From Lentzea tibetensis (GTDB taxonomy: Bacteria; Actinomycetota; Actinomycetes; Mycobacteriales; Pseudonocardiaceae): a DNA stretch of 64,000 nucleotides. The stretch's first letter is position 1. Each line of letters opens with the position of its first letter. The stretch spans positions 124,001 through 188,000 of the forward strand of contig NZ_VOBR01000013.1 of the NCBI RefSeq assembly GCF_007845675.1, read 5' to 3'. The notes below the pieces were generated by a model. It saw nothing but the letters and a program-made list of their open reading frames with translations. It did no database searches and had not been told where the DNA came from. Made by a program: the position numbers and the translations under genes. Below, piece after piece: positions 1 through 64,000 of this stretch.

Positions 1-548
1 CCCAGGCGGCGGCCGACTCGTACCGCCTTCAGGAAGCGCGCGCCGAGGCGGAGAAGCTGACCCTGCGGGTCGAGCAGCTGCGTCAGGACGTGGCGCTGCT
101 GGAGTCGCCGACCGAGCTGGCGAAGCGCGCGGCCGAGCTGGGCCTCGTGCTGCCGCCGGACCCGGCGCGGCTGCGGCAGAACGCGGACGGCTCGATCGAC
201 GTGTTCGGCAAGGCCGTCCCGGTGCCCAAGCCGGCACCTCCGGCCCCGTCGTCCTCGTCGTCGACGACGCCGCCCGCCCAGCCGCCCGCGCAGGACCAGG
301 CTCAGCAAGGCCAGCAGCAGCAACAGGGCCAGCAGCAGCCGACGCCGCCCGCGCAGGACCAGCAACCGCCCGCGCAGCAGCAACAGCCGCCGCCCGCGCA
401 GCAGCAGGGTGCGACGCCGCCCGTGCAGGGGCAGCAGACCCCTGTCCAGGACGAGGTGCGCCAGCAAGAGGTTCAGCAGCACGAGGCTCAGCAGCAGGAC
501 CAGCCACTGGTCCAGCTGCTGGGCGCTCAGCCTCCGGGAGATCGGTGA
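1..548 (+). CDS. ftsL: FtsL-like septum protein, 5' end outside window
   Basis: The frame is open from base 3, so the start codon and membrane segment lie upstream. The visible part begins with a heptad-rich stretch (residues like RLQEARAEAEKL) ending in a LESPTELAKRAAELGLV segment, the typical end of the FtsL/septum-initiator coiled coil that bridges FtsQ/FtsB and the septal transpeptidase outside the membrane. It is followed by about 100 residues of Pro/Gln-rich low-complexity sequence (about 240-545), much longer than the tail of most FtsL proteins. It sits directly before pbpB and their ends overlap, as expected in the dcw cluster. The identity comes from position and coiled coil, since FtsL is poorly conserved in sequence. 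Confidence 0.75.
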   Translation, partial: QAAADSYRLQEARAEAEKLTLRVEQLRQDVALLESPTELAKRAAELGLVLPPDPARLRQNADGSIDVFGKAVPVPKPAPPAPSSSSSTTPPAQPPAQDQAQQGQQQQQGQQQPTPPAQDQQPPAQQQQPPPAQQQGATPPVQGQQTPVQDEVRQQEVQQHEAQQQDQPLVQLLGAQPPGDR

Positions 549-2434
549 TGCGAGGCCCGAACAACGGCCGCGCGCCACGCCGACCGCTGTCGGTGCGCAG
601 CCCCCGTCCGGCGAAGCGGGCCAAGAACAACGGCCGGGTCCGCCTCGCCGTCGGGCGCATCCTGCTCGTCGGCGCGCTGCTGCTCGCCGGGGTCAAGCTG
701 ATCCAGGTGCAGGGCTTCCAGGCGGAAGCCCTGTCCGCGCAGGCGAAGATGCAGCGCGCCACCGGCCAGAACATCCCGGCCGAGCGCGGCGCGATCCTCG
801 ACCGCAACGGCAACCAGCTCGCGTTCAGCATCGAGGTGCGCGCGCTGTACGTGCTGCCGCAGACGGCCCGGCGCAACTGGGACGAGCTGCGCGCCAAGGA
901 CAACACCAAGCCGTCGTACGAGGACCACGCGCGCGAGATCGCGAAGTTCATGCAGCAGACGCTCGGCTCCGAGGTCAACGGCGAGAAGACCGACGAGCAG
1001 ACGATGCACGGCAAGCTCACCCAGGACACCACGTACCTCGTGCTGGTGCAGGAGGTCGAGCCGAGCAAGGCCGCGCTGATCGTCAAGAAGTTCGCGGAGA
1101 TCGGCTCCGAGTACCGGGCGAAGCGGGTCTACCCCAACGCCGCGCTCGGGTCGAACATCGTCGGCTACGCGAACTGGCGGCTCGACGAGAAGCCGCCGAC
1201 CACGCAGGGCCTGCTGGGCATCGAGAACTCGCAGGACACGCTGCTCGCCGGCCGGATGGGCCGCCGGGTCGTCGACACGATGCAGGGCGACGACACGCTC
1301 GTCATCCCGAACACCGAGCGCGAGGTCGTCGCCGCGACACCGGGCAAGAGCCTGGAGCTCACGCTCGACATCGACACCCAGCACGCCGTCCAGAAGATGG
1401 TCACCGACTACACCGCGAAGACCGGTGCGAAGAACGGTTCCGCGGTGGTGCTGGACTCGCACACGGGCGAGATCATCGCGATGGCCAACGACAAGACCTT
1501 CGACCCCGGCGACTTCGCCAAGGCCGGCCCGGACCAGCTGCGCAACCCCGCGGTGCAGTCCGTGTACGAGCCGGGTTCGGTGAACAAGATCGTGACCGCG
1601 GCCGCGGCGATCGAGGACGGCCTGTTCAAGCCGGACACGGTCCTGGACATCCCCGGCAGCATCAAGGTCTCCGACCGCACGATCAAGGACGCGTGGAACC
1701 ACGGCACCGTGCCGATGACGTTCACCGGCGTCTTCGGCCGGTCGTCCAACGTCGGCACGCTGATGGCCGCGCAGCAGGTCGGCAAGGAGCGCTACGCCGA
1801 GATGCTGCAGAAGTTCGGCCTCGGCAGGCGCACCCAGTCCGGGCTGCCCGGCGAGGAGGCCGGGCTCGTGCCGCCGCTGAACCAGTGGTCCGGCTCGACG
1901 TTCGGCAACCTGCCGATCGGCCAGGGTCTCTCGATGACGCTGCTGCAGATGACCGGCATGTACCAGGCGATCGCGAACGACGGCGTGCGCGTGCCGCCGC
2001 GCATCATCCGCGCGGAGGTCGGCACGGACGGCTCGCGCGTCGAGCGGCAGCGGCCGGAGAACGTGCGCGTCGTGTCGCCGGAGACGGCCCGCACGGTGCG
2101 CGACATGTTCCGCGCCGTCACGCAGTCCTCACGCGACCCCAGTCAGGCCGGCACCGGTCCGGCGGCCGCGCTCTCGGGCTACCAGATCGCCGGCAAGACC
2201 GGCACCGCGCAGCAGATCGACCCCAACTGCGCCTGCTACTCCAGCTCGGTCTACTGGATCACGTTCGCCGGGATCCTGCCCGCGGACAACCCGCGCTACG
2301 TCGTGGGGATCATGCTCGACGCACCCGGCAAGAGCCAGACGGCCGCGCCGCTGTTCCACGAGATCGCCTCGTACCTGGCGCAGCGCTACCAGGTCCCCAT
2401 GTCGGCGGAGCAGACCCCGATCCTCCAGCTCTGA
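548..2434 (+). CDS. pbpB: Septal peptidoglycan transpeptidase, class B PBP (FtsI/PBP3)
   Basis: This 628-residue protein is the class B penicillin-binding protein that cross-links septal peptidoglycan with FtsW. A basic cytoplasmic N-terminus of about 35 residues is followed by one membrane anchor (around RILLVGALLLAGVKLI), a PBP dimerisation domain and a transpeptidase domain. All three active-site motifs are visible: SVNK with the acylated Ser344, SSN at 399-401, and KTGT from Lys550. No PASTA domain follows. The ATG at 548 is chosen over the GTG at 545 because GGGAG at 536-540 is then 7 bases upstream. The start overlaps the ftsL stop (TGATG), which suggests translational coupling. Confidence 0.95.
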   Translation: MRGPNNGRAPRRPLSVRSPRPAKRAKNNGRVRLAVGRILLVGALLLAGVKLIQVQGFQAEALSAQAKMQRATGQNIPAERGAILDRNGNQLAFSIEVRALYVLPQTARRNWDELRAKDNTKPSYEDHAREIAKFMQQTLGSEVNGEKTDEQTMHGKLTQDTTYLVLVQEVEPSKAALIVKKFAEIGSEYRAKRVYPNAALGSNIVGYANWRLDEKPPTTQGLLGIENSQDTLLAGRMGRRVVDTMQGDDTLVIPNTEREVVAATPGKSLELTLDIDTQHAVQKMVTDYTAKTGAKNGSAVVLDSHTGEIIAMANDKTFDPGDFAKAGPDQLRNPAVQSVYEPGSVNKIVTAAAAIEDGLFKPDTVLDIPGSIKVSDRTIKDAWNHGTVPMTFTGVFGRSSNVGTLMAAQQVGKERYAEMLQKFGLGRRTQSGLPGEEAGLVPPLNQWSGSTFGNLPIGQGLSMTLLQMTGMYQAIANDGVRVPPRIIRAEVGTDGSRVERQRPENVRVVSPETARTVRDMFRAVTQSSRDPSQAGTGPAAALSGYQIAGKTGTAQQIDPNCACYSSSVYWITFAGILPADNPRYVVGIMLDAPGKSQTAAPLFHEIASYLAQRYQVPMSAEQTPILQL

Positions 2435-2491
2435 GTGCCGTTAGGGACACCCTCGCGGCGCAACGCGTCCGAAGGGTGCCCCTAACGGCAC
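2435..2491. terminator. Bidirectional hairpin between convergent genes
   Basis: Two 19-base arms (2435-2453 and 2473-2491) are complementary at all but one position and enclose a 19-base loop. The hairpin begins right after the pbpB stop and ends six bases before the stop of the convergent stress-protein gene, so it can serve both. There is no U-tract, which is normal for actinobacterial terminators. Confidence 0.75.
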
Positions 2492-2496
2492 ACCCC

Positions 2497-3321
2497 TTAG
2501 AGAACGCCCTGGTCGTGGAGTGGCTCAGGGCGTGCGACGAGCACCGGGCACGAGGAGTGGTACAGCGCGGCGCGGGTGACCAGTCCCACGCCGTCCTGCT
2601 GACCGCCGCGTCCCAATACCAGCAGGTCGCTGTCCAATGCGGCCACCGCCTCGTGCGGGTGCCTGCCGTCGATCTGCACCTCCGGCACCAGCTCGGGTGC
2701 GGTCGTGCGCAGGAACAGCACCGCCCGGCGCACGGACACCTCGTCGCGCGGCACGGACGCGCCGTGCGGCTGCGGGGGGTGCACGTGCAGCAGGCGGAGG
2801 CGCGCCCGGCGGGTGCGGCAGAGCTCGACCGCGCGCCGCAGCACGACCGGGTCCTCGCACCCGCCGACAGCGGCGGTGATCCAGCCGTACTCGCCGCGGA
2901 TCGCCGGGGGTCGTCCGCGCACGACCACGACGCTGCACCGCGCGCGCCGCAGGACCGGGAGCACCAGTGAACCGAGCCCGAGGCTGCGGTGCCGTTCGCC
3001 TCGGCACCCGAGCACCAGCGTGGCGCTCGACGAGCTCGCGTCGGCCAGCGCGCTGACCGGGTCGTCACCGCTGGGCCGGAAGTGGGCCGTCAGCATCGGG
3101 AGCCGCTCCAGGACCCGCTGCACGGTCGCGTCAGCCGGGTCCGCGAGGAACACCTGCAGGTCGGTCCGCAACGACCAGGCATGCCGCGCCGCCCACTCGA
3201 ACGCGTGGTACGCGGCCTGGGAGGTATCCACGCCGACCGTGACGGAGCGGCTGAAATCGGGTGCCCAGAAGGAGAATCGCCTGGCCTCCGCCGCCACGTC
3301 CCTGTCGATCGTCTTCGTCAT
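2497..3321 (-). CDS. Universal stress protein, tandem Usp domains
   Basis: The 274-residue product has two Usp domains in tandem, which is the usual architecture of dormancy-linked stress proteins in mycobacteria and Streptomyces. Domain 1 opens with VTVGVDTSQAA and ends near LVLGCRGERHRSLGLGS, which resembles the ATP-binding G-x(2)-G-x(9)-G(S/T) loop. Domain 2 covers about residues 135-270 and its loop is less clear. The ATG at 3321 is chosen over GTG 3333 because GAGGG lies about 8 bases upstream of it. The gene interrupts the dcw cluster on the opposite strand, and a DosR/DevR-like box lies about 65 bases upstream, suggesting control by hypoxia or redox state. Its exact role is unknown. 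Confidence 0.85.
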   Translation of the reverse strand: MTKTIDRDVAAEARRFSFWAPDFSRSVTVGVDTSQAAYHAFEWAARHAWSLRTDLQVFLADPADATVQRVLERLPMLTAHFRPSGDDPVSALADASSSSATLVLGCRGERHRSLGLGSLVLPVLRRARCSVVVVRGRPPAIRGEYGWITAAVGGCEDPVVLRRAVELCRTRRARLRLLHVHPPQPHGASVPRDEVSVRRAVLFLRTTAPELVPEVQIDGRHPHEAVAALDSDLLVLGRGGQQDGVGLVTRAALYHSSCPVLVARPEPLHDQGVL

Positions 3322-3383
3322 CGCCGCCCTCACTCGCCAGCCCCCGTCGCCTTGACCTCACCTGTCTTAATTGATCGACAGAA

Positions 3384-3396
3384 GGGCCCAAAGTCC
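3384..3396 (-). promoter_or_regulatory. DosR/DevR-like operator
   Basis: On the minus strand this reads GGACTTTGGGCCC. It matches the core GGACTWWAGTCCC of the mycobacterial DosR box at all but two positions. It lies about 65 bases upstream of a tandem-domain universal stress gene, the classic DosR target class. The match is by eye, and no regulator gene is present in the window. Confidence 0.45.
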
Positions 3397-3819
3397 TGAT
3401 CCCCGGCATCATCCAGATGGCTCGAACCCAACTCAGGGACCCGAGGCGAAGACTTTCGTTGCGCCACCCGGTCCTACCATCACCGAGTTGTGATCACCAC
3501 TCAGCACGGCGCTGATCGACGTCGTCGAGACGCAACGGCCAACCTGCACGTGCCGCACACACCGCGGAACTGAGCGACACCACCGTCGAGATCGGCCCGG
3601 TGCGCGGCAACGGAAAACCGCCCTGCCTCCCGGACGCCCCGGTGCCGCCCGCTGCTCCTGCACACCGGAAGCACGCGCATCCCCGACGGGTTGCTCGTGG
3701 CGTTCGGGCTGAGCTTCAGTTGCGGCGCGTTCACCACGTCCGTCCCCGGCGGCGGAGCGGATCCCTGCTGATCATCACCCGAACGCGCACGCGCCGATCG
3801 GCCACTCTCCGTACGCCGG
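3397..3819. other. Gene-free stretch with a possible eroded coding remnant
   Basis: No convincing intact gene lies between the stress-protein promoter and murE. One stretch (about 3601-3771, plus strand) has an in-frame segment with protein-like character, including LLVAFGLSFSCGAF, ending at a TGA. Upstream protein-like segments lie in the other two frames. This pattern suggests a decayed gene rather than a functional one. Confidence 0.3.
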
Positions 3820-3833
3820 TAGCCTCTTGCCCG
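3820..3833 (+). promoter_or_regulatory. Leaderless promoter of murE
   Basis: A TAGCCT hexamer at 3820-3825 lies 7 bases before the GTG at 3833, and no ribosome-binding site is present. This spacing puts the transcript start at the first base of the start codon. It gives the murE-to-ftsQ operon a promoter of its own downstream of the inserted stress gene. Confidence 0.6.
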
Positions 3834-5356
3834 TGCCTGCCAAGCTCGAGGGCAAGGTCGCGACCGCCCCGCCCCGCCCCACCAGCACTCGACCCGTGTC
3901 AGTCGCCGCTCTCGCGACGATCGTCGACGCCCACCTGACCGGGCCAGCGCATGCCGACGTCCAGGTGACGGGCGTGACGCTCCGTGCCCAGCACGTGGTC
4001 CCCGGCGACGTGTACGCAGCGTTGCCAGGCACGCGCGCGCACGGCGCGGACTTCGCCGAGACAGCGCTCGCCAACGGCGCCGTCGCGATCCTCACCGACG
4101 AGGTGGGCGCCGCGAAGCTGAAGGACGTCCCCGTACTCGTGCACCCGAACCCGCGCAGCGTCGTCGGCACGCTCGCCGCGCACGTCTACGGCAACCCGTC
4201 GACGAAGACGCGGGTCTGGGGCGTCACCGGCACGTCCGGCAAGACGACCACGAGCTACCTGATCGAGGCCGCGCTGCGTGCCGCGGGCCGCCCGACCGGG
4301 CTCATCGGCACGGTCGAGATGCGCATCGGCACCGAGCGGATCGACAGCGCGCTCACCACGCCCGAGTCGCCGGACCTGCAGGCGCTGTTCGCGGTCATGG
4401 CCGAGCGCGGCATCACCGACGTGGTCATGGAGGTCTCCAGCCACGCGCTCGAGCTGGGCCGCGTCGCCGCGACCGAGTTCGAGTTCGGCGCGTTCACGAA
4501 CCTGTCGCAGGACCACCTCGACTTCCACCCGGACATGGAGGACTACTTCCGCGCCAAGGCCAAGCTGTTCGACGGCCGCGCGCGCAAGGAGGTCGTCTGC
4601 GTCGACACGGAGTGGGGCGAGCGGCTGGTCAAGCCGGACACGGTCACCGTCTCGACGACCGGGGCCGACGCCACCTGGACGGCGAGCGACGTCGAGGTCA
4701 CGCCCACCGGCGAGCAGACGTTCACCGCGCACGGCCCGGACGGCGACCTGCGCATCGAGCTGCGCCTGCCCGGCTCGTTCAACGTGGCCAACGCGCTGCT
4801 CGCCATCGGCTGCCTGCACGCGAGCGGCGTCCCCGGCGAGGCGATCGTCGAGGGACTGGCCGCCGTCCAGGTGCCCGGCCGCATGCAGCGCGTCGACGAG
4901 GGCCAGGACTTCACCGCCGTCGTCGACTACTCGCACAAGCCGGTCGCCGTCGCGCTCGCGCTGGACGCCGTGCGCGCCAAGACCGCGAACCGGGTGATCA
5001 CCGTGCTCGGCTGCGGAGGCGACCGGGACAAGGGCAAGCGGCCCCTCATGGGGGAGGCCGCCGCGGCGCGAAGTGACGTGTTGATCATCACCGATGACAA
5101 CCCGCGCAGCGAAGAACCGTCTTCTATTAGGGCCGCCATGCTCGAAGGCGCCCTGAACACGCCCGACCGCGGCGAGGTCGTCGAGATCGGCGACCGGAAG
5201 CAGGCGATCGAGCACGCGGTGTCCCTCGCGCAGGCGGGTGACGTCGTGGTCGTCGCGGGCAAGGGGCACGAGACCGGACAGGAGATCGCCGGCGTGGTCC
5301 ACCCGTTCTCGGACGTGGAGACGCTGGCCGCCGCGATCAGAAAGGCTCATCGGTGA
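3833..5356 (+). CDS. murE: UDP-MurNAc-tripeptide synthetase (MurE)
   Basis: MurE is the cytoplasmic ligase that adds the third residue to UDP-MurNAc-L-Ala-D-Glu. The product of 507 residues has the Mur-ligase layout: N-terminal UDP-binding domain, central ATPase with P-loop GTSGKTTT (Lys137), and C-terminal ligase domain. The DNPR motif at 422-425 is the signature of enzymes that add meso-diaminopimelate, which fits actinobacterial peptidoglycan. The GTG at 3833 is preferred to TTG 3827 because of the -10 hexamer 7 bases upstream. The stop overlaps the murF start by four bases (GTGA), so translation is probably coupled. Confidence 0.97.
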   Translation: MPAKLEGKVATAPPRPTSTRPVSVAALATIVDAHLTGPAHADVQVTGVTLRAQHVVPGDVYAALPGTRAHGADFAETALANGAVAILTDEVGAAKLKDVPVLVHPNPRSVVGTLAAHVYGNPSTKTRVWGVTGTSGKTTTSYLIEAALRAAGRPTGLIGTVEMRIGTERIDSALTTPESPDLQALFAVMAERGITDVVMEVSSHALELGRVAATEFEFGAFTNLSQDHLDFHPDMEDYFRAKAKLFDGRARKEVVCVDTEWGERLVKPDTVTVSTTGADATWTASDVEVTPTGEQTFTAHGPDGDLRIELRLPGSFNVANALLAIGCLHASGVPGEAIVEGLAAVQVPGRMQRVDEGQDFTAVVDYSHKPVAVALALDAVRAKTANRVITVLGCGGDRDKGKRPLMGEAAAARSDVLIITDDNPRSEEPSSIRAAMLEGALNTPDRGEVVEIGDRKQAIEHAVSLAQAGDVVVVAGKGHETGQEIAGVVHPFSDVETLAAAIRKAHR

Positions 5357-6819
5357 TCGCACTGACCTTGGCCGAGATCGCGGAGATCGTCGGCGGGACG
5401 CTCCACGCCACCGACGGCTCGCCCGTCGTCACCGGCACGATCGAGTTCGACACCCGCGAGGTCACGCCCGGAGGCCTGTTCCTGGCGCTGCCCGGCGAGC
5501 GCGTCGACGGCCACGACTTCGCCGCGCAGGCGGTCGAGTCCGGCGCGGTGGGCGTGCTGGCCGGCCGTGAGGTCGACGCGCCCGCCGTCATCGCACCGCC
5601 CGTCGCGACCGCGCACGGCAACGCGTACGTGCTGGCGGGCGACACGGACGGCACCGGCGCCGCGGTGCTCGCGGCACTGGCCAAGCTCGCCAGGTACGTC
5701 ACGGGCCGACTCGGCGCGAAGGACCTGACGGTCGTCGGCGTCACCGGCTCGTCCGGCAAGACGTCCACCAAGGACCTCATCGCGCAGGTGCTCTCCCCGG
5801 CGGGCGAGACCATCGCGCCACCGGGCAGCTTCAACAACGAGCTCGGCCACCCCTGGACCGCGCTGCGCGCCACCGAGGACACCCGCTACCTCGTGCTGGA
5901 GCTGTCCGCGCGCGGACCGGGCCACATCGCGCACCTGTGCCAGGTGGCTCCGCCGAGGATCGGCGCGGTGCTCAACGTCGGCAGCGCGCACCTCGGCGAG
6001 TTCGGCTCCCGCGAAGGCGTCGCGCAGGCCAAGGGCGAGCTGGTCGAGGAGCTCCCCGAGGACGGCGTCGCGATCCTCAACGCCGACGACCCGCTGGTCG
6101 CCGCCATGGCGAGCCGCACGAAGGCCAAGGTCGTGTTCGTCGGTGAGGACTCGCGCGCCGACGTCCGCGCCGTGGACATCGAGCTGGACGAGCACGCCCG
6201 CGCGAGCTTCACGCTGAAGACCGCCGCGGGCGACGCGCACGTCAAGCTCGGCGTGAGCGGCCCGCACCAGGTCGGCAACGCGCTGACCGCGGCCGCGATC
6301 GCGCTCGAGCTGGGCGCGACGCCCGCGCAGGTCGCCGAACGACTCGGTGCCGCGCAACGGGTGTCCGCCCACCGCATGCAGGTCACCGACCGGGCCGACG
6401 GCGTGACCGTCGTCAACGACGCGTACAACGCGAACCCCGAGTCGGTGCGCGCCGCGCTCAAGTCGCTCGCGACGATCTCGCGCGCGATGCAGCCCGCCCG
6501 CCGCAGCTGGGCGGTGCTCGGCCCGATGGCCGAGCTGGGCGACGACTCGGTGCGCGCACACGACGAGATCGGACGGCTGGCCGTCCGGCTCGACATCAAC
6601 AAGCTGGTGGTGGTGGGGGACCCCGCCCGCGCGATGCACCAGGGTGCCCACCTGGAAGGATCATGGGGCGAGGAATCCGTCCTGGTGCCGGACGCCGACG
6701 CGGCGATCACGTTGCTGCGCGAGGAAATCCGGCCCGGTGACGTCGTGCTAGTCAAGGCATCCAACGCCTATCGCCTGTGGCGCGTCGCCGAGGCCCTGCT
6801 GGAGGCAGGAAACCAGTGA
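5353..6819 (+). CDS. murF: UDP-MurNAc-tripeptide:D-Ala-D-Ala ligase (MurF)
   Basis: MurF adds the D-Ala-D-Ala dipeptide to give the UDP-MurNAc-pentapeptide. The product of 488 residues shows the P-loop [10 protein letters not shown] (Lys136), the [13 protein letters not shown] segment that binds Mg-ATP, and a C-terminal domain with [12 protein letters not shown], all typical of MurF. It starts inside the murE stop and ends inside the mraY start, so it is part of one translationally coupled run. Confidence 0.97.
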
Positions 6820-7904
6820 AGAGCATCCTGATCGCGGCAGCGGTCGCCCTGATCGTGTCGATCCTGCTGACCCCGTACCTGATCAAGGTCTTCTCCCGGC
6901 AGGGATTCGGCCAGGAGATCCGCGAAGAGGGTCCGCAGCACCACAAGACCAAGCGCGGCACGCCCACGATGGGCGGTGTGGCCATCCTGATCTCGATGTG
7001 GGCCGGTTACCTCGGCGCGCACCTGGTCAACTCCATGTCCGCGTCGGCGGCGGGGCAGACGCCCACCGCGTCCGGCCTGCTCGTGCTGACGCTCACCACG
7101 TCGCTCGGCATCGTCGGGTTCCTCGACGACTTCATCAAGATCCGCAAGCAGCGCAACCTGGGTCTGAACAAGACCGCGAAGCTCGTCGGCCAGTTCGTCG
7201 CCACGATCATCTTCGCGGTGCTCGTGCTCCAGTTCCCGAACAAGGACGGCCTGACGCCCGCGTCGGTGAACCTGTCGTTCGTCCGGGACATCGTCGTCGT
7301 GTCGTTCGGCGTCGTCGGCTTCGTGGTGTTCTGCTACGCGGCCGTCAGCGCGTGGTCGAACGCGGTGAACCTGACCGACGGCCTCGACGGCCTCGCGGGC
7401 GGCTCGTCCGCGATGGTGCTGGGCACGTACGTGGTCATCTCGTTCTGGCAGTTCCGCTACAACTGCTCCACCTCGGCGCTGGCCGGTTGCTACGACGTCC
7501 GCGACCCGCTGGACGTCGCCTTGGTGGCGGCGGCCGCGATGGCGGCCTGCATCGGTTTCCTCTGGTGGAACGCCGCACCGGCCAAGATCTTCATGGGTGA
7601 CACGGGTTCGCTCGCGCTCGGCGGTCTGGTCGCTGGTCTCGCGATCACGACCCGCACCGAGCTGCTGATGGTCGTCATCGGCGGTCTGTTCGTCGTCGAG
7701 GCGCTGTCGGTGGTCATGCAGGTCGCGGTGTTCCGCACGTCCCGGCGCCGGCTGTTCCGCATGGCGCCGTTCCACCACCACTTCGAGCTCGCCGGGTGGG
7801 CCGAGACCACGGTCATCATCCGGTTCTGGCTGCTCGCGGGCATCTGCTGCATGTTGGGCCTCGGCCTGTTCTACAGCGAGTGGCTCACCGCGGTCGGGAG
7901 TTGA
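6816..7904 (+). CDS. mraY: Phospho-MurNAc-pentapeptide transferase (MraY)
   Basis: This multi-pass membrane enzyme transfers phospho-MurNAc-pentapeptide to undecaprenyl phosphate, forming lipid I. The 362 residues include the conserved DDFIK (near residue 104), [20 protein letters not shown] (near 259) and HHHFE (near 320) motifs that hold Mg2+ and the nucleotide. The GTG at 6816 is chosen because GGAGG at 6801 lies upstream at suitable spacing and the length matches the family. An upstream in-frame start would lie deep inside murF. Confidence 0.97.
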
Positions 7905-7906
7905 GC

Positions 7907-9280
7907 ATGGGGTTCCTGGCCGGTCGCAAGGTGCTGGTCGCCGGTGCCGGAGTGACCGGCCGGTCCGCCGCGGAGGCGTTGCTCGCGGCGGGCGCGGAGG
8001 TCGTCGTCACGGACGGCTCCGCGGATCGGCTGGAGGCACTGGACACGCTGCTCAGCGGCGTGGAACTGGTGCCGGGTCTCACCGAGCCGCCGCCGGGAAC
8101 CGACCTCGTGGTCACCTCGCCGGGCTGGCGCCCGGAGTCGCCGCTGCTCGCGGCCGCGACCGAGCGGGGCATCGAGGTGATCGGCGAGGTCGAGCTGGCC
8201 TGGCGGATGGGCGCGGAGCTGGCCGACGCACCCGTGTGGCTCGCCGTCACCGGCACGAACGGCAAGACGACGACCGTCGGCATGCTGGAGTCGATCCTGC
8301 ACGCCGCCGGAGCCGACGCGGTGGCGTGCGGCAACGTCGGTCTCCCGGTCGTCGACGCGCTGCTGGCCGGTCGCCGCGTGCTCGCGGTCGAGCTGTCCAG
8401 CTTCCAGCTCTACTGGTCGCCGTCGGTGCGGCCGCAGGCCGGTGTGCTGCTCAACCTGGCCGAGGACCACCTCGACTGGCACGGCGGCATGGACGGCTAC
8501 GCGCAGGCCAAGGCGCAGGTGCTGACCGGCGACGTGGCGATCGGCTGGCTCGACGACGACCGCGTCGCCGACCTGCTCGAGGACTCACCCGCCACCGACC
8601 AGGTCGGGTTCACCCTCGACGAGCCAGAGGACGGCCAGCTCGGCGTCCGCGACGGCTGGCTCGTCGACCGGGCGTTCGCCGACGACGAGCCGCTGATCGA
8701 GGTGTCCCGCATCCGCCCGGCCGGCCCGCCCGGCATCGCCGACGCACTGGCGGCCACGGCGCTGGCGCGCGCGTACGGCGTGCCGTCCGAGGCCGTCCGG
8801 ATCGGGCTGGAGCGGTTCGAACCCGCCGCCCACCGGGCCGTTCTCGTGGCCGACGCGGACGGCGTCAAGTACGTCAACGACTCCAAGGCCACGAACCCGC
8901 ACGCGGCCGTGGCGTCGCTGCGCGCGTTCCCGTCGGTCGTCTGGATCGCCGGTGGTCTGCTCAAGGGCGCGTCGGTCGAGGAGATGGTCCGGACGGAGGC
9001 GCACCGGCTGCGCGGCGCGGTCCTGATCGGCGCCGACCGCGAGGTGATCGCGGAGGCCCTCGCGCGACACGCCCCGGATGTCCCCGTTCGAGTGCTTGAC
9101 ACAGGGGACCATGACGCCATGGCCGCTATGAGCACGGTCGTGCGGGCAGCAGCGGAACTGGCGCAGGCCGGTGACACCGTGCTGCTCGCGCCCGCCGCGG
9201 CGTCGATGGACATGTTCACGGACTACGCCCACCGCGGGCAGGCGTTCACCTCGGCCGTGCGGGAGCTGCTGGGTCGATGA
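7907..9280 (+). CDS. murD: UDP-MurNAc-L-Ala:D-Glu ligase (MurD)
   Basis: MurD adds D-glutamate to UDP-MurNAc-L-Ala in the cytoplasm. The 457-residue product has an N-terminal Rossmann-like domain (VAGAGVTGRSAAE), the P-loop TGTNGKTTT (Lys120), the NLAEDHLDWHGG Mg-binding segment and the C-terminal NDSKATNPHA motif. The ATG at 7907 follows a GGGAG element and lies two bases after the mraY stop. The last bases overlap the ftsW start (ATGA). Confidence 0.97.
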   Translation: MGFLAGRKVLVAGAGVTGRSAAEALLAAGAEVVVTDGSADRLEALDTLLSGVELVPGLTEPPPGTDLVVTSPGWRPESPLLAAATERGIEVIGEVELAWRMGAELADAPVWLAVTGTNGKTTTVGMLESILHAAGADAVACGNVGLPVVDALLAGRRVLAVELSSFQLYWSPSVRPQAGVLLNLAEDHLDWHGGMDGYAQAKAQVLTGDVAIGWLDDDRVADLLEDSPATDQVGFTLDEPEDGQLGVRDGWLVDRAFADDEPLIEVSRIRPAGPPGIADALAATALARAYGVPSEAVRIGLERFEPAAHRAVLVADADGVKYVNDSKATNPHAAVASLRAFPSVVWIAGGLLKGASVEEMVRTEAHRLRGAVLIGADREVIAEALARHAPDVPVRVLDTGDHDAMAAMSTVVRAAAELAQAGDTVLLAPAAASMDMFTDYAHRGQAFTSAVRELLGR

Positions 9281-10740
9281 CGGTCGTCGCGGACAAGCCG
9301 AGAACGAAGCGCGTGCGCCCCACCGGGCGCGTCGCCGCCGTGCGCAACGGTCTCACCGCGTGGCTGTCGCGCCCCCTCGCGGACTTCCACCTGCTGCTCG
9401 CGATCTTCGGCACGCTGACCGTGATCGGACTGGTCATGGTGCTGTCGGCGTCCGCGCCCGGCCAGGTCGCGGACGGCGAGTCGGCGTACGGCGTGTTCCA
9501 GAAGCAGCTGCTGTACGTGTTGGTCGGGTCGGTGCTGTTCTGCCTGGTCCTGCGGTTCCCGCTGCGCAAGGTGCGGCACGGCAGCACGATGGCGATGCTC
9601 GTCTGCGTCATCCTGCTCGGGCTGGTGCTGACGCCGCTGGGCAAGGAGAACTACGGCGCGCAGTCCTGGTTCCAGGTCGGCCCGGTGTCGTTCCAGCCGA
9701 TCGAGGCCGCGAAGCTCGCGCTGGCGCTGTGGGGCGCGCACGTGCTGGTCACCAAGCGCGCGCTGCTCACCCAGTACCGGCACCTGCTGGTGCCCGTCGT
9801 GCCGGTGGCGCTGCTGGTGTTCGCGCTGGTCATGCTCCAGCCGGACCTGGGCGGCACGATCACGCTCGGTGTGGTGCTGATCAGCCTGCTGTGGTTCGTC
9901 GGCGCGCCGATGCGGCTGTTCGGCGTGATCGCGATGGGTGCGGTGGGTGGCGCGGTCGTGCTCGCGATCGGTGCCGCGTACCGGCTCCAGCGCGTGCTCA
10001 CGTTCCTCAACCCTGAGGAGGACCCGCTCGGTGCGGGCCTGCAGGCGCGGCAGGCGATGTTCGCGCTCGCCGAGGGCGGGTTGTTCGGCAAGGGCCTCGC
10101 GCAGGGCAGCTCGCGCTGGCGGTACCTGCCGAACGTGCACTCGGACTTCATCTACGCGGTCATCGGCGAGGAGCTCGGGTTCGTCGGCTGCTTCCTGGTG
10201 CTGGCGCTGTTCGGCGCGCTGGCCGTGGTGGGGCTGCGGATCGCGTCCCGCAACACCGACCCGTGGATCCGGATCGTGTCCGCGACGATGACCGTGTGGC
10301 TGGTCGCGCAGGCCGCGATCAACATCGGCTACGTCGTGCAGCTGCTGCCGGTCACCGGCATCACGCTGCCGATGATCTCCTCGGGCGGCACGTCGATCGT
10401 CACGACCATGGTGGTGTTCGGCATCCTCGCGAACTGCGCGCGGCACGAGCCGGACGCCGTCGCCGCGCTGCGGTCGCTCGGCCCCGGCCGGGTCGGCGGG
10501 CTGCTGAAGCTGCCCGCCCCCGAGGCGTACCGGCCGCCGCCCAAGCGCAAGCCCGTTCGCCCGTCCACCCCTCCGCGCGCACCCGGCAGGCGCACCGCGC
10601 AGCTGCCGGTCGTCGATCCGGCCGAACGCAGGATGGCCGGACGATCGGCACCACCCTCGGAGTACCGTCGCCGTGAGTCGCGGAGAGCTTCGCAAGGCCG
10701 TTCTGCATCTGATCGTTCCGCCCGCGGTCGCGGGCGTTAA
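9277..10740 (+). CDS. ftsW: Septal lipid II polymerase (FtsW, SEDS family)
   Basis: The 487-residue protein has about ten membrane segments. It carries SEDS-family landmarks: GAQSWFQVGPVSFQPIEAAK, the large extracellular loop with QARQAMFALAEGG, and PNVHSDFIYAVIGEELGF. FtsW polymerises septal glycan together with the class B PBP encoded upstream. A basic tail of about 90 residues, rich in Arg, Pro and Ser, extends into the cytoplasm. In actinobacteria such tails can contact FtsZ or PBPs; that role here is inference. The start overlaps the murD stop by four bases. Confidence 0.95.
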   Translation: MTVVADKPRTKRVRPTGRVAAVRNGLTAWLSRPLADFHLLLAIFGTLTVIGLVMVLSASAPGQVADGESAYGVFQKQLLYVLVGSVLFCLVLRFPLRKVRHGSTMAMLVCVILLGLVLTPLGKENYGAQSWFQVGPVSFQPIEAAKLALALWGAHVLVTKRALLTQYRHLLVPVVPVALLVFALVMLQPDLGGTITLGVVLISLLWFVGAPMRLFGVIAMGAVGGAVVLAIGAAYRLQRVLTFLNPEEDPLGAGLQARQAMFALAEGGLFGKGLAQGSSRWRYLPNVHSDFIYAVIGEELGFVGCFLVLALFGALAVVGLRIASRNTDPWIRIVSATMTVWLVAQAAINIGYVVQLLPVTGITLPMISSGGTSIVTTMVVFGILANCARHEPDAVAALRSLGPGRVGGLLKLPAPEAYRPPPKRKPVRPSTPPRAPGRRTAQLPVVDPAERRMAGRSAPPSEYRRRESRRASQGRSASDRSARGRGR

Positions 10741-10765
10741 CTGACGCATTTCCTCGGAGGAAGTC

Positions 10766-11869
10766 TTGACCGGGCACCCTGCCCCCAGTGGTCCGTGCGT
10801 GGTGGTTGCCGGCGGTGGCACCGCGGGACACATCGAACCGGCCCTGGCGCTGGCCGACGCGGTCATGCGGCTGCGCCCCGACGCCCGCGTCGTCGCACTC
10901 GGCACCGAACGCGGCCTCGAGAACAAGATCGTGCCCGCGCGCGGCTACCAGCTCGAGCTGATCCCGCCCGTGCCGATGCCCCGCAAGCCGACGCTGGACC
11001 TGCTGAAGCTGCCGCTGAACGTGCGCAGCGCCGTCAAGCAGACCCGCGAGGTGCTGGAGCGCGTCGGCGCGCAGGTCGTGGTCGGCTTCGGCGGTTACGT
11101 CGCGCTGCCCGCGTACCTCGCGGCCCGCGGCCGGCTGCCGATCGTGGTGCACGAGGCCAACGCGAAGGCCGGTCTGGCGAACAAGGTCGGCGCGAAGTTC
11201 GCCGAGTACGTCGCCGCCGCCGTCCCGGACTCGGGCCTGGCGGACGCCGACGTCATCGGCATCCCGCTGCGCCAGTCGATCACCTCGCTGGACCGGGCCG
11301 CGCTGCGCGCCGAGGCGCGCCGCTTCTTCGGTCTCGACCCCGACGCCCCGGTGCTGCTGGTGTTCGGCGGTTCGCAGGGCGCGCGGTCGATCAACAACGC
11401 GGTGTCCGGTGCGGCGGCCGCGTTCGCGTCGGCGGGCATCGGCGTGCTGCACGCGCACGGACCCAAGAACACCCTTGCGGTGCAGTCGGTTCCGGGTGCG
11501 CCCGCGTACGTCCCCGTGCCGTACCTGGAGCGGATGGACCTCGCGTACGCCGCCGCGGACGCGGTGCTGTGCCGGTCCGGCGCGATGACCGTCGCCGAGG
11601 TGTCCGCGGTGGGTCTGCCCGCGGTGTTCGTGCCGCTGCCGCACGGCAACGGTGAGCAGGCGTTGAACGCCGGTCCGGTCGTGGCCGCCGGTGGTGGCGT
11701 GCTGGTCCCGGACGAGGAGCTGACGCCCGCGCGGGTCGCCGAGCTGGTGGTGCCGCTGGTCGCGGACCGCGCGCGGCTGGCGCACATGACCGAGGCGACG
11801 CTGGGCACCGGCCGTCGCGAGGCCGACGAGGTGCTCGCGCGCCGCGTGCTGGAGGTGATCAAGAAGTGA
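10766..11869 (+). CDS. murG: Lipid II synthase (MurG)
   Basis: MurG is the membrane-associated glycosyltransferase that adds GlcNAc to lipid I. The 367 residues begin with the [10 protein letters not shown] donor-lipid loop and carry [26 protein letters not shown] and the [11 protein letters not shown] loop of the GT-B C-domain. A TTG start is inferred: GGAGG lies seven bases upstream and no ATG or GTG fits. The gene ends inside the murC start codon (GTGA). Confidence 0.96.
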
Positions 11870-13254
11870 GCTCCGATGTGCTGGACCGGGTCCACCTGGT
11901 CGGTATCGGCGGCGCGGGCATGAGCGGCATCGCCCGCATCCTGCTCGCGCGCGGTGGCCAGGTCTCCGGCTCCGACGCGAAGGACTCGCGCACCGTGCTG
12001 GCGTTGCGCGCGCAGGGCGCGTCCGTCGCCGTCGGCCACGAAGCGTCCAACTTGGACCAGCTGGCGGACGGTCTGACGGCCGTGGTCGTGTCGACGGCGA
12101 TCAAGGAGTCGAACCCCGAGCTGGCGGCGGCCCGGTCGCGCGGCATCACCGTGCTGCGGCGGGCCGAGGCGTTGGCAGCCCTGATGGAGGGCCACCGCGT
12201 CGCGTGCGTCGCCGGTACGCACGGCAAGACGTCGACGACGTCGATGCTGACCGTGGCGCTGCAGCACTGCAGGCTCGACCCGTCGTTCGCGATCGGCGGC
12301 GACCTCAACGAGTCCGGTGCGAACGCGCACCAGGGCACCGGCGGCGTGTTCGTCGCCGAGGCCGATGAGTCGGACGGCTCGTTCCTGTTCTTCTCGCCGT
12401 CCGTCGCGGTCGTGACGAACGTCGAGGCCGACCACCTCGACCACCACGGCACCGTCGAGGCGTACGTGGCGGTGTTCGACTCGTTCCTGTCGCGCATCGA
12501 GCCCGGCGGCGTCCTGATCACGTGCTCGGACGACCCCGGTGCGGCCGCGCTCGCTTCGCGCGCCGCGGCGTTGGGCATCCGGGTGCGCACCTACGGCCGC
12601 ACGTCCTCGGACGCGCGGATCGTGGACTACAAGCCGCTCGACGGCGGCGGTCTCGCGTCCGTCTCGCTGGACGGCTCGCTCGTCGACGTGCGGGTGGCCG
12701 TGCCGGGTGAGCACATGGCGCTGAACGCCATCGCCGCCCTGCTTGCCGGCCTCGAGCTCGGTGCCGACCAGTCGTGCTTCCTCGAGGGCCTCGCGGCCTT
12801 CGGCGGCGTGCGACGCCGGTTCGAGTTCAAGGGCCGCGCCGGCGGCGTCTCGGTCTACGACGACTACGCCCACCACCCGACCGAGGTCGACGCCCAGCTG
12901 CGCGCTGCCCGCCCGGTCGCCGGTGACGGCCGCGTCGTCGTCGTCTTCCAGCCGCACCTCTACTCGCGGACGCGCACGTTCGCCGCCGAGTTCGGTGCCG
13001 CTCTCGGCCTGGCCGACGAGGTCGTGGTGCTGGACGTGTACGGCGCCCGCGAGGAGCCCGAGCCCGGCGTGACCGGCGCTCTGGTGGCCGACGCGGTGTC
13101 GACGACGTCCGTGCACTACGAGCCGTCGTTCGACAAGGTGCCCGCACTGGTCGCTTCACTCGTCCGCGACGGCGACCTGGTCGTGACCATGGGCGCCGGC
13201 GACGTGACGATGCTCGGCCCCGAGATCGTCACCGCACTGAGGTCGTTGGCATGA
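11866..13254 (+). CDS. murC: UDP-MurNAc:L-Ala ligase (MurC)
   Basis: MurC catalyses the first peptide step, adding L-alanine to UDP-MurNAc. The 462 residues show the [12 protein letters not shown] nucleotide loop at the N-terminus, the P-loop GTHGKTST (Lys121), [10 protein letters not shown], and [10 protein letters not shown] in the C-terminal domain, all diagnostic of MurC. It overlaps murG by four bases and ftsQ by four bases (ATGA), continuing the coupled operon. Confidence 0.97.
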
Positions 13255-14006
13255 CCGTCCCGGTTCGCACGGTCCGGGGGCGCCGCACCGCGCCGCGCCC
13301 GGACCGCGCCAACCGGCGCCCGGACCGCAGGGCCCAGCGCCGCAAGATCCTCCGCCGCCGCGCAGTGGCGCTGCTGACCATCCTGTCGCTCATCGCACTC
13401 GCGTACGGCGTCTGGTTCACCCCGCTCTTCGGTGTCCGCTCGGTCGACGTGCGCGGCACCGTCGTGCTGACCGAGGACGAGGTGCGCACGGCCGCGGCCA
13501 TCGAGCCCGGTTCCCCGCTCGTGCGCCTGGACCTGAAGGGCATCGTCACGCGCGTCGCCGCCGTGCCGCGGGTGGCCTCGGTCGAGGTCGAACGCTCCCT
13601 GCCCGGCACCGTGCGGATCCTGATCGCCGAGCGCACCCCGGTGGGCGTGGTGAAGGCGTCCGACGGCGCCCACCTCATCGACTCCACCGGCAAGGACTAC
13701 GCGGTCCTGTCCACGGCGCCGCCGTTGGTACCCGAGCTGGTGCTCTCCGCGCCTGGTCAGGGTGATGCGGCTACCCGTGCCGCGGTGGGGGTTCTGAACG
13801 AGCTGCCCGAGAAGCTGCGGCCCGAGGTGCAGTCCGTCGCCGCCACCACCGGGGCTGACGTGAAGGTGACGCTCACGCAGGGGCGGATCGTCCGGTGGGG
13901 GAGCTCCGCCGAGACGCCGCGCAAGGCCGCCGTGTTGCTGGTGCTGCTGACCCGGCCGGGCACCACGTACGACGTGTCGTCGCCGGATCTGCCCACCGTG
14001 TCGTGA
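13251..14006 (+). CDS. ftsQ: Division protein FtsQ with POTRA domain
   Basis: The 251-residue protein has a basic cytoplasmic region, a single membrane segment (around [17 protein letters not shown]) and an extracellular POTRA domain starting near [17 protein letters not shown], followed by the FtsQ beta region. FtsQ forms the FtsQBL scaffold at the septum. It is the last gene of the coupled run. In most actinobacteria ftsZ follows at once, but here a convergent accessory gene starts five bases after the stop. Confidence 0.93.
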
Positions 14007-14011
14007 GCGCG

Positions 14012-14494
14012 CTAGTCGCCGAGTGTCAGGTGAAAGCCCTCGGTCCTCGCCTGCTGCTCGGTCTTCCAGATGACACCGCGGTTCGAGTTTCCTGTGGTGA
14101 CGCCGTACAGCTTTTCGCCGGACGGGACGCCGGACACGGAGAACTTGAACTTGCAGTAGCCCTTGTCGGATTCGAGCACGCCGACGCCGAGCACGTCGTT
14201 GGCCTGGTTGGTGACCTCGACCTGTGCACCAGCGTGGATGTCGTTGTAGCCGCGGGACCTGCAGTCTGAGACCGTCATGCTTCCGGTGACCGTGAAGCCG
14301 TTCGACCTCGCCGCGTCCGGGCCCGTCGCGCGCCCGAGCCCGAACCCGATGCCGCCAGCGGCGAGGAGGAGGACCGCGCTCAGCGCGACCACGAGCCACC
14401 GCGGTCTTCGCGGCGACGGTGGAGGTGGGGGTGGGACCGGATCCGCTGATGGGGCCGGATCTGCTGGCGGGACGAACGAGCCGGGTTCCAACAC
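14012..14494 (-). CDS. Single-pass membrane protein, function unknown
   Basis: I do not recognise this 160-residue protein. It has a Pro-rich N-terminus of about 30 residues, one membrane segment (LVVALSAVLLLAAGGIGFGL) and an extracellular domain of about 100 residues with two cysteines (in SDCRSRGYND and GYCKFKF) that could form a disulfide. The GTG at 14494 follows GGAGG at proper spacing. It opens the accessory block between ftsQ and ftsZ and converges on ftsQ. The layout resembles DUF4333-like surface proteins, but I cannot confirm that. Confidence 0.75.
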   Translation of the reverse strand: MLEPGSFVPPADPAPSADPVPPPPPPSPRRPRWLVVALSAVLLLAAGGIGFGLGRATGPDAARSNGFTVTGSMTVSDCRSRGYNDIHAGAQVEVTNQANDVLGVGVLESDKGYCKFKFSVSGVPSGEKLYGVTTGNSNRGVIWKTEQQARTEGFHLTLGD

Positions 14495-14575
14495 GGGCCT
14501 CCTCGAGATGGGACACAGTCCTCATCGGCCCGTCCGCTCAGGCATTACCGTGACCACCCGAATGGAGGAAGTGCG

Positions 14576-16003
14576 ATGAAGGCCGACCACGTCGTTGTCG
14601 TCGGGGCCGGGCTCGCCGGCCTGTCCGCCGCACTGCACCTGCTCGGCGCCGGACGCCGCGTCACCGTGGTGGAGAAGGAAGATCTCCCCGGCGGTCGCGC
14701 CGGACGTCTCGACCTGGACGGCTACCGCATCGACACCGGCCCCACGGTCCTGACGATGCCGGAGTACGCCGAGGAGGCGTTCGCGGTGGTGGGGGAGCGG
14801 ATGGCGGACCGTCTCACGCTCGACCGCGTCGACCCGGCCTACCGGGCCCGCTTCGCCGACGGCGAGACGCTGGGCGTGCACACCGACGGCAAAGCCATGG
14901 AAGCCGAGATCGAGCGGTTCGCCGGCCCGCGCGAGGCCGACGGGTACCGGCGGCTGAGGCGCTGGCTGACCGAGTTGTACGAGGTGCAGCGCGAGCACTT
15001 CATCGGCGCGAACTTCGACTCGCCGTTCGGGCTGGTGCGGCCCGAGCTGGCCAAGCTGGCGTGGCTGGGCGGGTTCGGGCGGTTGGAGCGCAACCTGCGC
15101 CGGTTCCTCACCGACGAGCGGCTCATCCGGGTCTTCTCGTTCCAAGCGTTGTACGCGGGTGTGCCGCCGCGCAAGGCGCTCGGCGCGTACGCGGTGATCG
15201 CCTACATGGACACGATCGCCGGCGTGTACTACCCGCGCGGCGGGATGCACGCGCTCCCGGCAGCCATGGCAGAGGCTGCTGAAGCCCATGGCGCCGAGTT
15301 TCGTTGCGGCACAACGGTGTCCCACTTGGAGCGCAACAACACACAGGTAACGGCTGTCCACACCGGACACGAGCGCATCCCGTGCGACGCCGTGGTGCTC
15401 GCGGTCGAGCTGCCCGAGGCGTACCGGCTGCTGGGCCGCACGCCGAAGCGGGTGCCGCCGATCCGGTGGTCACCGTCAGCCGTGGTGCTCCACGCGGGAA
15501 CGAACCGCACCTGGGACCTGGACCACCACACCATCTTCTTCGGCGACGCGTGGAGCGGGACGTTCGACGAGATCGTCCACAAGGGACGGTTGATGTCGGA
15601 CCCGTCGCTCCTCGTCACGCGGACCCAGGAGAGCATGCACTACGTCCTGGCGCCGTGCCCGAACCTCGTGACGGCGCCGATCGACTGGCAGCGCGTCGGC
15701 CCGCGCTACCGCGACGAGATCGTGCGGACGCTCGAGAAACGAGGGCTCGACGGGTTCGGCGACGCGATCACCACCGAGAGGCTGGTCACCCCGGCGGACT
15801 GGGGCAACGCCGCGGGCACGCCGTTCGCCGCGGCGCACACGTTCGCCCAGACCGGGCCGTTCCGGCCGCGCAACCTGGTGCGCGGCACGGACAACGCGGT
15901 GCTCGCCGGGAGTGGGACCACCCCCGGCGTCGGCGTGCCGCCCGTGCTGATCTCCGGGCGGCTCGCCGCGCACCGGATCACTCAGGGGATCACGCGAGCG
16001 TGA
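14576..16003 (+). CDS. CrtI-family FAD-dependent oxidoreductase (phytoene desaturase-like)
   Basis: The 475 residues start with a dinucleotide-binding loop (VVVGAGLAGLSAALHLL) and EKEDLPGGRAG, then YRIDTGPTVLTMPE, the hallmark N-terminus of carotenoid desaturases. The C-terminus has VLAGSGTTPGVGVPPVLISG, the CrtI FAD signature. Such enzymes desaturate or oxidise polyenes at the membrane. ATG 14576 has GGAGGA eight bases upstream. No crtB, crtE or other carotenoid gene lies nearby, so the substrate is unknown. It stands alone in the accessory block and its end overlaps the convergent trefoil gene by 14 bases. Confidence 0.88.
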   Translation: MKADHVVVVGAGLAGLSAALHLLGAGRRVTVVEKEDLPGGRAGRLDLDGYRIDTGPTVLTMPEYAEEAFAVVGERMADRLTLDRVDPAYRARFADGETLGVHTDGKAMEAEIERFAGPREADGYRRLRRWLTELYEVQREHFIGANFDSPFGLVRPELAKLAWLGGFGRLERNLRRFLTDERLIRVFSFQALYAGVPPRKALGAYAVIAYMDTIAGVYYPRGGMHALPAAMAEAAEAHGAEFRCGTTVSHLERNNTQVTAVHTGHERIPCDAVVLAVELPEAYRLLGRTPKRVPPIRWSPSAVVLHAGTNRTWDLDHHTIFFGDAWSGTFDEIVHKGRLMSDPSLLVTRTQESMHYVLAPCPNLVTAPIDWQRVGPRYRDEIVRTLEKRGLDGFGDAITTERLVTPADWGNAAGTPFAAAHTFAQTGPFRPRNLVRGTDNAVLAGSGTTPGVGVPPVLISGRLAAHRITQGITRA

Positions 16004-16865
16004 TCTCCCACTTGAGCCAGTTGTCGCCCTGGAGCATGTCCAGGAACAGCGACAAGCGGTGCTCCGAGGTCGGCACCAGGTAGGGCAGGTCACCGCCGGG
16101 CGCGCTGCGGATCCTGTGCGCCCCGAGCTGGTCGGTCTCCAGCAGCCACTCCTGCGTCGGATCGGTCGGCACGCACTCGCTCCAGCGATCCTGCTTGTCC
16201 CAGTCGCCGCCGAAGGTGCCGAGGCAGGTGCCGGAGGTGCTGCGCAGCTTGAACCTGCCGTCGCCCAGCTCGATCCGCTGGAAGGTCTCCTCGGGTGCGT
16301 TCGCGCACGTGGCCATCGTGGTCGGCGCGGCCGAGACGGAGATGCACTCCTCGGAGATGATGCTCCTGACGCGGACGGCCTTGCCCGCGGTGTCGGGGAG
16401 CGGCGGGGCGGTCTCGTCGAGCACCCGCACCCGCCAGAGCTGGCCGTCGTCGGCGGACTCGTAGCCCAGGTCCACCCAGCCCCGGTACCTTCCCGGCTCG
16501 GCGAAGCCCTTCTCGAACTTCAGCTTCACGGTGCCCGCCGCGGCGGGCACGAGCTCGACGAACTCGCTCTTCTCGTCGGCGTCGCAGTCGTCGGTGTCGA
16601 CGGAGTAGTAGCCGTACAGGCAGTCACCGGAGACGAGGCTGCGGAAGGCGGAGTGGCCGTCGCTCAGCTGAACCCGTTCCCACTTCTGCTCGGCCGCCCC
16701 CGTGCAGCCGGCGAGGCTCGCCCTCCGGATCTCGGTCAGCTGCAGGCACTCCCCGTACGCGACGTTCTTGATCTCGACGACCTCGTTGCCGCTCGCCTGC
16801 GCGGGCGCCGCCACGACGGCGGTGAGGGCGAACGCGGCCGCGAGGACGCTCATGACCTTCCTCAT
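15990..16865 (-). CDS. Secreted beta-trefoil-like protein, second of a tandem pair
   Basis: The product of 291 residues has a clear signal peptide (Ala-rich, ending in APAQASG). The mature protein repeats a pattern of Cys, then a QxW-like unit (AEQKWERV, DGQLWRVRV, TQEWLLE), as in ricin-type trefoil carbohydrate-binding domains, probably two domains. It resembles the neighbouring gene throughout, including VVEIKNVAYGxCLQ just after the signal peptide. Its ATG overlaps the stop of that gene (ATGA), so the two are one operon. Binding of cell-wall or other glycans is inferred from the fold only. No catalytic motif is visible. Confidence 0.8.
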   Translation of the reverse strand: MRKVMSVLAAAFALTAVVAAPAQASGNEVVEIKNVAYGECLQLTEIRRASLAGCTGAAEQKWERVQLSDGHSAFRSLVSGDCLYGYYSVDTDDCDADEKSEFVELVPAAAGTVKLKFEKGFAEPGRYRGWVDLGYESADDGQLWRVRVLDETAPPLPDTAGKAVRVRSIISEECISVSAAPTTMATCANAPEETFQRIELGDGRFKLRSTSGTCLGTFGGDWDKQDRWSECVPTDPTQEWLLETDQLGAHRIRSAPGGDLPYLVPTSEHRLSLFLDMLQGDNWLKWEITLA

Positions 16866-17746
16866 GCGACCGACGCCTCCCACTTCTGCCAGGTGAGACC
16901 GCTGTCGTGCCGGTAGGACCCGACCTCGTTGCCCGAGAACGGCGTCAGCACCTCGCCTTCGACGTGGCGGATCAGCGAGTAGCCGAGCTCGTCGGTGTCC
17001 AGCCGGAAGTGCTGGCCGGTGTCGTCCGCGGCGCAGGCGGTGCGGAGGTGCACGTAGACGCCGTACTTGCCGATGCAGGTGCCCGAGGCGACGTTGCGGA
17101 GCTGGAAGACGCCGTCGCCGAGCTCGACCCGCGCGAACCGCTGGCGATCGTCGTCGGCACACGTCAGGTGGGACGCGTTGCCCGCGTTCGCGGCGATGCA
17201 GGTGCCGTCCTCGAAGCTGCGGAAGCTCACCACCTTGCCGGTGGTGTCGACGGGCGCGGAGGCCTCGCCGACCTCGCGCACGAGCCACCGCTGGTGGTCC
17301 GTGTCGGACGCCGGGTAGGCGCTCAGCGTCCCGGAGTACTTGTAGCTGGTCGTGTCCGCGTAGTTGTTCCCGTACTTCAGCTTCACGGAGCCCGCCGCGT
17401 CCGGTACGAGGTCGGCGTGCTGGTCGGCGTTCTCCGCGTGGCACTTCGTCGGGAGGACGCCCGCCCAGCCGTTGACGCACGTGCCGTCGCCGATGTTGCG
17501 CAGGACGAGCTTGCTGTCCCGCATGGGCACGAGCTCCCACTGCTGCGCCGGGCTGCCCGAGCACGGTGCGAGCACGAGCCAGTCGAAGTCGTCGACCCGG
17601 CCCGGCTGCAGGCACTGGCCGTACGCGACGTTCTTGATCTCCACGATGGCGTTCCCGCTGGCTGCTGCCTGTGCGGGAACCTGGACCACTGCCCCCAGAG
17701 CGATCGCGGCGAGAGTGGCCGCGACGCCTGATGATCTCTTGTTCAC
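16862..17746 (-). CDS. Secreted beta-trefoil-like protein, first of a tandem pair
   Basis: The 294-residue product has a signal peptide (about 28 residues, ending APAQAAASG) and two probable beta-trefoil domains with QxW-like units (PAQQWELV, DHQRWLV, QRFARVELGDG). It is a paralogue of the next gene downstream and shares nearly the same opening of the mature protein. The GTG start at 17746 is preceded by TAGTCT with a 7-base spacer and no ribosome-binding site, so it is probably leaderless. Its position between ftsQ and ftsZ is unusual. Function unknown; glycan binding is inference. Confidence 0.8.
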   Translation of the reverse strand: MNKRSSGVAATLAAIALGAVVQVPAQAAASGNAIVEIKNVAYGQCLQPGRVDDFDWLVLAPCSGSPAQQWELVPMRDSKLVLRNIGDGTCVNGWAGVLPTKCHAENADQHADLVPDAAGSVKLKYGNNYADTTSYKYSGTLSAYPASDTDHQRWLVREVGEASAPVDTTGKVVSFRSFEDGTCIAANAGNASHLTCADDDRQRFARVELGDGVFQLRNVASGTCIGKYGVYVHLRTACAADDTGQHFRLDTDELGYSLIRHVEGEVLTPFSGNEVGSYRHDSGLTWQKWEASVA

Positions 17747-17818
17747 GAGATCGAGACTATGGCTGACGCGGACACAATTCCCGCGAGTTTTGAGAATCCT
17801 TCATGCAATCTGTTCGGC

Positions 17819-18313
17819 ATGACACGCGTTGATCCACCCATGTCCGCGAACGAGCGCGACACCATGAACGGCTTCCTCGACTTCCTGCGCGGCACGATCG
17901 AGCTCAAGTGCGACGGCCTGTCCGACGAGCAGGCGGCGCGCTCGACGCTGCCCTCCGAGCTGCTGACGGCCGCCGGTGTCGTGAAGCACCTGAGGTGGGT
18001 CGAGCACTACTGGTTCGAGGTCGTCCTCGCCGGGAAACCCTCGACCGCGCCCTACACGAAGGAGGATCCGGACGCGGACTGGCGCGTGGAGGAAGGCGAG
18101 ACGATCACCGGATTGCTGGCCGACTACGCTGCGCAGTGCACGGTGAGTCGGGAGATCCTCGCGGGCCTCGACCTCGGTCACGAGGTGCCGTTCCGCGGGG
18201 AAGGATCGATTTCCGCGCGCTGGGTGCTGGCGCACATGGTCGAGGAGACCGGCAGGCACGCGGGGCACATCGACATCGTGCGCGAACTGCTTGACGGCAC
18301 GACCGGGGAGTAG
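17819..18313 (+). CDS. DinB/DUF664-family protein
   Basis: The 164-residue protein has the four-helix DinB-like pattern: an N-terminal helix (MNGFLDFLRGTIELK), a central VVKHLRWVEHYWFE with a metal-ligand His, and C-terminal HMVEETGRHAGHIDIVRE with two more His, the DUF664 signature. The family includes metal-dependent thiol transferases that use mycothiol or bacillithiol; activity here is unproven. The ATG at 17819 is used because CAATCT lies 7 bases upstream. An upstream in-frame start would run into the divergent gene's promoter. Confidence 0.85.
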   Translation: MTRVDPPMSANERDTMNGFLDFLRGTIELKCDGLSDEQAARSTLPSELLTAAGVVKHLRWVEHYWFEVVLAGKPSTAPYTKEDPDADWRVEEGETITGLLADYAAQCTVSREILAGLDLGHEVPFRGEGSISARWVLAHMVEETGRHAGHIDIVRELLDGTTGE

Positions 18314-18344
18314 TAGCGCACAGTGTCGGCTGCGTACGGCGTGG

Positions 18345-18384
18345 CTGCTGGACCGAGGCAGGATGGGTGCATACCGTCCAGCAG
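18345..18384 (+). terminator. Stem-loop after the DinB gene
   Basis: Perfect 9-base arms CTGCTGGAC (18345-18353) and GTCCAGCAG (18376-18384) enclose a 22-base loop. It lies 32 bases after the DinB stop and just before the ftsZ promoter, so it may end accessory-block transcription. Confidence 0.45.
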
Positions 18385-18396
18385 GAACATACGGGG

Positions 18397-18434
18397 TTGA
18401 CATAACTCTGAGCCTCAAGTTGAGGTTGAGAGTT
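18397..18434 (+). promoter_or_regulatory. ftsZ promoter with large palindrome
   Basis: A consensus -35 box TTGACA at 18397-18402 is followed by a 31-base imperfect palindrome at 18404-18434. Its 15-base arms (AACTCTGAGCCTCAA on the left) match at 13 positions around a single central base, 18419. The palindrome covers the expected -10 region, so a DNA-binding protein seated there would control ftsZ. The leader from here to the start codon is about 60 bases. Confidence 0.65.
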
Positions 18435-18496
18435 TCAATCCGGGTGGAGTCCCACCCAGCACCACAGCTCGGACCACGATCAGGAAGGCGGATCCG

Positions 18497-19798
18497 ATGA
18501 CGCCCCCGCACAACTACCTCGCGGTGATCAAGGTCGTCGGCATCGGTGGTGGCGGCGTGAACGCCGTCAACCGCATGATCGAGGTCGGTCTCAAGGGCGT
18601 CGAGTTCATCGCGGTGAACACCGACGCACAGGCCCTGCTCATGTCCGACGCCGACGTCAAGCTCGACATCGGCCGCGAGCTCACTCGCGGCCTCGGTGCA
18701 GGCGCGAACCCGGAGGTCGGGCACAAGGCGGCCGAGGACCACCGCGAGGAGATAGAGGAAGTCCTCAAGGGCGCCGACATGGTCTTCGTGACCGCCGGTG
18801 AGGGCGGTGGCACGGGCACCGGTGGCGCGCCCGTCGTCGCCTCGATCGCCCGCAAGCTCGGCGCGCTGACGATCGGTGTCGTCACGCGCCCGTTCTCCTT
18901 CGAGGGCAAGCGCCGCGCGAAGCAGGCGGAGGACGGGATACAGGCACTCCGCAACGAGTGCGACACGTTGATCGTCATCCCCAACGACCGGTTGCTGCAG
19001 CTCGGCGACATCGGTGTCAGCCTCATGGACGCCTTCCGCTCGGCGGACGAGGTGCTGCTGTCCGGTGTCCAGGGCATCACCGACCTGATCACGACCCCCG
19101 GTCTGATCAACCTCGACTTCGCCGACGTCAAGTCGGTCATGTCCGGTGCCGGTAGCGCCCTGATGGGCATCGGCTCGGCGAGAGGTGAGGGACGCGCCGT
19201 CCAGGCCGCGCAGAAGGCGATCAACTCGCCGCTGCTGGAGGCCTCCATGGAGGGCGCGCACGGCGTGCTGCTCTCCATCGCGGGTGGCTCGGACCTCGGC
19301 CTGTTCGAGATCAACGAGTCGGCCTCGCTGGTGCAGGAGGCCGCGCACCCGGACGCGAACATCATCTTCGGTACGGTCATCGACGACTCGCTCGGCGACG
19401 AGGTCCGGGTCACGGTGATCGCGGCGGGTTTTGACAGCGGCGGTCCCACCCACAAGAAGCTGGAGCCGCAGGCGCTGTCGTCGCCGCCGCGGTCGGCTCA
19501 GGGGACCGTCGCCTCGGCCACCGCGGGTCAGCTCTCGCAGCCCGCACCGCCGGTGGCGCCGCCACCGGTGACGCCCCCGCCGCCCGTCGCGCAGCCGGTG
19601 CAGCCGATGCCGCAGCCGATCTCCCAGCCGGAGCCCGTGCGGTCGGTCTCGCCGACGACGGTTCCGCCGCAGCCCCAGGGCAACGGCTACCCGGCACCGC
19701 GGTCGTTGTCGCCCAACGGTTCGCTGCCGAGCCGTCCGATCCCGGTGACCGACGACCCCGACGACGAGGTCGACGTCCCGCCGTTCATGCGTCGCTGA
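18497..19798 (+). CDS. ftsZ: Tubulin-like division GTPase FtsZ
   Basis: FtsZ polymerises into the Z ring. The 433 residues show the nucleotide-binding [11 protein letters not shown], the tubulin signature GGGTGTGG (within [14 protein letters not shown]) and the T7-loop region. A disordered Pro/Gln-rich linker of about 100 residues leads to the conserved C-terminal peptide DVPPFMRR, which binds SepF and FtsW. AGGAAGG precedes the ATG. It is separated from ftsQ by 4.5 kb and has its own promoter and terminator. Confidence 0.98.
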
Positions 19799-19808
19799 AG
19801 TCAGCTCA

Positions 19809-19843
19809 CGAAGGGAGCCTCCCGGTCCGGGAGGCTCCCTTCG
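19809..19843 (+). terminator. ftsZ terminator hairpin
   Basis: A perfect inverted repeat of 17-base arms (19809-19825 and 19827-19843) around base 19826 lies ten bases after the ftsZ stop. It is followed by TCGTCG rather than a U-tract. Confidence 0.85.
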
Positions 19844-19864
19844 TCGTACGAATAGGGTGTACGC

Positions 19865-20569
19865 GTGCGCATCCGTCGAGTTGTGACCACCCGTGAGGGC
19901 GGCGTTTCCAAGGCCCCGTACGAGTCGTTCAACCTGGGCGACCACGTCGGTGACGACCCCGCCGCCGTCGAGGCGAACCGGGCGAGGCTCGCCGAGGGGA
20001 TCGGCCTCACCCCGGACCGCCTGGTCTGGATGGAACAGGTCCACGGCCGCACGGTCGGAGTGGTCGACGGGCCCGTCGGCGAGCCGCTCGAGGCCACCGA
20101 CGCCGTCGTGACGAAACAGCCCGGTCTCGGATTGGTCGTGCTGACCGCGGACTGCGTGCCCGTGCTGCTCGGCGACGCCGAGGCGGGCGTGATCGCCGCC
20201 GTGCACGCCGGACGCGTCGGCGCCCGCGTGGGCGTGATCATCGAGACGCTGAAGACCATGCTCGCCCAGGGCGCGCGGCTGGACCGGATCGAGGTGCTGC
20301 TCGGGCCGTCGGTGTGCGGCGAGTGCTACGAGGTGCCCGCCGAGATGCGCGCGGACGTCGAGAAGCACCTGCCCGGCAGCGCGGCCAAGTCCCGCAAGGG
20401 CACGCCTTCGCTCGACCTGCGCGCCGGGCTCTGGCAGCAGCTCGCGGACGCCGGCGTCGGCAAGATCGGCATCGACCCGCGCTGCACGTTCGAGGAGTCC
20501 GGGCTCTTCAGCCACCGCAGGGAGAACCCGACGGGACGGCTCGCGGCCGTCATCTGGATGGAGCCGTGA
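19865..20569 (+). CDS. pgeF: PgeF/YlmD-family protein (laccase-domain)
   Basis: The 234-residue protein belongs to the YfiH/LACC1 fold family. The three zinc ligands are visible as His60 (EQVHG), Cys97 (TADCVPV) and His114 (AVHAGRVG). E. coli PgeF removes misincorporated L-Ser from muropeptide precursors, while relatives act as purine nucleoside phosphorylases or deaminases. Which one applies here is open. TAGGGT lies 6 bases before the GTG with no ribosome-binding site, so expression is probably leaderless, starting right after the ftsZ terminator. It overlaps yggS by four bases (GTGA). Confidence 0.9.
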   Translation: MRIRRVVTTREGGVSKAPYESFNLGDHVGDDPAAVEANRARLAEGIGLTPDRLVWMEQVHGRTVGVVDGPVGEPLEATDAVVTKQPGLGLVVLTADCVPVLLGDAEAGVIAAVHAGRVGARVGVIIETLKTMLAQGARLDRIEVLLGPSVCGECYEVPAEMRADVEKHLPGSAAKSRKGTPSLDLRAGLWQQLADAGVGKIGIDPRCTFEESGLFSHRRENPTGRLAAVIWMEP

Positions 20570-21261
20570 ACCGACGCGAGGAGCTCGCGGCGAACCTCGC
20601 CGAGGTTCGGGAGCGCATCGCCGCGGCGTGCCGGGCGGTCCATCGCGACCCGGCCGAGGTGAAGCTGCTCGCGGTGACGAAAACGTTCCCCGCGAGCGAC
20701 GTGGCGCTGCTCGCCGAGCTGGGCCTGCGCGACTTCGCGGAGAACCGCGACCAGGAGGCCGGGCCCAAGCACGCCGAGCTGCCCGGCCTGGACGCGCGGT
20801 GGCACATGGTCGGGCGGCTGCAGCGGAACAAGGCGCGATCGGTCGCCTCGTGGGCTGACCAGGTCGACTCGGTCGACTCAGTCCGGCTCGCGGAGGCGCT
20901 GGCCAAGGCCGCGAAAGAGCGCGGACGGCCGCTGGACGTGCTGGTGCAGGTCAGCATCGACGGGGACACGTCACGGGGCGGATGTGCCGTCCCGGACGTC
21001 CCGGAACTGGCTGGCGCGATCACACGATCGGGTGATCTCATACTCCGAGGTGCGATGACTGTCGCACCCCGTGCGATGTCTCCAGTGGCAGCGTTTGAGG
21101 TGCTGGAGAAGGTGGTATCTGGCCTACGTGATGATCATCCCACTGCCACCGAGGTGTCAGCGGGGATGAGCGGAGACCTGGAAGATGCCATCGCGCACGG
21201 ATCCACATGCGTGCGTGTCGGAACCGCGTTGCTGGGCAGTCGGCGACTAATCTCGCCGTAA
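20566..21261 (+). CDS. yggS: PLP homeostasis protein (YggS/PROSC family)
   Basis: The 231 residues form a fold-type III barrel with the PLP lysine in LLAVTKTFP, the HMVGRLQRNK motif, and SAGMSGDLEDAI for phosphate binding. YggS proteins bind PLP without a known catalytic activity and buffer vitamin B6 and amino-acid pools. It is conserved next to sepF in actinobacteria. The 3' third (from about 21,000) uses AT-richer codons such as ATA, CTA and TCT, unlike the first part and its neighbours, perhaps because it overlaps a promoter for sepF. Confidence 0.93.
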   Translation: MNRREELAANLAEVRERIAAACRAVHRDPAEVKLLAVTKTFPASDVALLAELGLRDFAENRDQEAGPKHAELPGLDARWHMVGRLQRNKARSVASWADQVDSVDSVRLAEALAKAAKERGRPLDVLVQVSIDGDTSRGGCAVPDVPELAGAITRSGDLILRGAMTVAPRAMSPVAAFEVLEKVVSGLRDDHPTATEVSAGMSGDLEDAIAHGSTCVRVGTALLGSRRLISP

Positions 21262-21329
21262 CTGTCGGGGAACCAAGGGGCCGGCCGCACCGTCCCTAAT
21301 GGTGGGGATCTCGCGGAGGAGGGGCTGGG

Positions 21330-21953
21330 ATGAGCGCGTTGCACAAGCTGAAGGCCTACTTCGGGATGGTCCCCGCCGAGTACGCAGACGACCCCGGCTA
21401 CGAGGACGACCGGGGGCGCTACGGCGACTACCGGCCGGACTACGCAGCTGAGGCCGACGACTACGACCCTTACCCCCGGCGCAACCGCGCCTTCTCGGGC
21501 CGGTCCGAGTACCGGGCCGAGCTGGACGACTCGGACGACTACGAGCCGGAGTCCCGGCGCACCAGCACGCGGCGGTGGAACGCCGACGCGCCGGTGCACG
21601 GAGCCCTGGCGGTCGACCCGCACCGGGAGCCGGTCAGCAGACTGCGCCCGGTCGCCGAGCCGGTCAGCAACCCGCTGACGAGGATCACGACGCTCCACCC
21701 GCGGAACTACAGCGAGGCGCGCACCATCGGTGAGCACTACCGCGACGGGACGCCGGTGATCCTCAACCTGACCGACATGGACGACGCGGACGCCAAGCGT
21801 CTCGTCGACTTCTCGGCCGGTCTCGCGTTCGCGCTGCGCGGCTCGATGGACAAGATCACCAGCAGGGTGTTCCTTCTCTCACCGCCGAACGTGGACGTGA
21901 CCGCGGAGGACCGCAAGAAGCTGGCTGAGGGCGGGTTCTCCACACACGGTTAG
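21330..21953 (+). CDS. sepF: Z-ring membrane anchor SepF
   Basis: The 207-residue protein has the amphipathic N-terminal helix (MSALHKLKAYFGMVP) that binds the membrane, an acidic Tyr/Arg-rich linker of about 90 residues, and a C-terminal SepF domain (about 115-207; VILNLTDMDDADAKRLVDF and GSMDKITSRVFLLSP). In actinobacteria it is the essential anchor of FtsZ via the FtsZ C-terminal peptide, which is present in this window. GGAGGAGG precedes the ATG. Confidence 0.95.
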   Translation: MSALHKLKAYFGMVPAEYADDPGYEDDRGRYGDYRPDYAAEADDYDPYPRRNRAFSGRSEYRAELDDSDDYEPESRRTSTRRWNADAPVHGALAVDPHREPVSRLRPVAEPVSNPLTRITTLHPRNYSEARTIGEHYRDGTPVILNLTDMDDADAKRLVDFSAGLAFALRGSMDKITSRVFLLSPPNVDVTAEDRKKLAEGGFSTHG

Positions 21954-21962
21954 AGTTGTGTC

Positions 21963-22247
21963 GTGGCGCCCATCCTCTTCGTCCTGTACTACCTGCTCTT
22001 CTCGTTCTGGCTGCTCCTGACCGCGCGTGTTGTGGTCGAACTGGTGCGGTCGTTTGCGAGGGAGTGGCGTCCCGCTGGCGGCGTTGCCGTCACGCTGGAG
22101 ACCATCTACACAGTGACCGACCCCCCGGTCCGTCTGCTGCGCCGGTTGATCCCAACCGTGCGGATCGGGGGCGTCGGGCTGGACCTATCGATTATTGTGC
22201 TGTTGCTGGTCGTTATCATTTTGATGCGAGTGGCAGATCCCAGGTGA
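21963..22247 (+). CDS. yggT: YggT-family membrane protein
   Basis: The 94-residue protein has two hydrophobic segments (about 3-25 and 70-90) flanking the YggT core ([20 protein letters not shown]-like stretch at about 48-67). The family is conserved between sepF and wag31 and is probably tied to division or membrane organisation; its activity is unknown. A TAGAGT hexamer that includes the sepF stop lies 6 bases before the GTG, so an internal leaderless promoter is possible. Confidence 0.9.
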
Positions 22248-22293
22248 CGGGGAACCGGGATATCCGCAGCCCAGGAGTGCGAGAGGTGATCCG

Positions 22294-23103
22294 ATGCCGT
22301 TGACCCCCGCTGACGTGCACAACGTTGCATTCAGCAAGCCGCCGATTGGCAAGCGGGGCTACAACGAGGACGAGGTGGACGCGTTCCTCGACCTGGTTGA
22401 GGGCGAGCTCGCCCGCCTGATCGAGGAGAACAACGACCTCCGTCAGCAGGTGGAGCAGCTTGACCAGCAGCTCGAGACCGCGCGTGCAGACCTCGACGAC
22501 GCCCGCGCCAAGGCTTCTTCCGGTCCCATGACCACCCGCGTCGAGGAGCCGCGCCGCCTGGCGCCGGTTCCGCCGCCGTCGGTGCTGGAACAGACGTCGC
22601 CCGGTGGCGGCGGTGACCACCACGTGCAGGCCGCCAAGGTCCTGGGCCTCGCCCAGGAGATGGCGGACCGGCTGACCGGCGAGGCCAAGGCCGAGGCGGA
22701 CGGCATGCTGTCCGAGGCCCGGACCAAGAGCGAGCAGCTCCTGTCCGACGCCCGTGCCAAGGCCGACACGATGGTCAACGAGGCCCGCACGCGTGCCGAC
22801 ACGATGCTCAACGAGGCGCGCACGCGCGCCGAGACGCTGGAGCGGCAGGCCCGCGAGAAGGCGACCGCGCTCGACCGCGACGCCCAGCGCAAGCACGCCG
22901 AGGTGATGGGCAACATCACCCAGGAGAAGAACACGCTCGAGAAGCAGATCGACAAGCTGCAGACGTTCGAGCGCGAGTACCGCACGCGACTCAAGACCAT
23001 GCTGGAGTCCTCACTGCGCGACCTGCAGGACCGCGGCCCCGCCGCACCGTCCGACGGCCGTTCACAGGGCTACTCCTTCGGCGCCCGCGCCGAGGCAGGC
23101 TGA
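22294..23103 (+). CDS. wag31: Polar growth protein Wag31/DivIVA
   Basis: The 269-residue protein starts with the DivIVA N-domain ([13 protein letters not shown], then [21 protein letters not shown]-type sequence), which senses curved membrane. A Pro-rich linker (about 70-105) and a long coiled coil full of Ala, Glu, Arg and Lys heptads with repeated [10 protein letters not shown] units follow. Wag31 organises tip growth and wall synthesis in actinobacteria. A GGAG-containing site precedes the ATG. Confidence 0.96.
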
Positions 23104-23112
23104 TCTTGTCCT

Positions 23113-23133
23113 CGTGACGTAACCTGCGTCACG
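23113..23133 (+). promoter_or_regulatory. Promoter within a 21-base inverted repeat
   Basis: CGTGACG and CGTCACG (7-base perfect arms) enclose TAACCTG. The TAACCT is also the -10 hexamer 7 bases before the GTG at 23133. A dimeric repressor bound here would cover the -10 box and start codon of the downstream leaderless gene. Confidence 0.5.
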
Positions 23134-23618
23134 TGCTGTACATAGTTCTGCTGTTGGTGCTGGCAGCCCTCGGGTTGCTCGTGCCTGCGCTGACCACGTC
23201 CTCCACCGTGTGGGCATGGTCATCCGTGGGCGCGAGCACCGCGGCCGCAGTCGTCCTCGTGGCCGACTGGTGGCTGCGCCGGAGGGACCCCGCTGCCAGC
23301 CCTACTGTAGATCAACATGCTGTAGCCGATGATCAACGGGTAGTCACACCGTCGGTAGCCGACACGCCGGTCTCATCTGATGAACCACCGGAAGAGGACA
23401 CCGACGCGGGCGACCTGCTGACCGTCGCCGACCTCGCGGACGAGGTGCGGGTGCTGGACGAACGCCCCCGCTACCACCTCGCCGCGTGCTCCTGGCTCGC
23501 CGGGCGCCCCACGCTGGGGCTCCCGGTGCAGGAGGCCCGTCAGCTCGGGTTCACGCCTTGTGGGCACTGCCGCCCCGACTCGACCCTGGCTTCCCGCCAC
23601 CGGGCGTCGCAGACGTGA
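23133..23618 (+). CDS. Membrane protein with C-terminal cysteine motif, unknown
   Basis: The 161 residues contain two hydrophobic segments at the N-terminus (about 1-20 and 25-47), an acidic disordered middle, and a compact C-terminal motif (about 118-150) with YHLAACSW, a conserved-looking EARQLGFTPCGHCRP and three cysteines. The CxxC with an upstream His and Cys resembles small zinc-binding Ada-type modules; that is inference. It lies just after wag31. I do not recognise a named function. It is probably leaderless. Confidence 0.75.
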   Translation: MLYIVLLLVLAALGLLVPALTTSSTVWAWSSVGASTAAAVVLVADWWLRRRDPAASPTVDQHAVADDQRVVTPSVADTPVSSDEPPEEDTDAGDLLTVADLADEVRVLDERPRYHLAACSWLAGRPTLGLPVQEARQLGFTPCGHCRPDSTLASRHRASQT

Positions 23619-23709
23619 CCTCTGTTCGCTCTCGGGCCGAGTCCTGGTCCGCCGGGAACTGGTGGATCAACTCGTAGCGGTCGCCCCCAGCCTCTTCGGG
23701 TGTGGGCAT
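23551..23709 (-). CDS. Possible small protein, 52 residues
   Basis: This short frame starts at ATG 23709 and reads MPTPEEAGGDRYELIHQFPA and on, with protein-like composition and no obvious ribosome-binding site. The same frame stays open upstream across the DoxX stop without a good start. It overlaps the 3' end of the opposite gene by 68 bases. It may be a real small gene or chance. Confidence 0.25.
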   Translation of the reverse strand: MPTPEEAGGDRYELIHQFPADQDSARERTEVTSATPGGGKPGSSRGGSAHKA

Positions 23710-23755
23710 GCGTGCCGATACGGCTTCCTCGAAGTGGCTCAGTGCGTGGATCTGC

Positions 23756-24091
23756 TCAACGCTCCACGAACAGCAGCATGATCAGCAGCCCGAGCAGCAC
23801 GAGGTCGATGACGATGCCGACCGGCTTGGAGTCGTAGCGGAGCCGCACGATCGTCGCGCCCACCATCAGCAGGCCCAGGCCGACGGTCGCGGCGATGCCG
23901 ATCCACGACACGAACAGGCCCACGATCAGACCCGCGGAACCGGCCCACTCCAGCACGCCGATCGTCCGCCACAGACCGGCGCTCATCTGGAACTTGTCCC
24001 GGTACGCGAGCGAGCCCTTCACGCCGAGCACCTTGCCCGCGCCGGTGGCCAGGAAGAGCAGCGCGAGCACGATCGACAACGCAATGGTCAT
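23756..24091 (-). CDS. DoxX-like membrane protein
   Basis: The 111-residue protein has four membrane segments, with FLATGAGKVLGV near the start and GVLEWAGSAGLIVGLF in the middle, as in the DoxX/DoxX-like family. Members are small membrane proteins in redox or respiratory contexts; the role here is unknown. TATGCT lies 6 bases before the ATG and no ribosome-binding site is present, so it is probably leaderless. It is divergent from ileS. Confidence 0.85.
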   Translation of the reverse strand: MTIALSIVLALLFLATGAGKVLGVKGSLAYRDKFQMSAGLWRTIGVLEWAGSAGLIVGLFVSWIGIAATVGLGLLMVGATIVRLRYDSKPVGIVIDLVLLGLLIMLLFVER

Positions 24092-24121
24092 CGCGCGAGC
24101 ATACGGTTTGCGTCGACCGGC

Positions 24122-24331
24122 TACGCTGGACCTACAAGGCACCGATCCGGCCATCACCGGGGAGCCTCCGGAAGAACGGGCGCAAGCCCTATTAGACCCG
24201 GACGGGTACGGCCCGTGACAGCCGAATGAGAGGCCAGCGCTCGACGCTCTGGCAAGCGGGGTGGTACCGCGGTACGCCGAAGGCAGGCGTGTCGTCCCCG
24301 TGGACCCAGTGACGCGCGAGGAGCAGCAGCG
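24122..24331 (+). promoter_or_regulatory. Isoleucine T-box riboswitch of ileS, with promoter
   Basis: TACGCT at 24122-24127 is the -10 box, placing the transcript start near 24134. The leader carries a short stem I whose loop contains an ATC codon (24153-24155) as the isoleucine specifier. The T-box motif AAGCGGGGTGGTACCGCG is at 24254-24271 and contains the bases that pair with the tRNA acceptor end. No terminator follows; instead GAGGAG at 24318-24323 is the ribosome-binding site of ileS. This fits the actinobacterial translational type, in which uncharged tRNA-Ile opens the ribosome-binding site. Confidence 0.88.
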
Positions 24332-27439
<3,108 letters not shown>

Positions 27440-27458
27440 GACGCAGGCCGCGATTCTG

Positions 27459-27496
27459 ACCGCGTGCGTGGTGGCTCCGGCCACCGCGCACGCGGT
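27459..27496 (+). terminator. ileS terminator hairpin
   Basis: Arms of 16 bases (27459-27474 and 27481-27496) pair at 15 positions around a 6-base loop and are followed by TTTCG. It begins 20 bases after the ileS stop. The rest of the gap to 27,578 shows nothing else. Confidence 0.8.
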
Positions 27497-27578
27497 TTCG
27501 CGTCAGTGGACGAGAACGAACCCGCCGGTGCCGGACGGCTCGCAGGTCGTGGTCACCGGTGGCGCGCCCGCCGGATGG

Positions 27579-28046
27579 TCACGCCGTGACCGAGTGGTGC
27601 TGCCGCTGAGCCCTCCTGACGAACACCCGGCGGACCAGCCGGACCCACACCGACCAGCGGGCCGGTCGCTCCGGTGGCCTGCCCGCCGCCGTCTCGGCGC
27701 GGTCCAGGAAGTCCTCGAGGCACGCGTCGTGCAGCCAGCGGATCACGAACGCCCAGCGCAGCCGGGGGAGCAGGGGGAAGTCGCCGAGCAGGGTGTGCCG
27801 CAGGGTGGTGCCGTCGGCCTCGAGCACGTGCGTGCCGGTCAGCCCGGTGAACGCGAACTCGACGCGGCGGCCGGGCTCGATGGCGGTGCAGCGGTAGCGG
27901 ATCGGGCCGTGCCCGCCGTCCGCGCCGACGCCCAGCGGCCGGTCGAACTCCATGCGGCCCCAGGCGGGTGGCCACAGCTCCTGGATGCGGTCGATGGCGA
28001 ACCCCGCGTCGCCGCTCAGCACCCGCTCGTGCACGTTCCTGATCAT
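27579..28046 (-). CDS. SRPBCC-family protein
   Basis: The 155-residue protein looks like a START/Bet v1-type small-ligand or polyketide-cyclase-like fold: MIRNVHERVLSGD at the start, a central run of alternating strands (IEPGRRVEFAFTGLTGTHVLE) and a C-terminal amphipathic helix (FVIRWLHDACLEDFLDRAE). The ligand is unknown. GGAGGGG sits 5 bases before the ATG at 28046. It is divergent from a TetR regulator, with an operator copy close to its own start, so it is the likely target of that regulator. Confidence 0.8.
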   Translation of the reverse strand: MIRNVHERVLSGDAGFAIDRIQELWPPAWGRMEFDRPLGVGADGGHGPIRYRCTAIEPGRRVEFAFTGLTGTHVLEADGTTLRHTLLGDFPLLPRLRWAFVIRWLHDACLEDFLDRAETAAGRPPERPARWSVWVRLVRRVFVRRAQRQHHSVTA

Positions 28047-28057
28047 GGTTCCCCTCC

Positions 28058-28096
28058 ATACGGTTGCGTATGTTCCTGAAACGTACGGTAGCGTAT
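28058..28096. promoter_or_regulatory. Two TetR operator copies
   Basis: ATACGGTTGCGTAT at 28058-28071 and GTACGGTAGCGTAT at 28083-28096 are two near-palindromic copies of TACGGTWGCGTA, 25 bases apart, between the divergent SRPBCC and TetR genes. The second copy contains the TAGCGT -10 box of the TetR gene, so autorepression is likely. Confidence 0.75.
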
Positions 28097-28101
28097 GGAA
28101 C

Positions 28102-28638
28102 GTGGCGCGTCGATCCCGTGATGACTGGACTGCTGTGGCGATGACCTCACTCGCGGAAGGCGGGGTCCCCGCGGTCGCGATCGAGCCGATCGCGGCGCGG
28201 GCCGGTGCGACGAAGGGGAGCGTCTACCACCACTTCGCGAACCGGGACGCGTTGCTGCAGGCGACCGTCGAGCGGTGGGAACGCGAGCACACCGAGGCGG
28301 TGATCGAGCTCGTCGAGGCGGAGGAGACGCCGCTCGGCAGGCTGCGGGTGCTGTTCGGGACGGTGCTCGACCGCTCGCGGAAGGGGTCGATCGAGCTGGC
28401 GCTGCACAACGCCGCGGACGACCCGGTGGTCGCGCCCGTGCTGAAGCGGGTGAGCGAGCGGCGGATCGAGTACCTGACGGAGCTGTTCGCGGGGCTGGGT
28501 TTCCCGCCGGACGTGGCGCACCGCAGGGCCGTGCTCGCGTACTCGGTCTACCTGGGGCAGGTGCAGATGATGGCGACCCTGCCCGAGCTCGTGGAGCCCT
28601 TGCTCGACGAGGTCGTGCAGGTGCTCACGCGAGATTGA
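28102..28638 (+). CDS. TetR-family transcriptional regulator
   Basis: The 178-residue protein has an N-terminal TetR helix-turn-helix (about residues 10-52; IEPIAARAGATKGSVYHHF is the recognition part) and a ligand domain with RVLFGTVLDRS and a C-terminal dimer helix. It probably represses the divergent SRPBCC gene and itself via the two operators between them. TAGCGT lies 7 bases before the GTG at 28102, so the mRNA is probably leaderless. The inducer is unknown. Confidence 0.92.
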   Translation: MARRSRDDWTAVAMTSLAEGGVPAVAIEPIAARAGATKGSVYHHFANRDALLQATVERWEREHTEAVIELVEAEETPLGRLRVLFGTVLDRSRKGSIELALHNAADDPVVAPVLKRVSERRIEYLTELFAGLGFPPDVAHRRAVLAYSVYLGQVQMMATLPELVEPLLDEVVQVLTRD

Positions 28639-29292
28639 TCAGCCGTGGGAACAGGGTCCGTAGAGAGCGGCGGGCGCGCCCGTGGTCATCGCCCAGTAGC
28701 GGTCGCCGTAGGACCAGTGCCACCACTCCGTCGGGTAGTTGACCAGGCCGACGCCCGACAGGGCCTCGCTCAACACGGTGCGGAGGTGCCGGGCCGCCGC
28801 GGTCAGGCCGGGTGCGTCGGTGTAGCAGCGGCCGTCGCTCTCCTCCGGGCTCGCGTTGATCCGGCAGCCCATGTCCAGCTGGGTGCCGTCGGGGCCGCAC
28901 AGGGTCAGGTCCACCGCGGCGCCCGCGCAGTGCGGTGCGACCTCGGGAGGGGACACGTAGCGGCTCGCCGCGACGTGGATCTGCTCCGCCGTCCACTCCG
29001 GGTTCGCGGCGCGCAGCTCGTCGCCGTACTCCTCGAAGTAGTGCCGCTGCAACGACAGCGGGCGGTATCCCTCGACGATCAGCAGCCGCATGCCGTCCGG
29101 CAGTGCGTGCTGCGCCTGCCGGAGCCGGTCGACCACTCCGGTCCGCAGGTGGGCGAACGCACCGGTCTCGTCCACCTTCAGATCGGACACGGCGAACTCT
29201 CCGGACGAACGGACGTCGTGCAGGACGTCACCCTGTTCGCACACGGGCACCGATGTCACACGCGGATCTGACATGAGTACGACGTCTCGCAT
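28639..29292 (-). CDS. VanX-like D-Ala-D-Ala dipeptidase (peptidase family M15D)
   Basis: The 217-residue protein shows the VanX/DdpX set: the substrate-binding EGYRP at 74-78, zinc ligands His121 and Asp128 (HCAGAAVDLT), catalytic Glu189 and zinc ligand His192 (PTEWWHW). VanX hydrolyses D-Ala-D-Ala dipeptide, sparing the wall of glycopeptide-resistant cells; DdpX relatives serve in peptide catabolism. No signal peptide is visible, so it is probably cytoplasmic. ATG 29292 is used because the following RDVVLMSDPRV is family-like and a CATGAT hexamer lies 7 bases upstream; ATG 29274 is possible. It is divergent from a Ddl-like ligase operon, which suggests joint function. No vanH or vanRS is present. 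Confidence 0.88.
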   Translation of the reverse strand: MRDVVLMSDPRVTSVPVCEQGDVLHDVRSSGEFAVSDLKVDETGAFAHLRTGVVDRLRQAQHALPDGMRLLIVEGYRPLSLQRHYFEEYGDELRAANPEWTAEQIHVAASRYVSPPEVAPHCAGAAVDLTLCGPDGTQLDMGCRINASPEESDGRCYTDAPGLTAAARHLRTVLSEALSGVGLVNYPTEWWHWSYGDRYWAMTTGAPAALYGPCSHG

Positions 29293-29536
29293 TCTGGTCA
29301 TCATGCCAATGCGGCGTGATCGGTCGCACATCGGGTTGGCCATGAGGCATCGCATGTGAGTAGCATTGTTGGCGCGCCGGTCGTGTGACGTGATCGGGCT
29401 GTCGCACAGGGCTGGGGGGCCTTCATATTTCAGGCACACGTGTGCCGTTCATTCATCATCCGTTTCGTCTTTCTTCACCGTGTCGCGATCTGGGCCGCAC
29501 GGCGATGGGTGACGTCATGATTTCACTGGGGGAATC
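29293..29536. promoter_or_regulatory. Divergent control region of the VanX-like gene and ligase operon
   Basis: This 244-base gap is AT-richer than its surroundings. It contains a perfect 14-base palindrome, GGCACACGTGTGCC, at 29433-29446, about 90 bases before the ligase start. GGGGGA lies 5 bases before the GTG at 29537. A TAGCAT element near 29362 may be a -10 box for the operon. I see no coding sequence in it. Confidence 0.5.
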
Positions 29537-30586
29537 GTGACCGTTTTCAGCTGGCATGAACATTCGTCCGCTTCTCTGCGTTGCTTGGTGGACGACGAGG
29601 TCGATGTCGTGCGCGACTGGCGGGTGGCCGTCGTGTACGGCGGGGTGTCCGCCGAGGACAGCCTTTACATGGCGAGCAAACCGAAATCCGAGTGGTCGGT
29701 GCACGACGTCGTGGGTGGACTTTCCGGAGTCACCGCCGAGGCCGTGTGGCTGGACCCCACGCGCCCCGACTTCGTCGATCGGGTCCGTCGCTTCGACGCC
29801 GCTTTCCTCAACGTTCACGGCGAGTTCGGCGAGGACGGCAACCTGCAGGGACTGCTGGCGTACCTCGGCGTCCCGTACACGGGCAGCGGTGTGCTGACGA
29901 GCGCCGTGGGTGCGGACAAGCGGGTCACCAAACTGGTGCTGAGCAGCAGCGGGGTCGCGGCGCCCGCCCACCGCCGCGTGCGGCCGGGCGACGTGGCCGG
30001 CGTCAGCGCGCCGGTCATGGTGAAGGCCGTGAACGGCGGCAGCAGCGTCGGGATGGAGCTCGTCGTCGACACCGCGGACGTCGCGGGCGTGGTGGACCGC
30101 CTGCACGGCGGCGGATTCACCGATCTCATCGTCGAGTCGTTCGTCGAAGGGGTGCCGGTCACCGTTCCCGCACTCAAAATCGGCGGCGACGTGGTGCTGC
30201 TCCCTCCGGTGCTCTGCATCTCCGAACGCGAGTACTACGACGAGTACAGCAAGCTCTGTGGAGAAGAGGCCGGATCGGTGCGGTACGACACCGTCACCGA
30301 TGTGGCGGACCCGCGGCTGCGCGTCCTGCACGACGCGACGCGCGCGGTGCTCGATGAGATCGATTTCGAAGGCGCGATCCGGGTCGATTTCGTGCTCAGC
30401 GAGAACGGCGAACCGGTTCTTCTCGAATTGAACACACTTCCGGGCGTGCAGCGCGGCAGCAATCTCGTGTTGTCCGCCGAGGCCGCGGGAATCAGCTACG
30501 AATCGCTGCTCGCCGTCGTGCTGGCCAGCTCCGCGAACGGGACCAAGCTCGTTCCGTGGCTGAGGAAGAGTCTCGTCGCGAAATGA
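29537..30586 (+). CDS. D-Ala-D-Ala ligase-like ATP-grasp enzyme
   Basis: The 349 residues have the Ddl layout: YGGVSAED near residue 35, NVHGEFGEDGNLQGLL with PYTGSGVLTSA, DKRVTK, the ATP-grasp lysine and Ser-loop (VMVKAVNGGSSVGME), an omega-loop-like EYYDEYSKL, and the metal-binding ELNTLPG (NTLPG from 299). It diverges from housekeeping Ddl (an extra 25-residue N-terminus, ALKIGGDVV in place of the usual strand, VQRGS in place of the usual PGFTxxS). It is therefore more likely a ligase in a special pathway than the wall enzyme. It is the first gene of a four-gene operon with a divergent VanX-like dipeptidase. The substrates cannot be read from sequence. Confidence 0.85.
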   Translation: MTVFSWHEHSSASLRCLVDDEVDVVRDWRVAVVYGGVSAEDSLYMASKPKSEWSVHDVVGGLSGVTAEAVWLDPTRPDFVDRVRRFDAAFLNVHGEFGEDGNLQGLLAYLGVPYTGSGVLTSAVGADKRVTKLVLSSSGVAAPAHRRVRPGDVAGVSAPVMVKAVNGGSSVGMELVVDTADVAGVVDRLHGGGFTDLIVESFVEGVPVTVPALKIGGDVVLLPPVLCISEREYYDEYSKLCGEEAGSVRYDTVTDVADPRLRVLHDATRAVLDEIDFEGAIRVDFVLSENGEPVLLELNTLPGVQRGSNLVLSAEAAGISYESLLAVVLASSANGTKLVPWLRKSLVAK

Positions 30587-31803
30587 ATGTGAAGGAAACG
30601 GGAGCGATCAGCACCGCGGACCGCGTGGTGCGTCGCGTGCCGCGGTTGTCGGGGCTCAGCCCGGCGACCGCGGCGTCCAACGTCGTCGGCATGACCAGCT
30701 ACCTGGCACTCAGCGTGTGGGTGCTGCAGACGTCGCACTCCTACTTCCTGTCCGCGGCGGTGTTCGGCTGCCAGTGGGTCGTGCCGCTGCTCTGGCCGCC
30801 CGCGATCGCCCGCCTGACCGCCCGCGGTTGGGCGGGCGCCGTCGCGGCCCGGTCAGAGTGGTGCGCCGCCGCGCTCTCGCTCGTGCTGGCCGGCGTCGTC
30901 CACACGGGCTCGGTGACCGCGGTGCTGGTGCTGGTCATGGCCCGCGGCCTGTGCGACTCGGTGACGAGGGCATCGGCGGCGCTCGTCGTGAAGGTCGCCG
31001 CGGAGTCGCCCGCCGAGGTCGAACGCGTGGTGTCGCGGATCGAGCTGTGGCGGATCGTCGGCACGTCCTCGGCGGGTGTGTTGTTCGCGGTGTTCGCCGA
31101 GACGGTGTCGGTGTCGGTGCTGCTGGTCGCCGCCGGTCTCGTGCTGTGCGCGACCGGGCTGGTCTACCGCGTCGTGGCGCCCGCGGGCACCGCACCGAGG
31201 CCGGAGGAACCGGCGGCGGGCTCGATCCTGGCCGGGCTGCGGGAGCAGCCGCTGGTGCGGGCGTGGCTGTGGCAGCTGGGCCTGGTCGCGGCGTTCCAGG
31301 GGCTGCACAACGCGATCCGCGTCGCGTACCCCGAGCAGCAGCTCGGGGCGGGCGTCGCGGGCGTCGGGGTGGTCAGCGCGGTCAGCACGCTGGGCGTCGT
31401 GGCAGGCGGGTGGCTCGCGAGCCGGGAGAACGTGACCCGGCTGCTCGCGCGGGTGCCCGAGTGGGCGCTGGTGCTCGCGGTCGCGACGACCGCGGCGGCC
31501 GCGGTGCTGATCCCGGCGCCGGTGCCGAGCTACGCGGCGTACTTCGTGTTCATGGTGCTGTTCGAGTTCGCGTTCATGAGGTTCAACCTCGCCGTCGTGA
31601 CGTCGACCGACGTGCGGCACGCGCCCGCGGTGCTGAGCCTGCGGGCGACGCTGCTGTCCGGCAGCACGCTCGCGGGTCTCGTGCTCACGTCGGGGCTGCT
31701 GTCGGTCATGTCCGTGGCGGCGAGCACCGCGGTGGCGGGTGCCCTGCTGGCGATCCTGTCCGGGTGGCGGCACGTCCGCGCACGGGCCGACCGGAAGATG
31801 TGA
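30583..31803 (+). CDS. MFS transporter, probable exporter
   Basis: The 406-residue protein has about twelve hydrophobic segments and resembles the enterobactin-exporter/MFS_3-like efflux group (SPATAASNVVGMTSYLALS at the start, PSYAAYFVFMVLFEFAFMRF late). Its ATG overlaps the ligase stop (ATGA). A GTG at 30556 would add nine residues and cannot be excluded. Sandwiched between two ATP-grasp ligases, it probably exports their product. The cargo is unknown. Confidence 0.85.
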   Translation: MNVKETGAISTADRVVRRVPRLSGLSPATAASNVVGMTSYLALSVWVLQTSHSYFLSAAVFGCQWVVPLLWPPAIARLTARGWAGAVAARSEWCAAALSLVLAGVVHTGSVTAVLVLVMARGLCDSVTRASAALVVKVAAESPAEVERVVSRIELWRIVGTSSAGVLFAVFAETVSVSVLLVAAGLVLCATGLVYRVVAPAGTAPRPEEPAAGSILAGLREQPLVRAWLWQLGLVAAFQGLHNAIRVAYPEQQLGAGVAGVGVVSAVSTLGVVAGGWLASRENVTRLLARVPEWALVLAVATTAAAAVLIPAPVPSYAAYFVFMVLFEFAFMRFNLAVVTSTDVRHAPAVLSLRATLLSGSTLAGLVLTSGLLSVMSVAASTAVAGALLAILSGWRHVRARADRKM

Positions 31804-31812
31804 GAGGCAACA

Positions 31813-33081
31813 GTGCTCTACCAGGGATACAACGAGCGAGCGGTCGCGGTGGTCGACGCGCTGTCGTCGGGACACCTCTACGGCCCGGCTTTCCGTGCGC
31901 GTGGCGTCCGGGTGGTCCACGTCCGCAACCACGAGGCCAACTGCGGGCCGCAGGTCGGGACGTTCCACGGCGGCGACTTCGTGGCCGCCCTCGACTACCG
32001 GGGTGACGTGGCGGCCACCGCCGCCGAGCTGGCGGAGCTCGGCGTGCGGCACGTGCTGGCCGGGACCGAGAGCGGTGGTGACGTCGCCGACCTCCTGGCC
32101 GTCCGGCTCGGGCTCGCGACCGCCAACCAGGACGGCTTCGCGTCGGCTCGCCGGGACAAGCGCGTCATGCACCAGGCCGTGCACCAGGCGGGCGTGCCCG
32201 TGCCGTGGCAGCGTCACCTCGGGCCGGACGGCGGGGTCGTCTGGGAGACCGGCGGCCCGCTGCCCGGTCGCGTGGTGGTGAAACCACCCGCGAGCACGGG
32301 GACCGACGGCGTGCTGGTGTGCTCGGGTGACGCGGAGACCGATGCCGCGGTGCGCGACGTGCTGCGCGCCAGCAACGCGTACGGGCAGCGCAACGACGGC
32401 GCCGTGGTGCAGGAGTACCTCACCGGGACCGAGTACATGGTGAACACCGTGACCGTGGCCGGGCGGCACGCGGTCGTCGAGGTGTGGCGGTCCGACAAGA
32501 AGGTGGTCGACGGCAGGCCGATCTACGATCGCCAGGTGCTCGAGAGCCCGGACGACCCGGCGGCCGTGCGGATCATCGGCTACGTCAGCCGGGTGCTCGA
32601 CGCGCTGGGCGTCCGCTGGGGCGCCGCGCACACCGAGCTGATCGACGGTGCCGCCGGACCGCTGCTGCTCGAGACCGGCACCCGGCTGCCCGGTGGCAGC
32701 GATCCGTCGCTCGCACTGGCCGCGCTCGGCACCAGCCACGTCGACGAGGTCGTCGAGTCGTACCTCGCGCCGGACACCGTCGCCGCGCGAGGTCCCGTTC
32801 GCCCGCTGCGCAAACGCGCGTGGGGCGTCAGCCTGATCTCGCCGGTCACCGGGAACCTCCGCAGGCCGGTGGACCTGCGACCGATCCGCGCGCTGCCGTC
32901 GTTCCACGGGATGCGCGTCGCGCTGGGTGCCGGGCAACGGCTGACCCGCACCGTCGACATGTTCACCAAGCCCGGCGGGCTCTACCTGTGCCACGAGGAC
33001 GAGCGTCAGCTGAGCGAGGACTACGCCGCCGTCCGGGAATGGGAGCGCGTCGAGCTGCCGGGGGCCGTCGATGCGGCCTGA
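31813..33081 (+). CDS. ATP-grasp ligase, amino-acid ligase (BacD-like) type
   Basis: The 422 residues form an ATP-grasp enzyme of the carbamoyl-phosphate-synthase/biotin-carboxylase-like group. The N-terminus (GYNERAVAVVDALSSGHLY) is a Rossmann-like pre-ATP domain; VVVKPPASTGTDGV is the nucleotide loop; QEYLTGTEYMVNTV and HTELIDGAAGPLLLETGTRLPGG hold the metal and substrate. These are features of L-amino-acid ligases that form dipeptides through acyl-phosphates. GAGAGG precedes GTG 31813, nine bases after the exporter stop. Together with the Ddl-like enzyme it gives the operon two peptide-bond-forming enzymes. Confidence 0.87.
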   Translation: MLYQGYNERAVAVVDALSSGHLYGPAFRARGVRVVHVRNHEANCGPQVGTFHGGDFVAALDYRGDVAATAAELAELGVRHVLAGTESGGDVADLLAVRLGLATANQDGFASARRDKRVMHQAVHQAGVPVPWQRHLGPDGGVVWETGGPLPGRVVVKPPASTGTDGVLVCSGDAETDAAVRDVLRASNAYGQRNDGAVVQEYLTGTEYMVNTVTVAGRHAVVEVWRSDKKVVDGRPIYDRQVLESPDDPAAVRIIGYVSRVLDALGVRWGAAHTELIDGAAGPLLLETGTRLPGGSDPSLALAALGTSHVDEVVESYLAPDTVAARGPVRPLRKRAWGVSLISPVTGNLRRPVDLRPIRALPSFHGMRVALGAGQRLTRTVDMFTKPGGLYLCHEDERQLSEDYAAVREWERVELPGAVDAA

Positions 33082-33619
33082 CGAGTCCTGCGTGCTCGAC
33101 GTGGTCCGGTACCCGCAGCGCTTCGCGCCGGACGAGTGGCCCGCGGGTGCGGTGCTGGCCGGTGAGGGTGCGCAGCACTGGAGCGACCGCGCCTGCGGCC
33201 TCGCCTGCCTGCGGATGGTCTTCGACCACTTCGGGCTGCCGGTGCCGTCGCAGTGGGAGCTGCTGGTGGAGGCGCTCGAGCTGGACGCCTACACCCCGCG
33301 CGGCTGGAAGCACCAGGGGCTGGCCGACCTCGCGGTGCGGCGCGGCCTGGTCGCGGTTCCGCTGGCCATCGGCGGTGTCGACGAGCTGCACGCGCTGTTG
33401 CGGGGCGGCGGACCGGTCATCGTCTCGGTGACCCACGAGCTGCCGGTGGACGGCCGTCGTGGTGGCCACCTCGTCGTCGTGGCCGGGGTGCGGATCCCGG
33501 AGCACGAGGTCGTGTTCCGGGATCCGTCCCGATGGGGCGGTGAGAACTCGGTCGTCCCGGCGGAGCGCTTCGTGCAGAGCTTCTCCGGGCGCGGTATCGC
33601 GTTCTCCAGAGCGACCTGA
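33071..33619 (+). CDS. C39-like papain-fold cysteine peptidase
   Basis: The 182-residue protein matches the peptidase C39-like pattern: DRACGLACLRMVFDHFG with the nucleophile Cys42, GGHLVVVAGV with His133, and FRDPSRWG with Asp151. No signal peptide, membrane segment or ABC domain is attached, so it acts as a free cytoplasmic enzyme. It overlaps the ATP-grasp gene by 11 bases. In such a setting it might trim a leader, release or cyclise a product, or act as an acyltransferase as in butirosin biosynthesis; all are inference. Confidence 0.8.
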   Translation: MRPDESCVLDVVRYPQRFAPDEWPAGAVLAGEGAQHWSDRACGLACLRMVFDHFGLPVPSQWELLVEALELDAYTPRGWKHQGLADLAVRRGLVAVPLAIGGVDELHALLRGGGPVIVSVTHELPVDGRRGGHLVVVAGVRIPEHEVVFRDPSRWGGENSVVPAERFVQSFSGRGIAFSRAT

Positions 33620-34558
<939 letters not shown>

Positions 34559-34690
34559 TCAACTCCTGCAGGGATAGGGATGAGCCACTGATCAACATGC
34601 TCCTGAACGAATGGGTATCGCTAGGTGCTTTCGGCGGGAACTAGGGGTTTCGGATTAGTCCAATTCGTGGGTCATCGGGAGAATGAGCAG

Positions 34691-36169
34691 GTGGGAGACG
34701 TCACGAGTGTGCTGGGGATCGGCGCGGCTGTGTTGCTGATCTCGGTTCTCGCCGTGCGCGTGTCCATCCGGCTCGGCCTGCCGTCGCTCCTGCTGTACCT
34801 CGGCATCGGCGTGGTGCTCGGCGAGTCGGTGCTCGGCATCGACTTCGAGGACGCCGACCTGACCAGGTCGCTCGGCATCGCGGCGCTCGTGCTGATCCTC
34901 ACCGAGGGCGGTCTGACCACGCGCTGGCAGGCGGTGAGGTCGTCCTTCTGGCTCGGCGTCTCGCTGTCCACGGTGGCCGTCGCGGTGAGCGTCGCGATCA
35001 CCGGGACCGCGCTGCACTACCTGCTCGGACTCGACTGGCGGGTCGCGCTGCTGTGGGGCGCGGTGCTGTCGTCAACCGACGCCGCCGCCGTGTTCAGCGT
35101 GCTGCGGACGCTGGGGGTCGGGAAGCGGTTGACCGGCGCGCTGGAGCTCGAGTCCGGCCTCAACGACGCACCCGTCTACCTCGCGGTCGTGCTGCTCGCC
35201 TCCACCGAGCCGATCTCCTGGACCGCCCCGTTCCTGATGATCTACGAGCTCGCCGCCGGTGGCGCGGTCGGCGTGCTGCTCGGCTGGCTCGGCGGAGTCG
35301 CGCTGCGCCGGGCCGCACTGCCCGCGACCGGCCTCTACCCGCTCGCCACCGTCTCCGTGTGCGTTCTCGCCTACACCGCGGGCGACCTCGCCCACGCGTC
35401 CGGTTTCCTCGCCACCTACGCCGCCGCGCTCGTGCTCGGCAACGCCCGGCTGCCGCACCGCGCCGACACGCTCTCGTTCGCCGAGGGACTCGGCTGGCTC
35501 GCCCAGATCGGCCTGTTCGTCCTGCTCGGCCTCTACGCCTCGCCGTCGCGCCTGCTCGGCGCCGCCGTCGCCGCGATGGTCGCCGGCGCGGTGCTGCTGC
35601 TGGTCGCCCGGCCGGTGTCGGTGCTGCTTGCCGCGTTGCCGTTCAAGGTCCCGTGGCGCGAGCAGGTGTTCCTCTCCTGGTCCGGGCTGCGCGGCGCGGT
35701 GCCGATCGTGTTCGCGCTGATCCCGTTGATCCAGGGCCTGCCGGGCGCGCAGGACCTGGTGGACGCGGTGTTCGTGCTGGTCATCGTGCTGACGCTGGTG
35801 CAGGGCAGCACGCTGCCGTGGCTGGCGCGCTGGCTCGGCCTGGTGAGATCCGGCGAGGCGACCGAGGTGCAGGTCGACGCGGCGCCGCTGGACGAGCTCG
35901 CGGCCGAGCTGCTCCAGGTGCGCATCCAGCCCGGTTCGAAACTGCACGGCGTGTACATGACCGAGCTGCGGCTGCCGGTGGGGGCGACGGTCAGCCTGAT
36001 CGTGCGGGCCGGAAAGGGGTTCACACCGCAGCCGACGACCCGGCTCCAGGAGCACGACCAACTGCTCGTCGTCACCACGGAAGAGGTCCGCACTGCAACA
36101 GAACGGCGCATCAGAGCCGTTGATAGAGCAGGAAGGTACGCACGCTGGGTGGGTGAGACGGGGGAGTGA
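34691..36169 (+). CDS. CPA1-type K+(Na+)/H+ antiporter with C-terminal TrkA-C domain
   Basis: The 492-residue protein has about twelve membrane helices, including GLPSLLLYLGIGVVLGE, LSSTDAAAVFSVLRTLG and LESGLNDAPVYLAVVL with the ion-binding Asp. The C-terminal 85 residues form a TrkA-C (RCK-C) ligand domain (LQVRIQPGSKLHGVYMTELRLP and on). This resembles CvrA/NhaP2 potassium/proton antiporters for volume and pH control. GTG 34691 is chosen because GGGAG lies upstream; a further 22 residues in frame upstream look non-coding. Confidence 0.9.
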   Translation: MGDVTSVLGIGAAVLLISVLAVRVSIRLGLPSLLLYLGIGVVLGESVLGIDFEDADLTRSLGIAALVLILTEGGLTTRWQAVRSSFWLGVSLSTVAVAVSVAITGTALHYLLGLDWRVALLWGAVLSSTDAAAVFSVLRTLGVGKRLTGALELESGLNDAPVYLAVVLLASTEPISWTAPFLMIYELAAGGAVGVLLGWLGGVALRRAALPATGLYPLATVSVCVLAYTAGDLAHASGFLATYAAALVLGNARLPHRADTLSFAEGLGWLAQIGLFVLLGLYASPSRLLGAAVAAMVAGAVLLLVARPVSVLLAALPFKVPWREQVFLSWSGLRGAVPIVFALIPLIQGLPGAQDLVDAVFVLVIVLTLVQGSTLPWLARWLGLVRSGEATEVQVDAAPLDELAAELLQVRIQPGSKLHGVYMTELRLPVGATVSLIVRAGKGFTPQPTTRLQEHDQLLVVTTEEVRTATERRIRAVDRAGRYARWVGETGE

Positions 36170-36175
36170 TCGCGC

Positions 36176-36541
36176 ATGGGAGTCGTCATCGGGATCTGGG
36201 CGGCCACGAGTCTCGCGATCATCCTGCTCGGCGTCGCCCGCGCCAGGCGCAACGGCCGGATCGACGCGTTCGGCATGACCGTCGAGGGCACGGTCGTGGA
36301 CAACAAGCAGGGGAAGTACCCGGTGGTCCGCTACCGGGTCGGTGACGAGAAGTTCACGAAGGTCGGCCGCGCGCAGGACCCGCTCGAGATGGGCTCGAAG
36401 GTCGAGGTCCGCTACGACCCGACCCGGCCGTCCGTCGCGGACGTCGACGAGCCGGTGTCCGCCAAGGGCTACATCTGGGTGGGCGCGCTGTCGATCGCGG
36501 TGCTGGTCGCGATGTTCGTGCTGTCCCGTCTCGCGATGTGA
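36176..36541 (+). CDS. DUF3592-family membrane protein
   Basis: The 121-residue protein has a membrane segment at each end (about 3-20 and 98-117) and a middle beta-rich part with EGTVVDNKQGKYPVVRYRVG and VEVRYDPTRPS, the DUF3592 pattern. Function unknown. It starts 6 bases after the antiporter stop and is probably cotranscribed. It is a paralogue of the next gene. Confidence 0.85.
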   Translation: MGVVIGIWAATSLAIILLGVARARRNGRIDAFGMTVEGTVVDNKQGKYPVVRYRVGDEKFTKVGRAQDPLEMGSKVEVRYDPTRPSVADVDEPVSAKGYIWVGALSIAVLVAMFVLSRLAM

Positions 36542-36562
36542 TCGGCCGCCTATCGTGCGCGC

Positions 36563-36946
36563 ATGGTTCTCTGGTTGTGGGGGCTCGCCAGCGTCGGGCT
36601 GATCGCGTACGGGGTGCATCTCCGCGTTCGGAGCGCACGCATCGCGGCCCTGCGGACGTCCGTGCAGGGCACGATCGTCGACAGCAAGTGGAACAACACC
36701 GAAGAGCCGCGCCGGTACTTCCCGGTGGTGCGCTACAAGGTCGGCAGGCGCTCGTTCACCACGGTCGGGAAGGTGCACGCCTCGCGCAAGCACGAGGTCG
36801 GCACCGCGGTCGAGGTGCGCTACGACCCGGCTGATCCGGCCGCCGGCGACGTCGACGGTGCGCGCATGGGGACCAGGTTCATCGTGTGGGGCGTGGCGTC
36901 GTCCGCCGTGCTGGGAGGCATGCTCCTGCTCAGTCTCACGATGTGA
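36563..36946 (+). CDS. DUF3592-family membrane protein, paralogue
   Basis: The 127-residue product repeats the plan of its neighbour: a membrane segment, then QGTIVDSKWNNTEEPRRYFP with VVRYKVGRRSFTTVGK and VEVRYDPADP, then a C-terminal membrane segment. TATCGT lies 6 bases before the ATG, so it probably has its own leaderless promoter. Function unknown. The pair looks like a local duplication. Confidence 0.85.
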   Translation: MVLWLWGLASVGLIAYGVHLRVRSARIAALRTSVQGTIVDSKWNNTEEPRRYFPVVRYKVGRRSFTTVGKVHASRKHEVGTAVEVRYDPADPAAGDVDGARMGTRFIVWGVASSAVLGGMLLLSLTM

Positions 36947-36977
36947 TCGGGTGTCGACGGGGCGTGGGCGCTTCCGC

Positions 36978-37133
36978 TAACTTCGAACACGAGGTCATGA
37001 GTGCCAGCGCGAAGCCCAGGCTTGCTGGCCGGCAACCCTCCTACCGCGGTGGGGTGCCCCTGGTGAGGACCTGGTCCGGTGCGTGGTGCACCGGGCAAGC
37101 GCGGGCCCTCCGACGGGTCCCTGGCCCGAGGAG
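36978..37133 (+). promoter_or_regulatory. SAM-IV riboswitch with promoter
   Basis: TAACTT at 36978-36983 is the probable -10 box. The leader from about 36990 carries the SAM-IV pattern of actinobacteria: GGTCATGAGTGCCAGCG, the CCCAGGCTTGCTGG hairpin, CCGGCAACCCTCC, CCGCGGTGGGGTGCC, and the closing GAGGACC that pairs with GGTC. A CCGGTGCGTGGTGCACCGG hairpin follows at 37077-37095. CCCTCC at 37106-37111 can pair with the GAGGAG ribosome-binding site (37128-37133), so SAM probably shuts translation. The match is from memory of the family and was not computed. Confidence 0.85.
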
Positions 37134-37141
37134 CCTCCACC

Positions 37142-38464
37142 ATGACGCTCGCACTGCCCAAGGTCACCGTTCCCGCCGTCGTCGGTGCCGACCTGCGCGT
37201 GCCGCTGGTCACCGGTGAGCGGGTCACCTACGCCAACCTCGACCACGCGGCGAGCGCGCCGTGTCTCGAGCAGGTGCGCGACGCCGTCGACGAGCTGCTG
37301 CCCTGGTACGCCAGCGTGCACCGCGGCGCCGGGTTCGCCTCCCAGGTCTCCACGCGCGTCTACGAGCAGGCCCGCGACAAGGTGCGCCGCTTCGTCGGCG
37401 CCCGCCCGTCCGACACCGTCGTCTTCACCCGCAACACCACCGACGCGCTGAACCTGCTGGCCCGCAGCGTGCCCAAGGGCACCGCGGTCGTGCTGTTCGA
37501 CTCCGAGCACCACGCCGCACTGCTGCCGTGGCGCGGCCGCCACGTCCAGCGACTCGTCACCCCGACTTCGTCCGACGCGGCTGTCGTCGCGCTGGACCGG
37601 GCCCTCGCCGCCGCTCCGGTCGGCCCGCGGCTCGTGATCGTCACCGGAGCATCCAACGTCACCGGCGAACTGTGGCCGGTAGCCGAGTTCGCGCGCGTCG
37701 CCCGCAGGCACGGAGCCCGCATCGCGCTGGACGCCGCGCAGCTCGCCCCGCACCGCGCGTTCTCCGTGCGCGAGCTGGACGTCGACTACGTGGCGTTCTC
37801 CGGGCACAAGATCTACGCGCCGTTCGGCGCCGGTGTGCTGGTCGGCCGCGCGGACTGGCTGCAGGCCGCCGAGCCGTACCTGGTCGGTGGCGGTGCCACC
37901 GCCAAGGTGACCGACCACGGCGACCGGCTCGGCGTCGCCTGGTCCGCGGTGCCCGAGCGGCACGAGGCGGGCAGCCCGAACGTCGTCGGCGTGCACGCGC
38001 TCGGTGTCGCCTGCGACGTGCTGTCGCGGCACTGGGAGCAGACCGTCGCGCACGAGGAGGCGCTGCTCGCGCGGCTGCGCTCCGGGCTGGAGTCGATTCC
38101 GGGGCTGCGCTCGTTGTCGCTGTTCACCGACTCGTCGCGGGTCGGCGTCGTGAGCTTCACGCTGGCCGGGCTGGACGCCGGGTTCATCGCGGCCGCGTTG
38201 TCCGCCGAGTACGGCATCGGCGTGCGGGACGGCGCGTTCTGCGCCCACGTGGCCGTGTCCCGCCTCGCCGCCCGCACCGGCGCGCACGAGCAGCGCGCAC
38301 TGCGGGCCAGCATCGGCCTCGGCACGACCGCCGAGCACGTCGACCGTCTGGTCGCCGCGCTGCGCACTCTGGTGACCGACGGACCCCGCTGGAACTACGT
38401 CGAGCGCGACGGCCGCTGGGTGGCCGAGGACGACAGCCGAACCCTGCCGCCGTTCCTCGCGTAG
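37142..38464 (+). CDS. Class V aminotransferase, cysteine-desulfurase-like
   Basis: The 440-residue PLP enzyme has the cysteine desulfurase/selenocysteine lyase layout: ANLDHAASAPCLEQVRDAV at the start, TRNTTDALNLLA, ALDAAQLAPHR, and the PLP lysine Lys223 in FSGHKIYAPFGAG. A C-terminal extension with RWNYVERDGRWV is typical of an actinobacterial subgroup. Control by a SAM riboswitch implies a place in sulfur amino-acid supply, such as mobilising sulfur from cysteine or a related thiol; the substrate is unproven. Confidence 0.88.
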   Translation: MTLALPKVTVPAVVGADLRVPLVTGERVTYANLDHAASAPCLEQVRDAVDELLPWYASVHRGAGFASQVSTRVYEQARDKVRRFVGARPSDTVVFTRNTTDALNLLARSVPKGTAVVLFDSEHHAALLPWRGRHVQRLVTPTSSDAAVVALDRALAAAPVGPRLVIVTGASNVTGELWPVAEFARVARRHGARIALDAAQLAPHRAFSVRELDVDYVAFSGHKIYAPFGAGVLVGRADWLQAAEPYLVGGGATAKVTDHGDRLGVAWSAVPERHEAGSPNVVGVHALGVACDVLSRHWEQTVAHEEALLARLRSGLESIPGLRSLSLFTDSSRVGVVSFTLAGLDAGFIAAALSAEYGIGVRDGAFCAHVAVSRLAARTGAHEQRALRASIGLGTTAEHVDRLVAALRTLVTDGPRWNYVERDGRWVAEDDSRTLPPFLA

Positions 38465-38487
38465 AACAGTTCGTGGACAATGACCTG

Positions 38488-40608
38488 GTGAGTGAAGAGC
38501 CCAAGACCGCGTCGACCGAGGTCACACCGGCCGACGACACCCCGGTCGCGGAGAACCCGGACGCCAAGTCCGTGCTCCCCGAGGGGGCTCCGGCCAAGAC
38601 GGCGACCGAGAGATTCGCCGCGCGCAAGGCGCTGGCCGAGAAGCTCGCCGCCAAGGTCAGCGCCACCTCTGAGGCCTCTGCCGCGGCTTCGGCTGCGAAG
38701 AGCGCTGCTGAGCCCGCGGCCGCGGGCAAGGCGGCGGGGGAGAAGAGCTCGGCCGCGCCTGCTCAGGCTGCACCGACGCAGGCCGCACCGAGTTCCGCCG
38801 CGAAGAGTCCTGCTGCGAAGAGTCCTGCTGCGAAGAGTTCTGCTGCGAAGAGTTCTGGCCAGAAGCGTCCTGGTGCGAAGAGTTCGGCCACTTCGGGGGC
38901 GGCGACTGCGGGTGCGGCCAAGGGGAGTGCGCCCGACCAGGCTCCCGCCAAGAAGGCACCGGCCTCGGGCGAGCCAGTCGCGGCAGTGGAAGCTTCGTCC
39001 GGCGAGCCCGCGGCCGCTGGGCCGGCTGCTCCGGAGAAGTCTCCGGTCAACCTGTTCTCCCCGGCGCGGCGGGCCAGCGCCGCGGAGGCCGCCCCGGCAG
39101 CGCAGGACGCTGCCGACTTGTTCTCGCCCGCGCCGGCCTCGGGCGAGCGCGCCGCCGAGGCCTCCGCCGCGAAGCCTCCGGCCGACCAGTCTTCACCGGC
39201 GCGGCCTGCAGAAGCCCCCACCGGGGCGCGTTCGGTCGATCAGTCGTCGGTGGCGCGGTCTGCGGACGCTCCCGCCGCGAAGCCTCCGGCAGATCAGTCT
39301 TCGGTGGCGCGGTCCGCTGTGGCTCCTGCCGCGAAGCCTCCGATCGGCCAGTCTTCACCGGCGCGGTCTGCGGAGGCCCCGGCCGGGCAGCGTCCGGCCG
39401 ATCAGTCGTCCGCGGCGCGGTCCGCGGAGGTCCCGGCCGGGCAGCGTCCGATTGACCAGTCGTCGGCGGCGCGGTCCGCCGATGCTCCCGCCGCGAAGCC
39501 TCCGATCGACCAGTCTTCAATGACGCGGCCCGCGGAAGCCCCGGCCGGGATGCGTTCGGCCGACCAGTCTTCAACGACACGGCCCACAGAGGCCCCCGCC
39601 GGGCAGCGTCCGGTCGACCAGTCGTCGGCGGCGCGGTCCGCCGACGCCCCCGCCGCGAAGCCCGCGGCCGGCCAGCCTTCAGTGGCGCGGCCCGCGGAAG
39701 CCCCGGCCGGGATGCGTCCGGCTGATCAGTCTTCAGTGGCCCGATCCGAGCAGGCCCCGGCCGACCTGTCGTCGTCGAGCGAGCAGGAAAGCGCGGTCGA
39801 GGCCCAGCTCTCCGCGGAGTCCGCCTCCCTGGAGACGGCTCCGTTCCAGAAGCAGTCTCTTCCCACCGAAGAGCCGGCCGTCACCGAGATTCCCGAGCTC
39901 GAAGAGGACCGCGTCGAGGCGTCCGTGGCGGAAGCCCCGGTGGAGGAGTCCCAGGCGGGCGAGCTCCGACTGGACGACGAGCTGGACGACGAGCCCGCCC
40001 CCAAGCCGAAGGCCAAGTCCAAGGCCAAGCCCGAGAAGCCCGCGGACGACGAGCCGTTCGAGTCGTTCGGCGGCGGCTCGCTGGCGGGCGAGCTCCCCAT
40101 CCCGCGCACCAAGCTGCTGAGCGTCATCGCGGCGATCGTGCTGGGTCTCGACCTGCTGACCAAGGTCGCGGCGGTGGCGTTTCTCGAGCAAGCGGCCCCG
40201 ATCAAGCTGTTCGGCGGCGTGCTCTACCTGTCGTTCGTCCGCAACCCCGGCGCCGCGTTCGGGCTGGCCGAGGGCATGACGTGGGTGCTGGCGCTGATCG
40301 CGCTGGGCGTCGTCGGGTTCATCCTGTGGATCTCGCGGAACCTGCGGTCGCTCGGCTGGGCCATCGGGCTCGGCGGTGTGCTGGGCGGTGCGCTCGGCAA
40401 CCTGTTCGACCGGATCTTCCGCACTCCGGGCCCGATGCGCGGGCACGTGGTTGACTTCCTCTCGTTGCTCGACCCTTACGGCCGGGTGTGGCCGGTGTTC
40501 AACGTCGCCGACATGGCGATCGTCTGCGGTGGTGGGTTGATCGTGTACATGGCGTTGCGCCAGCACGACTACGACGGCACCGTGCACAAGAAGAAGGTCT
40601 CAGTGTGA
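38488..40608 (+). CDS. lspA: Signal peptidase II with giant repetitive N-terminal extension
   Basis: The last 165 residues (about 540-706) are a normal prolipoprotein signal peptidase: four membrane helices, [25 protein letters not shown], catalytic Asp656 in HVVDFLS and Asp675 in FNVADMAI. It removes signal peptides from lipoproteins after lipid attachment. Before it lies a cytoplasmic region of about 540 residues, rich in Ala, Pro, Ser and Lys, with ten perfect-length 18-residue repeats (233-412) and then an acidic/Lys stretch. Typical LspA is 160-200 residues. GTG 38488 is preferred (GACAAT six bases upstream); GTG 38473 is possible. The stop overlaps the rluD-like start. Confidence 0.88.
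39184..39762 (+). repeat. 54-base tandem repeats in lspA
   Basis: Ten consecutive 54-base units run from 39184 to 39723, with a partial eleventh to about 39762. Each encodes 18 residues of the form DQSSxARSAxAPAxxxPx. Units differ by scattered substitutions and never in length, which shows selection on the reading frame or recent unequal exchange. Confidence 0.92.
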
Positions 40609-41534
40609 GCGGTTACCGCACCCTGCCCGTCCCCGACGGCCTCGACGGCATGCGTGTCGACGCGGGCCTCGCCAAGCTGCTCGGGCTCTCGCGCACCGTC
40701 GTCGCCGCGCTGACCGAGTCCGGCGACGTCGTGCTCGACGGGCGTCCCGCCGGGAAGTCCGACCGGCTCGTCGCCGGGTCGGTGCTCGAGGTGACGCTGC
40801 CCGAGCCGGAACGACCGGTCGAGATCGTCGCGATCCCCGTCGACGGCCTCATCGTGCTGCACGAGGACGACGACATCATCGTCGTCGACAAGCCCGTCGG
40901 CGTCGCCGTGCACCCGTCGCCCGGCTGGACCGGCCCCACCGTCGTCGGCGGCCTCGCCGCCGCCGGGCACCGGGTCGCCACGTCCGGCGCCGCCGAACGG
41001 CAAGGCGTGGTGCACCGGCTCGACGTCGGCACCACCGGCGTCATGGTCGTCGCCAAGAGCGAGAACGCCTACTCGGCGCTCAAGCACGCGTTCAAGGAAC
41101 GCACGGTCGACAAGATCTACCACTCGATCGTCCAGGGACATCCGGACCCGATCAAGGGCACCATCGACGCCCCGATCGACCGGCATCCCAAGCACGACTA
41201 CAAGTTCGCGGTGATGAACTCCGGCAAGCCGTCGATCACCCACTACGAGGTGGTGGAGGCGTTCCGGGCCGCGTCACTGGTCGAGGTGCACCTCGAAACC
41301 GGGCGCACGCACCAGATCCGCGTGCACTTCTCGGCGTTGCACCACCCGTGCGTCGGAGACCTGACCTACGGCGCCGACCCGACGCTGGCCAAGCGGCTCG
41401 GGGTGACCCGCCAGTGGCTGCACGCGCACCGGCTCGGGTTCCACCACCCCGCCGACGGGCAGTGGGTCGAGTTCACCAGCGAGTACCCGGCCGACCTGGC
41501 CACGTCGCTGGAGAAGCTGCGCGAAGAGGGCTGA
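40605..41534 (+). CDS. RluA/RluD-family pseudouridine synthase
   Basis: The 309 residues have an N-terminal S4-like RNA-binding domain ([30 protein letters not shown]) and a catalytic domain with [16 protein letters not shown] carrying the nucleophile Asp140, then [14 protein letters not shown]. RluD makes pseudouridines in helix 69 of 23S rRNA; this gene follows lspA in many bacteria. GTG 40605 overlaps the lspA stop. The exact RNA target is inferred from synteny. Confidence 0.92.
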
Positions 41535-41553
41535 CCCGGTTGGACCGCGAGGC

Positions 41554-42399
41554 TCAGTCCTCGACGGTCCACACCAGGGTGTTCACGTCGACCTCGGAGC
41601 GCACGCTCCAGCGCACCTGCGTGACCACGGTCTCTTCGGGCAACACGTAGACCGTGTGCCCACCGGCGGTCTCGCCGGGCTGCACGCCGATCTTGTGCGA
41701 CGGCCGTGACGACAGCGACACCGGCGCCTTCGTCACGGTCTCCCCGGTCTTGGTCACCAGCACCAGGTACATGTCCGGCAGCGAGTTGAACGCGATCTGG
41801 CTGCGGTTGGTCAGCTCGGTGTGCACGACCACCGCCCGCTCGCCCTCGGCCAGCTTGTAGCCGGCCGCGGTGAACAGGAAGTCGGCCGGGTCGACGACCT
41901 CGACCAGCTGGATGGCCAGGTGGGCGCCCTCGAGGCTGTCGGCCTCCAGGGTGGAGCCGATCTTGCCCGTCCGCGACACCACCTTCGGCGGCGCGGCGGG
42001 CTGGTCGCCGCGTGCCCAGTCCGCCGTCTGGGGCGGGCCCCACGTCTGCATGGGCTGCGGTTGCGGCTGCGCCGGGAACGGCGTGCTCTGCGGGCCCGGC
42101 ACGTGGTGCGGGCCGGAACCGGTCTGGTACGGACCGCTCTGGTAGACGGGGTACGGGCCGGACGGCGTGCCCTGGTAGTTCCCGTACGCCACGCTGTTCG
42201 CCAGCGCCTTGCGGATGCCGTTGGGGTCGCACTCGACGCCGACCAGCAGCGGGAGGCCGCTGCCGGACAGCGTGATCAGCCGAGCGGCCGCCTCGCGTGG
42301 GTCCATACCCAGGCGGGCGGCGACCTCGTGCACTGCCGCACGCCCCATCTCCGCGATCAGTGCGAGAAGACGGGCGTCGACTGGATCAGGCGCGACCAC
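41554..42399 (-). CDS. HTH / Tyr-Pro-Gln linker / Ig-like domain protein
   Basis: The 281 residues have three parts: an N-terminal AsnC/Lrp-like winged helix (about 1-60; DARLLALIAEMGRAAVHEVA), a low-complexity linker with repeated Gly-Pro-Tyr and Gln-Pro (about 70-130), and a C-terminal beta domain (about 150-281) resembling DUF4352 Ig-like folds. The latter is usually outside the cell, yet no membrane segment is visible, so the combination is odd. TAGCGT lies 6 bases before the GTG, and no ribosome-binding site is present. Function unknown. Confidence 0.8.
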   Translation of the reverse strand: MVAPDPVDARLLALIAEMGRAAVHEVAARLGMDPREAAARLITLSGSGLPLLVGVECDPNGIRKALANSVAYGNYQGTPSGPYPVYQSGPYQTGSGPHHVPGPQSTPFPAQPQPQPMQTWGPPQTADWARGDQPAAPPKVVSRTGKIGSTLEADSLEGAHLAIQLVEVVDPADFLFTAAGYKLAEGERAVVVHTELTNRSQIAFNSLPDMYLVLVTKTGETVTKAPVSLSSRPSHKIGVQPGETAGGHTVYVLPEETVVTQVRWSVRSEVDVNTLVWTVED

Positions 42400-42494
42400 G
42401 AAAACACGCTACCTCGCGGGCGTGATCGTCGCGTAGGCGGCTGGTGCCAACGGTGAAACCTGTGTCGGTCGCACCCCCTGTCCCGAGCGCGATA

Positions 42495-42507
42495 TAGGGT
42501 TGGGAGA
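42495..42507 (+). promoter_or_regulatory. dnaE promoter -10 region
   Basis: TATAGGGT at 42493-42500 gives a TAGGGT -10 box, with a transcript start near 42507 and a leader of about 50 bases. A GGAGG at 42551-42555 is the ribosome-binding site. Confidence 0.45.
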
Positions 42508-42559
42508 CTCCCATCCGCGCCTTCCCCGCGCGCCCGTTTCGCATCCCTCAGGAGGCATG

Positions 42560-45500
42560 GTGTCGGACTCGTTTGTGCATCTGCACGTGCACACCGAGTA
42601 CTCGATGCTCGACGGCGCGGCCAAGCTGAAGGACATGTTCGCCGAGTGCGAGCGCCTCGGCATGCCCGCCGCCGCGATCACCGACCACGGCAACATGTAC
42701 GGGGCGTACGACTTCTACCGGCAGGCCACGGCCGCCGGGATCAAGCCGATCATCGGCATCGAGGCTTACCTGGCGCCGGAGAGCCGCTTCAACAAGCAGC
42801 GCGTGCTGTGGGGCGACCCCGGCCAGAAGTCCGACGACGTCTCCGCTTCAGGTGCGTACACCCACCAGACGATCTGGGCGGCCTCGAACGAGGGCCTCCA
42901 CAACCTGATGAAGATGTCCAGCCGCGCCTCGACCGAGGGCCAGCTGGGCAAGTGGCCGCGGATGGACTCCGAGCTGATCGCGGAGCACTCCAAGGGTCTG
43001 ATCGCGACGACCGGGTGCCCGTCCGGCGAGGTGCAGACGCGGCTGCGGCTGGGGCACTACGACAAGGCGCTCGAAGCGGCCGCGAAGTGGCGGGACATCT
43101 ACGGCGCCGAGAACTTCTTCGTCGAGCTGATGGACCACGGCATCGACATCGAGCGCCGGGTCCGCGACGACCTGCTGAAGATCGCGGACACGCTCAAGAT
43201 CCCGTTCGTCGTGACGAACGACTCGCACTACACGTACTCCGAGGACCGGGACGCGCACGCCGCGCTCCTGTGCGTGCAGACCGGCAAGACGCTGCAGGAC
43301 CCGACGCGGTTCAAGTTCGACGGCACGGGCTACTACCTCAAGTCGCCGGACGAGATGCGCGCGATCGACTCGTCCGACGCGTGGCAGCAAGGCTGCCGGA
43401 ACACGTTGCTCGTGGCCGAGAAGGTCGACACCGCGGGCATGTTCGAGTTCCGCAACCTGATGCCGCGGTTCCCGATCCCCGAGGGCAAGTCGGAGCACGA
43501 GTACTTCCGCGAGGAGGTCTGGGCCGGCATGCACCGCCGGTTCCCGGACGGCGTGGACGACGTCCACAAGCAGCAGGTCGAGTTCGAGATCGGCGTCATC
43601 CTCCAGATGGGCTTCCCGGCCTACTTCCTGGTCGTCGCGGACTTCATCAACTGGGCCAAGGCGAACGGCATCCGCGTCGGCCCCGGCCGTGGTTCTGCCG
43701 CGGGCGCGCTCATCGCGTACGCCATGGGCATCACAGACCTCGACCCGCTGGCCCACGGACTGATCTTCGAGCGGTTCCTGAACCCGGACCGCGTCAGCCC
43801 GCCCGACATCGACATCGACTTCGACGAGCGCCGGCGCGGTGACGTCATCCGGTACGTGACGGACAAGTGGGGCAAGGAGAACGTCGCCCAGGTCATCACG
43901 TTCGGCACCATCAAGGCGAAGGCCGCGATCAAGGACTCGGCGCGAGTCCTCTACGGCCAGCCCGGCTACGCGGTCGCGGACCGGATCTCCAAAGCCATGC
44001 CGCCCGCCGTGATGGGCAAGGACATCCCGCTGTCGGGCATCTTCGACCCGCAGCACAAGCGGTACAACGAGGCCGCCGAGGTGCGCGGCCTCTACGACAC
44101 CGACCCGCAGGTCAAGGAGATCATCGACACCGGGCGAGGCCTCGAGGGCCTGATCCGCAACGCCGGTGTGCACGCCTGCGCGGTCATCATGTCCGCGGAG
44201 CCGCTGATGGACCACATCCCGGTGTGGCAGCGCCCGCAGGACGGTTCGATCATCACGCAGTTCGACTACCCGACCTGCGAGACGCTCGGCCTGCTGAAGA
44301 TGGACTTCCTCGGCCTGTCGAACCTCACGACGATCGAGGACGCGCTCACCAACATCGAGCTGAACGGCAAAGAGGCGCCGGACCTCGACAAGATCGAGCT
44401 GACGGACAAGAAGACCTACCAGCTGCTGTCGAAGGGCGAGACGCTCGGCGTGTTCCAGCTGGACGGCGGGCCCATGCGGGACCTGCTGCGGCTCATGCGT
44501 CCCGACAACTTCGAGGACATCTCGGCCGTCGGCGCGCTGTACCGGCCCGGCCCGATGGGTGCGAACTCGCACACGAACTACGCGCTGCGCAAGAACAAGC
44601 TCCAGGAGATCACGCCGATCCACCCGGCGCTCGCGGAGTCGCTGGCGGACATCCTCGGCACGACCTACGGCCTGATCGTCTATCAGGAGCAGGTCATGGC
44701 CATCGCGCAGAAGCTCGCGGGGTACACGCTCGGACAGGCGGACCTCCTGCGCCGCGCGATGGGCAAGAAGAAGAAGGAGATCCTGGACAAGGAGTTCGCC
44801 GGCTTCGAGGCGGGCATGATCGCGAACGGCTTCCCGCCGGACGCGATCAAGACGCTGTGGGACATCCTCGTCCCCTTCGCGGACTACGCCTTCAACAAGG
44901 CGCACTCCGCCGCGTACGGCCTGGTCTCCTACTGGACCGCCTACCTGAAGGCGAACTACCCGGCCGAGTTCATGGCCGCACTGCTCACCACGAACTCCGA
45001 CAACAAGGACAAGTCGGCGATCTACCTCGCCGAGTGCCGCCGGATGGGCATCACCGTGCTCCCGCCGGACGTCAACGAGTCCGAGCGCGAGTTCGCCCCG
45101 GTCGGCAAGGACATCCGCTTCGGCCTCGGCGCGGTCCGCAACGTCGGCGCCAACGTCATCGACTCGATCATCAAGGCGCGCAAGGAGAAGGGGAAGTTCG
45201 TCGACTTCTCGGACTTCCTGCGCAAGATCGACGCGCTGGCGTGCAACAAGAAGGTCGTCGAGTCGCTGATCAAGGCCGGTGCGTTCGACTCGCTCGGCCA
45301 CCCGCGCAAGGGCCTGCACATGGTGCACGTCGAGGCCGTCGAGTCCGTCATGATCACCAAGAAGGAAGAGGCGCGCGGCCAGTTCGACCTCTTCGGCGGC
45401 GGTGACGACACGGGTGAGGACATCGCGGGCGTCTTCGACGTCAAGATCCCGGACGAGAAGTGGGAGTCCAAGCACCAGCTCGCGCTCGAGCGGGAGATGC

Positions 45501-46096
45501 TGGGCCTCTACGTCTCCGGCCACCCGCTCAACGGCGTCGAGCACATCCTCGAGTCCTATTCGGACGCTTCGATCGCGCGCATCCTCGAAGGTGACGTCGC
45601 GGACGGCACCCAGGTCACGATCGGCGGCATCCTCGCGTCGGTCATGCGGCGGGTCAACAAGAACGGCGAGTCCTGGGCGTCGGCCCAGCTGGAGGACCTC
45701 GTCGGTGGCATCGAGGTGCTGTTCTTCCCGAAGAGCTTCACGGTGCACGGCATGTCCGTCGTCGAGGACGCGATCGTGCTGGTGAAGGCGCGCGTCGCCA
45801 AGCGCGACGACCGCATCTCGCTGATCGCCAACGACCTCGTCGTGCCGGACCTCGCCGAGCTGGGCAACAAGGCCGTGAAGCTGCGGCTGCCCGCGTCGAA
45901 GTGCAACCCGCAGACCGTCACCTCGCTCAAGCAGGTGCTGGCCGCGCACCCCGGCACCACCGAGGTCCACCTCAGCCTGGTGATCAACGCGAGCCGCAAC
46001 ACCGTGCTGAAGCTGGACGACGCGCTGCGCGTGGCACCGACGCCGTCGCTCATGGGCGACCTGAAGGCGCTGCTCGGACCGGGGTGCCTCGGCTGA
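42560..46096 (+). CDS. dnaE: DNA polymerase III alpha subunit (DnaE1)
   Basis: The 1178-residue replicative polymerase subunit starts with a PHP domain ([15 protein letters not shown]). The catalytic aspartates lie in PDIDIDF (415-421), and [33 protein letters not shown] and [10 protein letters not shown] follow. A helix-hairpin-helix and an OB domain ([20 protein letters not shown]) are in the C-terminal third. Length and motifs fit the essential DnaE1 rather than the mutagenic DnaE2. GTG 42560 gives better spacing from GGAGG than ATG 42557. The stop overlaps the next start (TGATG). Confidence 0.97.
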
Positions 46097-47304
46097 TGCA
46101 CCCGACGAAGACGGGCTGGCCCGCGGGCGCCCTTCCCGGTGTCTGGCCGTCCTCGCCCGACGCGACGTTCCACGTCCCGGTGGAGGCGTTCGCCGGCGTG
46201 GGCACGACGGTGTTCGGCTTCCTGTCGTCGTGGGGCACGGAGACGCCGACGATCGCGTTCCAGGTCGGCCTGGACAAGATCGGCGTCGTGGTGCGGCGCG
46301 AGGACCACGTCCAGGACCCGGAGCAGGGCACCTGGGGCCTGCCGATCGCCGCGCTCACCGCGGTGCAGCCGGGTGTGCTGCGCGGTGTGCCCGCCAAGAC
46401 GAAGTTCCGCGTCGACGAGATCTACGGGCACAAGGCCGCCCGGCTGTCCGTTGTGGACGGTCCGGCCGTCTGGCTGCGGTACGCGAACACGGACTGGATC
46501 ATCCCCACGCCCGATCCCGTCGGACTGGCGCGGGAGATCGACCGCAGGCGGCGCCGGGTCGTCCGGCTCGGCGGGTTCGCGGCGCAGCAGGTCTGGAACC
46601 GCGTGCCCGCCCTGCGCGCCGACCTCCCGCTGCCGAACACGCCCGCCGCACCGGCCATCGTGCCGTCCGGCACCTGGTCACCGCTGCAGCCCGCGCCGCC
46701 GCTGGAGCCGTCGCCCGGCCTGCCGCCGCGTCCGGCCCGCCCGCTGCACGACGTCGCGCAGCTGCGCGACGTGCCCGATGTCCGCGGCGAGCTGCGCGGC
46801 TGGGGCAAGGACTTCAGCGTCGTGCTGGGCGCCGAGGTGCCCAAGGAGTCGGTCGAGTACGTCATCGGCCGGACGTCCCTGGGGTTCCCCGGTTACTTCA
46901 ACGCCCGCTCGGACGTCCACCGCGGTCTCAAGCACCTGAGCTGGACGGCGGTCCGCGTCGTCGAGGTCGGGCACCTGGTCAACGTCCCACCCGGTCTCGC
47001 GAACACGTGGTTCAACTCGTGGGACGTCGATCCCACGCGTGCCGACATCGTGAACGGTCCGGCGGTCTGGCTGTGGGGGCACGAGGGAGAGTTCCTGCTC
47101 TGCGCGCCGAACGCGGCGCAGCTCGCGGCCGAGATCGACCTGCGCCGGGCGATGATGATCGCCCACACCGAGCAGGACGCGGCCTGGGTGCACTGGCCGG
47201 ACAGCAAGCCGGACGGCCCGTTCGTGCCGCCGCCTCCGCCCTACGCGCCCGCCGAGCCCACCCTCGTGCCCCGCGGGTGCTGGCGGGCGCATCTTCCCGC
47301 CTGA
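46096..47304 (+). CDS. Protein with internal duplication, function unknown
   Basis: I do not recognise this 402-residue soluble protein. Two halves resemble each other: VDGPAVWLRYANTDWIIPTP with AREIDRRR (about 115-150) and VNGPAVWLWGHEGEFLLCAP with AAEIDLRR (about 315-350). A Pro-rich linker (about 185-220) separates them. Trp and Pro are frequent. No signal peptide or catalytic motif is visible. It begins within the dnaE stop, so the two are probably translated together. Confidence 0.75.
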   Translation: MHPTKTGWPAGALPGVWPSSPDATFHVPVEAFAGVGTTVFGFLSSWGTETPTIAFQVGLDKIGVVVRREDHVQDPEQGTWGLPIAALTAVQPGVLRGVPAKTKFRVDEIYGHKAARLSVVDGPAVWLRYANTDWIIPTPDPVGLAREIDRRRRRVVRLGGFAAQQVWNRVPALRADLPLPNTPAAPAIVPSGTWSPLQPAPPLEPSPGLPPRPARPLHDVAQLRDVPDVRGELRGWGKDFSVVLGAEVPKESVEYVIGRTSLGFPGYFNARSDVHRGLKHLSWTAVRVVEVGHLVNVPPGLANTWFNSWDVDPTRADIVNGPAVWLWGHEGEFLLCAPNAAQLAAEIDLRRAMMIAHTEQDAAWVHWPDSKPDGPFVPPPPPYAPAEPTLVPRGCWRAHLPA

Positions 47305-47309
47305 GTGTG

Positions 47310-47355
47310 GCAACAACGTTGCGACGCAGCGTGTAACCGGAGTTCACTGGGCGGA
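47310..47355 (+). promoter_or_regulatory. Promoter of first P450 with 13-base inverted repeat
   Basis: TTGCGA (47319-47324) and TTCACT (47343-47348) are 18 bases apart, and the GTG lies 7 bases later, so the mRNA is leaderless. GCAACAACGTTGC (47310-47322), with 5-base arms, overlaps the -35 box and may be an operator. The layout is the same as before the second P450. Confidence 0.5.
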
Positions 47356-48576
47356 GTGACGAACCTCAGTCAGCTGCCCGCCGCGTACATCGACGACCCG
47401 CACGCCGTGCACGACCTGCTCCGCGCCGAAGGCCCGGTCCAGGAGATCTACCTGGTGCACGGGCTCAAGGTGTGGCTCGTCACCAGGTACGAAGAAGCGC
47501 GCGTGGCGCTCACCCACCCGAGCATCAGCAAGAACATGGCCCAGGGCGGGTGGCTGTTCGAGCACCACACCAGGGGCGGCTCCGACCGCCGCGAGGTCGC
47601 CGCCGACCTGGCGACGCACATGCTGAACAGCGACCCGCCCGAGCACGCCCGGCTGCGCAAGCTGGTCAACAAGGCGTTCACGCCGCGCCGGGTGGAGATG
47701 CTGCGGCCGCGCGTCGAGGAGATCACCAAGCGGCTCCTCGACGACATGATGCTCGACGAGATGAACGGCGAGGGCCAGGTCGACCTGCTCGACGTGTTCG
47801 CGTTCCCGTTGCCCATCACGGTGATCTGCGAGCTGCTGGGCATCCCGACCGACGACCGGGACTCGTTCCGCGAGTGGACGACGACCCTGCTGTCGTTCAA
47901 CCCGGTCGAGGTCATCAGGAAGGCCTCCGAGGAGGCAACCGCTTACCTCTACGCCCACGTGGCGAAGAAGCGGATGGAGCCGGGTGACGACATCTTCTCG
48001 GCGCTCGTGCACGCCGACGACGCGGGTGACCAGCTGTCCGAGCGCGAGATCGTCTCGATGGCGTTCCTGCTGCTCGTGGCCGGTCACGAGACGACGGTCA
48101 ACCTGATCGGCAACGCGGTGCTCGCGCTGCTGCGCAACCCGGAACAGCTTCAGCTGCTGAAGGACGACCCGGACCTGATCGCGCCGTCGGCCGAGGAGTT
48201 CCTGCGCTACGAGGGCCCGATCAACCTGGCGACGTTCCGGTACACGACGGAGCCGACGGAGATCGGTGGCGTGACGATCCCCGCCGACGAGCTCGTCATG
48301 GTGTCGCTGATCGCCGCCAACCGCGACGGCGAGCGGTTCTCCGAGCCGGACCGGCTGGACGTCACGCGCAACGCGGGCGGGCACCTCGCGTTCGGGCACG
48401 GCATCCACTACTGCCTGGGCGCGCCGCTGGCGCGACTGGAGTTCGAGGTGGCGTTGAAGGGCCTGCTGGCCAGGTTCCCGGACGTGGAGCTGGCCGCGGC
48501 GCCGCAGCAGCTGGGATGGCGGGACAGCAGCCTGATCCGAGGCCTGATCACGTTGCCGGTGCGGCTCAACCCCTAG
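47356..48576 (+). CDS. Cytochrome P450, CYP107-like, first of a tandem pair
   Basis: The 406-residue P450 has the I-helix AGHETT, the K-helix ExxR (EEFLRYE), and the heme loop [12 protein letters not shown] with the iron ligand Cys353. It resembles actinobacterial CYP107-group enzymes. GTG 47356 is chosen because of the promoter 7 bases upstream; earlier in-frame codons look non-coding. It lies directly before a second P450 and the biotin genes bioA, bioD and bioB. In Bacillus subtilis a CYP107 enzyme, BioI, makes pimeloyl units for biotin, so such a role is possible but unproven. No ferredoxin gene is adjacent. Confidence 0.93.
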   Translation: MTNLSQLPAAYIDDPHAVHDLLRAEGPVQEIYLVHGLKVWLVTRYEEARVALTHPSISKNMAQGGWLFEHHTRGGSDRREVAADLATHMLNSDPPEHARLRKLVNKAFTPRRVEMLRPRVEEITKRLLDDMMLDEMNGEGQVDLLDVFAFPLPITVICELLGIPTDDRDSFREWTTTLLSFNPVEVIRKASEEATAYLYAHVAKKRMEPGDDIFSALVHADDAGDQLSEREIVSMAFLLLVAGHETTVNLIGNAVLALLRNPEQLQLLKDDPDLIAPSAEEFLRYEGPINLATFRYTTEPTEIGGVTIPADELVMVSLIAANRDGERFSEPDRLDVTRNAGGHLAFGHGIHYCLGAPLARLEFEVALKGLLARFPDVELAAAPQQLGWRDSSLIRGLITLPVRLNP

Positions 48577-48588
48577 TTCTCCAAAACG

Positions 48589-48625
48589 TTGCCGAGTCAC
48601 CGGTTAACAGGGTTAACTGGGTGAG
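48589..48625 (+). promoter_or_regulatory. Promoter of second P450
   Basis: TTGCCG (48589-48594) and TTAACT (48613-48618) are 18 bases apart, and the GTG lies 7 bases after the -10 box. From AACGTTGC to GTGACG the segment has exactly the same length (47 bases) as the one before the first P450, so the duplication included the promoter. Confidence 0.55.
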
Positions 48626-49822
48626 GTGACGACACTCACGCACTTCTCCCCTGACTACAACCAGAACCCGCACGCCGTGCACGACGAGCTTCGTGCCGAG
48701 GGGCCGGTGCGCGAGGTGTACTTACCGCACGGACTGAAGGTCTGGATGGTCACGCGTTACGAGGAGGCGAGGGCCGCGCTGAACGACCCGCGGCTCAGCA
48801 AGGACGTGACCGGGATGAACGACCTGTTCGACCGGCACACCGCTCCCGGTGTGCCGCGGCGGAAGTTCGACGACGCGCTCGCCGTGCACATGCTCAACAC
48901 CGACCCGCCCGACCACACGCGGATGCGCAAGCTGGTCAACAAGGTGTTCACGGCCCGCCGCGTCGAGCTGCTCCGCCCGCGCGTCGAGGAGATCACCGCC
49001 GAGCTGCTGGACGGCATGAGCGGCGACGTCGACCTGCTCGACGTGTTCGCGTTCCCGTTGCCCATCACGGTGATCTGCGAGCTGCTGGGCATCCCGACCG
49101 ACGACCGCGACTCGTTCCGCGAGTGGACGAACACGATGCTGTCGTACTCCACGCCGGAGGCCATCCAGCACGCGTCGTCGTCCATGGCCGGGTACCTGAG
49201 CAACCTCGTCGAGAACAAGAAGCGCGACCCCGGTGAGGACTTCTTCTCCGCGCTCGTGCACGCCGACGAGTCGGGTGACCGGCTGAACGACCACGAGCTG
49301 GTCTCGATGGCGTTCCTGCTGCTCATCGCCGGTCACGAGACGACGGTCAACCTGATCGGCAACGCGCTGCTCGCGCTGCTGCGCAACCCGGAGCAGCTCC
49401 AGCTGCTGAAGGACAACCCCGAGCTGATCGCCGGGTCGGCCGAGGAGTTCCTGCGCTACGAGGGGCCGGTCAACACGGCCACGTTCCGGTGGACGACCGC
49501 GGACGTCGAGCTGGGCGGCGTGACCGTGCCCGAGGACGAGTTCGTGCTGGTGTCGCTGCTGGGTGCCAACCGCGACCCGGAGCGGTTCCCCGAGCCGGAC
49601 AAGCTGGACGTCACGCGCAACGCGGGCGGGCACCTCGCGTTCGGCCACGGCATCCACTACTGCCTGGGCGCGCCGCTGGCCAGGCTGGAGTTCGAGGTCG
49701 CGATGAAGGGCCTGCTCGCCAGGTTCCCCGACCTGAAGCTCGCCGCCGAGCCGGAGGAGCTGGCGTGGCGGGACAGCAACCTCATCCGAGGCCTGATCAC
49801 GCTGCCCATCCGGTTGACCTAA
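48626..49822 (+). CDS. Cytochrome P450, CYP107-like, second of a tandem pair
   Basis: The 398-residue protein is a close paralogue of the preceding one, with AGHETT, EEFLRYE and [12 protein letters not shown] (heme ligand Cys346). Long stretches are nearly identical at the DNA level (for example about 49,030-49,130 against 47,780-47,880), while the substrate-recognition region around residues 55-80 and 170-190 differs. This suggests changed substrate range with gene conversion elsewhere. It ends 10 bases before bioA, whose promoter lies over its stop codon. Confidence 0.93.
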
Positions 49823-49832
49823 CCTTCGGCGG

Positions 49833-51083
49833 GTGGACGACCTGCTGAAGCTGGACCAGGCGCACGTCTGGCACCCGTACGGCCCCATGCCGGGCACCCA
49901 GGAGCCGCTGCTCGTCGAGTCGGCGGAGGGTGTCCGGCTGCGGCTGGCCGACGGCCGCGAGCTCATCGACGGCATGTCGTCGTGGTGGGCCGCGATCCAC
50001 GGTTACCGGCACCCGGTGCTGGACGAGGCGGTCCGCGCGCAGGTCGGCCGGATGAGCCACGTGATGTTCGGCGGGCTCACCCACGAGCCCGCGATCCGGC
50101 TGGCCGCTCGCCTCGTCGAGCTCACGCGCATGGACCACGTGTTCCTGTGCGACTCGGGCTCGGTGTCGGTCGAGGTCGCGATCAAGATGTGCCTGCAGTA
50201 CTGGCGTTCGCAGGGCCGTCCGGAGAAGCGGCGGCTGCTGACGTGGCGCGGCGGGTACCACGGCGACACGTTCAACCCGATGTCCGTGTGCGACCCGGAC
50301 GGCGGCATGCACGCGCTGTGGCGCGGCGTGCTGCCCGAGCAGGTCTTCGCCGACGCCCCACCGGTCTCGCTGGAGACCTCGTACGTCCAGCACCTGTCGG
50401 ACCTGATCGAGGAGCACGCGTCCGAGCTGGCCGCGGTGATCGTCGAGCCGGTCGTGCAGGGCGCGGGCGGCATGCGGTTCCACGACCCGCGCTACCTGCA
50501 CGTGCTGCGCGAGCTGTGCCTCACCCACGACGTGCTGCTGGTGTTCGACGAGATCGCCACCGGCTTCGGCCGCACCGGCGAGCTGTTCGGCATGGACCAC
50601 GCCGGCATCAGCCCGGACGTCCTGTGCGTCGGCAAGGCGCTGACCGGTGGGTACATGACCATGGCGGCGGCGCTGTGCACGTCGCGGGTCGCGGACGGGA
50701 TCAGCCGCGGCGAGGTGCCGGTGCTGGCCCACGGGCCCACGTTCATGGGCAACCCGCTCGCGGCGGCCGTGTCGCTCGCGTCGATCGAGCTGCTGTTGTC
50801 GCAGGACTGGCAGTGCGAGGTCCGGCGCATCGAGCAGGGCCTGCACGCCGGACTGGCACCCGCGCGCGAGCTGCCCGGTGTCGCGGACGTCCGGGTGCTC
50901 GGCGCGATCGGCGTCGTCCAGCTCGACCACCAGGTCGACATGGCGCGCGCCACGAAGGCCGCGGTCGACGCCGGGGTGTGGCTGCGGCCGTTCCGCGACC
51001 TGATCTACACGATGCCGCCGTACGTCAGCACGGACGACGACGTCGCCGCGATCTGTCAGGCCGTGATCGCCGCGGCGAGCTGA
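49833..51083 (+). CDS. bioA: Adenosylmethionine-8-amino-7-oxononanoate aminotransferase (BioA)
   Basis: BioA makes 7,8-diaminopelargonic acid, using SAM as amino donor. The 416 residues show HVWHPYGPM at the N-terminus, [13 protein letters not shown] (SAM and substrate contacts), [23 protein letters not shown] and the PLP lysine Lys268 in [15 protein letters not shown] lies 7 bases before the GTG, so expression is leaderless. bioF, normally its neighbour, is absent from this window. Confidence 0.97.
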
Positions 51084-51298
51084 GTGTCGGTCGGCTCGAC
51101 GAGGAAGTCGCCGTTCGGCAGCACCACGACCGGGATGTTCTTGCGGCCGGCGATCCCGATCGCGCGGTCGCGCGCCTCGTCGTCGTGCTCCACGTCGACG
51201 TAGGTGAACGGCACGTCGTTGCGGGTCAGCCACGACTTCGCGCGGCGGCAGTCACCGCACCACTCCGCGCCGTACATCACGATCCCGGTCTCGCCCAT
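51056..51298 (-). CDS. Mycoredoxin/glutaredoxin-like protein
   Basis: The 80-residue protein is a thioredoxin-fold glutaredoxin with the active site WCGDC (Cys14, Cys17), the cis-Pro region [11 protein letters not shown] and TDTQLAAAI at the end. Actinobacterial mycoredoxin uses mycothiol to reduce proteins; its motif is CGYC, so the Asp here is a variation. TACGGT lies 6 bases before the ATG. The end overlaps the bioA end by 28 bases, and the promoter is divergent from bioD. Confidence 0.88.
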
Positions 51299-51334
51299 GT
51301 GGCTACCGTAGGTGACCGCATAGGGTAAGGCTCC
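51299..51334. promoter_or_regulatory. Compact divergent promoters of redoxin gene and bioD
   Basis: In 36 bases lie TACGGT on the minus strand (51310-51305), 6 bases before the redoxin ATG, and TAGGGT on the plus strand (51321-51326), 8 bases before the bioD GTG. The two leaderless transcripts leave back to back. Confidence 0.55.
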
Positions 51335-52054
51335 GTGAGCGTGCTCGTGATCACTGGTACCGGGACCGAGGTCGGCAAGACGGCCGTCACCGCGGCGATG
51401 GCCGCTGTGGCAGCCGCCGAAGGCAGACGGGTCGCGGTGCTCAAGCCCGCGCAGACGGGTCTGCTGCCGGGCGAACCGGGGGACATCGACGAGGTCGTCC
51501 GCCTCGCGGGCCCGGTCACCGCGCGTGAGCTGCGCCGTTACCCCGAACCGCTGGCGCCCGCCACGGCCGCGCGCCGCTGCGGGATGCCGACCGTGCACCC
51601 GAAGGACGTGGCGGCGGAGATCGTCGAGCTGGAGGAGAACCACGACCTCGTGCTGGTCGAGGGCGCGGGCGGCCTGCTGGTCCGGTTCGACGACGAGGGC
51701 TCCACGATCGCGGACGTGGCCTGGGCGGTGAACGCGCCCGTCCTGGTCGTCGCGCACGCCGGGCTCGGCACGCTGAACATGACGGCGCTCACGGCCGAGG
51801 CCCTGCTCAGGCGCGGCCTGGAGGCCGTCGGGGTGGTCGTCGGCCGCTGGCCGGAGGACCCGGACCTCGCCACGCTGTGCAACCTGGTGGACCTGCCGGA
51901 GGCGGCCGGAGGCCCGTTGCTGGGCGCTCTTCCGGCCGGCGCACCCCTGTTGAGCAGGGAAGACTTCCTGCCGGTCGCCAAGCGGTCGCTCTCGCCGTGG
52001 TTCGGTGGTTGTTTCGACCCGGAGAACTTCACCGGGCAGTACGCCACACATTGA
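51335..52054 (+). CDS. bioD: Dethiobiotin synthetase (BioD)
   Basis: BioD closes the ureido ring of dethiobiotin using ATP and CO2. The 239 residues start with the P-loop GTGTEVGKT, then LKPAQTG and VEGAGGLLV, the family signatures. It lies between bioA and bioB, with a redoxin gene inserted on the other strand, so it has its own promoter. Confidence 0.96.
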   Translation: MSVLVITGTGTEVGKTAVTAAMAAVAAAEGRRVAVLKPAQTGLLPGEPGDIDEVVRLAGPVTARELRRYPEPLAPATAARRCGMPTVHPKDVAAEIVELEENHDLVLVEGAGGLLVRFDDEGSTIADVAWAVNAPVLVVAHAGLGTLNMTALTAEALLRRGLEAVGVVVGRWPEDPDLATLCNLVDLPEAAGGPLLGALPAGAPLLSREDFLPVAKRSLSPWFGGCFDPENFTGQYATH

Positions 52055-52141
52055 CGATCAGGCAGTGACATTCGTCGCCCCGACAGCACCGGCGTCGTGA
52101 GGCAAACTGCTCTGCAAGCCGCACCCGTGGAGGAGAAAGTC

Positions 52142-53158
52142 GTGACCGCAGCTCCCGAGCAGATCGATGTGTTGGACGCCGCCCGTGAGCAGGTGCTCGA
52201 GCGTGGTGTCGGACTCGACGAGCAGCAGGTGCTGCAGGTCCTCGAGCTGCCGGACGAGCGCATCGCCGACCTGCTGGCACTGGCGCACGAGGTCCGCGAG
52301 CGCTGGTGCGGGCCCGAGGTCGAGGTCGAGGGCATCGTCAGCCTCAAGACCGGCGGCTGCCCGGAGGACTGCCACTTCTGCTCTCAGTCCGGCCAGTTCC
52401 CGTCGCCCGTGCGGTCGGCCTGGCTCGACATCCCCGGCCTGGTGCGCGCGGCTCGGCAGACCCGCGACACCGGCGCGACCGAGTTCTGCATCGTCGCGGC
52501 CGTGCGCGGCCCGGACAAGCGGCTGCTCTCGCAGGTGCGCGACGGCATCAAGGCCATCCGCGCTGACGGCAACGACATCCAGATCGCCTGCTCGCTCGGC
52601 ATGCTCACGCAGGAGCAGGTCGACGAGCTCGTCGAGATGGGCTGCCACCGCTACAACCACAACCTGGAGACCGCCCGCTCGCACTTCCCGAGCGTCGTCA
52701 CCACGCACTCCTGGGAGGAGCGCTGGGACACGCTGCGGATGGTCCGCGAGGCGGGCATGGAGGTCTGCTGCGGCGGCATCATCGGCATGGGGGAGACCCT
52801 CGCGCAGCGCGCCGAGTTCGCGGTGCAGCTGGCCTCGCTGCAGCCGGACGAGGTGCCGCTCAACTTCCTCATCCCGAACCCCGGCACGCCGTACGAGAAC
52901 TACCCGGTCGTCGAGGGCCCCGATGCCCTGCGCGCGGTCGGCGCGTTCCGGCTGGCGCTGCCCCGCACGATCCTGCGCTTCGCGGGCGGCCGTGAGCTGA
53001 CGTTCGGCGACCTGGGCGCCAAGCAGGGCATGCTCGGCGGCATCAACGCGATCATCGTCGGCAACTACCTGACGAACCTCGGTCGTCCGGCGCAGCAGGA
53101 CCTGGACATGCTGACCGACCTCAACATGCCCATCAAGGCGCTGAGCCAGACCCTGTGA
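52142..53158 (+). CDS. bioB: Biotin synthase (BioB), radical SAM
   Basis: BioB inserts sulfur into dethiobiotin. The 338 residues include the radical-SAM cluster motif GCPEDCHFC (Cys73, Cys77, Cys80), [10 protein letters not shown], and [10 protein letters not shown]; the auxiliary [2Fe-2S] cysteines are in the same places as in the family, and Arg in FAGGRE is present. GTG 52142 follows GGAGGAGAAA; an earlier in-frame GTG at 52097 would add 15 residues that look non-conserved. It is followed at once by bsaP. Confidence 0.96.
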
Positions 53159-53160
53159 CA

Positions 53161-53364
53161 ATGTCCGTCGTGAGCGCGAAGTTCTGCCAGTTCTGCGGCA
53201 AGTCGTCCGACGAGGGCGACCACGCGGCGTGCCAGCGGCGGCTGTCGATGATCGACCCGCCGCGGTACTGCGCCGAGTGCGCTCGCCGGATGGTCGTCCA
53301 GGTGACACCCGGTGGCTGGACGGCACGGTGCAGCCGTCACGGCGAGATCACCTCGGCCCGGTAA
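53161..53364 (+). CDS. bsaP: Biotin synthase auxiliary protein (BsaP)
   Basis: The 67-residue protein has six cysteines as FCQFCG, AAC, YCAEC and RCSRHG. The tail DPPRYCAECARRMVVQVTP is typical of the small protein next to bioB in mycobacteria, which helps BioB with its iron-sulfur chemistry. It starts three bases after the bioB stop. GTG 53170 is an alternative start, since GACAAT lies 7 bases before it. Confidence 0.88.
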   Translation: MSVVSAKFCQFCGKSSDEGDHAACQRRLSMIDPPRYCAECARRMVVQVTPGGWTARCSRHGEITSAR

Positions 53365-53374
53365 CCTCTGGCGA

Positions 53375-53992
53375 ATGGAAGAGAAGGCTGCACCGGTTCG
53401 CATCGACCCCGCCCCGGTCGGTGAACCGCAGCCCGAAGTCCAGCCCGAGGTCCAGTACGTCTACCACTTCGTGCGGGCGCGTCCGCGGGTCGTGATCAAG
53501 CGCGACCTGCTGCCCGCGGTCGCCGTGCTGTTCACGATCCCGTTGCTGGGCATGCCGGCCGGCTGGCTGTGGGCGCGGCTCGCGCCGCCGCAGAACAAGA
53601 TCATCCTGGAGAACGGCAAGCCGTTCCCGGTCGGGCTGGAGAGCTACCACCGGCTCGATGCGCTGATGGTGTTCGTGATGGTCGGGCTCGGCATCGGCCT
53701 GGTGACCGGCATCGGCATGTGGCTGATGCGCCAGCGCCGCGGCCCGGTGATCATGCTGGCGGCGACGTTCGGCTCGCTGGGTGCCGCGTGGGTCGCGCAG
53801 ACGACCGGGCTGGGTTCCGCCGCGGGCATCTACGCGATCCCGGCCGACCTCAAGATCAACCAGGTGGTGGCCGCGGCCCCCACCCTGGAGACCTGGTGGG
53901 GGCTGCTGGCCTGGCCGCTGGCCACCGCGCTGGCCTACGGCTGCTGCGCCGCGTGGAACGGTTTGGACGATCTGGGGCGCAGGCTCGGTTGA
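53375..53992 (+). CDS. DUF2567-family membrane protein
   Basis: The 205-residue protein has a short acidic/Pro N-terminus and four membrane segments. Its place directly after bioB and the auxiliary gene matches the mycobacterial order (bioB, small protein, DUF2567), on which the family call mostly rests. Function unknown; a link to biotin is suggested by gene order only. TAACCT lies 7 bases before the ATG with no ribosome-binding site. Confidence 0.8.
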   Translation: MEEKAAPVRIDPAPVGEPQPEVQPEVQYVYHFVRARPRVVIKRDLLPAVAVLFTIPLLGMPAGWLWARLAPPQNKIILENGKPFPVGLESYHRLDALMVFVMVGLGIGLVTGIGMWLMRQRRGPVIMLAATFGSLGAAWVAQTTGLGSAAGIYAIPADLKINQVVAAAPTLETWWGLLAWPLATALAYGCCAAWNGLDDLGRRLG

Positions 53993-54010
53993 CGGGTGCA
54001 TCCTTGGCGG

Positions 54011-54193
54011 ATGCCGGAGAAGCTGAAGAACGCCTTGAAGTTCGCGGTGATCGGTGCGCTGCCCGGTCTCCTGCTCGTCCTGCTGGCGCAGTTCGTCATC
54101 AAGGGCGAGATGCAGCTGTCCGTCGGCGCGCCAGGGCTGATCCTCCTGCCGATGGGTTTCGTCGGCGGTCTCATCTACGGCTGGTTCAAGTAG
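54011..54193 (+). CDS. Small membrane protein, 60 residues
   Basis: A basic start ([11 protein letters not shown]) is followed by two hydrophobic segments (about 12-28 and 38-57). CATCCT lies 6-7 bases before the ATG. It is 18 bases after the DUF2567 gene and its end overlaps the next, convergent gene by 19 bases. I do not recognise it. Confidence 0.6.
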
Positions 54194-54900
54194 GCCTTGT
54201 CCGGCACGTCCGTGATGAACATCTGACCCGGCGCGTGCGTGATCGCGAACGGTGGCCGTGACGCCATCAGCGCGGCCTGCGGTGTGACCCCGCACGCCCA
54301 GAACACCGGTACGTCACCGGGTTCCGGTTCGACGGGGTCGCCGAAGTCCGGGCTCTCCAGGTCCTTGATCCCCAGTTCGCCGGGATCGCCGACGTGCACC
54401 GGTGCCCCGTGCACCGCGGGCATCAGGCCACTCGTGCGGACGGCGGTGTCCACAAGGGACTCCGGGATCATCCGCATCGACACCACCAGCGGGCCGTGCA
54501 TCCGCTCCGCCGGACGGCACTCCCTGTTCGTCAGGTACATCGCCACGTTCCGGCCCTGGTCGACGTGCCGCAGCGGCACGCCTGCCTCTCGCAGTGCCGT
54601 CTCGAACGTGAAGCTGCAGCCGATGAGGAACGAGACCAGGTCGTCGCGCCAGTACTCGGTGACATCCGTCGGCGCGTGCGTCAGCTCGCCGTCGTGCCAG
54701 ACGCGGTAGCGCGGGATGTGCGTGCGCAGATCCGCGTCCGGCTTGAGCTCCGTGGTGGTGGCGCCCGCGTCCGTGACGTCCAGCAACGGGCACGGCTTCG
54801 GGTTCCGTTGCGCGAACAGGAGAACGTCGTACGCCCAGTCTCTCGGCACCGCGATCAGATTCGCCTGCGCGTAGCCGGGTGCGAGTCCGGAGGTCGTCAC
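54175..54900 (-). CDS. DUF1445 family putative hydro-lyase
   Basis: The 241 residues match the DUF1445/D-glutamate-cyclase-like family: [20 protein letters not shown] near the start, [30 protein letters not shown], and [17 protein letters not shown] near the end. Homologues usually have about 20 more residues at the N-terminus; here the GTG at 54900 overlaps the upstream transporter stop (GTGA), so this start is likely. Coupling to an MFS importer suggests joint uptake and processing of an organic or amino acid. Confidence 0.88.
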
Positions 54901-56156
54901 GACGGCAGCTTCTGGTTCGCGGTCTCGGGCAGCGGGATCAGCGCCAGCACGGCGACGCCGTACGCGACCGCGGCGAACACCATGGCACCGCCGATGCCCC
55001 AGCTCTCCGCGAGGAACCCGACGAGTCCGGGGAACACCGCGCCGAACGCGCGGCCGAAGTTGTAGGTGAAGCCCTGCCCGGTGCCGCGCAGGTCGTCCGG
55101 GTAGTTCTCGGCGAGGTAGCTGCCGAACCCGCTGAAGATCGCGGACATGCAGAAGCCGAGCGGGAACCCGAGGAACAGCACGAGCGTGTTCGCGCCGGTC
55201 GGGATCTGCGTGTAGGCGATGATGAGCACCGCGCTGGCCAGTGCGAACACCGTGAAGGTCTTCTTGCGCCCCAGGTAGTCCGTCAGGTAGCCGCCGCTGA
55301 CGTAGCCGACGAACGCGCCCACGATCAGGAACGCCAGGTACCCGCCGGTGCCGACGACGGTCAGGTGACGCTCGGTCTTGAGGTACGCCGGCAGCCACGT
55401 CGCGAGCGTGTAGTAACCGCCCTGCACGCCGGTCGCCAGCAGTGCCAGGAAGAACGTCTTGCGGCCGACCTCGCCCTGGAAGATCTTCTTGAACGAGCCC
55501 CTGATCGGGCTCTCCTCGCGGCGCTTGGTGACCTCGGGCGCGTCCTGCACGTTGCGGCGCACGTAGAAGATCAGCAGCGCGGGCAGCGCGCCGGTCCAGA
55601 ACATGATGCGCCACGCGCTGTCCGCGTCGGCGAACATGAACACCAGCGTGTAGGCGATGACCGCGAGACCCCAGCCGACGGACCAGGCGCTCTGGATGAA
55701 CGCGACCGTCCGGCCCCGGTACTGCGGCTTGCAGTACTCGGCGACCAGGATGGCGCCGGCCGCCCACTCACCGCCGAAGCCGAGGCCCTGCAGCGCGCGG
55801 AACACCAGCAGCGACTCGTAGCTCCACGCGAAGCCGCACAGCACCGTGAACAGCGCGTACATCCCGACCGTGATCATCAGGGTCTTCGAGCGGCCGAGCC
55901 GGTCGGCCATGACGCCGGCGACCGCGCCGCCGATCGCGCTCAGCAGCAGCGTCGCCGTGCCGAGCAGACCAGCCTGCCCCTTGGTGATGCCGAAGTACGA
56001 CGTGATGGCGACCAGGCTCAGCGGCAGGACCCAGTAGTCGTAGGAGTCCAGCCCGTAGCCGCCGAACGCGCCGATGAACGCCCGCTTGCCGTTGCGGCCG
56101 AGCGTGCGGAACCAGGCGAACGGCCTCGTGTCCTCGGTGGTTGTGTTCGTGCTCAT
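54897..56156 (-). CDS. MFS transporter, carboxylate:H+ symporter type
   Basis: The 419-residue protein has twelve membrane helices with [17 protein letters not shown] in helix 1, [10 protein letters not shown] in loop 2-3 and [16 protein letters not shown] in helix 4, as in the metabolite:H+ symporters for aromatic acids, sialate or shikimate. The substrate is unknown. It is translationally coupled to the DUF1445 gene. A GATTGTT-type palindrome lies inside its promoter, so it is probably substrate-induced. GAGGTG precedes the ATG. Confidence 0.9.
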
Positions 56157-56203
56157 GGGTGCACCTCGCAGCCAGGAGGGTGACCGACGGTGTTGTCCAC
56201 CTC

Positions 56204-56232
56204 ACAGTAGAGATTGTTCAACAATCCGACAA
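56204..56232 (-). promoter_or_regulatory. Promoter with operator between -35 and -10
   Basis: On the minus strand TTGTCG (56232-56227) and TACTGT (56209-56204) are 17 bases apart. The spacer holds the perfect palindrome GATTGTTGAACAATC (56226-56212), which resembles GntR/FCD-type operators (TTGTN3ACAA). A repressor there would block RNA polymerase. No regulator gene is adjacent. Confidence 0.7.
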
Positions 56233-56252
56233 GAGGGCAATTCAACGATCCC

Positions 56253-56798
56253 TCAGACTCGTCTCCACTCGGTCGCGAGGACCGACCAGACCTCCATGTC
56301 GTGCCGCTCGCCCCGATACGGGTAGCTCTCGCGCAGCACGCCGTCCTTGGTCATGCCGAGCCGCTTGGCGACGGCGATGCTGGGTTCGTTGGCCGAGGAG
56401 ACGTGCCACTCGACCCGGTGGATGCCGCGTTCGTGCACGGCCCAGTCGATGATGACCCGCACCGCTCTGGTGACCAGGCCCTTGCCCGCGGCGTCCGGCT
56501 CGAGCCAGCAGCCCGCTTCGGCGACGCCGCGCTGGACGTCCCACGTGCGGAAGAGGACGCCGCCGACCAGGCGGTCCGTCCAGATGCCCCAGATGCGGCC
56601 GGTGTCGATGGCGGCCTTGTCCGCGTACGACTGGAGGAGCTTCCGGCTCGACTCCAGATCCGTCGCGGCGTCCGGGAAGGAGATGTACTGGCCGATGAAC
56701 TCGCGGCCGCGGTTCATGTGGGTGAGGAACTCCTCCGCCTGCCACGGTTCGAGCGAGCGGAGCTCGGCGCCGTCGGCACCCAGTGAGATCGCGTACAT
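56253..56798 (-). CDS. GNAT N-acetyltransferase, RimJ/RimL-like
   Basis: The 181-residue protein has the GNAT fold: VGGVLFRTWDVQRGVAEAGCWL, acetyl-CoA loop PDAAGKGLVTRAV, HRVEWHVSSANEPSIAVAKRLG and the C-terminal GVLRESYPYRGERHDMEVWS. This arrangement is typical of ribosomal-protein-serine acetyltransferase relatives; the true substrate is unknown. ATG 56798 has a G-rich stretch upstream. Confidence 0.9.
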   Translation of the reverse strand: MYAISLGADGAELRSLEPWQAEEFLTHMNRGREFIGQYISFPDAATDLESSRKLLQSYADKAAIDTGRIWGIWTDRLVGGVLFRTWDVQRGVAEAGCWLEPDAAGKGLVTRAVRVIIDWAVHERGIHRVEWHVSSANEPSIAVAKRLGMTKDGVLRESYPYRGERHDMEVWSVLATEWRRV

Positions 56799-56854
56799 CA
56801 GCGCTGCCCCCAGAAGTGCGTCATGCCTCGATCATGACTCACGCCTGCGCAGCG

Positions 56855-57005
56855 CGTCGCGGGCGTCCCCGCTGGGGGTCCCCCAGTTCTCATTCTCCCA
56901 GCTGGGTCTGACAATTCTGGGTGCTGAGGTGGGCGCGTGACCGAACTCGGCCAGCGGCATTGGTACGGCTCGTGGTGCGCCTAGGACGCCGGTCTGGGGC
57001 CGAGC
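56855..57005 (-). pseudogene. Diverged copy of the LON gene 3' end and its downstream sequence
   Basis: This segment repeats 57113-57270 at an offset of 258-259 bases. The shared non-coding part includes TCTCATTCTCCCAGCTGGG with only a few differences. The part matching the coding 3' end is more diverged and reads (minus) TGVLGAPRAVPMPLAEFGHA against TGILGALRAVPVPLTEFGHV in the intact gene. No start or upstream domain remains. The 385-base gap between the acetyltransferase and the LON gene holds nothing else I can identify. Confidence 0.6.
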
Positions 57006-57112
57006 AGTTCGTGTGTCGGCCCGCAGTTGCTGTGTGTGCACTCCGCCGGCAACCGGCGCGTTCCTCTTGTGGCCGGTCGGTGGCCGGTTGTGCACGGGCT
57101 TTCCGAACAACG

Positions 57113-57270
57113 CAACGCGGGCGTCCCCGCCAGGGGGTCCCCCGGTTCTCATTCTCCCAGCTGGGTCTGACAATTCCGGGTGCTCAGTTGGGGTTGGGCA
57201 CGTGCCCGAACTCGGTCAGCGGCACCGGCACCGCCCGCAGTGCGCCGAGGATCCCGGTCTCCCGCCCGAG
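57113..57270 (-). repeat. Second copy of the duplicated segment
   Basis: It covers the last about 80 bases of the LON-domain gene and about 70 bases downstream, and matches 56855-57005. Within both copies a GGGGGTCCCCC palindrome lies next to TTCTCATTCTCCCAGCTGGG, so the segment may also form hairpins that end transcription. Confidence 0.6.
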
Positions 57271-57864
57271 CATCTTCCGCACCAGCCGCAACCGCCGCGC
57301 GGGAGAGGATTCCTCCAGCAGTCGCTGGCGATCCTCGACCGGCAACAGGCAGTCGGCCGCGATGACGTACGACAGGTCACCGAGCGGCGTGTCGGCATCG
57401 GGCTCGGACCAGTCCTCGGGCTTCCACGCGGCCGAGCAGTACCGCCGGTGCGCACCCCGCGCCCCGTCGACCAGCAGCGGGACGACCTCCAGCGCCGCCT
57501 CGGGCACCGGTTCGTCTTCCAGCCACTCGACCTTGCCGATGAGGTAGGGGGCGCTGGAGGAGTCGACGTCCAGCACGCGGAACCGGCGCTCGCCGCGCGC
57601 GACGATGTCGTAGCGGCCGTCGTCCAGGCGCCTGGCCTCCAGCAGGACCGCGGAGCAGCCGATGTCGTGCATCGAGTCGACGTTGTCGAGGCCGACTTCC
57701 CAGCCCTGCTTGATGCACACGACGCCGAACCTGCGGCCGGACAGCGTGCCGGACATCAGGTCGACGGTCAGCTGGCGGTAGCGCGGCTCGAAGATGTGCA
57801 GCGGCAGTGACGCTCCGGGCAGCAGCACGGTGCCCAGGGGGAAGAGCGGAAGCGTCTCGGCCAC
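57184..57864 (-). CDS. LON substrate-binding-domain protein
   Basis: The 226-residue protein has only the N-terminal LON domain (LPLFPLGTVLLPGASLPLHIFEPRYRQL), without ATPase or protease. Such stand-alone proteins are widespread in actinobacteria and may bind protein substrates; function unproven. TAACGT lies 7 bases before GTG 57864, so this start is preferred over GTG 57873. Its 3' end is duplicated downstream. Confidence 0.88.
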   Translation of the reverse strand: MAETLPLFPLGTVLLPGASLPLHIFEPRYRQLTVDLMSGTLSGRRFGVVCIKQGWEVGLDNVDSMHDIGCSAVLLEARRLDDGRYDIVARGERRFRVLDVDSSSAPYLIGKVEWLEDEPVPEAALEVVPLLVDGARGAHRRYCSAAWKPEDWSEPDADTPLGDLSYVIAADCLLPVEDRQRLLEESSPARRLRLVRKMLGRETGILGALRAVPVPLTEFGHVPNPN

Positions 57865-57874
57865 GAGCTCCACG

Positions 57875-58579
57875 TTACGGCGTGCCGGACGCGCCTGCCG
57901 GACGGCCGGTCCCCGGCGGTCTCAACACGGCGAACGGATCGGTCACGAGGATTCCCCTTGCGCTGAAACGGAAGAGCGCGGCGGGGCGGCCGCCGGAGGG
58001 GCCCGGGGGAGCGGTTCCGCCTGTTGGTTCCAGCAAACCGCGGCGCGAGAGCACGCGTTGCAGGTTGGTCGCGGACACGCGGTAACCGAGTGCGGCGGAG
58101 TAGTGCTCGCGCAGCGCGGAGATCGTGAACTCCGGTGGTGCCAAGGCGAATCCGAGGTTGGTGTACGACAACTTGGCGCCGAGGCGGTGCCGCGCGCGGT
58201 GCACGATCGCCTCGTGGTCGAACGCCGTCGTGGGCAGTGCGTCGACCGGGTGCCACCCCGTGTCGTCGGGCACGATCGGGTCGATGTCGGACGGCACCAG
58301 ACCCAGGAACGCGGTGGCGACCGTTCGTTCTCCGGGCACGCGGTCCGGCGCGCTGAAGACGGCCAGTTGTTCGACGTGTGACAGCTGTCTCACGTCCACT
58401 TTTTCGGCCAGCTGACGGCGGATCGAGGTCTCGACGTCCTCGTCGGGACGGAGCCCTCCACCCGGCAGTGACCAGCGGTGAGCGTGCGGCTCCCGAGCGC
58501 GCCGCCAGAGCATGACCTGGAGTGATCCCGCTCTCACCTGCAGAACTGCGGCCAGAACCTCATGCCCCGCGCTACCCAC
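57875..58579 (-). CDS. nrtR: NrtR, Nudix-related repressor of NAD synthesis
   Basis: The 234 residues start with a Nudix-like domain (about 1-140; WSLPGGGLRPDEDVETSIRRQLAE is a degraded Nudix box in which catalytic Glu residues are changed) and end in a winged helix (about 150-230; YRVSATNLQRVLSRRGLLEP). NrtR binds ADP-ribose or NAD-derived ligands and represses NAD genes. It is divergent from nadA-nadB-nadC, as in many actinobacteria. TAGTAT lies 7 bases before GTG 58579, so it is probably leaderless. Confidence 0.92.
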   Translation of the reverse strand: MGSAGHEVLAAVLQVRAGSLQVMLWRRAREPHAHRWSLPGGGLRPDEDVETSIRRQLAEKVDVRQLSHVEQLAVFSAPDRVPGERTVATAFLGLVPSDIDPIVPDDTGWHPVDALPTTAFDHEAIVHRARHRLGAKLSYTNLGFALAPPEFTISALREHYSAALGYRVSATNLQRVLSRRGLLEPTGGTAPPGPSGGRPAALFRFSARGILVTDPFAVLRPPGTGRPAGASGTP

Positions 58580-58586
58580 TCGGCTG

Positions 58587-58623
58587 ATACTATCGACCAC
58601 GTTTTCGACCGATAGGCGAAAAC
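58587..58623. promoter_or_regulatory. nrtR-nadA operator and promoters
   Basis: The gap contains two interlocking inverted repeats: CTATCG (58590-58595) with CGATAG (58610-58615), and GTTTTCG (58601-58607) with CGAAAAC (58617-58623) around a 9-base spacer. The first half-site overlaps the nrtR -10 box (TAGTAT, 58592-58587 on the minus strand). One or both are probably the NrtR site. Confidence 0.6.
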
Positions 58624-58642
58624 CCTGGTTGAGGAGGCAGCG

Positions 58643-59656
58643 ATGACGGCGGTGGTAGAGCGGACCGCGTCCGGTGTGTTCGGTGGAGTCGAGCCGGACG
58701 CCGCGTGGCGGGAGGAGGTGCTGCGCCTCGCGAAGGAGCGCGATGCCGTCATCCTGGCGCACAACTACCAGCTGCCCGAGATCCAGGACATCGCGCACCA
58801 CACGGGTGACTCGCTGGCGCTCAGCCGCATCGCGGCGCAGAGCGACGCGAGCACGATCATCTTCTGCGGCGTGCACTTCATGGCGGAGACGGCGAAGATC
58901 CTCTCCCCGGACAAGACGGTGCTCATCCCGGACGAGCGCGCGGGCTGCTCGCTCGCGGACTCGATCACCGGCGAGCAGCTGCGCGAGTGGAAGGCCCAGT
59001 ACCCCAACGCCGTCGTCGTGTCGTACGTGAACACGACCGCCGAGGTGAAGGCGGAGACGGACATCTGCTGCACCTCGTCCAACGCCGTGGACGTCGTGCG
59101 CTCGATCCCCGCGGACCGCGAGGTGCTGTTCCTGCCGGACCAGTTCCTCGGCGCGCACGTCAAGCGCGAGACCGGCCGCGAGAACATGCACATCTGGGCG
59201 GGCGAGTGCCACGTCCACGCGGGCATCAACGGCCCCGAGCTGGCCGAGCGCGCGGCGGACAACCCCGAGGCCGACCTGTTCATCCACCCCGAGTGCGGGT
59301 GCGCGACGAGCGCGCTCTACCTCGCCGGTGAGGGCATCGTCCCCGCGGAGAAGGTCAAGATCCTCTCGACCGGTGACATGGTCGTCGCCGCGCGCAGCAC
59401 GAAGGCCAAGTCGGTGCTCGTGGCGACCGAGATCGGCATGCTGCACCAGCTCCGCAAGGCCGCGCCGGAGATCGACTTCCGCGCCGTCAACGACCGCGCG
59501 TCGTGCACCTACATGAAGATGATCACGCCGGCCGCGCTGCTGCGCTGCGTGCGCGACGGTCTCGACGAGGTGCACGTCGACCTGGAGACGGCGCGCAAGG
59601 CGCAGGGCGCGGTGCAGCGCATGATCGAGATCGGTCAGCCCGGCGGCGGGGAATGA
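58643..59656 (+). CDS. nadA: Quinolinate synthase (NadA)
   Basis: NadA condenses iminoaspartate with dihydroxyacetone phosphate, using a [4Fe-4S] cluster. The 337 residues carry [15 protein letters not shown], the three cluster cysteines in [16 protein letters not shown] and RASCTYMKM, and the FLPDQFLG segment. GAGGAGG precedes the ATG. It is the first gene of nadABC and is probably repressed by the divergent NrtR. Its stop overlaps nadB (ATGA). Confidence 0.97.
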
Positions 59657-61269
59657 CCGCGCCGCGCTGGGAGGCGCGTGCTGACCTGATCGTGGTCGGC
59701 ACCGGTGTCGCCGGCCTGACCGCCGCGCTGCGGGCCCACGAGCTGCGCCTGCGGGTGCTGGTCGTGACGAAGGCGTCCGGCGACGACGGCAACACGCGCT
59801 GGGCGCAGGGCGGCGTTGCCGTCGTGCTGCCGGACGAGCACGAGCCCGGCGACACGGTCGCGCGCCACATCGAGGACACGCTCGTCGCCGGTGCCGGCCT
59901 GTGCGAGGACGTCGCGGTCACGACGATCATCGCCGACGGCCCGGCCGCGGTGACCCGCCTGCGCGCTCTCGGCGCGGTGTTCGACGCATCCCCCGACGGG
60001 ACGCTGGAGCGCACGCGGGAAGGCGGGCACAGCGCGTTCCGCGTCGTGCACGCCGGTGGTGACGCGACCGGCGCCGAGGTCGAGCGCGCGCTGCTGAAGG
60101 CCACTGTGGACGGACGCGTTCCGCTGCTGGAGAACCACGTCGCGGTCGACGCGCTGCGCACCCCGCTGGGCGCGGTGTGCGGCCTGCTGGTGCTGGACGG
60201 CAACGGCGTGCCCGGCGTGCTCGGCGCACCCGCCGTGCTGCTGGCGACCGGTGGCCTCGGCCAGATGTACCAGGCGACGTCGAACCCGTCGGTCGCGACG
60301 GGTGACGGGCTGGCGCTGGCGTTGCGCGCCGGTGCGGTGGCGGCGGACGTCGAGTTCGTGCAGTTCCACCCGACCGTCCTGTACACCGGCCGCGGCGCAC
60401 GCGGCCGGTGTCCGCTGGTGACCGAGGCGGTGCGCGGTGAGGGCGCCGTGCTGGTCGACGCGACCGGCGCGCGCGTGATGAAGGGCGTGCACCCGCTGGA
60501 GGACCTGGCGCCGCGTGACGTCGTCGCGGCGGCGATCACCCGGCACATGGCGCTCGAGCCAGGTGGCGTCGACGACCACGTGTTCCTCGACGCGACCTCG
60601 TTGCACGACATGGCTTCCCGCTTCCCGACCGTGCATGCCGCGTGCCTCGCGGCGGGCGTGGACCCCGCGCACGACCCGATCCCGGTCGCGCCCGCTGCCC
60701 ACTTCGCGTGCGGTGGCGTGGTGTCCACTGTGGACGGCCGTACCGGGGTGACCGGGTTGTACGCGGCGGGCGAGGTCGCGCGGACCGGTCTGCACGGTGC
60801 GAACCGGCTGGCGTCCAACAGCTTGCTGGAAGGCCTGGTGTGCGGTGAACGCGCCGCCGAGGCGGTGGCCGCCGACCTGGCCGTCGGGCTGCTGGCCGAG
60901 CCGCGGGTGATGACGCCGGTGCTGCTGGTCGCGCCCGTGGCGGACCGGGACCTGTTGCAGCGCGTCATGTCGCGGTACGCGGCGATCGGCCGGGACGCCG
61001 AAGGCCTGGCCGTGGTCGGCTCGGTGCTGGACGTGTCCGCGGTGGACCGGGTGCTCGACACGCGGGAGCTGGTGGAGGACGCGGCGCTCACCATGGCGGC
61101 GCGCGCCTTGATCGCGGCCGCCGCCGAGCGCACCGAGTCGCGCGGCTGCCACGTGCGCACGGACTTCCCGGTGCGGGACGAGGCGTGGCAGCACAGCCAG
61201 GTCGTGCGGCTCACGCCGACCGGGCAGCCCGTGCTGGCCGACCCGGTGATGGCCCGCGGCGTGGCCTGA
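59653..61269 (+). CDS. nadB: L-aspartate oxidase (NadB)
   Basis: NadB oxidises L-aspartate to iminoaspartate with FAD. The 538 residues have the dinucleotide loop [11 protein letters not shown], the FAD/substrate segment [24 protein letters not shown], and [10 protein letters not shown] with [26 protein letters not shown], typical of the succinate-dehydrogenase-like flavoproteins. The start overlaps the nadA stop, so the two enzymes that pass an unstable intermediate are made together. Confidence 0.97.
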
Positions 61270-61297
61270 CCCGAATGCGATGCGAGTTGGAGTGGCT

Positions 61298-62140
61298 GTG
61301 AGCATTGACTGGGAGGACGCGCGGCGGGTCATCCGGACCGCGCTCGAAGAGGACCTGCGGTACGGGCCGGACGCCACGACCGCGTCCACGGTGCCGCCGG
61401 ACGCCGTGGCGATCGCGGAGATCACTCCGCGCCACGGCGGTGTGCTGGCCGGCGTCCCGGTGGCGCTGGAGGTGTTCCGCACCGTGCTCGGCGACGTCGA
61501 GGTGCTGTCCGAGCAGCGGGACGGCGACAAGGCCGTGCCCGGCGAGCCCGCGCTCGTGCTGCGCGGCCCGGTGCGCGGCCTGCTGACCGCCGAGCGGACC
61601 GCGCTGAACCTCGTTTGCCACCTATCCGGCATCGCGACCGCCACAGCCGTGTGGGTCGAGGCGGTCGAGGGCACCGGTGCGCGCGTCCGCGACTCGCGCA
61701 AGACGCTGCCGGGCCTGCGTTTGCTCCAGAAGTACGCGGTGCGGTGCGGCGGCGGCGTGAACCACCGCCTCGGCCTCGGCGACGCGGTGCTGATCAAGGA
61801 CAACCACGTCGCCGCGGCCGGATCGGTCGGCGCCGCGATCAGGGCCGTCCGCGAGCGCGCGCCGCACCTGGAGTGCGAGGTCGAGGTGGACAGCCTGGAG
61901 CAGTTCGACGAGGCGGTCGCCGAGGGCGCGAAGCTGGTGCTGCTGGACAACTTCACGCCCGCGCAGTGCGCGCTGGCCGTGCAGCGCGCGAACGGCGTGC
62001 GGCTGGAGGCGTCCGGCGGCCTCACGCTCGACGTGGCTCGCGCGTACGCCGAGACGGGTGTCGACTACCTGGCCGTCGGCGGGCTGACGCACTCGTCGCC
62101 CGCGCTCGACCTCGGCCTCGACCTGCGTCAGACGCGGTAG
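61298..62140 (+). CDS. nadC: Quinolinate phosphoribosyltransferase (NadC)
   Basis: NadC turns quinolinate and PRPP into nicotinate mononucleotide. The 280 residues show ERTALNLVCHLSGIAT, DSRKTLPGLRLLQKYAV, GGGVNHRLGLGD and IKDNHV, all diagnostic. GTG 61298 is chosen because GGAG lies 5 bases upstream; ATG 61280 is possible. It completes the de novo NAD operon. Confidence 0.97.
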   Translation: MSIDWEDARRVIRTALEEDLRYGPDATTASTVPPDAVAIAEITPRHGGVLAGVPVALEVFRTVLGDVEVLSEQRDGDKAVPGEPALVLRGPVRGLLTAERTALNLVCHLSGIATATAVWVEAVEGTGARVRDSRKTLPGLRLLQKYAVRCGGGVNHRLGLGDAVLIKDNHVAAAGSVGAAIRAVRERAPHLECEVEVDSLEQFDEAVAEGAKLVLLDNFTPAQCALAVQRANGVRLEASGGLTLDVARAYAETGVDYLAVGGLTHSSPALDLGLDLRQTR

Positions 62141-62517
62141 CGCTCGAACCCCGCCGGGGTGACACCGGGGAAGTTCTGCACCCGGCGCCACTCCGGCGTG
62201 TCCGAGCCGACGCCGGGCCCGGCTGCCTCGAGCGCCGCGATGTGGCCCTCCTCGCTGACCCACTCCGCGTAGTTGATGACGTGCCTGCCGTCCTCGCGGA
62301 TGTGGAAGTGCGCGGAGACGCCCTCCTCGCGCGGGAGCTCGGGGTCGGTCTCGATCGCGTGGAACACGGCGTCCACCCACTTCTGGGCGACGTCCCGGTT
62401 CTCGGTGTCGACGTGCACCAGCACGACGCAGCCGGGGGTCTTGTCTTCGTTCACGGCGCCGCGGTAGAGCTCGAAGCCGTCGATGTGGTCACGGGTGATG
62501 CCAGCGGGAATCGTCAT
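62128..62517 (-). CDS. Antibiotic-biosynthesis-monooxygenase-like small protein
   Basis: The 129 residues look like a dimeric alpha-beta barrel of the ABM/EthD kind, with VVLVHVDTENRDVAQKWVDA in a first unit and NYAEWVSEEGHIAALEAAG in a second. No cofactor motif is visible. Members act on small aromatic or reactive compounds without a cofactor; function here is unknown. ATG 62517 is chosen because GGAGG is 9 bases upstream. It overlaps nadC by 13 bases tail to tail. Confidence 0.75.
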   Translation of the reverse strand: MTIPAGITRDHIDGFELYRGAVNEDKTPGCVVLVHVDTENRDVAQKWVDAVFHAIETDPELPREEGVSAHFHIREDGRHVINYAEWVSEEGHIAALEAAGPGVGSDTPEWRRVQNFPGVTPAGFERYRV

Positions 62518-62540
62518 GCCGATCATCCTCCGACCTCGAC

Positions 62541-63326
62541 TTAACTCGAGGTCAACACCCGGTTTGCCAGCACCGGCAGCACTTTGCGCGCTTCCGCGAC
62601 CGATTCGGTGTCGATGTCGACGATCGCGGTGCCAGGCTCGGCGCCGAGCTGCGTCACGACGTCGCCCAGCGGACCGGCGACCGTGCTGTACCCGATTCCC
62701 GTGGGCGCGGTGCTGCCGAGATCACCGGGATACGCCTGGCCGCACGCGACGACCCACGACGTGCAGTCCAGCGCCCGCGCCCGCACCAGCAGCTCCCACT
62801 GCTCGCGCTTGCCCGGCCCCGCACCCCACGACGCACCGAGCAGCACGGCCGTCGCACCCTTGTCCGCGAGCGCGCGGAACAGTTCGGGGAACCGGATGTC
62901 GTAGCAGGTGGCGACGCCGAGCGTGGTGCCGTCGACGTCGATCGTCACGACCTCGGAGCCGGGCGCGACGGTGCGCGACTCGGCGAACCCGAACGCGTCG
63001 AACAGGTGGATCTTGTCGTACCCGGTGTGCACGTCCTCGCCGGTGACCAGCAGCGTGTTCGTCACGCGGTCGCCGGACGGGGTGAACATCCCGGCGATGA
63101 CGACGACGCCGTGCTCTCGGGCGGTCGCGCGCACCGCGGACGCCCACGGTCCGTCCAACGGCTCGGCGACCGGACCGAGCGGCACGCCGAAGCGGCACAT
63201 CGTGGCCTCGGGGAACAGCACCACGCGCGCACCTTCGGCGGCAGCGCGCGCCACGGAGGATCGCACCTGGTCGAGGTTCTCGGCAGGCGAGGTCGTCGAG
63301 CTGATCTGGCACACCGCGATACGCAT
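62541..63326 (-). CDS. Carbon-nitrogen hydrolase, nitrilase superfamily
   Basis: The 261 residues have the Glu-Lys-Cys triad: Glu40 (LFPEATM), Lys105 (YDKIHLFD) and Cys141 (ATCYDIRFPE). This arrangement resembles the omega-amidase/Nit1 branch that repairs deaminated glutathione or hydrolyses small amides. The substrate is not deducible. TAGAGT lies 7 bases before ATG 63326, so it is leaderless. It is divergent from the peptide-binding lipoprotein. Confidence 0.92.
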   Translation of the reverse strand: MRIAVCQISSTTSPAENLDQVRSSVARAAAEGARVVLFPEATMCRFGVPLGPVAEPLDGPWASAVRATAREHGVVVIAGMFTPSGDRVTNTLLVTGEDVHTGYDKIHLFDAFGFAESRTVAPGSEVVTIDVDGTTLGVATCYDIRFPELFRALADKGATAVLLGASWGAGPGKREQWELLVRARALDCTSWVVACGQAYPGDLGSTAPTGIGYSTVAGPLGDVVTQLGAEPGTAIVDIDTESVAEARKVLPVLANRVLTSS

Positions 63327-63355
63327 GAGGACCACTCTAGGTAGTGTCAGCGATC
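63327..63355. promoter_or_regulatory. Overlapping divergent leaderless promoters
   Basis: Only 29 bases separate the two start codons. TAGAGT (minus, 63339-63334) serves the hydrolase and TAGTGT (plus, 63342-63347) serves the lipoprotein with an 8-base spacer. The two RNA polymerases would compete for the same DNA. Confidence 0.6.
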
Positions 63356-64000
63356 GTGCCCTCCCTGTTGCCGCCTGTTCTGCTCGGCGCCGCCCTCGTG
63401 GTGGCGGGCTGCACGGACAACTCGGCGCCGGACGGCAACCCCGACACGACAGGTCAGTCGATCGTCCTCGCCGACCGCGACGAGCCGACCACGCTGAACC
63501 CGCTGTTCGGCTACGGCAGGCAGGGCGCGTCGAAGATCTACGACGGCCTGGTCGAGCACCGCCAGGACGGCAGCCTGCGCCCGCAGCTGGCCGCGGACGA
63601 GCCCGTCCCGTCCGTCGACGGCCTGACCTGGACCGTCAAGCTGCGCGGCGACGTGAAGTTCACCGACGGCTCCGCGTTCGGCGCCGAGGACGTCGTCGCC
63701 ACCTACCAGGCGATGCTCGACCCGGCCGTCGGCTCGACCGCGCGCACGTCGTTCAGCACGCTGAAGGCCGTCGAGCAGGTCGACCCGTCCACCGTCCGGT
63801 TCGCCCTGACCCAGCCGCACGCCGCGTTCCCGCACCTCCTCGTCCTGGGCATGATGCCGAGCGAGCACGTCGGCAAGGACGTCCCGCCGATCGGCACCGG
63901 CCCGTACAAGGTCGTGGAGTGGAAGAAGGGCGACCGCCTGCTGCTGGAGTCCAACGCGGGGTACTTCGACGGCGAACCGAAGATCAAGAAGCTGACCGTG
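63356..64000 (+). CDS. Peptide/oligopeptide ABC transporter substrate-binding lipoprotein, 3' end outside window
   Basis: The frame is open from GTG 63356 to the window end (215 residues). A lipoprotein signal peptide ends in the lipobox VVAGC, whose Cys would be lipidated after LspA cleavage. The mature part matches the family 5 solute-binding proteins: DEPTTLNPLFGYG, IYDGLVEHRQDGSLRPQLA, and WTVKLRGDVKFTDGSAFGAEDVVATY. These capture peptides, nickel chelates or sugars outside the membrane. The permease genes would lie downstream. Confidence 0.92.
   Translation, partial: MPSLLPPVLLGAALVVAGCTDNSAPDGNPDTTGQSIVLADRDEPTTLNPLFGYGRQGASKIYDGLVEHRQDGSLRPQLAADEPVPSVDGLTWTVKLRGDVKFTDGSAFGAEDVVATYQAMLDPAVGSTARTSFSTLKAVEQVDPSTVRFALTQPHAAFPHLLVLGMMPSEHVGKDVPPIGTGPYKVVEWKKGDRLLLESNAGYFDGEPKIKKLTV

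What the first reader, a model, noticed from the sequence alone, without database searches (positions are those of the whole stretch)
28639..33619. Candidate new pathway: Ddl-like ligase, exporter, second ATP-grasp ligase and C39-like peptidase beside a VanX-like dipeptidase
Seen: four tightly packed plus-strand genes (ATGA overlap, 9-base gap, 11-base overlap) encode two different peptide-bond-forming ATP-grasp enzymes, an MFS exporter and a free papain-fold peptidase. A VanX-type D,D-dipeptidase is divergent from them. Known: Ddl enzymes join D-Ala units; BacD-like ATP-grasp enzymes join L-amino acids; VanX cleaves D-Ala-D-Ala. Inferred: the operon makes and exports a small peptide with at least one D-residue, or an analogue of D-Ala-D-Ala, and the dipeptidase protects the host or recycles the product. 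There is no NRPS, PKS, precursor peptide or VanH, so common cluster-finding rules would probably miss it.
Basis: partly seen in the sequence, partly recalled or inferred. Interest (0 to 1): 0.8.

Follow-up and report, generated by a model that had tools for sequence, protein, structure and literature searches.

The report
Mobile five-gene small-peptide synthesis cassette
A soil-type actinobacterium carries a compact five-gene block, absent from the close relatives examined, that looks like a kit for building a small peptide without a ribosome or the usual giant assembly enzymes, using a relative of the enzyme that makes the D-Ala-D-Ala piece of the bacterial cell wall.

Summary
They form one unit: in 4 of 4 same-genus genomes fetched, the flanking TetR and M28 genes are present without the block. 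The Ddl-like gene is not the housekeeping ligase. It falls in a group of 17 Ddl relatives that lack the acceptor-site Tyr (0 of 17; present in 28 of 28 others) and carry Asn at the next contact (17 of 17; 0 of 28). All five gene types recur together in G970 and G880 (transporter only weakly similar), four in Kutzneria, three at one Streptomyces viridochromogenes locus. The wider theme is a Ddl-like ligase near a papain-fold C39-like enzyme, with changing partners: a second ATP-grasp ligase, MurF or its C-terminal domain, a DapF-like epimerase, a serine/threonine-dehydratase-like enzyme, or a VanX-like peptidase. Best reading: an NRPS-independent pathway building a peptide around a dipeptide related to D-Ala-D-Ala. 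Main rival: cell-wall precursor remodelling, like the published pdx operon. The product is unknown, the membrane protein matches no family model, and the VanX-like protein is no VanX equivalog.

The parts
28639..29292 (-). M15-family metallopeptidase, VanX-like (217 aa with the likely start at 29292; the open frame runs to 29439). Motifs HxxGxAxD and ExxH kept
   Evidence: PF01427 55 bits over cut-off 27, NCBIfam VanX 34 of 320; 54-55% identical to the copies in the G880 and G970 operons, motif residues invariant in 5 of 5 aligned
29293..29536 (.). intergenic region between the divergent dipeptidase and ligase genes, likely to hold both promoters (inference; no sigma-70-like site found)
   Evidence: coordinates; scan of 28500-33800 found 0 promoter-like sites, 0.2 expected in shuffles
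29537..30586 (+). Ddl-like ATP-grasp ligase (349 aa, GTG start) with changed acceptor site: Leu240 and Asn309 where the reference Ddls have Tyr and mostly Leu
   Evidence: PF07478 81.6 bits; tree; residue table
30583..31803 (+). membrane protein of 406 aa, probable MFS-type exporter, no family model matches
   Evidence: 0 Pfam and 0 NCBIfam families at E 10; 57% to the S. viridochromogenes and 41% to the Kutzneria copy; hydrophobic stretches
31813..33081 (+). second ATP-grasp ligase, L-amino-acid-ligase type (422 aa, GTG start)
   Evidence: NCBIfam PRK07206 312 bits over cut-off 302; PDB 30vh 'L-amino acid ligase' E 2.8e-66; 54-67% identical in four other operons
33071..33619 (+). free-standing C39-like papain-fold enzyme (182 aa), Cys42-His133-Asp151, no Gln six residues before the Cys; Trp37 at -5
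28636..28642 (.). left edge of the insertion: TGATCAG, also the adjoining stop codons of the TetR gene and the dipeptidase gene
   Evidence: homology with four same-genus genomes ends at 28626-28628
33617..33623 (.). right edge of the insertion: the same TGATCAG, also the adjoining stop codons of the C39 gene and the M28 peptidase gene
   Evidence: homology with four same-genus genomes resumes at 33616-33635

Best explanation
The block is a horizontally acquired, NRPS-independent peptide pathway. The Ddl-like ligase joins two amino acids, at least one probably D, into a dipeptide that differs from D-Ala-D-Ala at its second position. The L-amino-acid-ligase-type ATP-grasp enzyme adds a further, probably L, residue, in the manner of ligases known from dapdiamide and tabtoxin biosynthesis. 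The membrane protein exports the product. The C39-like cysteine enzyme and the M15 dipeptidase then work on the peptide itself: the dipeptidase most likely destroys free toxic dipeptide in the producer, and the C39-like enzyme trims or transfers the peptide. Shown here: the genes, the unit, its recurrence, the changed acceptor site, and a C39-like fold (predicted) with an intact triad. Inferred: substrates, product, export, order of steps and the protective role.
For: Insertion as one unit: 4 of 4 same-genus genomes fetched lack it at a conserved site. Recurrence: of 5 close orthologues of the second ligase (window, Kutzneria, S. viridochromogenes, G970, G880), a C39 gene is beside 5, a transporter-like gene beside 5, the Ddl-like gene beside 4, the M15 gene beside 3; of 9 more distant ligase homologues (241-363 bits), all fetched with about 10 kb on each side, 0 have C39, Ddl-like or M15 genes. 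Biosynthetic company: class III aminotransferase, flavoprotein, two more ATP-grasp genes and a MetRS-like protein in G970 and G880; FemAB-like and ATP-grasp genes beside Ddl-like genes in G102 and S. viridochromogenes. The Ddl-like group has an acceptor site unlike the reference Ddls (17 of 17 against 0 of 28 with Asn). The genome has its own canonical Ddl.
Against: No product, substrate or expression evidence exists. The window lacks the tailoring genes and any D-amino-acid-supplying gene inside the block. The exporter label is unproven. In G970 and G880 the transporter is of another kind and the C39 protein is only 31-32% identical and of the Asn type. The M15 protein has relatives in 46 plasmid records (20 of them 60-80% identical), and none of the three annotated contexts read there has a Ddl. 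Many C39 relatives stand alone (22 of 34 Asn-type sequences, mostly judged on short flanks), and 2 of the 17 Ddl-group members (G102, G131) have no C39 gene nearby. In S. viridochromogenes the ligase operon lacks a Ddl-like gene; that genome has Ddl-like genes in other operons. Sister cassettes with MurC- and MurF-like genes fit cell-wall remodelling as well.
Confidence: 0.55

Rival explanations
1. Peptidoglycan-precursor remodelling. The Ddl-like enzyme makes an alternative terminal dipeptide that MurF installs, the M15 and C39-like enzymes remove normal D-Ala-D-Ala or its stem, and the other two genes are accessory. This resembles vanHAX without VanH, or the pdx operon of Micromonosporales.
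For: Sister cassettes carry Ddl with MurF, a MurC-like ligase (3 of 4) and a serine/threonine-dehydratase-like PLP enzyme, or DapF with MurF or its C-terminal domain. A published pdx operon pairs such a PLP enzyme and a Ddl-like protein with a VanX-like dipeptidase (PMC8698665, passages read); in the Streptomyces cassettes the C39 gene stands where VanX would.
Against: The window block has no MurF, racemase, VanH or VanRS gene. It has a second peptide ligase and a membrane protein, which remodelling does not need. Related blocks in G970, G880 and Kutzneria add further ligases and, in the first two, tailoring genes, not cell-wall genes. The M15 protein scores far below the VanX cut-off.
Confidence: 0.25
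2. Two functions side by side: a biosynthetic operon (Ddl-like, membrane protein, ligase, C39) and an unrelated M15 peptidase that came along with it.
For: The M15 gene is divergent, is missing beside 2 of 5 close ligase orthologues, and has relatives on Streptomyces plasmids in the three annotated contexts read, none with a Ddl.
Against: It lies inside the same insertion and in the same operon, same strand, between transporter and C39 genes, in G970 and G880.
Confidence: 0.12
3. The block is a degraded or silent remnant without a working product.
For: Within the genus only the window's genome matched in the ligase search of 391 family genomes, and no promoter-like site was found.
Against: All five frames are open, catalytic motifs are kept, and differences from homologues are concentrated at third codon positions in the six gene pairs compared.
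Confidence: 0.08

Closest known systems
pdx operon of Micromonosporales (PMC8698665, passages read)
   Same: Ddl-like ligase with a VanX-like dipeptidase as a compact non-housekeeping unit; a PLP enzyme of the same annotation also occurs with Ddl and C39 on Streptomyces plasmids
   Different: The window block has no PLP enzyme and no VanRS pair, and adds a second ATP-grasp ligase, a membrane protein and a C39-like enzyme. The paper's sequences were not compared here.
ATP-grasp (L-amino-acid ligase) dipeptide pathways such as dapdiamide, bacilysin and tabtoxin
   Same: Stand-alone ATP-grasp ligase of the same broad family (PRK07206 over cut-off; DdaF model 162 bits), no NRPS in the block; tabtoxin's ligase TabS is named in passages of PMC13338154
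   Different: The DdaF cut-off is 840, so not that enzyme; those pathways are not known to me (recalled) to use a Ddl-like partner or a C39-like enzyme
vanHAX glycopeptide resistance
   Same: A Ddl relative beside an M15 peptidase
   Different: No VanH; VanX model 34 of 320 bits and D-Ala-D-Lac ligase model 96 of 550 bits
Operons with a paralogous methionyl-tRNA synthetase and a monooxygenase (PMC2922099, passages read)
   Same: The G970 and G880 versions of the block contain a MetRS-like protein, a flavoprotein and ATP-grasp ligases
   Different: The window block has none of these but the ligases; the published operons are described by a cupin and a lysine N6-monooxygenase, not tested here
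C39 double-glycine peptidases and phytochelatin synthase
   Different: Free-standing, no ABC transporter, no precursor gene seen; the Gln at -6 of ComA-type C39 (recalled) is absent in 47 of 47 family members that cover the site

Membership tests
[quoted passage not shown]
   PF07478 81.6 bits over 24; the Lys, Arg, Asp, Glu and Asn positions listed are kept
[quoted passage not shown]
   TIGR01205 163.6 of 245.65; PRK01372 178.1 of 243
[quoted passage not shown] coli DdlB Tyr216, numbering recalled) | tested here: not met
   Leu240 in the window; Tyr in 28 of 28 reference rows, 0 of 17 rows of the window's group
[quoted passage not shown]
   needs enzyme assay
VanX (M15D dipeptidase) | M15 peptidase domain with zinc and catalytic motifs | tested here: met
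   PF01427 55 over 27; HxxGxAxD and ExxH invariant in 5 of 5
VanX (M15D dipeptidase) | VanX equivalog score | tested here: not met
   NF033115 34.4 of 320
vanHAX operon | VanH dehydrogenase in the operon | tested here: not met
   five genes fill the insertion; four have family matches and none is a dehydrogenase, the fifth is a membrane protein
pdx operon | PALP serine/threonine dehydratase and VanRS pair | tested here: not met
   not among the five genes, nor the flanking TetR and M28 genes
L-amino acid ligase-type ATP-grasp (PRK07206) | Curated subfamily cut-off | tested here: met
   312.2 over 302
Dapdiamide A synthase DdaF | Equivalog cut-off | tested here: not met
   162.2 of 840
C39 peptidase | C39-like fold and Cys-His-Asp triad | tested here: met
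C39 peptidase | Gln at -6 of the Cys (oxyanion, recalled from ComA) | tested here: not met
   0 of 47 sequences; Trp at -5 in 47 of 47
Major facilitator superfamily exporter | MFS_1 or related profile | tested here: inconclusive
   no family at E 10; 28% identity at E 0.011 to the G970 transporter, E 0.61 to the G880 one, none to L149 and G102; structure prediction never ran
DcsG-type D-cycloserine pathway | DcsG-like ligase with the D-cycloserine genes | not tested
   no DcsG reference sequence came from a call

The most novel reading that the evidence does not exclude
There is an undescribed, mobile family of actinobacterial pathways whose common core is a Ddl-derived ligase with a re-shaped acceptor site plus a papain-fold C39-like partner. 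It makes D-Ala-D-Ala-like dipeptide antimetabolites aimed at the MurF step: some versions carry a spare MurF or only its C-terminal domain as self-protection, others a VanX-like dipeptidase, and the window version hides the dipeptide behind an added L-residue for export and delivery.
Probability: 0.3. Interest if true: 0.85.

Novelty: new variant of a known kind. Interest (0 to 1): 0.62.

Why it matters
Clusters without NRPS, PKS or precursor-peptide genes are likely to be missed by cluster-finding rules (inference; no such tool was run here). A group of Ddl relatives with a clean two-residue signature, repeatedly linked to one papain-fold enzyme and to cell-wall enzymes, gives a simple search handle and directly testable enzymes. 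If the products mimic D-Ala-D-Ala they would point at MurF or the late cell-wall precursor steps, and would offer biocatalysts that join unusual D-amino acids. If instead it is cell-wall remodelling, it is a new route to altered stem peptides. Either outcome is informative.

Tried and rejected
Considered and rejected: (1) the Ddl-like gene as the only Ddl: a canonical Ddl lies at C46. (2) The upstream TetR gene and the downstream M28 peptidase as parts: both are present without the block in 4 of 4 same-genus genomes fetched, so they are flanks. (3) A RiPP with C39 leader peptidase: the block holds five genes, no ABC transporter and no precursor gene was seen; frames under 80 aa were not listed. 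(4) Filing as vanHAX or pdx: defining genes absent. (5) A known RNA element in the block: Rfam at gathering scores found only a SAM-IV riboswitch at 36993-37107 in the whole window.

In the literature searches that ran (open-licence PMC only) no listed title or abstract start named a Ddl plus C39 pathway. This is not proof that none exists: listings were capped at the best matches, and a 2009 survey of ATP-grasp amidoligase operons (recalled) could not be read. PMC8939145 (passages) mentions C39 only as leader peptidases of RiPPs.

Limits: each genome search held at most 400 genomes, drawn samples except the 391 of the window's family. 'Close' ligase orthologues are those above 680 bits or found. 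Gene calls in other genomes come from my own frame and GC3 scripts, not from annotation, except plasmid records; labels read by eye (uridine-kinase-like, integrase-like, MFS-like in L158, LysW-like) are mine. Of the 117 or so C39 matches only 30 loci were given and scanned for neighbours. The main split in the Ddl tree has support 93/85, below the strict mark, and the root is a midpoint.
Full report
What is there. The window comes from a 9.36 Mb actinobacterial genome (105 contigs). Positions 28639-33619 hold a divergent M15 peptidase gene and four packed plus-strand genes: Ddl-like ligase, membrane protein, second ATP-grasp ligase, C39-like enzyme. Family searches support four of the five names at family level. 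The fifth, the exporter, matches no Pfam or NCBIfam model even at E 10. All five have strong third-position GC, and differences from homologues concentrate at third codon positions in the six gene pairs compared.

One unit. Five same-genus genomes were searched for ileS and four of them fetched. In 4 of 4 the order is ileS, a small gene, TetR, M28 peptidase, NhaP-like, class V aminotransferase, rluD-like, without the block. Nucleotide homology stops at 28626-28628 and resumes at 33616-33635. So the M15 gene sits inside the same insertion as the other four, and TetR and M28 are not part of it. In one of the four (L154) about 750 other bases separate TetR and M28. Both edges carry TGATCAG, which is also where convergent stop codons meet, so a target-site duplication is possible but not shown. 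In the search of 391 family genomes for the second ligase no other member of the genus matched at the threshold used.

Recurrence. Close orthologues of the second ligase were found in four other genomes: Kutzneria sp. CA-103260, Streptomyces viridochromogenes NRRL 3413, and unnamed G970 and G880 of one Streptomycetaceae genus. The searches covered 391 family, 396 phylum and 394 Streptomycetaceae genomes and one scan of genome contigs. Kutzneria has Ddl-like, MFS-like, ligase, C39 and a third ATP-grasp gene, with no M15 gene in the 19.5 kb fetched. S. viridochromogenes has MFS-like, ligase and C39 genes there; the same genome has a Ddl-like gene elsewhere, with another MFS, another C39, a FemAB-like and an ATP-grasp gene. 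G970 and G880 have all five gene types together, plus a class III aminotransferase, a flavoprotein, a kinase-like and a HAD-like gene, two more ATP-grasp genes and a MetRS-like protein. In those two the transporter is only weakly similar to the window's (E 0.011 and 0.61) and the C39 protein is 31-32% identical. Counting the window, a C39 gene is beside 5 of 5, a transporter-like gene beside 5 of 5, the Ddl-like gene beside 4 of 5 and the M15 gene beside 3 of 5. As a control, the 9 weaker ligase homologues that the three searches listed (241-363 bits) were all fetched, and 0 of 9 have Ddl-like, C39 or M15 genes within about 10 kb.

The Ddl-like enzyme. A maximum-likelihood tree of 45 rows puts the window enzyme with G970 and G880 (100/100), then Kutzneria and G102 (99/95), then the DapF-linked type (100/96). 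With the other C39-linked Ddls and one from G131 it forms a group of 17 against 28 other rows that include the genome's own canonical Ddl; that split has support 93/85, and the root is a midpoint. Two of the 17, G102 and G131, have no C39 gene nearby. At the position of E. coli DdlB Tyr216 (numbering recalled) the 17 have Leu, Val, Arg or His; the 28 all have Tyr. At the next acceptor contact the 17 all have Asn; the 28 have Leu, Met, Ala or Gln. ATP and Mg residues are kept. This fits a changed second substrate; it does not say which.

The wider theme. Ddl plus C39 recurs on Streptomyces plasmids and in Streptomycetaceae genomes in three further forms: DapF-like, Ddl, C39 and, in most, MurF or only a MurF C-terminal domain of about 120-125 aa (L091 shows neither in its short flank); Ddl, serine/threonine-dehydratase-like enzyme and C39 with MurF, and in 3 of 4 a MurC-like ligase, nearby; and Ddl, Asn-type C39 and MurF or its C-terminal domain. 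One plasmid has C39 with MurF and no Ddl, one C39 with MFS genes only. A DapF-type copy lies near an integrase-like gene (label mine) on a contig of the viral collection, L156. S. viridochromogenes has a fourth C39 locus with MFS-like, ATP-grasp, distant Ddl-like and PLP-enzyme genes.

Mechanism. I think it most likely (0.55) that the block makes and exports a small peptide: dipeptide by the Ddl-like enzyme, extension by the second ligase, export by the membrane protein, with the two peptidase-like proteins trimming, transferring or detoxifying. The company of aminotransferase, MetRS-like, FemAB-like and extra ligase genes in sister blocks speaks for biosynthesis. Against it stand the cell-wall genes of the other cassette forms and the published pdx operon, which pairs a PLP dehydratase-like gene, a Ddl-like gene and a VanX-like gene and was proposed as precursor remodelling (PMC8698665; passages read). 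In the Streptomyces versions C39 stands where VanX would, so the C39-like enzyme could be a cysteine-type counterpart of VanX; this is inference. The M15 protein has relatives in 46 plasmid records, and none of the three annotated contexts read has a Ddl.

Verdict. I rate it a new variant of a known kind, interest 0.62.

Noticed in passing
36993-37107: SAM-IV riboswitch (114 bits over 38) overlapping the start of the class V aminotransferase frame at 37079-38464.
   Followed up: no
37261-40608 (lspA-like part from about 39900): Frame whose end reads like signal peptidase II (label mine, no call), preceded by a long Ala/Pro-rich stretch with near-repeats.
   Followed up: no
L149, L150, L048, L158 (G1169, S. 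viridochromogenes NRRL 3413): One strain holds four different loci with C39-family genes, three of them beside Ddl-like genes, each with a different partner set.
   Followed up: partly
L076, L077, L092, L095, L120, L150, L156: A stand-alone MurF C-terminal domain of about 120-125 aa (the L150 frame is longer; Mur_ligase_C 47 bits in the one tested, L076) beside Ddl and C39 genes; it might bind the dipeptide.
   Followed up: partly
L085, L086, L087 and other hits: Relatives of the window's M15 peptidase are frequent on plasmids (46 records at E 1e-10, 20 of them 60-80% identical); in two of three annotated contexts read they sit near FxLD methyltransferase, NUDIX and PIG-L genes, in one of these beside a GNAT gene.
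   Followed up: partly
L044:8067-9011 and L151:8180-9139: A further Ddl relative next to an aminotransferase-like gene in both the window's genome and S. viridochromogenes; the window genome's copy has the canonical Tyr and Leu, the other was not checked.
   Followed up: no
L074:4253-13464: Upstream of the G970 block lies another set with ATP-grasp-like, transketolase-like and LysW-like small genes (labels from reading the sequences); the stretch fetched upstream in G880 has no homologue of them.
   Followed up: no
L130, L129, L045: Ddl relatives of the cassette group with His at the acceptor-site Tyr position, as recalled for VanA-type D-Ala-D-Lac ligases.
   Followed up: no
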